Shown here piece after piece: positions 1-37,746 of a stretch of 37,746 bases of DNA. The stretch's first letter is position 1, and each line of letters opens with the position of its first letter. This stretch comes from Bacillota bacterium. GTDB taxonomy: Bacteria; Bacillota; Clostridia; Oscillospirales; Oscillospiraceae. The DNA lies in assembly GCA_029098045.1 (NCBI GenBank), contig JAQXNO010000004.1, forward strand, positions 1 through 37,746, given 5' to 3'. The notes under the pieces were generated by a model. The model saw only the letters and a list, made by a program, of their open reading frames with translations. It was not told the origin of the DNA and searched no databases. Both the position numbers and the translations under genes were made by a program.

Positions 1-149
1 ATCGGCAAGAGCTGATGGCGAGAGATTTTGCGCCAAGCGAAAGTACGAAAAATGAGGGAATACTGTATGTATTTTCCATTTTTCGTACTGCACGATTGGT
101 GTAAAAGATCCGCCGTTCAGCCGCAGACGATTTATTCAGAGTTTCCTTA
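1..149. repeat. Foldback (palindromic) intergenic element, probably truncated at the window start
   Basis: Perfect 13-bp inverted arms AGTACGAAAAATG (42-54) / CATTTTTCGTACT (77-89), apical hairpin ATAC-tgtat-GTAT (60-72), and imperfect outer arms (ATCGgC..GCTGA..GGCG..CCAA.CG matched by the reverse complement of 90-130). Related in plan to 29603-29764. Confidence 0.6.
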
Positions 150-341
150 GTCCTTATAATACAGCATACAATGACAGTAGCCGGAAAACTCCGGGTCGGC
201 GATCTGTTCACGGAACTCCTTGCAGATACACTTGTTCTCTTCCGTCCGTTCCAGCCGGCAGGGACAGTATCCGCCCGTACGCTTCAGCCCGTCACGAATC
301 ATCCGAACCATTTCCTTGTCTTCATTCAGCCTCACAGCCAT
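147..341 (-). CDS. Small ferredoxin-thioredoxin reductase catalytic-chain-like protein (64 aa)
   Basis: CPC-x9-CIC-x15-CHC cysteine pattern (YCPCRLERTEENKCICKEFREQ...GYCHCMLYYK) typical of the FTR catalytic beta chain family. Confidence 0.75.
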   Translation of the reverse strand: MAVRLNEDKEMVRMIRDGLKRTGGYCPCRLERTEENKCICKEFREQIADPEFSGYCHCMLYYKD

Positions 342-434
342 AAATCAAACCGCTCTCCCCTCTTTAGTTGCATTCTTACGGATTCTTCACACGCAATAAC
401 GAATGGTGCCTGCACACGAGCTGTGCAAAAGCAA

Positions 435-872
435 TTACTTGCCCGTCGAGCCAAAGCCTCCCTGCCCTCTGTCAGTCTCTGACAGAGCATCACACACTTC
501 GTACACAGGTGTCAGTACGGGTGTGATGACCAGTTGGGCAATTCTTTCCCCGTGGGAAATCGTCTGAGCTTCGCTTCCGTGATTATGCAGTACAACTGTC
601 ACAGGCCCGCGGTAATCACTGTCGATGACGCCCACTTTGTTGGCAGGCGCAAGTCCCTTCTTACAGGCCATGCCGGAACGTGCATAGACAAGTCCGGCGC
701 AGCCCCTGGGGATTTCCATGGCAAGCCCTGTTGGAATCCATACAGTTGCACCCGGTTCGACGGTCAAAGGTGCGTCCAGGCAGGCATAAAGGTCGGCACA
801 CGCCGCCTCTTCGCTGCCATAGGTCGGCAGGATTGCCTGTTCATTCAGCTTTTTTACACGGATCGTACTCAT
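435..872 (-). CDS. dut: dUTP diphosphatase
   Basis: Trimeric dUTPase motifs: ARSGMA, GVIDSDYRG, GERIAQLV, C-terminal RGxGGFGSTG. Start chosen at MSTIRVKK, overlapping the nrdG stop (ATGA). Confidence 0.93.
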   Translation of the reverse strand: MSTIRVKKLNEQAILPTYGSEEAACADLYACLDAPLTVEPGATVWIPTGLAMEIPRGCAGLVYARSGMACKKGLAPANKVGVIDSDYRGPVTVVLHNHGSEAQTISHGERIAQLVITPVLTPVYEVCDALSETDRGQGGFGSTGK

Positions 873-1420
873 TTTCTCAATCCCTTTCCTTCTGTCTGCC
901 AATCCTGCCACAGAACCGTTTCGCCCCTGCGCAGAGATTCCGGTACATCGATCAGCCTCTGATTCCTGCTGCCGCGAAAACGAAGCGAAAGATCCTTTTG
1001 CGCCTGAATAAACGGACCGTCCACCAGAACATCCAGATAGCTCAAATATTCCTTCGTTATTTCCATGGGGCCTAACCGGCCGGCAAGAATATCCCGTTCA
1101 AATAGATAGCCGGAGAATGCCCAGATACTCTTTTGGGGATACGCCTGTCTGACGCGTCGAAGCAGCTTTACGATATCGGGCTGATTCTGGGGTTCAAAGG
1201 GTTCTCCTCCCAGAAGCGTCAGCCCCTTGATGTAATCAGGCTTTAACATATCCAGGATCATCTCAATGGTTTGCTCCGTAAAAGGCTCACCGTATTCAAA
1301 ATTCCAGGCAACCTCATTGAAGCAGCCGGGGCAGCGGTGCGTACAGCCGGAAACAAACAGGCTGACACGCACACCGGGACCGTTTGCAATGTCGCAATTC
1401 TTGATTGTCGCGTAATTCAT
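869..1420 (-). CDS. nrdG: Anaerobic ribonucleoside-triphosphate reductase activating protein (radical SAM)
   Basis: VSGCTHRCPGCFN radical-SAM CxxxCxxC motif, TLLGGEPF, NrdG-like length and C-terminus (RFRGSRNQRLIDVPESL). Confidence 0.9.
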   Translation of the reverse strand: MNYATIKNCDIANGPGVRVSLFVSGCTHRCPGCFNEVAWNFEYGEPFTEQTIEMILDMLKPDYIKGLTLLGGEPFEPQNQPDIVKLLRRVRQAYPQKSIWAFSGYLFERDILAGRLGPMEITKEYLSYLDVLVDGPFIQAQKDLSLRFRGSRNQRLIDVPESLRRGETVLWQDWQTEGKGLRK

Positions 1421-1524
1421 TTTTTATCTCCATGTCAAATGTTTTCATTATTATAGCACAGCACGACAGATATATCAATGCTAAAGAATTTACAAATCTG
1501 TCACAGAAGCAAACCCTTGAACCC

Positions 1525-1553
1525 TTGTCAAGAACGAATAAACAGATTATAAT
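1525..1553 (+). promoter_or_regulatory. SigA-type promoter for the YugP gene
   Basis: TTGTCA (1525-1530), 17-bp spacer, TATAAT (1548-1553). Confidence 0.75.
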
Positions 1554-1616
1554 GTTAGAAACTAAGCTGCAATGTAACAATACAATATCATTCCATAACA
1601 TCGAAAGGAGTTTATC

Positions 1617-2339
1617 ATGCCTTATTACTACGGATACGGTTTTGACTGGACCTATCTTGTCATCGTACTGCCCTGCATTATTCTCTCTTTGTGGGCCAGT
1701 TCCTCTGTCAACTCCACTTTCAAAAAATATTCCAAAGTTCACTCCAGCCGCCGCATTACCGGCGCAGAGGCCGCCCAACGGGTTCTGAGTGCCAATGGTG
1801 TCAGAAACGTGAGAATTGAGCGGGTCAGCGGCAATCTGACAGATCATTACGATCCGAAATCCAATGTGATCCGTCTGTCGGACGATGTCTACGCCAGTAC
1901 CTCTGTCGCTGCCATCGGTGTTGCCTGCCATGAGGCCGGTCACGCCGTGCAGTACGCTGAGCACTATGGTCCAATCAAGCTGCGTGCAGCCATTATCCCC
2001 ATCACAAATCTGGGTTCCAAGCTGGCAATGCCGCTGATTCTGATTGGCATTCTGCTAAGCTACCTTGGTAATTTCTCCTATGCCATTGTTTACCTTGGCA
2101 TTGCCTGTTTCGGCCTGTCGCTGGTCTTCCAGCTGGTGACGCTTCCCGTGGAGTTCAATGCCAGCCGCCGCGCTATGGGTGCCATTGAAGCCGGCAATAT
2201 TCTATCCGAAGAAGAGCGCCGCGGCGCCGGTAGGACGCTGCGAGCCGCCGCTATGACCTATGTCGCTGCAACAGCCGTTTCGCTGGCACAGCTTCTGCGG
2301 CTGATTGTCCTCTTTGGCGGCAGACGCAGAAACGACTGA
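1617..2339 (+). CDS. yugP: Zinc metallopeptidase, YugP family (membrane)
   Basis: HEAGHAVQ metalloprotease motif with N-terminal and C-terminal TM helices; AAQRVL..NGV and SNVIRLSxDVY typical of YugP. SD GAAAGGAG upstream. Confidence 0.88.
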   Translation: MPYYYGYGFDWTYLVIVLPCIILSLWASSSVNSTFKKYSKVHSSRRITGAEAAQRVLSANGVRNVRIERVSGNLTDHYDPKSNVIRLSDDVYASTSVAAIGVACHEAGHAVQYAEHYGPIKLRAAIIPITNLGSKLAMPLILIGILLSYLGNFSYAIVYLGIACFGLSLVFQLVTLPVEFNASRRAMGAIEAGNILSEEERRGAGRTLRAAAMTYVAATAVSLAQLLRLIVLFGGRRRND

Positions 2340-2362
2340 TTTTTCCATTCGCTTCATATTTC

Positions 2363-2394
2363 ACCGCTCCGGTATTGACAACCGGGGCGGTTTT
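2363..2394 (+). terminator. Rho-independent terminator of yugP overlapping the next promoter
   Basis: 11-bp stem ACCGCTCCGGT (2363-2373) / ACCGGGGCGGT (2381-2391) with one G.U pair, then TTTT. Confidence 0.7.
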
Positions 2395-2403
2395 CGCTAT
2401 AAT
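2375..2403 (+). promoter_or_regulatory. SigA-type promoter for the abrB-like operon
   Basis: TTGACA (2375-2380), 17-bp spacer, TATAAT (2398-2403): full consensus. Confidence 0.8.
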
Positions 2404-2452
2404 TTCCCAGGTGCGAAAAGTATGAAAAATGTGATTTTGAGGAAGTGATGAA

Positions 2453-2689
2453 ATGCCGTCAGGCAAGCACATTCTGGGCAAAGGCAAACAGCGTGTGTTC
2501 GGCACCGCAAGGGTGGGCGATCGTGGTCAGATTGTGATCCCCAAGGAAGCCCGGGATTTTTTCGGCATTGCACCCGGTGATACCCTGCTGATTCTCGGTA
2601 AATCAGAGACCGGTCTGATTGTAACCAAGCCGGAAACACTGGATGATCTGGCAAATAAGATTTTTCATTCCGTAGAAAATGAGGATTGA
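2453..2689 (+). CDS. AbrB/MazE/SpoVT-type DNA-binding protein (78 aa)
   Basis: ARVGDRGQIVIPKEARDFFGIAPGDTLLILG is the swapped-hairpin AbrB motif. Confidence 0.9.
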   Translation: MPSGKHILGKGKQRVFGTARVGDRGQIVIPKEARDFFGIAPGDTLLILGKSETGLIVTKPETLDDLANKIFHSVENED

Positions 2690-2693
2690 TAGA

Positions 2694-3977
2694 ATGAAGG
2701 AATTGACTGCAATTTATGAAAGCATGGGCATCAGCCCCGCGGTTTTCCAGTATGGTGAAACGGTCATCGCCCGGCTGAAGGAACGCTTTGAGGCAATTGA
2801 CAAGGTAGCCGAATATAATCAGGCCAAGGTTCTGTCTGCATTTCGGAAAAACCGGGTCAGCGCCACCTGCTTTGCCGCATCTTCCGGCTATGGCTACAAT
2901 GACGAAGGACGCGACAAGCTGGAACAGGTGTATGCGGATGTATTTCACACGGAAGCCGCTCTGGTTCGTCCCCACATCACCTGTGGCACCCACGCACTGA
3001 CCATTGCCCTCAGTGCCAATCTGCTGCCCGGAGATGAGCTGCTCAGCCCCGTAGGTATGCCCTACGACACGTTGCAGGAAGTAATTGGCATCCGTCCCTC
3101 ACCCTGCAGCCTTGCCGAGTACGGCGTCAGCTACAGACAGGTGGATCTACTGAGCGACGGCAGTTTCGACTACGAAAACATCCGAAAAGCGATCAACTCC
3201 AAAACAAAGCTGATCACCATTCAGCGATCCAAGGGCTATGCAACACGTCCTACCTTCTCCGTGAGTCAAATCGGTGCGCTGATTGCATTCTGTAAATCCA
3301 TCAAGCCGGATGTTCTGGTGATGGTTGATAACTGCTACGGTGAATTCGTAGAGACGATAGAGCCTTCCGATGTGGGTGCGGATATGATTGTCGGAAGTCT
3401 GATCAAAAACCCCGGCGGTGGCCTTGCCTCCAGCGGCGGCTATATTGCGGGAACGAAGGCCTGCATTGATCGCTGTGCCTACCGTCTGTCCGCTCCCGGA
3501 CTTGGACAGGAGGTTGGTGCCAATTTCGGTCTGATGACCCAGCTGTACCAGGGCTTCTTCCTGTCGCCCAATGTGACTGCCAGCGCAGAAAAGGGTGCCA
3601 TCTTTGCGGCAAACCTGTATGAGCCCCTTGGCTTCCGCTGTGTACCCAATGCGACGGAAAGCCGTCACGACATCATACAGGCCGTTGAGCTTGGCAGTGA
3701 GGAAGGCATGATCGCCTTCTGCAAGGGCATTCAGGCTGCTGCGCCCGTTGACAGCTTTGCCACCCCCATCCCCGGCGATATGCCCGGCTATGAAAGTCAG
3801 GTCATTATGGCTGCCGGTGCCTTCATCCAGGGCAGCACCATGGAGCTGTCCGCTGACGGCCCCATTCGTGAGCCCTATGCTGTCTACTTCCAGGGTGGTC
3901 TGACCTGGCACCATGCCAAACTCGGCATTCTGAACAGTCTGCAAAAAATGGTCGATGCCGGTCTTGTAAATCTGTAA
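2694..3977 (+). CDS. PLP-dependent methionine gamma-lyase/aluminium-resistance family protein
   Basis: RPHITCGTHALTIALSANLLPGDELL, VDNCYGEFVE and SLIKNPGGGLASSGGYIAG are hallmarks of the aluminium-resistance/YnbB family. Start at MKELTAIYES; the ORF track extends to 2679. Confidence 0.9.
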   Translation: MKELTAIYESMGISPAVFQYGETVIARLKERFEAIDKVAEYNQAKVLSAFRKNRVSATCFAASSGYGYNDEGRDKLEQVYADVFHTEAALVRPHITCGTHALTIALSANLLPGDELLSPVGMPYDTLQEVIGIRPSPCSLAEYGVSYRQVDLLSDGSFDYENIRKAINSKTKLITIQRSKGYATRPTFSVSQIGALIAFCKSIKPDVLVMVDNCYGEFVETIEPSDVGADMIVGSLIKNPGGGLASSGGYIAGTKACIDRCAYRLSAPGLGQEVGANFGLMTQLYQGFFLSPNVTASAEKGAIFAANLYEPLGFRCVPNATESRHDIIQAVELGSEEGMIAFCKGIQAAAPVDSFATPIPGDMPGYESQVIMAAGAFIQGSTMELSADGPIREPYAVYFQGGLTWHHAKLGILNSLQKMVDAGLVNL

Positions 3978-4001
3978 AAATTATATTGAGAGGTATTTTC
4001 T

Positions 4002-4910
4002 ATGTCCTGGTTCTGGTTTGCTATTGTTACACTGCTCTGCTGGTCCGGTTCGGATTTCTTTTCGAAAATCGGCTGCCGTGACGCAAAGGATAAGTACAGT
4101 CAGTTCAAAATGGTTATCGCCGTGGGTCTTGTGATGGGTCTTCATGCTGCGTACGAGATCTTTGTGGGCGGTGTTGAGATCAGCTTTGCTGTGATTTGGA
4201 CGTATCTGCCCGTATCCATGCTCTATATTCTCTCCATGACCCTCGGCTATGTGGGTCTGCGCTACATAGAGCTTAGCATCTCCTCCCCCATTTGCAACGC
4301 CTCCGGCGCGTTGGTTGCTGTCATTGCAATCGTCACAGGCACCGCGGAACCCATGGAATTTCCCCAGTATCTGGCCATCGCTCTGGCCTGTGCCGGTGTC
4401 ATCGGTCTGGGCTTTGTGGAAGCCAATGAGGACGAACAGCTTCGTGCGGCACGTCAGGAAGCCTCCAACTACAAATATGCCAAAAGCTGGCTTGCTCTGG
4501 CACTGCCCATCGCCTATTGTCTGCTGGATGCTGCCGGTACCTTTGCTGACGACCTGGTTCTGGAAACTCTGAACGAGGATTCCGCCAATGTGGCATATGA
4601 GCTGACCTTCCTGGCTGCCGGTATTTTCTGCTTCGTCTATACCGTGATCATCAAGAAGCAGAAGCTGATTCCCAGAGCGGAAGGTCCCAAGTATGTGGGT
4701 GCCGTCTTTGAAACCGTCGGTCAGTTTACCTACATCATGGCGCTTGCCAGCGGTGAAGCCGCGCTTGCCGCACCGATCATTTCTTCTTACTGCATGGCAT
4801 CTGTCTTGTGGAGCCGTCTGTTCCTGAAAGAAAAGCTCAGCTGGAAGCACTATGTCTGTATTGCTGTCACCTTTGCAGGCATTCTGATCATGGGTATCTA
4901 TGATATGTAA
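4002..4910 (+). CDS. EamA/DMT-family transporter, about 10 TM
   Basis: Hydrophobic repeated architecture, 'TLGYVGLRYIELSISSPICNASGALVAV' and 'EAALAAPIISSYCMASVLWSRLFLKEKLSWKHYVCIAVTFAGI' typical of DMT exporters. Confidence 0.85.
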   Translation: MSWFWFAIVTLLCWSGSDFFSKIGCRDAKDKYSQFKMVIAVGLVMGLHAAYEIFVGGVEISFAVIWTYLPVSMLYILSMTLGYVGLRYIELSISSPICNASGALVAVIAIVTGTAEPMEFPQYLAIALACAGVIGLGFVEANEDEQLRAARQEASNYKYAKSWLALALPIAYCLLDAAGTFADDLVLETLNEDSANVAYELTFLAAGIFCFVYTVIIKKQKLIPRAEGPKYVGAVFETVGQFTYIMALASGEAALAAPIISSYCMASVLWSRLFLKEKLSWKHYVCIAVTFAGILIMGIYDM

Positions 4911-4953
4911 TAGTCAAGACTACCGGGAAAGCAGGTGGCTTGCATAGACCTTT

Positions 4954-4982
4954 AAGCGGGGCTGTTTCTCACAGCCCCGCTT
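4954..4982. terminator. Bidirectional terminator between convergent DMT and GIY-YIG genes
   Basis: AAGCGGGGCTG (4954-4964) / CAGCCCCGCTT (4972-4982), perfect 11-bp stem; T-rich on the + side, A-rich on the - side. Confidence 0.8.
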
Positions 4983-5223
4983 CGATCATTTTTTCTTTTT
5001 CTTCCCTGTTCAGCGCTTTGACCTGAATTTCGCGGCGCAGAGCTTCCGAATGATCTTTACAGGTTTCCTGATAAACCAGTTCCACAGGCCTTCTGCTGCG
5101 GGTATATTTGGCACCCTTGCCGCAATTGTGCGCTGTCAGGCGCTTCTGAACATCCGTCGTAATGCCTGTATACAGACTGCCATCCCTGCAGCGCAGGATG
5201 TATAGTTTCCAGTTGTTTTCCAT
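4969..5223 (-). CDS. GIY-YIG nuclease family protein (UPF0213-like)
   Basis: [47 protein letters not shown]. Start at MENNWKL. Confidence 0.9.
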
Positions 5224-5234
5224 ACACACTCCAC

Positions 5235-5267
5235 AAAATGGGGTCGGATTATTTCCGACCCCATTTT
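5235..5267. terminator. Hairpin/terminator overlapping the 3' end of the membrane protein gene
   Basis: AAAATGGGGTCGGA (5235-5248) / TCCGACCCCATTTT (5254-5267), perfect 14-bp stem. Confidence 0.7.
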
Positions 5268-5758
5268 TCAATTGTAGCAAGACGTCCCAGAATTTTATCC
5301 AGCATGAAGAAGATGATGTTTCCCATCACGAGCATCAATGCTGTCAGGATCATGCCAAGTTCACTGAATTCCTTTGCAATCTCATCAAAGCCCAGCAGAT
5401 TGATCAGCACATAATACATCAGCAAAATGACAGCGTTAAAGAACAGATACTTCACGGCTGTGCCAAGCTTCATCCTGTCAAGTCCGGGTTTGAGCATCGG
5501 ATAGTATCCCAGACACACGAAAAACGCGGCGGCTTCCTTATCCGGCGCCAGCAGGACACTGAGAATCGCCACAGCGCCGTACCATGCCCAACCAATGCGG
5601 CAGCCGCAAAAACGTAAGACCAGCTGCAGAATCATCATGGTCAGCAAGGGACAGACAAACGTAGCCACGGGAACCAATCCGACAAGATTCATGATCACCA
5701 GTGCCAGTGCTGCCATCACACCGCCAAAAGCAATCTTTGCGGCCTCCCCTTTTTTCAT
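5249..5758 (-). CDS. Polytopic membrane protein of unknown function, ECF S-component-like appearance
   Basis: 169 aa, about 5-6 hydrophobic segments, N-terminal '[18 protein letters not shown]' resembling ECF S-components; ATGA overlap with pncB. Confidence 0.55.
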
Positions 5759-7209
5759 TTAATGTTATTATCCTTCAGAAGGCCGTATTTCACATCCCAC
5801 AGCTTCTGGCTCAGATCCACATAGTAGGTGTGCGGGTTGTCAAAACGCTTGACTTCGTCCCACAATTTGTCCACCTGCTCCATGCAGTACGTGCGGATTT
5901 CCTCTAAAGACGGGCAATTGTAGACCAGTTCACCGTTTTTGAAAATGGGAACCTGCAGCTCCTTGGCTTCGAAATTGTACACATTCTTCCGCTTCCAGGT
6001 TGCATCGGGATCGAAGATCTCCATATCACCGCTGTCATCAACGATCTCATCGTACACACACAGGTAGTCCGCAATGGCCTTGCCTGTGTCCCGGCCAAAG
6101 AAACGATACAGCTTCTTGTAATGGGGCGTTGTAATCTTGCCCACATTTTCGGAGATCTTGATCTTGGGAATAACCGTACCATCTTCCTTTTCCACCGCAA
6201 CCAGCTTGTACACACCGCCAAAAACAGGCTCACTCTTGGCGGTAATCAAGCGCTCTCCGACACCGAACAGGTCGATTTGAGCGCCCTGACGGAGAATATC
6301 CTGAATAATATACTCATCCAGAGAGTTGGAAACACTGATTTTGCACTCCGTCCAGCCGGCATCATCCAGCATCTTCCGGGCTTTGCGGCTCAGATAAGTC
6401 ATATCACCGGAATCCAGGCGGATGCCGCATTTGGTGATCCCCCTGGGCTTGAGCACCTCATTAAAAACGCGGATGGCATTGGGAACGCCGGATTTGAGGG
6501 TGTTATAGGTATCCACCAGCAGGATGCAGTTTTGCGGATAAAGCTCTGCGTAGGTTTTGAAGGCTTCATACTCCGAATCGTGCATCTGAACCCATGCGTG
6601 CGCCATAGTGCCGCCGGCTTTGACGCCAAAGAGCTGATCGGAAATGGTACAGGCAGTACCATGGCAGCCGCCGATATAAGCGGCACGGGCACCCAGGATG
6701 GCTGCGTCCGCGCCCTGCGCACGGCGGGAACCAAATTCCAGAACCGTTCTTCCCTCGGCCGCACGAACCACACGGTTTGCCTTTGTAGCAATCAGGCTCT
6801 GGTGGTTGATGGACAGCAGCAGGAATGTTTCAATCAGCTGTGCCTCAATGGCAGGGGCACGCACCGTTATTATGGGCTCACGGGGGAAGATGGGCGTGCC
6901 CTCGGGAACTGCCCAGATATCACCTGTGAATTTGAAATCCTTCAAATAGTCCAGAAATTCTTCGCTGAAAATGTTTCTTTCCCGCAGATATTCGATGTCA
7001 TCGGGTTCAAAACGCAGTTCCTGAATATAATCAATGATCTGCTCCAAACCTGCTGCAATGGCAAAGCCACCCCCATCAGGACACTGGCGGTAAAAAACGT
7101 CAAAATAGGTGATCCGATCCTTGTATCCTTCCGTGAAATAGCCATTGGCCATGGTCAGCTCATAAAAATCACAGAGCATCGTCAGATTGATCTTATCGTA
7201 TACTTTCAT
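5755..7209 (-). CDS. pncB: Nicotinate phosphoribosyltransferase
   Basis: LCDFYELTMANGYF, EFGSRRAQGADAAILGARAAYIGGCHGTACT, HAWVQMHDSEYEAF, LVDTYNTLKSGVPNA, GIRLDSGDMTYLS. Confidence 0.95.
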   Translation of the reverse strand: MKVYDKINLTMLCDFYELTMANGYFTEGYKDRITYFDVFYRQCPDGGGFAIAAGLEQIIDYIQELRFEPDDIEYLRERNIFSEEFLDYLKDFKFTGDIWAVPEGTPIFPREPIITVRAPAIEAQLIETFLLLSINHQSLIATKANRVVRAAEGRTVLEFGSRRAQGADAAILGARAAYIGGCHGTACTISDQLFGVKAGGTMAHAWVQMHDSEYEAFKTYAELYPQNCILLVDTYNTLKSGVPNAIRVFNEVLKPRGITKCGIRLDSGDMTYLSRKARKMLDDAGWTECKISVSNSLDEYIIQDILRQGAQIDLFGVGERLITAKSEPVFGGVYKLVAVEKEDGTVIPKIKISENVGKITTPHYKKLYRFFGRDTGKAIADYLCVYDEIVDDSGDMEIFDPDATWKRKNVYNFEAKELQVPIFKNGELVYNCPSLEEIRTYCMEQVDKLWDEVKRFDNPHTYYVDLSQKLWDVKYGLLKDNNIK

Positions 7210-7280
7210 AGAGCGTGCCTCCCGTCTGTTTTTCCTGATATATTATACTTGCGCAGTTCAAAAATAGCAATCCTTTTTTG

Positions 7281-7309
7281 TTGACACCGCCCGTCTTTTC
7301 CGTTATATT
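7281..7309 (+). promoter_or_regulatory. SigA-type promoter for the thioesterase gene
   Basis: TTGACA (7281-7286), 17-bp spacer, TATATT (7304-7309). Confidence 0.75.
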
Positions 7310-7332
7310 GACATGGAAAGGATGTGCTTGTC

Positions 7333-7719
7333 ATGGAAATAAACGTTGGAATGAGAGGCGAAGTTTTCTCCTTTGTGGAAAAGGAAGACACCGCAAAGGA
7401 AGTTGGCTGCGGTTCTCTGCTTGTGTATTCTACCCCCTGCATGATCGCGCTGATGGAAGGCGCTGCCTGTGAGGCAATCGAAGAGGCCATGGGTGAATCC
7501 AAAACAACCGTTGGTACGGAGCTTAATGTCCGGCATCTCTCCGCGACCCCGGTGGGTATGGAGATCCGGGCAGAGGCCATTGTGACTGCTGTGGATGGGA
7601 AAGTCATCACATTTGAAGTGCATGCTTATGACGAAGCGGGTGAGATTGGCAGCGGCACGCACAAGCGTGTGGTGGTTTCCTCCCAGAAGTTTTTGGACAA
7701 AGCCTACGCAAAGCTGTGA
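7333..7719 (+). CDS. Hotdog-fold thioesterase (FlK-like acyl-CoA thioesterase)
   Basis: VYSTPCMIALMEGAACEAIEE...TVGTELNVRHLSATPVGMEIRAEA...EIGSGTHKRVVV. Start at MEINVGM; the ORF track begins at 7324. Confidence 0.88.
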   Translation: MEINVGMRGEVFSFVEKEDTAKEVGCGSLLVYSTPCMIALMEGAACEAIEEAMGESKTTVGTELNVRHLSATPVGMEIRAEAIVTAVDGKVITFEVHAYDEAGEIGSGTHKRVVVSSQKFLDKAYAKL

Positions 7720-7746
7720 TATTCGTTTCTGAACAGATTACTGCAA

Positions 7747-7963
7747 AGCCGTACAGCATTTTGCTGTACGGCTCAGCTTGTCAAAAAAGTATTTTTGACA
7801 AGCTGCCTATGATTTTCAAACTTTTCAAAAAGTTTGAAAATCGCTTTGATTGGACGCAGTGACAACCCTGACGGTTTTCTTTCACACTTTCTTTCCCTCC
7901 GAAACTTTCGGCTGGGAGGGTTTATTGACAGCCTGAGCCGTACAGCATTTTGCCGTACGGCTC
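7747..7963. repeat. Cluster of consecutive hairpins in a convergent intergenic region
   Basis: AGCCGTACAGCA/TGCTGTACGGCT (7747-7773); CAGCTTGTCAAAAA/TTTTTGACAAGCTG (7774-7805); GATTTTCAAACTTT/AAAGTTTGAAAATC (7811-7842); CCCTCCGAAA..TTTCGG..GGGAGGG (~7895-7920); GAGCCGTACAGCA/TGCCGTACGGCTC (7935-7963), which near-repeats the first. Confidence 0.8.
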
Positions 7964-7975
7964 TTCATTTACTGA

Positions 7976-8749
7976 TTACTTATTTTTTTCGATGTCCGCG
8001 GTGATGATCTTCTTCATCGCCTCGATGCCCACCCTGATGGCACCGGAGGTGTCCTCCGTCATCTTCATGAAAAGACCTGCTTTCTCACGCTCCTGATTCC
8101 AGACCGCGTGAAAGCAGCTGCCGCAGCGGACATGAAGTGCGGATGCCACAACAAACAGCGCAGCAGATTCCATTTCGCTGGCCTTGACACCGAGCCGTTT
8201 CCAGCTTTCCCATTTCTGAAGCAGCTCATAGGAAACAGGTGACTTTTCAGGGCTGTGCTGGCCATAGAAGGCATCCTTGCACTGGACAACACCCACATGG
8301 GTCCTGTAGCCCAGTTGCTCACCGGCTGCCTTCAGTGCGGCAGTGATCTCGAAGTCCGGCACGGCGGGAAATTCGATGGGCGCATACTCCAAAGAGGTGT
8401 GCTCATATCGAATGGCGCCGTTTGCGACCACCACATCACCGGGGCATACATCCATGTCGATGCCGCCGCAGGTTCCAATGCGGATAAAGGTATCCGCACC
8501 GATGGCTGCCAGTTCCTCCATGGCAATGGAGGCGGAAGGGCCGCCGATGCCGGTGGAGCAAACCGACACCTTCTCCCCCAGAAGGGTGCCGGTCCAGATA
8601 TTATATTCCCGGTTCATACCAATATGTATCGGATGATCAAAATTCTTTGCAATGGATTCACATCGGCCGGGATCACCGGGCAGAAACACATAGCGGCCAA
8701 CGTCGCCTTCTTTGCAGTGAATATGAAACTGCATACCGATATCTTGCAT
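7976..8749 (-). CDS. udp: Nucleoside phosphorylase, uridine phosphorylase-like
   Basis: [62 protein letters not shown]. Confidence 0.88.
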
Positions 8750-8782
8750 CGTACATCCTCCTTAAATATAATTCATAAGCTC

Positions 8783-8811
8783 AGTATAACATATACCCGT
8801 ATCTTTCGCAA
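8783..8811 (-). promoter_or_regulatory. Promoter for the uridine phosphorylase gene
   Basis: On the minus strand: TTGCGA (8811-8806), 17-bp spacer, TATACT (8788-8783). Confidence 0.6.
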
Positions 8812-8828
8812 GGCGCAGTCACGTATTC

Positions 8829-9257
8829 CTAAGCATTCAGAAAGATCAACTCATCATAGCCGGTCTCTTCATCCTGCTCTACGCCGAAATCAACGCCGGG
8901 TAGCTCTCCAATCACCAGTTCGCAGGTGGTATTGACAATGCACCCGGAGCAAAGATGACCGCCGATTGTACTGAGATCTCCTTTGGACAGGGCAATGTGA
9001 ATGTGGCAGCGTTTGGCACTGACGGTACCGTTCAGGCTCACGATCTCACAGTGCTCCGTGATCTCCCGGATAGTGACGCCGCTGGCATCCCGGATTTTGC
9101 CCCGGAGAATGCAGCCGACACCGCTGAGCAAAACACCTGCCCGGATGTTCTTTTCCGCACAGACTGCCAGGATGGAGTCCTTCAGATCCTCGCCCCGTTT
9201 TAAGCGAATGCAGTGGCAAATCATCTCTCCCCTGCCGGTTACAAGTCGATATTCCAT
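8829..9257 (-). CDS. PPC/DUF296 domain DNA-binding-like protein
   Basis: MEYRLVTGRGEMICHCIRLKRGEDLKDSI...GVGCILRGKI...GHLCSGCIVNTTCELVIGEL matches the PPC fold pattern; SD GGAGG before MEYR. Confidence 0.8.
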   Translation of the reverse strand: MEYRLVTGRGEMICHCIRLKRGEDLKDSILAVCAEKNIRAGVLLSGVGCILRGKIRDASGVTIREITEHCEIVSLNGTVSAKRCHIHIALSKGDLSTIGGHLCSGCIVNTTCELVIGELPGVDFGVEQDEETGYDELIFLNA

Positions 9258-9277
9258 AGAAATACCTCCAAAGAAAA

Positions 9278-12200
9278 TCAAAAGAAGCTGACCTGACTGG
9301 TATCCGGCAAGCCTCCAAACGCGCCAGCGTCCTTCAGCATCTGGATATGGGTCTTGGAAACCTTCGGACAGGCAAGCGAAAACTCTTCAATGGACAAAAA
9401 CTCCTTGTCCTTTCGCCCATCCATGATGTCCCATGCGGCGCTTTCACCCAAACCCGAAATGGCCACAAAGGGCGGCAGAATCTTACCGTCTTTGATCAGA
9501 AATTTGGTTGCATGGGAGTCGTAAATGCTGATGGGCAGGAATTCAAGACCACGCAGATAGAACTCGTAGACGACCTCCATGGTGGTCAGCAGATCCTCGT
9601 CCTTTGCCGTTGCGTCCTCGTTGGTATCAATGGCATCGATGTTGGCAAGGATCGCCTCCATACCGCCGGTCATCAGTGCCGCATCGAAGCCACCCTTCTG
9701 GCTGCGGCGATAGAAATAGGCCGCGTAGAATGCCAAAGGATGATAGACCTTGAACCAGGCAATACGAAATGCCATCATGCAGTAGGCAACCGCGTGTGCT
9801 TTGGGAAACAAATACTTGATTTTCTTGCAGGAGCCAATGTACCAGTCCGGCACCCCGGCGGCCACCATCTCCTCTTCCGCACCGGGAGGCAAGCCCTTTC
9901 CCTTTCGGACGGATTCCATAATCTTGAAGGCACGCTTATCGGGCATTCCACAGGAAATCAGATAGAGCATAATGTCGTCACGGGCGCCGATGGTCTGATC
10001 CACCGTGGCGGTTTTGGAGTTGATCAGATCCTTTGCATTGCCAAGCCACACGTCCGTACCGTGGGTATAACCACAGATACGAACCAGAAAATCAAACTTC
10101 GTGGGCATGGTGTCCAGCAGAACGCCGCGGGTAAACCGGGTGTTAAACTCCGGAACACCCACTGCCCCGGTGGGACCCAAAAGCGCGTTATTCTCGTAGC
10201 CGAGAATCTTGGAGGACGTGAAAATGGACATGGTACCTTTGTCATCCAGCGGTATTGTTTTGGCATCCACCCCGGTCATATCCTCCATCATACGGATCAT
10301 CGTCGGGTCATCGTGACCCAGCATATCCAGTTTCAGAAGATTTTCCTCCATGGAGTGGTACTCAAAATGGGTGGTAATCTGGTCGCTGTTCGGGTCATCC
10401 GCCGGGTGCTGCACCGGGCAGAAATCCCAGATCTCATTCTCCTGTGGGATAACCACCAGACCACCGGGATGCTGTCCCGTCGTACGGCGCACACCCACAC
10501 AGCCGGAAGCAAGCCGTGCTTCCTCTGCCTTGGCTGCCGTTCGACCACGCTCCTGCAGATACTTTTTGACGTAGCCAAAGGCGGTCTTCTCCGCAACGGT
10601 GCCGATGGTTCCGGCACGGAACACATGGGACGCACCAAACATGGAGATACAGTATTTATGGGCTTCTGCCTGATATTCGCCTGAGAAGTTCAGGTCAATA
10701 TCGGGAACCTTATCGCCGCCGAAGCCAAGGAAAGTTTCAAAGGGAATGTTGAAGCCGTCCTTTTCCAGCTGCGTTCCGCAAATGGGGCAAAGGGCGTCGG
10801 GAAGGTCTGCACCGCAGTTGAATTCCTTGGGCACATCCAGAATCGTGTGCTTGCAGGCAGGATTCGGACAGCGGTAATGGGGCGGGAAGGAATTGACCTC
10901 CGTAATGCCGGACATGTATGCCACAATGGACGAGCCGACGGAACCACGGGAGCCCACCAGATAGCCGTTCTCCAGAGAGTTCTGCACCAGCCGCTGGGCA
11001 GACATATAAATGACATCGTAATGGCAGGAGATGATGTCGTGAAGCTCCGTTTCCACACGGTCAACAAACAGCTGCGGCGGATTCTCGCCGTACAGGCGGT
11101 GGAGCTTGCCGTAGACCAATTGCTTCAGATCTTCCACGGAGTTTTCAATCTTCGGTGCAAACAGGTTATGGGGGACAGGGCGAAGTGTCTCACACATATC
11201 CGCAATCAAATTCGGATTGGTCACGACCACTTCATAGGCCTTCTCTTCACCCAGGTACGAGAATTCCTCCAGCATTTCATCCGTAGTGCGGAAATACAGC
11301 GGATTCGGTCTGTCCGCATCGTCAAAGCCCTTTGTTGCCAGCAGAATATGCCGGAAGATCTCGTCCTCGGGATTCAGGAAGTGGACGTCGCCGGTGGCGA
11401 CGACCGGCTTGCCCAGTTCCGCACCCAGACGAACGACGGTCCGGTTGTAGCTGCGCAGCTCCTCCACATCCGCGGCAATTCCCTTCTCCAGCATGAACAT
11501 ATTGTTGGCGATAGGCTGAATCTCGAGAAAATCGTAGAATGAGGCAATGCGTTTGAGCTCATCGTCACTTTTGCGGTCGAGAATTGCCTGAAACAATTCA
11601 CCGGCCTCGCAGGCGGAACCGATGATCAGGCCTTCCCGATATTTCAGCAGTTCGGACTTCGGGATTCTGGGCACACGTCGGAAATACTTCAGATTGGAAT
11701 CGGAAATCAGGTGGTAGAGATTTCGAAGGCCAACCTGATTCTTTGCGAAAAGAATGATATGCCGTGCCTGACGGTCAGTCACGCGTCCGCCGGAGCGGAG
11801 CTTCGTCATGGCCGGGTTGATTGCCTGCAAAGAGTGAACATTGTGCTCCTCCTCCAGCTTCTGCATCAGCTTCGTCATAATCAGGCCGCAGGTCAGTGCG
11901 TCATCTCCTGCACGGTGATGGTTAAAGTCCGGCAGGCTCAGGGCATTGGAAACGATGTTCAATTTGAATTTACCAAGCTGCGGCATCAGATTCTGGGAAA
12001 GAATCAATGTATCCGCAGCGGTAAAGTTGTATTCATAGCCCAAGCGTGCGCATTCTGCCCGAATGAAGCCGGTATCAAAGTCGGAATTATGGGCAACCAG
12101 AACCCTGCTTCCGACAAATTCCAGAAATTTGGGCAGCACCTCTTCGATCTTCGGTGCGCCCACCAGCATATCGTCGGTGATGCCCGTCAGATCCACGATC

Positions 12201-13591
12201 TTTCGATCCAATTTCCGCTCCGGGTCGACAAAGGTTTGAAAACGATCCAATTCCTGTCCGTTTTTCAGAACGACGGCACCGATTTCAATAATGCGGTCGG
12301 TGCGGGAGGAAAGGCCGGTGGTTTCCAGGTCGAAGGCTACGAATTCCTGATCGAAACCCATTTCCCGGGTTCCGTGGACAACGATTCGGTCATCCACATC
12401 ATTGACATAGTAGCCCTCGCAGCCATAGAGGATCTTGATGGTTTCATCGGTACCGGCCACTTTTGGGGGACCCTTCCAGTTTTCCACAGTATGCAGCGCA
12501 TCGGTAAAGGATTGGCAGCAGCCATGATCGGTAATGGCGATGGCACGATGACCCCATGCGGCGGCCTGCTTGATGGCGGCATCCGTGGAGGTCAGGGCAT
12601 CCATATTGGACATTGTGGTGTGCAGGTGCAGCTCCACGCGCTTTGCGCCTTCTGCCAGATCCATTCGTTTGGACATGGAACCGGGCATCATGGAGAAGGG
12701 CTTGAGCACCAGCTCATTGTCGTAGCGGTTCAGTTCCAGCCTGCCCTGCACCTTCAGGACGCTGCCCACTTTCACATTTTCCAGAATCGGTTTGGCTTCA
12801 TTTGCTTCCATGAAGCGGTTAATCCGCACGGAACCATAATTATCGGTCATGTCGAAGCTGATGACCCATGCATTGCGTTTTTTCAGCTCCTTGTGGTCAA
12901 CCGCAAAGACCTTGCCCTCCACGATCACGCTGCTCATATTCAAATTCAATTCCTTCATAGGAACCACATTGCCGTGGAAGGGCTTTCCGTAGAAGGGTTC
13001 AATCTGGGACGGGGCGGCTTTCTCTTTTTCCTTTGATACAGGCAAAGCGGCGGGACGTTCCTGCATCAGCCGGGCGCGCATGGAATCCATGGCTTCAAAA
13101 AGAGCCTGTCCTTCCAGCATCTGCCCAGCCTCGATCTGAATGGTCACCGGCGCGGCAAAACGTTCCCGCAGGGCTGTCTGCACCATGGGGACGCACTCTT
13201 CCAGCGTTTTCTTTCCGTTGGCCGCAAGCTGAACGGTCAGGTCTGTTCCGTTCCAAATCCACTTCGCACCGGCAAGGCTTCCCCGGTTCATGGAATTGAT
13301 CTGCACGAATAGATCGCGCAGCTCCTCCTCTTCCACAAGACACAGCTGATTCTCTGGATGTGTCACCGTCAGTTCGAACTGCCGCAGTCCGTACAACCCG
13401 GCAATATCACTTTCCGCCTGTGCAATCAGGCGTCTCGGAATATAATGCTCCGCATGAGCAGCAATGCGGACACTTCCCCGTTCCGGATCAATATCCGCAG
13501 CTACAATAGCCGCCTGAGCAAGCGCGTTTTGCAGCGCCTCAGGCGGCTCATAGTCCGGGAACATATTCAGTAAGTAAATCTGTTCAGGCAT
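9278..13591 (-). CDS. polC: DNA polymerase III alpha subunit, PolC type, with 3'-5' exonuclease
   Basis: 1437 aa; OB-fold, PHP (VELHLHTTMSNMDALT), DEDDh exonuclease (FVAFDLETTGLSSRTDRIIEIGAV), PolC core (VGSRGSVGSSIVAYMSGITEVN, DKVPDIDLNFSGEYQ). Confidence 0.97.
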   Translation of the reverse strand: MPEQIYLLNMFPDYEPPEALQNALAQAAIVAADIDPERGSVRIAAHAEHYIPRRLIAQAESDIAGLYGLRQFELTVTHPENQLCLVEEEELRDLFVQINSMNRGSLAGAKWIWNGTDLTVQLAANGKKTLEECVPMVQTALRERFAAPVTIQIEAGQMLEGQALFEAMDSMRARLMQERPAALPVSKEKEKAAPSQIEPFYGKPFHGNVVPMKELNLNMSSVIVEGKVFAVDHKELKKRNAWVISFDMTDNYGSVRINRFMEANEAKPILENVKVGSVLKVQGRLELNRYDNELVLKPFSMMPGSMSKRMDLAEGAKRVELHLHTTMSNMDALTSTDAAIKQAAAWGHRAIAITDHGCCQSFTDALHTVENWKGPPKVAGTDETIKILYGCEGYYVNDVDDRIVVHGTREMGFDQEFVAFDLETTGLSSRTDRIIEIGAVVLKNGQELDRFQTFVDPERKLDRKIVDLTGITDDMLVGAPKIEEVLPKFLEFVGSRVLVAHNSDFDTGFIRAECARLGYEYNFTAADTLILSQNLMPQLGKFKLNIVSNALSLPDFNHHRAGDDALTCGLIMTKLMQKLEEEHNVHSLQAINPAMTKLRSGGRVTDRQARHIILFAKNQVGLRNLYHLISDSNLKYFRRVPRIPKSELLKYREGLIIGSACEAGELFQAILDRKSDDELKRIASFYDFLEIQPIANNMFMLEKGIAADVEELRSYNRTVVRLGAELGKPVVATGDVHFLNPEDEIFRHILLATKGFDDADRPNPLYFRTTDEMLEEFSYLGEEKAYEVVVTNPNLIADMCETLRPVPHNLFAPKIENSVEDLKQLVYGKLHRLYGENPPQLFVDRVETELHDIISCHYDVIYMSAQRLVQNSLENGYLVGSRGSVGSSIVAYMSGITEVNSFPPHYRCPNPACKHTILDVPKEFNCGADLPDALCPICGTQLEKDGFNIPFETFLGFGGDKVPDIDLNFSGEYQAEAHKYCISMFGASHVFRAGTIGTVAEKTAFGYVKKYLQERGRTAAKAEEARLASGCVGVRRTTGQHPGGLVVIPQENEIWDFCPVQHPADDPNSDQITTHFEYHSMEENLLKLDMLGHDDPTMIRMMEDMTGVDAKTIPLDDKGTMSIFTSSKILGYENNALLGPTGAVGVPEFNTRFTRGVLLDTMPTKFDFLVRICGYTHGTDVWLGNAKDLINSKTATVDQTIGARDDIMLYLISCGMPDKRAFKIMESVRKGKGLPPGAEEEMVAAGVPDWYIGSCKKIKYLFPKAHAVAYCMMAFRIAWFKVYHPLAFYAAYFYRRSQKGGFDAALMTGGMEAILANIDAIDTNEDATAKDEDLLTTMEVVYEFYLRGLEFLPISIYDSHATKFLIKDGKILPPFVAISGLGESAAWDIMDGRKDKEFLSIEEFSLACPKVSKTHIQMLKDAGAFGGLPDTSQVSFF

Positions 13592-13638
13592 AAACGAATC
13601 TCTCTGGTGTGGCCGGTTTTAACCGGCCGGTTCTTTCT

Positions 13639-14685
13639 TTACATTGCGTCAATACGTTTGAGCAGCGCACCCAGCAGCTCCTCATAGGGGAGTTTTTCTA
13701 CCTGTTCTCCTTTTTCGAAGATCATGCCCCATCCGTCACCGCCTGCAATACCGATATCGGCTTCCCGCGCTTCGCCGGGTCCATTGACCACACAGCCCAT
13801 GACTGCCACGGTAATGGGCTTTTCGCAGGTTTTCAGTGCTTCGTCCACCTGATTTACAAGACCTATGAGGTCAATACGGGTACGCCCACAGGTGGGGCAG
13901 GAAATGATGTTGACACCCTCCTTGCGAAGGCCGGCTGCTTTGAGAATATCCTTGGCAGCATAGACTTCCTCCACAGGGTCGTCGGTCAGACTGACACGGA
14001 TAGTATCGCCGATGCCGTCCAGCAGCAGCGTGCCAATGCCCATGGCCGATTTCATCAATCCCATCTTCACCGGGCCGGTCTCCGTTACGCCGATGTGCAG
14101 CGGATAATCGCACCTGCTGCGGAAAAGCCGTGCAGCCGCAACCATGGTGGGTACAGCGGAGGATTTCATGGACAGACAGGTATCATAAAAACCGTACTTT
14201 TCCAGCAGCTCCAGATGCTCAAAGGCACTCTCCACCAGCGCTTCTGCCGTGGGATGCCCGTACTTTTCCAGCAATCTCTTGTCAAGGCTGCCGCCATTGA
14301 CGCCAATACGGATGGGGATGTGTTTATCCCTGCACACATCCACCACCGCCTTAACCCGGTCTTCCCCGCCAATATTGCCGGGATTGATGCGGATTTTGGA
14401 CGCACCGCCTTCTGCGGCGGCAATGGCCAGCTTATAGTCAAAATGAATGTCTGCAACCAGAGGCAGGGGGCTCTCCCGGCAAATCTCAGCAAATCCTCTG
14501 GCGGCCTCCATATTGGGCACCGCCAGCCGCGCAATCTGGCAGCCCGCGGTTTTCAGCTTCCGAATCTGCTCCAAAGAAGCTTCCACATCCGTTGTCTTTG
14601 TGTTAAGCATGGACTGAATGACAACCGGGGCACCGCCGCCAATCAGCACATCCCCTACCCGAATCTGTCTTGTCATAACGATCAC
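13639..14685 (-). CDS. ispG: 4-hydroxy-3-methylbut-2-en-1-yl diphosphate synthase (flavodoxin)
   Basis: IRVGDVLIGGGAPVVIQSMLNTKTTDV, RINPGNIG, SCPTCGRTRIDL, VMGCVVNGPGEAREADIGIAGG. Confidence 0.96.
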   Translation of the reverse strand: MIVMTRQIRVGDVLIGGGAPVVIQSMLNTKTTDVEASLEQIRKLKTAGCQIARLAVPNMEAARGFAEICRESPLPLVADIHFDYKLAIAAAEGGASKIRINPGNIGGEDRVKAVVDVCRDKHIPIRIGVNGGSLDKRLLEKYGHPTAEALVESAFEHLELLEKYGFYDTCLSMKSSAVPTMVAAARLFRSRCDYPLHIGVTETGPVKMGLMKSAMGIGTLLLDGIGDTIRVSLTDDPVEEVYAAKDILKAAGLRKEGVNIISCPTCGRTRIDLIGLVNQVDEALKTCEKPITVAVMGCVVNGPGEAREADIGIAGGDGWGMIFEKGEQVEKLPYEELLGALLKRIDAM

Positions 14686-15743
14686 CCTCTGAAAATTGCA
14701 AAAATATCCTTGAACATAATCAGCGCCATCAGACCCAACAGCAGAATCATAAACGCGCCGTGGATATATCCCTCGTACTTGGGATCGATTTTTTTGTGGA
14801 GCACTTTTTCAAAGAAAGTAGTAATCAGCACACCAACCACACGCCCTCCATCCAGTGCGGGAATGGGCAGCAGATTCATGACCGCAAGATTCACGGCGAT
14901 CATGCCGCCAAAGGACAGCATGTTCAGCAGGGCGGTCAGGGCGCTGTCGGATTCCTGGGCCACATCGGACATCATCTGGACAATGCCCACAGGACCGGAA
15001 AGATCCTGCACACCGGCCTTACCGGAAAAGAGCATTTGCAGGCTCAGGCGGACGTTTCGAATGTTGTCCAGAACAACCTTCCAGACAAACTGCACTTTCT
15101 CAGGGAAACCAACTTCAGCAACCCTTCCAAATACAAAACCATAGTGAAGATAGGCCGAACCATCCTCATTCTGGTGGGTGTGCCCCATCTCGAGATTATG
15201 AAATGCGAGCTTTTCCCCATTTCTCAGAACCACCACATCATGATGGGTGGTTTTATTCAGTTCAAATATCAGGGAAATATCACTGTTGATATAGATGGCT
15301 TCTCCGTCGATTTCCAGAATCTGGTCACCGACCTGTAAACCATCTTCACCGCTGAAGATACAGCAGTCGGTAAACTCATTGATTTCGGGTACCACGATTT
15401 GGCTGCCCGGCAGATACAGGAACGCAAAAATCAGTACACCCACAATGAAGTTCATGGCGGCACCGGCAACCAGAATGATCAGACGCTTCCACCAGGCGGC
15501 TTTATCAAAGGAGCGGGGATTCTCACTGCCGCCGTCTTCACCCTCCATGGCACAGAAGCCGCCGATGGGAATACAGCGGATGGAATACAGAGTCTCCCCC
15601 ACCTGCTTTTTGAAAATCGCAGGACCCATAAAGATTGCAAACTCATTGACCTGCACACCGGAGAGCTTCGCAGCCACAAAGTGACCAAGCTCATGGACAA
15701 AAATCAAAATGCTGAACAGTAGAATCGCGAAAAGAATGCTCAT
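14682..15743 (-). CDS. rseP: Site-2 protease / RseP family zinc metalloprotease
   Basis: HELGHFVAAK metal motif, PDZ-like central region, LLPIPALDGGRV. Confidence 0.93.
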   Translation of the reverse strand: MSILFAILLFSILIFVHELGHFVAAKLSGVQVNEFAIFMGPAIFKKQVGETLYSIRCIPIGGFCAMEGEDGGSENPRSFDKAAWWKRLIILVAGAAMNFIVGVLIFAFLYLPGSQIVVPEINEFTDCCIFSGEDGLQVGDQILEIDGEAIYINSDISLIFELNKTTHHDVVVLRNGEKLAFHNLEMGHTHQNEDGSAYLHYGFVFGRVAEVGFPEKVQFVWKVVLDNIRNVRLSLQMLFSGKAGVQDLSGPVGIVQMMSDVAQESDSALTALLNMLSFGGMIAVNLAVMNLLPIPALDGGRVVGVLITTFFEKVLHKKIDPKYEGYIHGAFMILLLGLMALIMFKDIFAIFRG

Positions 15744-15755
15744 GAAAAGACCTCG

Positions 15756-16901
15756 TTAAGAATCGTTCACGCAGATTCTGGCAAGGCGATCAGCCTCCAG
15801 AATCTCCTCCAACGTGGGATTTTGGATAAATGGAACGGTATCCACCGCATGGCGCACAAGACGGTAGATGTCATAAAAGCCGATCTCATCCCGCAGAAAC
15901 TTGGCAACTGCTTCCTCGTTGGCACCGTTCATGACAGGGCAGGCAGTTCCACCTTTCTTCGCGCACTCCATCGCAAGTGCCAGACAGGGGAAGCTTTTCA
16001 AATCGGGTTCACTGAAGGTCAGCGGCCCGCAGGACAGCAGATCCAAAGCATCCACAGGGCAGGTTGTACGGGCAGGATAAGTCAGCGCCAACTGAATGGG
16101 CAGGCGCATATCGGGCGTACCCATCTGAGCCATTACCGCGCCGTCCACAAATTCCACCATGGAGTGAATGATGCTCTGGCGATGGATCACCACATCCACC
16201 TGCTCCAGAGGCATTTCGTACAGCCGCATGGCCTCGATCACTTCCAGGCCCTTGTTCATAAGCGTTGCACAGTCGATGGTAATCTTTGCACCCATTTTCC
16301 AGTTTGGGTGCTTCAGCGCATCCGCTTTTGTCACCTTCCGGAGCTGTTCCCTGCTCATACCGAAGAACGGGCCGCCGGAACAGGTCAATACCAGACGTTT
16401 TACCTCGCTGCGATCATGGCAGCCCATGAGACACTGATAGATTGCGGAATGCTCCGAGTCGACGGGGATGATTTCCACATTATGTGCCTTTGCTTCCGCC
16501 ATGACCAGTTCACCGGCGCAGACCAGGGTCTCCTTATTGGCAAGGCCGACGCGTTTACCGGCGCGAATCGCCGCAAGGGTCGGCTTTAATCCAACCATAC
16601 CCACCACAGCGGTGATCACACAGTCCGCGCAGGAAATAGTCGCCGCCTCAATCAGGCCCTCTTCACCGAAAGAAATCCTGATTGGCAGGTCAGCAATCTC
16701 TTTCGCCAGCTGATCCGCTGCTTCCTTTGTTGCCATCACTGCCAGTTCCGGACAAAACACGCGGCACTGCTGCGCCATGCGCTCCACGCTGGTTCCTGCT
16801 GTCAATGCCGCCACCTTCACACCCGCAATGCGGCTGATGATGTCCAGGCTTTGCCGTCCAATAGAGCCGGTAGAGCCAAGAATGCTGACACATTTCACCA
16901 T
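15756..16901 (-). CDS. dxr: 1-deoxy-D-xylulose-5-phosphate reductoisomerase
   Basis: VSILGSTGSIGRQSLDII, GLANKETLVCAGELV, PVDSEHSAIYQCL, ASGGPF-like TCSGGPFFG, HPNWKMGAKITIDCATLMNKGLEVIEA. Confidence 0.97.
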   Translation of the reverse strand: MVKCVSILGSTGSIGRQSLDIISRIAGVKVAALTAGTSVERMAQQCRVFCPELAVMATKEAADQLAKEIADLPIRISFGEEGLIEAATISCADCVITAVVGMVGLKPTLAAIRAGKRVGLANKETLVCAGELVMAEAKAHNVEIIPVDSEHSAIYQCLMGCHDRSEVKRLVLTCSGGPFFGMSREQLRKVTKADALKHPNWKMGAKITIDCATLMNKGLEVIEAMRLYEMPLEQVDVVIHRQSIIHSMVEFVDGAVMAQMGTPDMRLPIQLALTYPARTTCPVDALDLLSCGPLTFSEPDLKSFPCLALAMECAKKGGTACPVMNGANEEAVAKFLRDEIGFYDIYRLVRHAVDTVPFIQNPTLEEILEADRLARICVNDS

Positions 16902-16904
16902 AGG

Positions 16905-17720
16905 TTACACCACCAGAGGGATGAGAATCAGCAGCGATTCCATCAGGGGGCCGACCATCATCATAGAGTCAAAGCGGTCAAGAACACCGCCATGGCCTGG
17001 AATCAGGGTCCCATAGTCCTTGATACCTGTCTGCCGCTTGATGACCGAGAAGCACAGGTCTCCGAAAATACCAACCAGCGAACCCAGAAGGCCATAAATG
17101 ACCGCATAGAGGAAATTGACCTGGAAGTCAAAGGCAAACTTCAGAACAATGCCGTAAATAATCATACACACAATTGCTGAAATAATACCGCCAATGGCGC
17201 CCTCAATGGTCTTATTCTGGCTGATCACAGGTGCCAGCTTATGCTGGCCGAAGAAGTGGCCGGTAAAATATGCGCCTGCATCGGATGCAAAAGCAACCAC
17301 AAAGGGAATCAACACAATGTAGCGACCTACTCTGCTCATCGTCAGAATGCGAATGATACTGCCAAGCAGAAACGGTACAACGAAGCCCGCCACCATACAC
17401 ATACAAATCTTGTCGAAGGTGATCTTGATATGGGAAAGCATCATTTCCGCAAACAGAACGCCCGTGAAAAGCATCAGCCCGATCTGTCCAAGGGCATGGA
17501 TCGCGTTGTAGTGGCTCCAAATAACTACAGCAAACGCCATAACCGCCGCATGTATTACAAGTCTGGGCTCTTTTACCAGTTCTGTGCAGTACAGCAGTTC
17601 ATATGCAGCAATGGACATCAGCAACCCCCACACAATGGCAGCTGCAATGGTAGGCGCTGCCATCAGCAGAAGCAGCAGTACCGGCAGCAGTAAAACCGCG
17701 GAAATCACTCTAGTTTTCAT
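16905..17720 (-). CDS. cdsA: Phosphatidate cytidylyltransferase
   Basis: SDAGAYFTGHFFGQHKLAPVISQNKTIEGAIGG and SVIKRQTGIKDYGTLIPGHGGVLDRFDSMM. Start at MKTRVIS. Confidence 0.95.
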   Translation of the reverse strand: MKTRVISAVLLLPVLLLLLMAAPTIAAAIVWGLLMSIAAYELLYCTELVKEPRLVIHAAVMAFAVVIWSHYNAIHALGQIGLMLFTGVLFAEMMLSHIKITFDKICMCMVAGFVVPFLLGSIIRILTMSRVGRYIVLIPFVVAFASDAGAYFTGHFFGQHKLAPVISQNKTIEGAIGGIISAIVCMIIYGIVLKFAFDFQVNFLYAVIYGLLGSLVGIFGDLCFSVIKRQTGIKDYGTLIPGHGGVLDRFDSMMMVGPLMESLLILIPLVV

Positions 17721-17721
17721 T

Positions 17722-18477
17722 TTATGTTCCTCCAAAACGGCGGTTGCGCCTATGGTATTCTTCAATGGCCTGATCCAGGTCCTGTGGGCTGAAGTCTGGC
17801 CACAACACATTCATAAATACATATTCCGAGTAAGCAGACTGCCAAAGCAAAAAGTTGCTGGTCCGCAGTTCCCCGGAGGGTCGAATAATCAGTTCCGGAT
17901 CGGGAATATCCCGGGAGTACATGTATTGGGAAAGCAGTTCCTCCGTCAGTTCCTCCGGGCGGTATTTTCCCGCAGCCACATCCGCGGCAAAATTACTGGC
18001 AGCACGCACGATCTCATCGCGTCCACCGTAATTGAGACAGAAATTGACCTGCACATCGTAATCCGCGGAAAGGCTTTCCGCGTCATGGCAAAGCTTCTGC
18101 AGTTCGGGGCTAAGCTTGGTCAGATCACCGAAGAAGCGGAAACATACACGATTCTTTTCCATATCCGCCAGCGCTTCGCGGAGATATCTTCCCAGAAGGC
18201 GCATGATACCCGCCACTTCGTCAGCGCTGCGTTTCCAGTTTTCGGTTGAAAATGCGTAGACGGTTAAATACCTGACACCCAGTGTACGGCAATAATTGGC
18301 AATGCGGCGAAAGCTCTCCGCACCGGCAGCGTGCCCGGCTGTACGAGGCAGACCGCGCTTCTTCGCCCACCGGCCATTGCCGTCCATGATGATGGCAATA
18401 TGCTGCGGGGGTGCCGCATTGTCCATTTCAGGAAGCTCCAATTTGAGCACCTCTTTCTGTTTATGATAACAGTTCAT
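17722..18477 (-). CDS. uppS: Isoprenyl transferase (undecaprenyl diphosphate synthase)
   Basis: HIAIIMDGNGRWAKKRGLPRTAGHAAG, LTVYAFSTENWKR, RPSGELRTSNFLLWQSAYSEY. True start may be downstream at MDNAAPPQ. Confidence 0.95.
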   Translation of the reverse strand: MNCYHKQKEVLKLELPEMDNAAPPQHIAIIMDGNGRWAKKRGLPRTAGHAAGAESFRRIANYCRTLGVRYLTVYAFSTENWKRSADEVAGIMRLLGRYLREALADMEKNRVCFRFFGDLTKLSPELQKLCHDAESLSADYDVQVNFCLNYGGRDEIVRAASNFAADVAAGKYRPEELTEELLSQYMYSRDIPDPELIIRPSGELRTSNFLLWQSAYSEYVFMNVLWPDFSPQDLDQAIEEYHRRNRRFGGT

Positions 18478-18514
18478 TGGGGGCGCAGCGCACCCCCAAT
18501 GCCAAGACCATTCA

Positions 18515-19069
18515 TCAGATGGCCATCAGTTCCTTTTCTTTTGCTGCCAGCGCATCGTCCACCTTTTTGATGTACTTATCCAGCAGGGTCTGCAGATCCT
18601 TCTCTGCTTTCTTCTGGTCGTCCTCGGTGATCTCAGAATTCTTCTTCAGCTTCTTCACATAGTCCATACCGTCACGGCGGATGTTCCGCATGGCAACCTT
18701 TGCATCTTCACCATACTTCTTAACCTGCTTTGCCAGTTCCTTACGGCGCTCTTCCGTCAGCTGCGGGAAAGTCAGGCGAATCACACGGCCATCATTCTGG
18801 GGGTTGATGCCCAAATCGGACATCTGGATTGCCTTTGCAATATCCTTCAGCAGCTTGGTATCCCAGGGTGAGATCACCAGAGTGCGGGCATCCGGAGAGG
18901 AAATGGTGGCGACACCATTGAGCGGAGTTTCACTGCCATAGTATTCAACGCTGATACGATCCAGAACCTTTGCATTGGCACGGCCGGCACGGACGGCATC
19001 GAACTCATCCTGCAGGTGGTCGAGGGCCTTGCCCATTCTTCTTTCAAATTCCTTAAAGTCAACTGCCAT
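18515..19069 (-). CDS. frr: Ribosome recycling factor
   Basis: DEFDAVRAGRANAKVLDRISVEYYGSETPLNGVATISSPDARTLVISPWD. Start at MAVDFKEF. Confidence 0.96.
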   Translation of the reverse strand: MAVDFKEFERRMGKALDHLQDEFDAVRAGRANAKVLDRISVEYYGSETPLNGVATISSPDARTLVISPWDTKLLKDIAKAIQMSDLGINPQNDGRVIRLTFPQLTEERRKELAKQVKKYGEDAKVAMRNIRRDGMDYVKKLKKNSEITEDDQKKAEKDLQTLLDKYIKKVDDALAAKEKELMAI

Positions 19070-19083
19070 TGTCATTACACTCC

Positions 19084-19806
19084 TTAAAATTTGTTTTTGA
19101 CGGTGGTTCCGATTTCTTCACCGCGTACCACGCGGATAATGCTGTCTTCCTCATCAAGACCGAAGCAAACCATGGTCATGTTATTGTCCATCGCCAATGC
19201 CATGGCGGTAATATCCGTGGCGCGAAGGTTCTTTGCCAGCGCCTCGGCATATGTAAGCCGGGAATAGCGAACAGCATTGGGGTCCTTATTGGGGTCAGCA
19301 GAGTAGATGGCATCCACATTCTTTGCCATCAAAATCGCATCGGCTTCAATCTCAACACCCCGCAGAACCACACCGGTGTCAGTGGAAAAATAGGGATTGC
19401 CGGTACCGGCAGCGAAGATTACAACCTTTCCCTCGTTCAAATAGCGATCGGCAAGATCCCGGGTGAAATACTCACAGAACTTATTCATCTCCACGGCGCT
19501 GAGCACTCTTGCATCCACACCGTGCCTACTGAGTGCATCGGCAACAGCAATGGAGTTCATGACCGTGCCAAGCATACCCATGGCATCGGCATGGGAGCGC
19601 TGCATCTTATCGGCACCGTCTTTGACACCCCGCCAGAAATTGCCGGCACCAACCATCAGACCTACCTGAACGCCCAGTTCCGTGCATTCTTTAATGGCTT
19701 TACAGACAGAATTGATGACATCAAAATCCAGGCCGCGGTGAGCGGGGCCAGCCAAAGCCTCGCCGCTGACCTTCAGCATAATGCGCTTATACTTGATTTG
19801 TGACAA
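19084..19806 (-). CDS. pyrH: UMP kinase
   Basis: KRIMLKVSGEALAG, VGAGNFWRG, ATGNPYFSTDTGVVLRGVEIEADAILMAKNVD, SRLTYAEAL. Confidence 0.96.
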   Translation of the reverse strand: MSQIKYKRIMLKVSGEALAGPAHRGLDFDVINSVCKAIKECTELGVQVGLMVGAGNFWRGVKDGADKMQRSHADAMGMLGTVMNSIAVADALSRHGVDARVLSAVEMNKFCEYFTRDLADRYLNEGKVVIFAAGTGNPYFSTDTGVVLRGVEIEADAILMAKNVDAIYSADPNKDPNAVRYSRLTYAEALAKNLRATDITAMALAMDNNMTMVCFGLDEEDSIIRVVRGEEIGTTVKNKF

Positions 19807-19839
19807 AGTATATCCTCCTCTTCTGCTTCATCTTTCCCT

Positions 19840-19868
19840 ATTTTAATATATGACAGCCAAATTGACAA
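19840..19868 (-). promoter_or_regulatory. Candidate promoter for the pyrH-frr-uppS-cdsA-dxr-rseP-ispG-polC cluster
   Basis: On the minus strand: TTGTCA (19868-19863), 17-bp spacer, TAAAAT (19845-19840). Confidence 0.6.
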
Positions 19869-19983
19869 CCATATTTTTTCGCTTTTTAGATTGTTTTAAG
19901 AAATTTCATAAACTTTGACAATTCTGTACAAGTTGAACACAGCGAAATCTTTATGAGGAGTCTGATTTATGCGTGTTTTTTTG

Positions 19984-20012
19984 TTGCAAATTCCTTCGCT
20001 TTCGGGTATAAT
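19984..20012 (+). promoter_or_regulatory. Promoter for glnS
   Basis: TTGCAA (19984-19989), 17-bp spacer, TATAAT (20007-20012). Confidence 0.65.
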
Positions 20013-20051
20013 AGCACATTATTGAATTTTGGATAAGAGAGGATGCTTATC

Positions 20052-21731
20052 ATGGCTGAAATGACTGAAAGCAAAAATTTCATCCACGCTTTTATCGACG
20101 AGGACATCGCCGAAGGCGGTCGCTACGAAGGTCAGACTGTCCATACCCGTTTTCCGCCTGAGCCTAACGGCTATCTCCATATCGGGCACTGCAAAGCGCT
20201 GATCATCGATTTCGGTACCGCAGAAAAGTACAACGGCATGTGCAACCTGCGTATGGACGACACCAACCCCACAAAGGAAGATGTGGAGTTTGTCGAAGCC
20301 ATCAAGGAAGATATCCACTGGCTGGGCTTTGACTGGGGCGATCGTTTCTTCTATGGCTCCGACTACTTTGAAAAAGACTATGAGTATGCCGTTGAGCTGA
20401 TCAAGAAGGGACTGGCCTATGTCTGCGAGCTGACCCCCGAGCAGGCCAAGGAATACCGGGGCGATCTGAACACCCCTGCCACATCTCCCTGGCGCGACCG
20501 TCCCATTGAGGAAAGCCTGGATCTGTTCGCCCGGATGCGCGCCGGTGAATTTGAGGACAACAAGTACACCCTCCGGGCAAAAATTGATCTTGCCTCCGGC
20601 AACTTCAATATGCGCGATCCCGTGATCTACCGCATCCGCCATATGCACCATCACCGTCAGGGTGACAAGTGGTGCATCTATCCCATGTACGACTTTGCGC
20701 ATCCGATTCAGGATGCCCTGGAAGGGATCACCCACTCTTTGTGTTCTCTGGAGTTTGAGAATCACCGTCCCCTGTACAACTGGGTGGTGGAGAATGTTTC
20801 CGTGCCCCATACGCCTCGTCAGATCGAGTTTGCGAGACTGGGCATTGACCACACGGTTCTTTCCAAACGCAAGCTGAGAGCACTGGTTGAGAATGGCTAT
20901 GTTTCCGGCTGGGACGATCCCCGTATGCCCACACTCTGCGGTCTGCGCCGCCGTGGCTATACACCTGCCGCCATCCGCAACTTCTGCGACCGCGTTGGTG
21001 TTGCCAAGAGCCCCAATACCATCGAGTATGGCTTCCTGGAGCACTGCCTGCGGGAGGATCTGAACGAAACCGCACAGCGTGTAATGGCCGTTCTGAAGCC
21101 CGTAAAGCTGACCATCACCAACTATCCCGAGGGTCAGAGTGAAGCCATGGTGGTTGAAAACAACCCCAACCGTCCCGAGGACGGTACAAGAGAAGTCACT
21201 TTCTCCAGAAATCTCTGGATTGAGGCGGACGATTTCCTTGCCGTACCCGTGCCCAAGTACAAGCGCCTGTATCCCGACGGCCCCGAGTGTCGCCTGAAGG
21301 GTGCTTACCTTATCAAGTGCACAGGCTGCGTGACCGACGCGGACGGCAATGTGGTGGAAGTTCTTGCCACCTACGATCCCGCGTCCCGCGGCGGTGATCC
21401 AGCCGATGGCCGCAAGGTTAAGGGTGCCACCATCCACTGGGTGGACGCACAAACCGCTGTGGATGCGGAAGTTCGTCAGTACAGTAATCTGTTCGACGAT
21501 CCCGACCCCGATGCCGCAGGCAAGGATTTCCTGGCCTGCCTGAATCCCAACTCTCTGGAAGTGCTCACCGGCTGCAAGGTGGAAGCTTCTCTTGCCTGCG
21601 CACAGGCAGGCTCCTCCTACCAGTTCATGCGTCTGGGCTACTTCTGCCCCGACTCCAAGGACAGTGCTCCCGGACATCTGGTATTTAACAGAAGCGTCAA
21701 CTTGAAGGATTCCTTCAAGTCCAGCAAGTAA
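20052..21731 (+). CDS. glnS: Glutaminyl-tRNA synthetase
   Basis: RFPPEPNGYLHIGHCKA (HIGH motif), DDTNPTKEDVEFVEAIKEDIHWLGFDWG, VLSKRKL (KMSKS-like), GWDDPRMPTLCGLRRRGYTP. Start at MAEMTES; the ORF track begins at 20043. Confidence 0.96.
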   Translation: MAEMTESKNFIHAFIDEDIAEGGRYEGQTVHTRFPPEPNGYLHIGHCKALIIDFGTAEKYNGMCNLRMDDTNPTKEDVEFVEAIKEDIHWLGFDWGDRFFYGSDYFEKDYEYAVELIKKGLAYVCELTPEQAKEYRGDLNTPATSPWRDRPIEESLDLFARMRAGEFEDNKYTLRAKIDLASGNFNMRDPVIYRIRHMHHHRQGDKWCIYPMYDFAHPIQDALEGITHSLCSLEFENHRPLYNWVVENVSVPHTPRQIEFARLGIDHTVLSKRKLRALVENGYVSGWDDPRMPTLCGLRRRGYTPAAIRNFCDRVGVAKSPNTIEYGFLEHCLREDLNETAQRVMAVLKPVKLTITNYPEGQSEAMVVENNPNRPEDGTREVTFSRNLWIEADDFLAVPVPKYKRLYPDGPECRLKGAYLIKCTGCVTDADGNVVEVLATYDPASRGGDPADGRKVKGATIHWVDAQTAVDAEVRQYSNLFDDPDPDAAGKDFLACLNPNSLEVLTGCKVEASLACAQAGSSYQFMRLGYFCPDSKDSAPGHLVFNRSVNLKDSFKSSK

Positions 21732-21734
21732 AAT

Positions 21735-21770
21735 ACGAAAGACCGCACCGGCAACGGTGCGGTCTTTCGT
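21735..21770 (+). terminator. Terminator downstream of glnS
   Basis: ACGAAAGACCGCACCG / CGGTGCGGTCTTTCGT, perfect 16-bp stem with gcaa loop. Confidence 0.8.
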
Positions 21771-21811
21771 TATCAGAATTCTCCAATCTGAAATGCGCCC
21801 GACAGCGCAGC

Positions 21812-22480
21812 TTACTTCCCTCTTCGAAAATACCGGTCACGGTATACGACCAGCTCTGCCAGCAGGCACATGGGCAGCGCCGCGAACAAGTCCAGTGCGG
21901 AATGCTGCTTCACAAACATGATGGAAATACAGATGAGAATCACCCATAGCACCAGGGCGATTTTCCAGACGAGGCTTGCGCTGCGCTCCTTCAGCCAGAC
22001 GGAAGCAATGCCCAGAGAGTAGCCAACATGCAGGGATGGGCAGACGCCGGTGTTGGTATCAAACGCGTATAGTATTCCAACAATTTTTGTCAAAATGTTA
22101 TCCTGTGCGAATTCGGCCGGACGCAGATCCTGCCGGGATGGGAAAATGATATAGATCGTCATTGCTATGACCTGTGTAATGATAATATATTTGGAAAGGC
22201 GTTTGAAGCTGTCGATATTGTAAAGTGCAAAATATCCCAGAGAAAAGACGATCAGAAGATACCAGGAAACATAGGGGATGACAAACCACTCGCAAAAGGG
22301 AATCATATCGTCCAGAGGAATATGGACACTGTAACACTTTTCGGCGGGGATCAGATTCTCCGTGAGAAAATACAGACAAAAGTAACCCACCCAGCCAAAA
22401 AGCAGCTTTAGGTGCGCAAATTGCGGGTCGTTCAGTCTGGAAAGCCGAAACTGGCGGTAATCAACAACTGGTTTTTTCAT
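21812..22480 (-). CDS. PAP2-superfamily membrane phosphatase
   Basis: PSLHVGYSLGIASVWL and FVKQHSALDLFAALPMCLL (PSxH and KxHS-D motifs), multiple TMs. Start at MKKPVVDYRQ. Confidence 0.8.
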   Translation of the reverse strand: MKKPVVDYRQFRLSRLNDPQFAHLKLLFGWVGYFCLYFLTENLIPAEKCYSVHIPLDDMIPFCEWFVIPYVSWYLLIVFSLGYFALYNIDSFKRLSKYIIITQVIAMTIYIIFPSRQDLRPAEFAQDNILTKIVGILYAFDTNTGVCPSLHVGYSLGIASVWLKERSASLVWKIALVLWVILICISIMFVKQHSALDLFAALPMCLLAELVVYRDRYFRRGK

Positions 22481-23234
22481 GGGTAGTAACCTCTTCCGGA
22501 ATATTGTAGGGGTAGTCCTTTTTCGAAATATTGAGATAAGGTACCATCTTGTGCCGGGGCAGCGAAACCGCGATTTCCGTAATCGCATCCATCAGCTTGC
22601 CGGTAATGCGGCGGCGCTCTTCTTTGCCGGGCGCCTCCGGGTCAAAATATACGGGTTCGCCCAGCACCATCTCCCGGAGCTTGGGCGCGAGGTACATGGG
22701 CACAAAGGCCAGTGCTTTCCCGGTCTGGCTGTAGTAGCTTTTCGCCACGCTGACGAAGCCGTCCTGAAAATCACACAGGACATGGTTGTGGGGAGCATCA
22801 TGTTCCGGGAAGATGATCACATTGGCACCATCGCGCAGCTTTTCCACCGTTTCCCGAAGTGTGAGAATGACTCGTTTATCGCGATAGACAGCAATGGTAT
22901 CCGCGCAGTTGAATACGCAGACTGACAGCGGCGCAATGATATAGGACAGCAATTTGTAGAGTGGCTGGAGAACTTTGGGTTTGCGGCTCCAAAAGTCCCG
23001 ATACGCATAGGCCGGTACTTCCTTCATAAACATCATTTCATGAGCACACCAGATATAACGCTTACCGGGAAAGTACAGCTGTCCGGCAATGGGGCCGTTC
23101 ATCTGCGCGTGGTTGCCCACGATCACACAGGGCTCCTCCGGCAGGTTTTCAAGTCCTACCAACTTTATTGGGGGATACAGCAGCTTGATGATCCAATATA
23201 TCAACCGGTAAACCGCATTTTTGAGTATTTTCAC
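22461..23234 (-). CDS. Lysophospholipid/1-acylglycerol acyltransferase family protein
   Basis: VGNHAQMNGPIAGQLYF (NHxxxxD-like; here NHAQMNG), NVIIFPEHDAPHNHVL, GKALAFVPMYLAP. GTG start at 23234 preferred (GGAGG 8 nt upstream); ATG alternative at 23249. Confidence 0.75.
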   Translation of the reverse strand: MKILKNAVYRLIYWIIKLLYPPIKLVGLENLPEEPCVIVGNHAQMNGPIAGQLYFPGKRYIWCAHEMMFMKEVPAYAYRDFWSRKPKVLQPLYKLLSYIIAPLSVCVFNCADTIAVYRDKRVILTLRETVEKLRDGANVIIFPEHDAPHNHVLCDFQDGFVSVAKSYYSQTGKALAFVPMYLAPKLREMVLGEPVYFDPEAPGKEERRRITGKLMDAITEIAVSLPRHKMVPYLNISKKDYPYNIPEEVTTHEKTSC

Positions 23235-23401
23235 ACATTGAACCTCCATTTCGGGAATTTTCAGGCAGTGATAGCAGGTTCTGAACAGCGCTGCGCGACT
23301 AGCGCATAATGCCGACGCTTCGGAAGATGATACATCGGAAATCTAAACTGAAACGAAACAAATGCACCTTCATATTCTCCTGCCTGGCAAAAAAGAAAAC
23401 G

Positions 23402-23442
23402 GCTGAATCAGCACCATGGCTTTCCGGTGGTGCTGATTCAGC
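23402..23442. terminator. Strong hairpin in an intergenic region, possible terminator
   Basis: GCTGAATCAGCACC (23402-23415) / GGTGCTGATTCAGC (23429-23442), perfect 14-bp stem, T-rich 3' flank (ctctttctt). Confidence 0.6.
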
Positions 23443-23806
23443 TCTTTCTTGTCTTGGAAAAGCTACGGTTTTCTGACGCTCCCGGAGCGGAAAGCACAAA
23501 AAGCGGCCGCATCAACCACCTCAAAAAACGTGGCGGCGGCTCCCCATCCACGCAAGCGGTCAGCAAAAGCACACAGGACGAACACGGAAACTGCAAAATT
23601 TCTCTCATTATAGCTCATTCGGATTAGAAAAACAAGTCAGAAAAAAGTACCGTATAAGCGCCTCAGTTTTTCGCCCGCGCACAACCATTTGTGTAAATCA
23701 CCACTGATTCATCAATTGCTGTTTCTTCGGCGCTTATGTTTCAAAAGTACTTTACGAATCTCAAAAATGTGATATGATAGAAAAAACAATTTATGGAGGT
23801 ACTGTT

Positions 23807-24217
23807 ATGGATCAGGATCAAAGAACGCTGGAGCTGTTGGAGCGGATTGAAAAGGCAAACCGCAAACAGGTGTTTTATGCGCGTCTGCAGTTCGTATGTA
23901 CCATTGTGGCGGCGCTGTGCTGCAGTCTGCTTCTGTTTGCCGGAATACGAATTCTGCCGGAATTGCAGGCAACAACTGCCCAGGCCGAAACTGTGCTCCA
24001 TAATTTGGAAACCGTCACAACAGAGCTTGCAAAGGCAGATATCGGCGGCATGGTTGCGGATGTGGATGCGCTGGTCAGTACCAGTCAGGTGGGCGTGGAG
24101 CAGGCAATGGCCAAGATCAATGACATCGACTTTGATTCGCTGAACGATGCGATCAAGGATTTGTCCGATGTGATTGAGCCGATTGCCAAGTTCTTTAACA
24201 GCTTTAAATTCAAATAA
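23807..24217 (+). CDS. Small single-TM, coiled-coil-like membrane protein (DUF948-like)
   Basis: MDQDQRTLELLERIEKANRKQVFYARLQFVCTIVAALCCSLLLFAGI followed by heptad-like helices. SD GGAGG before 23807. Confidence 0.6.
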   Translation: MDQDQRTLELLERIEKANRKQVFYARLQFVCTIVAALCCSLLLFAGIRILPELQATTAQAETVLHNLETVTTELAKADIGGMVADVDALVSTSQVGVEQAMAKINDIDFDSLNDAIKDLSDVIEPIAKFFNSFKFK

Positions 24218-24274
24218 CGAATCCGGGCCGGATTTATAGAGTATCATCAAAAAGGAGAACGGAGGAATTTCGTT

Positions 24275-25282
24275 ATGGAATACCGCATATTGGGCAAAAC
24301 AGGTTTGAAGGTTTCGGCCATGGGCTTCGGTGGCATCCCCATTCAGCGCATCGACGCAGCCGGCACCAGACTGCTGATGGAGAAGCTGATTGAGAACGGC
24401 ATCAACTATATTGACACTGCCCGTGGCTACAGCGTCAGTGAATCGTATCTGGGTGAGGCGCTGGAAGGCATCCGCGAGCATTTCATCATTGCCACCAAGA
24501 GCATGGCCCGGGACAAAGCATCCATGGCAAAGGACATCGGCATCAGCCTTTCCAATTTCCGCACAGATTACATCGTTTTGTATCAGGTACACAATCCCAG
24601 CATGGCGCAGTTGGAGCAGATCATCGGTGAAGACGGCGCATTGGAAGCGTTGCTGGAAGCAAAAAGCGCCGGTAAAATCGGTCACATCGGTTTGACCGCT
24701 CACTCCGCAAAGGTTTTTGAAAAAGCATTGGAGCTGGATTGGGTGGAGACAATCATGTTTCCCTACAACATTGTGGAGACGCAAGGCGAAGAGCTCATCA
24801 AAAAGTGTGCCCAAAAGAATATCGGTTTCATCGATATGAAGCCTCTAGCAGGCGGCGCGATTGAGAATGCCACCCTTGCCATGCGGTTTGTGGCAGCCAA
24901 CAGGAATATATCCGTCACCATTCCCGGCATGGCAGAGATTTCAGAGCTTCAGCAGAATCTGGCAGCCGTAAATGATACCACTCCCCTGACCTGCGCAGAA
25001 TATGCAGAAATGGAAAAAATCCGCAAGGAGCTGGGCACCCAGTTCTGCCGCCGCTGCGGCTACTGCGCACCCTGTACCGTCGGGATCAGCATTCCGAATA
25101 TGTTTGTTTTCGAAGGGTATCTGTCCCGGTATGGCCTTGCGGATTGGGCAAAGGGGCGCTACGACGCGCAGCCGAAGACCGCATCCGACTGCATCGGCTG
25201 CGGAATCTGCGAGACCCGCTGTCCCTATCACCTTCCCATCCGTAAGATGCTGGAACGCACCGCGAAAGCTTTCGGTAAGTAA
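24275..25282 (+). CDS. Aldo/keto reductase with C-terminal 4Fe-4S domain
   Basis: MEYRILGKTGLKVSAMGFGGIPIQRI; INYIDTARGYSVSESYLG; C-terminal CRRCGYCAPC and CIGCGICETRCPY. Confidence 0.93.
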   Translation: MEYRILGKTGLKVSAMGFGGIPIQRIDAAGTRLLMEKLIENGINYIDTARGYSVSESYLGEALEGIREHFIIATKSMARDKASMAKDIGISLSNFRTDYIVLYQVHNPSMAQLEQIIGEDGALEALLEAKSAGKIGHIGLTAHSAKVFEKALELDWVETIMFPYNIVETQGEELIKKCAQKNIGFIDMKPLAGGAIENATLAMRFVAANRNISVTIPGMAEISELQQNLAAVNDTTPLTCAEYAEMEKIRKELGTQFCRRCGYCAPCTVGISIPNMFVFEGYLSRYGLADWAKGRYDAQPKTASDCIGCGICETRCPYHLPIRKMLERTAKAFGK

Positions 25283-25297
25283 CCAAAAGGAACCCGG

Positions 25298-25335
25298 AAA
25301 CAGGAGGAAACCGGCAGGCTTTCTCCTGTTTTTTC
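25298..25335 (+). terminator. Terminator downstream of the aldo/keto reductase
   Basis: AAACAGGAG...CTCCTGTTTTTTCTTTTT. Confidence 0.75.
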
Positions 25336-25403
25336 TTTTTGCACTTTTCTTTTTCGCGTTTGTGTGCTATACTACCTGAATCATATTCAAAAGGAGTTTC
25401 CCT

Positions 25404-27545
25404 ATGCAGACCATTGCAGAAATTCTCTCCCAGGAGCTGGGGCAGAAGCTTCAATATATCGAAAACGTCATTTCCCTGATGGACGAAGGCAATACCATTC
25501 CATTCATTGCCCGTTACCGAAAGGAAATGCATGGTGCCATGGATGATACAACCCTGCGCAATCTGGAGACCAGACTTGCTTATCTGCGGAATCTGCAGAC
25601 CCGCCGGGATGAAGTGAAGAAATCCATTGAGAATCAAGGAAAAATGACGGAAGAATTGTCTGCCGCCATTGACAACGCGGTGACCTTATCTGAAGTAGAA
25701 GACCTCTACCGGCCCTATAAACAGAAACGCCGTACCCGTGCCAGTGTCGCCCGGGAAAAAGGGTTGGAGCCGCTTGCTGCCGCAATATTTGCTCAGGATG
25801 GGCAAGACCCCGAAGTGCTTGCAGCAGGCTATGTAGACCAGGAGAAGGGTGTTGCTACCATTGAGGACGCGCTGGCTGGCGCAAGTGATATCATCGCCGA
25901 GGATCTTTCCGATGACGCAGCCATCCGCAAGCAGCTGCGGGAACTGATGAACCGTAAAGGTGTACTGACGTGTAAGGCGGAAGACGAAGATCCCGATTCC
26001 GTTTACCGCATTTATTACGATTTCAGTATGCCCATCGCACGGCTGCAGGATCATCAGATTCTCGCCATTAACCGGGGAGAAAAGGAGGGTGTTCTGAAAT
26101 CCGGCATCACACTTGCAGGCAATGAGGGTGCGGCGCTGGTGTGCCGCGCCGCATTGAAGCCAACCGCGCATGTGTCCACGTTTGTCCGCGCAGCGGCGGA
26201 GGATGCCTACGAGCGGCTGATCTTCCCCTCCATCCAGCGGGAGATTCGCGCCGAACTGACAGAACGTGCCGGCGCCGGTGCCATCCGCAATTTTGCGCTT
26301 AATCTGAAACCGCTTCTGATGCAGCGTCCCGTCAAGGGTTTTGTCACCATGGGTCTGGACCCCGGATACCGCAATGGCTGTAAGGTTGCGGTGGTCGATG
26401 CCACCGGCAAGGTGCTGGCAACTTCCGTGGTGTATCCCACCTTCAGCGAGCGCAAAAAGCAGGAAGCCATTGATACCCTTGATAAGCTGATGCTTCGCTA
26501 TGGGGTACAGCATATTGCCATCGGCAACGGTACTGCGTCCCGGGAGACGGAAGCCATGACAGTGGAGCTGCTGAAAAAGCACCCCAATGCCAGCTATATG
26601 ATCGTCAATGAAGCCGGTGCCTCCGTTTACTCCGCCTCTCCCCTCGCGGCAGAGGAATTCCCGGAGTTTGATGTGAATCTGCGTTCTGCGGTTTCCATTG
26701 CCCGAAGACTGCAGGATCCCCTGGCTGAACTGGTCAAAATTGACCCAAAAGCAATCGGTGTCGGTCAGTACCAGCACGACTGTCCCCAAAAGGAGCTGGA
26801 TGCCGCCCTCGGTGCGGTGGTGGAAGACTGTGTCAATGCAGTGGGTGTTGACGTCAATACCGCATCGCGGAGTCTTCTGCAGCAGATTTCCGGTCTGACC
26901 GCCACAACCGCGAAAAATATCGTTGCTTTCCGGGAAGAGAACGGCCCCTTCACAAGTCGCGCACAGCTGAAAAAGGTTCCCAAGCTTGGCCCCAAAGCCT
27001 TTGAGCAATCCGCCGGCTTCCTGCGGGTTCCGGAGAGCAAGGAAGTGCTTGACAACACGGGCATTCACCCTGAATCCTATGACGCTGCCAGAAATCTGCT
27101 GAACCTGCTCGGCTATGGCAGAGGTGACAGCTTTGCCGGACTGTCCGAGCGGCTGAACGCCTTCGGCAGTGCAAAGGCAGCCGCAGTCTGCGGTGTCGGA
27201 GAACCCACATTGCTGGATATTGCCAAAGAACTGGCCAAACCCGGCCGTGACCCCCGTGATGACCTCCCCGCCCCGATTCTGCGGAAGGATGTTCTGGAAA
27301 TGAAGGATCTGAAACCCGGCATGGAATTGACCGGTACGGTTCGAAACGTGATCGATTTCGGTGTGTTCGTGGATGTGGGCGTCCACCAGGATGGCCTTGT
27401 GCATATTTCTCAGGTTGCAAACCGCCGGCTGCGTCATCCCAGCGAAGCAGTCAAGGTGGGAGATGTCGTAAATGTGGTGGTTTTGGAAGTAGATGAAAAG
27501 CGCCACCGCATCAGTCTTTCCATGAAGCAGGCAAAACAGAATTAA
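25404..27545 (+). CDS. tex: Tex-family transcription accessory protein with S1 domain
   Basis: IPFIARYRKEMHGAMDD, YRPYKQKRRTRASVAREKGLEPLA, MGLDPGYRNGCKVAVVD, HhH region, C-terminal S1 (GMELTGTVRNVIDFGVFVDVGVHQDGLVHISQ). Confidence 0.96.
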   Translation: MQTIAEILSQELGQKLQYIENVISLMDEGNTIPFIARYRKEMHGAMDDTTLRNLETRLAYLRNLQTRRDEVKKSIENQGKMTEELSAAIDNAVTLSEVEDLYRPYKQKRRTRASVAREKGLEPLAAAIFAQDGQDPEVLAAGYVDQEKGVATIEDALAGASDIIAEDLSDDAAIRKQLRELMNRKGVLTCKAEDEDPDSVYRIYYDFSMPIARLQDHQILAINRGEKEGVLKSGITLAGNEGAALVCRAALKPTAHVSTFVRAAAEDAYERLIFPSIQREIRAELTERAGAGAIRNFALNLKPLLMQRPVKGFVTMGLDPGYRNGCKVAVVDATGKVLATSVVYPTFSERKKQEAIDTLDKLMLRYGVQHIAIGNGTASRETEAMTVELLKKHPNASYMIVNEAGASVYSASPLAAEEFPEFDVNLRSAVSIARRLQDPLAELVKIDPKAIGVGQYQHDCPQKELDAALGAVVEDCVNAVGVDVNTASRSLLQQISGLTATTAKNIVAFREENGPFTSRAQLKKVPKLGPKAFEQSAGFLRVPESKEVLDNTGIHPESYDAARNLLNLLGYGRGDSFAGLSERLNAFGSAKAAAVCGVGEPTLLDIAKELAKPGRDPRDDLPAPILRKDVLEMKDLKPGMELTGTVRNVIDFGVFVDVGVHQDGLVHISQVANRRLRHPSEAVKVGDVVNVVVLEVDEKRHRISLSMKQAKQN

Positions 27546-27548
27546 GGC

Positions 27549-27580
27549 AATACCGCAGGATATTCCTGCGGTATTTTGTT
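27549..27580 (+). terminator. Terminator downstream of tex
   Basis: AATACCGCAGGA-tat-TCCTGCGGTATT then TTGTTTC. Confidence 0.8.
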
Positions 27581-27610
27581 TCTATTTTGTAACTTATTTG
27601 GCAGCTGCCC

Positions 27611-27639
27611 TTGACTTTCGTCGTAAACCGTCGTATAAT
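27611..27639 (+). promoter_or_regulatory. SigA-type promoter for the LRR gene
   Basis: TTGACT (27611-27616), 17-bp spacer, TATAAT (27634-27639). Confidence 0.7.
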
Positions 27640-27671
27640 TCATGGAGATTCCCTCAGAATGGAGCATTTAT

Positions 27672-29387
27672 ATGAAGAATTCAGCCAAAAGGTTGGTACC
27701 GATTCTGTTGGCATTTCTGATCATTGCCAGTGTGTTTTGGTACTGCTTTGTTTATGACCGAGACTTTACCCGGGATATGCTGCTTCAGCAGGCCCGCTAT
27801 CATTCCACCAACGGCAATCCCAAAATTGCATCCTGGTTTTATGATCTGGCTTACCGGCACTCCGGTCAGGATGAAAATGTTGCCATTGAGCTGGCTAACC
27901 AGTTTAAGGCTGACGGCAATTACACCAAGGCAGAGTATACGCTCTCCAATGCAATTGCCGATGGCGGTACGGCAGAGCTTTATATTGCACTTTGCAAAAC
28001 CTATGTGGAGCAGGATAAATTGCTGGATGCGGTAAATATGCTTGACAACATCGCCGATGCGTCCATCAAGGCAGAGATCGATGCCGTCCGCCCTGCCGCT
28101 CCCGTGGCCGATCCCCTCCCCGGCTTTTACAGCGAGTATATCCCTGTGAGCCTCTCCACTCCCTCCGGCACTATATATTATACGACCAACGGAGAATATC
28201 CTTCTGTTGAGGATGCCCCCTTTACGGATGCCGTTACCCTGGGCGGCGGTGAGACCCTGATTTATGCGGTAAGCGTGGACGACAATGGTCTGGTCAGTCC
28301 CCGCAGCATTTACGCTTATACCGTCGGCGGCGTGATTGAAGAAGTGATGTTCGAGGATTCCGCAATTGAAAGCGCTGTCCGCCAACTGATCGGGCGAAAC
28401 GACGGAGAACCTCTGTATACCAGTGAATTGTGGAACATCAGTTCTTTTTCTGTTCCCAAAGAAGCGAAATACTGCGATGACCTGACAAAGCTGTCCTATC
28501 TGAAATCCCTTGAGATTTCCGAGCAAACCTTTGACTCCCTGCGGTTTCTTTCTTCTTTGAGCAGCCTGACGGAGTTGACAATTACTGATTGCCGGTTTGG
28601 CGCTGAAGAATTGTCCGTCATCGCCGCACTGCCCAATCTGCAGCATCTGACGCTATCCAATTGCGGACTATCCACCGTCTCCGGTCTGGAGAATGCCCAG
28701 AGTCTCATCTCTTTGAATCTTGCCAACAACACCGTCAGAAATCTGGAGCCGATCGCACGAATGGTGAAGCTCCAGGACCTTGATTTGCAGCACAACGCGC
28801 TGACCGGTCTGAATTCTCTGAGCGGTTTGAATGAGTTGCAGAAGCTGAATGTATCCTACAACTCTCTGACTTCTCTTGCGCCCCTTGCTACATGCACCAA
28901 GCTGGCATGGCTGGATGTTAATAATAATGAGATTGGCACACTGAGCGGCATCAACAATCTGCCGCTTCTGAGTTACCTCGCGGCAAACCACAACAATTTG
29001 TCCGATCTTTCCCTTTTGAGTGAAAGTATCATGCTGACAGAGCTGTATGTGGCAGACAATGAGCTGACAGACATCACTTGCCTTGGTTCTCTGAACAATC
29101 TGGAGGTGCTTGATTTTTCCAGCAATCAGATAGAAGTGCTGCCCGCCTGGTCAAATGATGCCAGCCTGCGCATCATCGACGGATCTCACAACAAGGTAAG
29201 CTCTTTGGCCAATTTGAAAAATCAGATGAATCTGACCCATGTTTATATGGATTACAATGCCATTACTTCCATTTCCGACCTGCAGAACTGCTACAAGCTG
29301 GTGATGGTCAATGTTTACGGCAACAAAATCGACGGTGTACGTGAACTGACCGATCATGACATCATTGTCAATTGGGATCCCACCTGA
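27672..29387 (+). CDS. Membrane-anchored leucine-rich-repeat protein with TPR-like and chitobiase-C-like (CHB_HEX_C) segments
   Basis: N-terminal TM (RLVPILLAFLIIASVFWYCFVY), TPR-like helices, 'PGFYSEYIPVSLSTPSGTIYYTTNGEYPS' CHB_HEX_C-like domain, then about 11 LRRs of 21-22 residues of internalin type (LxxLxLxxNxLxxLxxL). Confidence 0.85.
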   Translation: MKNSAKRLVPILLAFLIIASVFWYCFVYDRDFTRDMLLQQARYHSTNGNPKIASWFYDLAYRHSGQDENVAIELANQFKADGNYTKAEYTLSNAIADGGTAELYIALCKTYVEQDKLLDAVNMLDNIADASIKAEIDAVRPAAPVADPLPGFYSEYIPVSLSTPSGTIYYTTNGEYPSVEDAPFTDAVTLGGGETLIYAVSVDDNGLVSPRSIYAYTVGGVIEEVMFEDSAIESAVRQLIGRNDGEPLYTSELWNISSFSVPKEAKYCDDLTKLSYLKSLEISEQTFDSLRFLSSLSSLTELTITDCRFGAEELSVIAALPNLQHLTLSNCGLSTVSGLENAQSLISLNLANNTVRNLEPIARMVKLQDLDLQHNALTGLNSLSGLNELQKLNVSYNSLTSLAPLATCTKLAWLDVNNNEIGTLSGINNLPLLSYLAANHNNLSDLSLLSESIMLTELYVADNELTDITCLGSLNNLEVLDFSSNQIEVLPAWSNDASLRIIDGSHNKVSSLANLKNQMNLTHVYMDYNAITSISDLQNCYKLVMVNVYGNKIDGVRELTDHDIIVNWDPT

Positions 29388-29393
29388 GACGCT

Positions 29394-29540
29394 ATGTGTA
29401 ATGTCTGCAGTATTGGTGTGATTGGCTGTGCCGATGGCCCTACCGCCATCTTTATCACAGGCAGCTTCCCCTGGGGCTTGCTCCTTCTGGCAGCAATCTG
29501 CGCCGCAGCGGCTATCTGGTTTTTCAAAAGAAAAAAGTAA
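29394..29540 (+). CDS. 48-aa ADGPT-motif microprotein (orphan fragment-like of Na+-decarboxylase beta subunit)
   Basis: Translated by hand: MCNVCSIGVIGCADGPTAIFITGSFPWGLLLLAAICAAAAIWFFKRKK*. 'SIGVIGCADGPTAIFIT' matches the OadB/GcdB/MmdB signature; followed by one TM and a KRKK tail. Not in the ORF track (below its size cut-off). Confidence 0.75.
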   Translation: MCNVCSIGVIGCADGPTAIFITGSFPWGLLLLAAICAAAAIWFFKRKK

Positions 29541-29598
29541 CAAAAAATCCACCGAATTGTGACACCCGGTATCGGAGTTACAATTCGGTGGATTTTTG
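29541..29598. terminator. Long bidirectional terminator hairpin
   Basis: AAAAATCCACCGAATTGT (29543-29560) / ACAATTCGGTGGATTTTT (29580-29597), perfect 18-bp stem. Confidence 0.85.
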
Positions 29599-29602
29599 AT
29601 TA

Positions 29603-29764
29603 ATACTAATTCTTATTTGGAAGATTTAATCAGCGGCGCAGGGATATTGGCGCAAGACAAGGCAAAAGGAGCGCAGCCATACTCTATGTATGGCAAGTGA
29701 CGATAACGCAGTATTGCGTCAATAGGCCCAGCTGATATGAAAGATTTTAATTAAGGATTCGTAT
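29603..29764. repeat. Foldback/MITE-like element with terminal inverted repeats
   Basis: Ends ATACTAATTCTTA (29603-29615) / TAAGGATTCGTAT (29752-29764), 11/13 inverted matches; ATCAGC (29629-34)/GCTGAT (29731-36); TATTGGCGCAA (29645-55)/TTGCGTCAATA (29714-24); central hairpin GCCATAC-tctat-GTATGGC (29676-29694). Confidence 0.65.
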
Positions 29765-30227
29765 AACCATTGTATTGCAGGATCAGTTCCAGCGCGGCTT
29801 CAATGGTCTGGGTGCGCACCGCGTCCCGATTCCCCTGAAAACAGAAATGCCGGACAACTGTCGCATGTGCATCCTCATAGCCAATGAAAACTGTACCAAC
29901 GGGATTTCCATATTCGTCGCCGGTGGGTCCGGCAAGTCCCGTGACAGACACCGCAATGTCGGCATCAAGCAGCATGCGTACTCCGGCGGCCATCTGACCC
30001 GCCACCTGTTCGGAAACAGCCCCGTACCGTTCCAGAGTATCCCTCTGCACGCCGAGCACCGACTGCTTCACTTCGTTGGTATAGCTGATGACACCACCTT
30101 TGTAGACGGCACTGCTGCCCGGCACGGCTGTCAGTGCCGCGCCGATGCCGCCGCCGGTACAGCTTTCAGCCGTGGCAAGCGTCTTCCCGGAGAGCCGTTT
30201 GATTACTTCAGATGCGCGGCTCATCAT
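29751..30227 (-). CDS. cinA: CinA C-terminal-domain family protein (nicotinamide-nucleotide amidase)
   Basis: TLATAESCTGGGIGAALTAVPGSSAVYKGGVISYTNEVK...VSVTGLAGPTGDEYGNPVGTVFIG. Start at MMSRASEV; C-terminus encoded within the foldback element. Confidence 0.92.
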   Translation of the reverse strand: MMSRASEVIKRLSGKTLATAESCTGGGIGAALTAVPGSSAVYKGGVISYTNEVKQSVLGVQRDTLERYGAVSEQVAGQMAAGVRMLLDADIAVSVTGLAGPTGDEYGNPVGTVFIGYEDAHATVVRHFCFQGNRDAVRTQTIEAALELILQYNGYTNP

Positions 30228-31398
30228 AATACTCCAGCTTGAACTTCTCAATATTATCCATCGCTCTCGTAATCAGTGCTTCCCGATCCAGATTCCGCTC
30301 CGCATACAGCAGCTGCTCCAGCGTGGGCTTTGTTTTGGGATGCTTGGGCGTGAAGACGGTACAGCAATCCTCGTAGGGTAGAATGGAAGTCTCCAATGTG
30401 CCGATCTTCCGGGCTATGGTGACAATTTCTTCCTTATCCATGCCGATAAGCGGCATAAAAATCGGGATGTCCACCACGGCACCGGTGACAGCCATGGCTT
30501 CCATGGTCTGGGAAGCAACCTGTCCCAGGTTCTCACCGGTAATCAGGGCGCCGCATCCGTCATGTTTGGCAAGGCGCATGCTGATTTCCATCATAAAGCG
30601 GCGCATGATCAGGGTGAAGTATTCTTCCGGGCACTTGTCACGGATTGCCTCCTGAATCTCGGTAAAGCCCACCACGTTGACCGTCATCTTGCCGGAGAAC
30701 CTGGTAACCAGTCTGGCCAGTTCCAAAACTTTGTCCTTGGCCAGTTGGGAGGTGTATGGGTAAGAGAAGAAGTGAACCGCCTCGACCTCTACGCCCCGCT
30801 TGGCAATCATGTAGGCCGCTACGGGCGAATCGATACCGCCGGACAGCAGCACCATGGCACGTCCGCCAACGCCTGTGGGTAAGCCGCCTGCACCGGGCAC
30901 TGCGGGTCCATGGACATATGCGGCCAGATCACGGATCTCCACAAAAACAGTGTAGTCAGGGTGATGAACATCCACTTCCACATGAGGATGTGCTTCCGCA
31001 AGACGTCCGCCGATGTCCTGAGAAAGCTGGATGGACGTCATGGGGAAAGCCTTGTCGGAACGCTTGGACTCCACCTTGAAAGACCTGGCACAGTCCAGAT
31101 CATCGCCCAGGTACTCCTCAATGGCGTTAAAAATGGCGTCCAGATTCTTTTCACAGGCGCGGCTGCGGCACAGGGATACCACACCAAAAATGCTGCTGCA
31201 GGCTTCCCATGCGCCGTCCACATCACAGCTGTCATCCATCGGCTCCACATACAGCGTGGACTGCATCAGATACACATCAAAATTGCCGTAGTATTTCATG
31301 CGGCGGCGCACGTTCTGACGCAGTCTGGATTCAAACTGACGCTTGTTTGCGCCCTTCAGGACAATCTCGCCCAGCTTTAGCAGAAAAATCTCTTTCAT
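30208..31398 (-). CDS. thiI: tRNA 4-thiouridine synthase
   Basis: MKEIFLLKLGEIVLKGANKRQFE, THUMP domain, VLLSGGIDSPVAAYMIAKRG (PP-loop), GALITGENLGQVASQTMEAM, YEDCCTVFTPKHPKTKP. Confidence 0.96.
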   Translation of the reverse strand: MKEIFLLKLGEIVLKGANKRQFESRLRQNVRRRMKYYGNFDVYLMQSTLYVEPMDDSCDVDGAWEACSSIFGVVSLCRSRACEKNLDAIFNAIEEYLGDDLDCARSFKVESKRSDKAFPMTSIQLSQDIGGRLAEAHPHVEVDVHHPDYTVFVEIRDLAAYVHGPAVPGAGGLPTGVGGRAMVLLSGGIDSPVAAYMIAKRGVEVEAVHFFSYPYTSQLAKDKVLELARLVTRFSGKMTVNVVGFTEIQEAIRDKCPEEYFTLIMRRFMMEISMRLAKHDGCGALITGENLGQVASQTMEAMAVTGAVVDIPIFMPLIGMDKEEIVTIARKIGTLETSILPYEDCCTVFTPKHPKTKPTLEQLLYAERNLDREALITRAMDNIEKFKLEYYDEPRI

Positions 31399-31444
31399 AA
31401 TTACCTCAAACATTCTTGATCTCTATATGCCCCGTAAACGCCGC

Positions 31445-32572
31445 CTACGAACGGCAGGACGTATCCTTTTCCCGGTACATCGCTTTATCCATATCCGACA
31501 GAAACGCATCCGTATCGTATCCATCATAATAGGCGCTGCCAATGGAGAGGGATAGTGTGTAGGGCTTCTCTTTCTTTTGGTTCAGTTGGTCAACCTGATT
31601 CCGAATTGTTCGCATCAAGTCCTCTGTTTGTTCCTGTGAGCTGCCGGGGAGCAGAACAACAAACTCGTCACCGCCGATACGCAGGACGATGGAACCAATC
31701 GGCGCGGATTTCCGCAGCAGACTGCCAATGGTGCGTATGACATCGTCTCCAACCAAGTGTCCGTAGCTGTCATTGATCATCTTATATCTGTCAATATCCA
31801 TCATGATTCCATAGACGTTGCCAATGCTCTTTCGCCGGATCAGCGTAAATGCATGAGCAAGGTAGTTTCGGTTGTAAAGCCCGGACATGTCATCCAGGAA
31901 GGCGCTTTCACTCTGCAGGTTCAACTGCACAAAAATGAATGCAATGGATACTGTCAGCCATCCGATGGTAATCCCGTAGAAAAGGCCCTGGATGATTGTT
32001 CCCACCACACACGGAACAATAAAGTACAACACGGGAAAGAACTGCACATTCGGGATCTTTTTCCAGGAACGGAAGGTGATAATCACACTGTACAAATAGT
32101 AACCGCCTAGCAACAGATAGACTGCCAGACAGTACTTTCCTCTGACATAGAGATTATCCGGGGAAATCTCAAACAGAATCGCCGCGCCGAACATATCCGC
32201 AAGAAGCAAAAGCAAAATAATTACTGTTGGGATACCGAGCCATACAGCTTTTTTCTTCACAGGAATCCCGTTCCTGTGAATACGATAAACGGAGTAAAGG
32301 CACCATACATATCCAACAACGACCGTTGCACCAACGCAAAAAGCGTTGACCAAATACAGGAGGGCACGGCTGAACGGGAAGCACTTTCCGTCGATCAAAA
32401 AGCAGATGATCTCCGCGATGTTGGCAGCAAAGGTGACAAGAAGCATAATATCAAACAGCCTCTCACCTTTTGTTTTTGTCTTGCGGTATTTTGACCTTGA
32501 CAGATGCAGCATTGCGACCAGCGCAGCGCCAACACCGTTGGCCACCACAATTTCACTCAGATTCGGATTCAT
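31445..32572 (-). CDS. Membrane-bound GGDEF diguanylate cyclase
   Basis: N-terminal multi-TM region, DDMSGLYNRNYL...VLRIGGDEFVVLLPG (intact GGDEF). Confidence 0.92.
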   Translation of the reverse strand: MNPNLSEIVVANGVGAALVAMLHLSRSKYRKTKTKGERLFDIMLLVTFAANIAEIICFLIDGKCFPFSRALLYLVNAFCVGATVVVGYVWCLYSVYRIHRNGIPVKKKAVWLGIPTVIILLLLLADMFGAAILFEISPDNLYVRGKYCLAVYLLLGGYYLYSVIITFRSWKKIPNVQFFPVLYFIVPCVVGTIIQGLFYGITIGWLTVSIAFIFVQLNLQSESAFLDDMSGLYNRNYLAHAFTLIRRKSIGNVYGIMMDIDRYKMINDSYGHLVGDDVIRTIGSLLRKSAPIGSIVLRIGGDEFVVLLPGSSQEQTEDLMRTIRNQVDQLNQKKEKPYTLSLSIGSAYYDGYDTDAFLSDMDKAMYREKDTSCRS

Positions 32573-32652
32573 AGAAAAACCTCAATCCGCGGCACTGATA
32601 CGGCACATTTACAGGATGCGCACGCAAAAAACCGCAATCGTTACGGGGGGAA

Positions 32653-34170
32653 TTATCGATTTCCGATATTCACGGCCCGGTATTGAATCGCTTCAGCGAT
32701 GTGCTGGGGCTGTATCACGTCGCTGCCGTCCAGATCCGCAATGGTTCTTGCCACTTTCAGGATGCGGTCATAGCTGCGTGCCGTCAAGCCCATGGCGTCG
32801 AAAGCCCGTTTCATCAGATCGGCGCAGGTTTCGTCCAGTTGGCAGAATTTACGCATCTCGTCGGGGCCCATGCGTGCATTGCACATCTGTCCGCGATTTC
32901 CGAACCGAAGGTGTTGTCTTTCCCGGGCGGCATCCACGCGCTCCTTGATCTGCGCGGAGGGCTCCGCCTCCTCCCTCGCCCGCAGCTCATCAAAATGCAC
33001 CGCAGGAACTTCCACAACAATATCGATACGGTCAAGAAGGGGGCCGGAGATCTTGCTTCGATACAGATCGACAGCCGATTGATTACATTTGCACCGGCCG
33101 GAAGGGTCACCATACCAGCCACATTTGCAGGGGTTCATGGCACATACCAGCATGAATTCCGCCGGGTAGGTAACCGAACCGGATACCCTGGATATGGTCA
33201 CACGGGAATCTTCAAGAGGCTGGCGCATCAGATCAAGGGTATCCTTCTTAAATTCCGGCAGCTCGTCCAGAAAGAGCACACCAAGATGTGCCATGGAAAT
33301 CTCACCGGGCCGTGGGTTTGTACCGCCGCCGGCAAGACCCGCGTTGGAGATGGTATGATGGGGACTGCGGAAGGGGCGGAGCATAACAAGGGGATTGTCC
33401 TTCGTCAATAGCCCCATGACAGAATAGATCTGACTGACTTCCAGCGCTTCCTCGCGTGTCATATCAGGCAGAATGGAAGGCAGCCGCTTCGCAAGCATGC
33501 TTTTGCCGGAGCCGGGTGGGCCGATCATCAGCACATTATGACTGCCTGCTGCCGCGACTTCCAATGCACGCTTCACATGCTCCTGACCGAGCACATCCTT
33601 AAAGTCCAGCGCAGAATGCTCCGTCGGCTTTGGCTCCCAAACAGGCGCGGGCTCCAGTGTCCGCTCACCGTTCAGGCCCTCGGCCAGTTCTTTTATGGTG
33701 CGGATGCCATAAACCACAGGGCCGCCCGCCAGTGTCGCTTCCGGCGCGTTTTCATAGGGAACAAACAGTGTTTTGATTCCCTCGCGCCGGGCAGCCAGAG
33801 CCATGGGCAGAACGCCGGATACCGGGCGAAGCTGACCGTCCAGACTCAATTCACCCAAAAAAGCGCAGTCAGACCTTGGACGGCGCACAGAACCGGATGC
33901 ACAGAGGATACTGAGCAAAATGGGCAGATCATAATGACTTCCTGCCTTTTTCAGGCTTGCAGGAGCCAGATTCACAGTAATGCGGCTAACGGGAAAACTC
34001 AGAGAACTGGACTTTGCCGCAGCCCGGACACGCTCACGTGCTTCCTTTACAGCAGCATCCGGCAGACCCACAATGTCAAAGCCGGGCAGTCCGTTGGAGA
34101 TATAGCATTCTGCGGTAACGCTGCTGCCCCGAATTCCCTGAATGCCCAGGGTTCGCACGCTGCAAATCAT
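32653..34170 (-). CDS. comM: YifB/ComM family Mg-chelatase-like AAA ATPase
   Basis: GLPGFDIVGLPDAAVKEARERVRAA, GPPGSGKSMLAKRLPSILP, FRSPHHTISNAGLAGGG, LFLDELPEF, CNPCKCG-like CAMNPCKCGWYGD. Confidence 0.95.
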   Translation of the reverse strand: MICSVRTLGIQGIRGSSVTAECYISNGLPGFDIVGLPDAAVKEARERVRAAAKSSSLSFPVSRITVNLAPASLKKAGSHYDLPILLSILCASGSVRRPRSDCAFLGELSLDGQLRPVSGVLPMALAARREGIKTLFVPYENAPEATLAGGPVVYGIRTIKELAEGLNGERTLEPAPVWEPKPTEHSALDFKDVLGQEHVKRALEVAAAGSHNVLMIGPPGSGKSMLAKRLPSILPDMTREEALEVSQIYSVMGLLTKDNPLVMLRPFRSPHHTISNAGLAGGGTNPRPGEISMAHLGVLFLDELPEFKKDTLDLMRQPLEDSRVTISRVSGSVTYPAEFMLVCAMNPCKCGWYGDPSGRCKCNQSAVDLYRSKISGPLLDRIDIVVEVPAVHFDELRAREEAEPSAQIKERVDAARERQHLRFGNRGQMCNARMGPDEMRKFCQLDETCADLMKRAFDAMGLTARSYDRILKVARTIADLDGSDVIQPQHIAEAIQYRAVNIGNR

Positions 34171-34341
34171 CTGCGTTCAACTCCCAACTCTCCAAATTTG
34201 TTACATTATAACCGATTGGGGCATAAAAGACAATACTTTTTTTATTTTCTGCCGGGTTCGGTGCCCATTTCCCCATAGTCTCTGTTGCGCACTTTTTCGA
34301 TGCGGACAAAGTTTATTTCGTATAATTCGTCCGATAAGTGC

Positions 34342-34370
34342 TTTACAAAACGCCCGCAAGGTGCTATGAT
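34342..34370 (+). promoter_or_regulatory. Promoter for nifJ
   Basis: TTTACA (34342-34347), 17-bp spacer, TATGAT (34365-34370). Confidence 0.6.
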
Positions 34371-34410
34371 GTAGGGGACAAAATTTGCAATACTTTAGGA
34401 GGTATTCATT

Positions 34411-37400
34411 TTGGCTAGAAAATTCAAAACCATGGACGGCAATACTGCTGCCGCCCACGTCAGCTATGCCTTCACTGAGGTCGCTGGCATCTACCCCATC
34501 ACCCCCTCCAGCCCCATGGCCGACAACGTTGACCAGTGGGCCGCTGCTGGCCGCAAGAACATCTTCGGTGACACTGTAAAGGTCGTTGAGATGCAGTCCG
34601 AGGCTGGTGCTGCAGGTACCGTCCACGGCTCCCTGGCCGCCGGTGCCCTGACCACCACATACACTGCCTCTCAGGGTCTTCTGCTGATGATCCCCAATAT
34701 GTACAAGATCGCCGGCGAGCTGCTTCCCTGCGTGTTCCACGTTTCCGCACGTACCGTTGCTGCACAGGCTCTGAACATTTTCGGTGACCATTCCGACGTT
34801 TATGCCTGCCGTCAGACCGGTTTCGCCATGCTGGCCGAGACCAACGTTCAGGAAGTCATGGACCTGGGTGCCGTCGCGCATCTGGCTGCTCTGGAAGGCC
34901 GCGTTCCCTTCATCAACTTCTTCGACGGTTTCCGTACCTCCCACGAAATCCAGAAGATCGCTATCTGGGATTATGAGGACCTGAAGGAAATGACCAACAT
35001 GGATGCTGTGGCTGAGTTCCGCAAGCACTCCCTGAACCCCGAGCGCCCCGCAATGCGCGGCTCTCACGAAAACGACGATATCTTCTTCCAGCACCGTGAG
35101 GCCTGCAACAAGTACTACAACGCGCTTCCCGCCATTGTTGAGAAGTACATGAACAAGGTCAATGAGAAGCTGGGCACCGACTACAAGCTGTTCAACTACT
35201 ACGGTGCTGCTGATGCTGACCGCGTCATCGTGGCGATGGGCTCTGTCAATGACGTCATCGAAGAAGTCATCGACTATCTGAACGCCCATGGCCAGAAGGT
35301 TGGTCTGGTCAAGGTTCGTCTGTTCCGTCCCTGGAGCTCCGAGCACCTGCTGGCAGCCATCCCCGCTTCCGTCAAGAAGATCGCTGTTCTGGACCGTACC
35401 AAGGAGCCCGGCTCTCAGGGCGAGCCTCTGTATCAGGATGTTGTGATGGCTCTGGCCAAGGCCGGCAAGTCCGACATCAAGGTCATCGGCGGCCGTTATG
35501 GTCTGGGTTCCAAGGACACTACCCCCGCTTCCTTCTTCGCCGTTTACGAGGAGCTGGCTAAGGACGATGTCAAGGAAGAGTTCACTCTGGGTATCGTTGA
35601 CGATGTAACCAACCTGTCCCTGGATGAGAAGGTTTCCCCCAACACCGCAGCGGAAGGCACCATCGAGTGCAAGTTCTGGGGTCTGGGCGGCGACGGCACT
35701 GTTGGTGCAAACAAGAACTCCATCAAGATCATCGGCGACCATACCGATAAGTACGTACAGGCCTACTTCCAGTACGACTCCAAGAAGACCGGCGGCGTCA
35801 CCGTTTCTCACCTGCGTTTTGGCGACAAGCCCATCAAGTCCCCCTACTACATCAACAAGGCTGACTTTGTGGCTTGCCACAACCCCTCCTACATCACCAA
35901 GGGCTTTAAGATTGTTCAGGACGTCAAGCCCGGCGGCGTGTTCCTGATCAACTGCCAGTGGACGCTGGAAGAGCTGGAGCACCATCTGGATGCCGCTTCC
36001 AAGCGTTACATCGCTGAGAACAACATTCAGCTGTATACCATCAACGCCATCGACCTGGCGATCAAGGTTGGCATGGGCAAGCGCACCAACACCATCCTGC
36101 AGTCTGCATTCTTCTCTCTGGCAAAGGTTATGCCTGCTGAGGAAGCAATCAAGTACATGAAGGATGCCGCTGAAAAGTCCTACGCCAAGAAGGGCATGGA
36201 CGTTGTCGAGTGCAACTGGAAGGCCATCGACGCAGGTGCAACCGCTTATGCTAAGGTCGACGTTCCCGCTGCATGGGCAACCGCTGAGGATCACAAGGTT
36301 GAAGCTGCTCTGGAAGGCCCCGCAGCTACCGTTGCTGTTGCAAAGAACATCCTGTCCCCCATCGGCAAGATGGACGGCTACAGCCTGCCCGTCTCCGTTT
36401 TCAACGGCATGGAAGACGGCCAGTTCCCCCTGGGTGTTTCCGCCTACGAAAAGCGCGGCGTTGCCGTTACCGTTCCCCACTGGGATGAGACCAAGTGCAT
36501 TCAGTGCAACAACTGTGCATATGTCTGCCCCCATGCTACCATCCGTCCCTACGCGCTGACCGAGGCTGAAGTGGCTGCCGCTCCCGCCGGCACCCGCGTT
36601 GTCCCCGTCAAGGCCGGAAAGGGCAAGGGCGTGTACTCCTTCGCTCTGTCTGTTTCTCCTCTGGACTGCATGGGCTGTGGTGTCTGTGTCGGCGTCTGCC
36701 CCACCAAGGCCATCGCCATGGTTCCCCAGGAGCAGGAGCTGCCCGAGCAGGATGTCTGGAACTACATGGTTTCCAAGGTCTCCCGCAAGAGCGAGATGGA
36801 AGACAACACCGTCAAGGGTTCTCAGTTCCGCAAGCCTCTGCTGGAGTTCTCCGGCTCCTGTGCCGGCTGCGCTGAAACTTCCTACGCGCGTCTGGTAACC
36901 CAGCTGTTCGGCGACCGTATGTACATCTCCAATGCTACCGGTTGTTCCTCCATCTGGGGCGGCCCCGCTGCTACCTCTCCCTACTGCGTCAACGAGAACG
37001 GCCACGGCCCCGCCTGGGCAAACTCCCTGTTCGAGGACAACGCAGAGCATGGTTTGGGTATGTGGACCGCACAGTCCGTCATCCGTGAGTCTCTGGCCGC
37101 AAAGGTCCGCAAGGTTATGGAGACCACCACTTGCGATGAGCGCAAAGCTGTCTGTGAGAACTGGCTGAATACCTACAACGATGGTGAAGCCAACAAGGCT
37201 GCTACCAAGGCTCTGATTGAGAATCTGGAAGCAAAGGTCTGCTGCGATACCGTCGCTGACATCCTGTCCAAGAAGGAATATCTGTCCAAGAAGTCCGTGT
37301 GGATCTTCGGTGGTGACGGCTGGGCATACGACATCGGCTTCGGCGGTGTGGACCATGTTCTGGCTTCCAACAAGGACGTCAACATCTTCGTCTTTGATAC

Positions 37401-37746
37401 CGAAGTTTACTCCAACACCGGCGGCCAGGCTTCCAAGGCTTCCAACATCGGTCAGGTTGCTCAGTTCGCTGCCTCCGGCAAGGAAACCAAGAAGAAGTCT
37501 CTTGCGGAGATCGCAATGAGCTATGGCTATGTCTATGTTGCTCAGATCGCCATGGGCGCCAATCAGGCTCAGACCATCAAGGCTATCTGCGAGGCTGAAG
37601 CTTACAATGGTCCTTCCCTGATCATTGGCTACGCTCCCTGTGAGATGCACTCCATCAAGGGTGGCATGATGAACTGCCAGTCCGAGATGAAGAAGGCTGT
37701 TGACTGCGGTTACTGGAATCTGTTCCGCTTCGATCCCTCCAAGGAG
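34411..37746 (+). CDS. nifJ: Pyruvate:ferredoxin (flavodoxin) oxidoreductase, 3' end beyond window
   Basis: Open frame to the window end (1112 codons) from TTG after AGGAGG; PITPSSPMAD, EMQSEAGAAGTVHGSLAAGALTTTYTASQGLLLM, two ferredoxin clusters (CIQCNNCAYVCPH, CMGCGVCVGVCP), CAGCAETSYARL, GGDGWAYDIGFGGVDHVL, DTEVYSNTGGQASK. Confidence 0.96.
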   Translation, partial: MARKFKTMDGNTAAAHVSYAFTEVAGIYPITPSSPMADNVDQWAAAGRKNIFGDTVKVVEMQSEAGAAGTVHGSLAAGALTTTYTASQGLLLMIPNMYKIAGELLPCVFHVSARTVAAQALNIFGDHSDVYACRQTGFAMLAETNVQEVMDLGAVAHLAALEGRVPFINFFDGFRTSHEIQKIAIWDYEDLKEMTNMDAVAEFRKHSLNPERPAMRGSHENDDIFFQHREACNKYYNALPAIVEKYMNKVNEKLGTDYKLFNYYGAADADRVIVAMGSVNDVIEEVIDYLNAHGQKVGLVKVRLFRPWSSEHLLAAIPASVKKIAVLDRTKEPGSQGEPLYQDVVMALAKAGKSDIKVIGGRYGLGSKDTTPASFFAVYEELAKDDVKEEFTLGIVDDVTNLSLDEKVSPNTAAEGTIECKFWGLGGDGTVGANKNSIKIIGDHTDKYVQAYFQYDSKKTGGVTVSHLRFGDKPIKSPYYINKADFVACHNPSYITKGFKIVQDVKPGGVFLINCQWTLEELEHHLDAASKRYIAENNIQLYTINAIDLAIKVGMGKRTNTILQSAFFSLAKVMPAEEAIKYMKDAAEKSYAKKGMDVVECNWKAIDAGATAYAKVDVPAAWATAEDHKVEAALEGPAATVAVAKNILSPIGKMDGYSLPVSVFNGMEDGQFPLGVSAYEKRGVAVTVPHWDETKCIQCNNCAYVCPHATIRPYALTEAEVAAAPAGTRVVPVKAGKGKGVYSFALSVSPLDCMGCGVCVGVCPTKAIAMVPQEQELPEQDVWNYMVSKVSRKSEMEDNTVKGSQFRKPLLEFSGSCAGCAETSYARLVTQLFGDRMYISNATGCSSIWGGPAATSPYCVNENGHGPAWANSLFEDNAEHGLGMWTAQSVIRESLAAKVRKVMETTTCDERKAVCENWLNTYNDGEANKAATKALIENLEAKVCCDTVADILSKKEYLSKKSVWIFGGDGWAYDIGFGGVDHVLASNKDVNIFVFDTEVYSNTGGQASKASNIGQVAQFAASGKETKKKSLAEIAMSYGYVYVAQIAMGANQAQTIKAICEAEAYNGPSLIIGYAPCEMHSIKGGMMNCQSEMKKAVDCGYWNLFRFDPSKE

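Follow-up and report, generated by a model that had tools for sequence, protein, structure and literature searches.

The open reading frame (ORF) at 29394-29540 of the window, the whole 37,746-nucleotide stretch of Clostridia DNA analysed here, can with high confidence be regarded as a genuine gene that encodes a single-pass microprotein. It has very probably been maintained alongside the neighbouring LRR gene since the ancestor of the window species (genome G000) and its sister species (G901). The 48-residue product is one of a group of mutually unrelated Clostridia proteins, apparently without a name so far, that share the same 17-residue motif. We consider it very likely that this motif is a promiscuous module that corresponds to the H1 hairpin tip of OadB. 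As a whole, the data are best explained by a conserved microprotein gene with a portable 17-residue recognition or docking module, an account that we hold at a little below even confidence. The features of the region are as follows.

29394..29540, + strand: ADGPT microprotein gene, 48 aa (ORF; syntenic homologue in sister species G901; pN/pS)
29409..29459, + strand: 17-residue motif resembling the OadB H1 tip, SIGVIGCADGPTAIFIT (alignments; PF03977 positions 112-145 against residues 4-37)
29472..29534, + strand: transmembrane (TM) helix, residues 27-47 (AlphaFold2 helix 27-47, pLDDT >90 over most of it)
29526..29537, + strand: basic C-terminal tail KRKK, predicted cytoplasmic (sequence; positive-inside rule)
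27672..29387, + strand: upstream LRR gene, probably in the same transcription unit as the microprotein gene (Pfam; promoter and GGAG 5' of 27672; 30 homologues)
27611..27639, + strand: promoter-like TTGACT-17-TATAAT, probable promoter of the LRR-microprotein unit (11/12 matches; a consensus match only)
29543..29597, + strand: intrinsic terminator hairpin with a T run (-34.8 kcal/mol, z -8.0)

The microprotein gene and its transcription unit

The ORF, its sequence and its coordinates agreed exactly with the first-pass annotation, and the single TM helix, the KRKK tail and the terminator that it placed after the ORF were borne out. The ORF begins 6 nt past the stop of the LRR gene and lies in the same frame, separated from it by a single TGA. 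Its ATG is not preceded by a Shine-Dalgarno sequence, and its motif carries a Gly-to-Cys change (GCADGPT). The LRR protein has an N-terminal TM segment followed by TPR-like, CHB_HEX_C_1 and LRR domains (Pfam). Since the promoter-like site and a GGAG are located upstream of 27672, this position (MKNSAKRL) is likely a better start for the LRR gene than 27642. The promoter-like site 5' of the LRR gene and the strong terminator 3' of the microprotein gene indicate that the two genes probably form one transcription unit. ADGPT was found once across the six frames of the entire window, and no other OadB-like beta subunit was found there. The sole full-length oadB of the genome is intact and lies on a different contig (C33), and the genome has one non-OadB copy of the motif. 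A dispersed intergenic repeat of ~165 bp lies at 29600-29764, between the terminator and cinA; roughly ten copies are present in the genome, with 74-95% identity.

Conservation of the gene in the genus

In the sister species, the order of the LRR gene, the ADGPT microprotein gene, the terminator and cinA was the same as in the window genome. The LRR tree grouped the two species as sisters (support 0.998), and their LRR proteins shared 62.5% identity. The G901 microprotein (MTTPGFHASVGIIGGADGPTAVFISG...LLTRKNK) starts behind a good ribosome-binding site, GGAG, and of the two copies the window copy is the odder. Between them, pN and pS were 0.35 and 0.81 for the whole ORF and 0.16 and 0.76 for the motif part, values that serve as a rough guide because the synonymous sites are near saturation. 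Only five conservation comparisons of microproteins were possible within the genus. In the pair L120/L123, the motif had no amino-acid changes and all 5 replacements were in the TM part. The first-pass annotation had proposed a stand-alone, conserved and probably co-transcribed membrane microprotein, and this proposal was supported, with the LRR linkage seen in the two sister species. The observations that it had named as counting against the gene did not appear: the closest relative had no frameshift, the motif was under purifying selection, and the microprotein gene is not a decaying fragment beside an oadB gene. The N-terminal CNVC of the microprotein, in contrast, was not conserved in the alignment.

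The ORF lies in the LRR frame in both species, and C-terminal motif fusions are known in other hosts. It could thus descend from an LRR-ADGPT fusion whose C-terminal tail was split off, or be a product of stop readthrough. We regard this as improbable. The last residue of the window LRR protein is also the last in its homologues from ~30 other genus members; where they were inspected directly, there was no ADGPT ORF 3' of the LRR gene, which was followed by a terminator. Moreover, the stop codons differ (TGA and TAA), and the G901 microprotein gene has a Shine-Dalgarno sequence and an ATG of its own. The pairing with LRR is kept in only two species, and the simplest reading of these sequences would be a single gain of the microprotein followed by retention under selection. 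The missing Shine-Dalgarno sequence and the Gly-to-Cys change would also fit a non-functional hitchhiker that is decaying in the window species. However, the ORF, motif, TM helix and basic tail persisted as the LRR DNA diverged to ~67% identity, and a hitchhiker is quite improbable.

Three other origins were rejected. A decaying piece of oadB does not agree with the separate intact oadB in the genome or with the LRR genes of the genus, which simply end before a terminator. A remnant of a HAAS-ADGPT gene 3' of the LRR gene does not agree with the other relatives, which have no tail at all. In G057 and G019, where the LRR and HAAS-ADGPT genes are close, the LRR gene has its own terminator and an opposing gene lies in between. 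Recent copying from the oadB of this genome was rejected from the codon match of the motif (0.46, against 0.42 in shuffled genomes, p 0.025), a slight excess that shared codon usage could explain.

Relation to OadB and its sodium site

In OadB, Asp203 sits at the tip of helical hairpin H1 and binds Na+ together with Ser382 (PMC7274780), which confirmed the role that the first-pass annotation had given it. The window microprotein matched OAD_beta (PF03977) with an E value of 3.5e-6 and 26.7 bits against a family cut-off of 31.6, and the match was restricted to residues 4-37. The score for TIGR01109 was 27.2 and did not reach the cut-off of 190.6. The similarity to PF03977 is thus far beyond chance, yet it gives no family membership by cut-off. 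The microprotein resembles the OadB/GcdB/MmdB beta subunits (PF03977, TIGR01109) in the conserved positions of the 17 residues; the GGADGPT of the hairpin tip is GCADGPT, with the Asp present. In contrast, these subunits are transporters of ~400 aa, and the 48-aa, one-TM microprotein lacks the second hairpin (Ser382/Asn412) and the full transporter fold.

The first-pass annotation proposed that the motif is reused as a Na+ site. As a half-site or OadB mimic, the hairpin would bind Na+ or regulate the OadB pump by docking on it. In support of this, the residues equal the OadB H1 tip including the invariant Asp203, the D203A mutation abolishes Na+ binding in OAD (PMC7274780), and 42 of the 44 genomes with the motif had full-length OadB. 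However, 91/107 genomes of the order have OadB in any case, so its presence in motif genomes is little above this base rate. No full-length OadB was detected in the motif-bearing genomes G360 and G924, both draft assemblies. Reuse as a Na+ site is possible but unsupported: the microprotein has no Ser382/Asn412, and the same 17 residues are also seen in linkers of soluble proteins and in tails that face the cytoplasm. Since the half-site partner is missing, some hosts are soluble and OadB is near its base rate, we prefer a docking peptide to a Na+ site, which we consider rather improbable.

Distribution of the motif across Clostridia proteins

We collected 67 distinct non-OadB motif proteins, nearly all from Clostridia; this number is one script's filter over relatives, the order, the genus and public genomes. 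The sampling was by motif, so the counts are lower bounds biased to canonical sequences; many of the genomes are incomplete drafts, and host functions come from Pfam or from reading by eye. The statement in the first-pass annotation that short orphan ADGPT ORFs occur in Clostridia was right, and such ORFs are widespread. The consensus of the module is S-[IV]-G-[IV]-I-G-G-A-D-G-P-T-A-[IV]-[FYLM]-[VI]-T. The I-G-x-A-D-G-P core is invariant or nearly so and each residue is encoded by 2-4 codons, which indicates that selection acts on the peptide. A phylum-wide sample gave the pattern in 2 of 399 genomes, although this exact pattern misses many variants, including the window copy. Both were the same microprotein of 46 aa (L257, L258), with little beyond motif, TM segment and KKKK, located 3' of a gene resembling gamma-glutamyltransferase (ggt) in two genera outside the order.

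The motif was C-terminal in ~57 of the 67 proteins, followed by a hydrophobic stretch in 55 and a basic tail in 52. These hosts, whose N-terminal parts are mutually unrelated, were microproteins, lipoproteins, XRE-HTH proteins, PadR-linked HAAS proteins, a pullulanase-like enzyme and large ABC-2-like permeases. Pfam identified pullulanase, HTH, GtrA, PlsY, HAAS and, weakly, ABC-2 among the hosts. The C-terminal rule was broken by GtrA and multi-TM HAAS proteins, which carry the motif inside loops, and by a secreted protein. It was also broken by a PlsY acyltransferase in which the motif extends the N-terminus ahead of the first TM segment (L114), by a soluble family of ~500 aa, and by an MFS-like transporter with the motif at its cytoplasmic C-terminus and no TM segment after it (L365). 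The last is from G924, which has three motif proteins. The uncharacterised soluble family (L250, L251, L252, L255, L366; 340-520 aa) had Pfam matches to the motif itself only. Motif copies were thus found on both membrane sides, usually just outside the membrane and usually 1-3 per genome. The motif is not OadB-specific.

Free ADGPT microproteins elsewhere in Clostridia have good Shine-Dalgarno sites and adjoin unrelated genes. The specific partnership with the LRR protein suggested in the first-pass annotation is therefore not general; its reading as a stand-alone microprotein and its statement on orphan ORFs in Clostridia stood, while this partnership and the Na+ site reuse did not. The genomic contexts differ, and no shared operon partner or common enzyme gene was seen among the neighbours read by eye. 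Membership in a defence or phage family was rejected, as neither PADLOC nor PHROGs gave a match. In the literature searched, we found no paper on ADGPT microproteins or on the motif outside decarboxylases. Some HAAS (PF22564) and XRE regulators with TM tails bear exactly the ADGPT module after their TM segment; unlike them, the window microprotein has no DNA-binding or HAAS domain.

Structure and a possible docking function

AlphaFold2 gave a confident TM helix for the window microprotein and a weak beta-hairpin at the motif (pLDDT ~58). In the soluble host family, the model placed the motif in a low-confidence linker, and this weak model gave no significant PDB fold match. The predicted orientation of the microprotein is N-out and C-in, which would put the motif on the outer membrane face.

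Tripartite sorting signals (LPXTG, PEP-CTERM, IPTL-CTERM, Loki-CTERM) likewise combine a short outside motif, one TM segment and a basic inside tail on unrelated proteins, and the window microprotein has all three parts. The main rival to the docking peptide is that this unit is a C-terminal processing signal on which a dedicated membrane enzyme acts by cleavage or transfer, in the manner of LPXTG/sortase and PEP-CTERM/exosortase, with the microprotein as a detached signal or mini-substrate. The architecture of ~57/67 copies favours this, as do weak matches of the window protein, all below the cut-offs, to Loki-CTERM (17.9 against 19.9), LPXTG_anchor (15.5 against 15.9) and IPTL-CTERM (11.6 against 20.5). 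However, the motif itself differs, and the module is not restricted to the C-termini of exported proteins, as shown by the loop, N-terminal, soluble and MFS-tail copies. The few copies per genome and the lack of a common enzyme gene among the neighbours also argue against it, and we consider a processing signal unlikely.

In the docking account, the module would be a portable recognition peptide attached in-frame to its hosts, and the TM helix and basic tail would merely hold it at the outer membrane face. A common partner would recognise the fixed ADGPT hairpin, and the sequence of the hydrophobic helix could change freely. As both genes are on one transcript, marking or recruitment at the membrane by the microprotein would follow LRR expression. 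We regard this mechanism as decidedly tentative. That an ion-site-like peptide serves in Clostridia as a portable module on regulators, enzymes, transporters and microproteins, read by a common partner, is possible but somewhat doubtful. Against docking, a single partner is less easily envisaged for a motif present on both membrane sides, the copy in the window departs from the usual form, and the LRR pairing is limited to two species. The motif part of the model is also weak, and translation of the microprotein is only predicted. If a shared recognition peptide is true, a new receptor or processing enzyme would be expected in common gut bacteria. Owing to the PF03977 match of the motif, short ADGPT proteins are also liable to be annotated as decarboxylase subunits.

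Possible mobility of a microprotein gene

Rickettsia palindromic elements and PARCEL coding repeats (PMC2996958) are also short peptide-coding stretches in many unrelated proteins. In contrast to these palindromic DNA repeats with several copies per genome, the ADGPT module has no DNA-level repeat, and its codons vary while its residues are fixed.

The size, single TM helix, basic tail and scattered contexts of the microproteins would be consistent with a small hydrophobic toxin of the type I toxin-antitoxin kind, as would a 189-bp unit common to two unrelated loci. Nevertheless, the motif is fused to many long proteins, a fixed outer motif is unlike such toxins, and no Rfam match was found in the window, although novel RNAs would escape Rfam. 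We consider a toxin very improbable. The 189-bp unit belongs to the MKAHSIGIIGG-type microprotein of the genus (L120, L123, L353, L354, L355), which was found in two unrelated genomic contexts. The homology around this gene spans ~190 bp at ~90% identity, with nothing beyond. These sequences suggest that the small microprotein gene can move.
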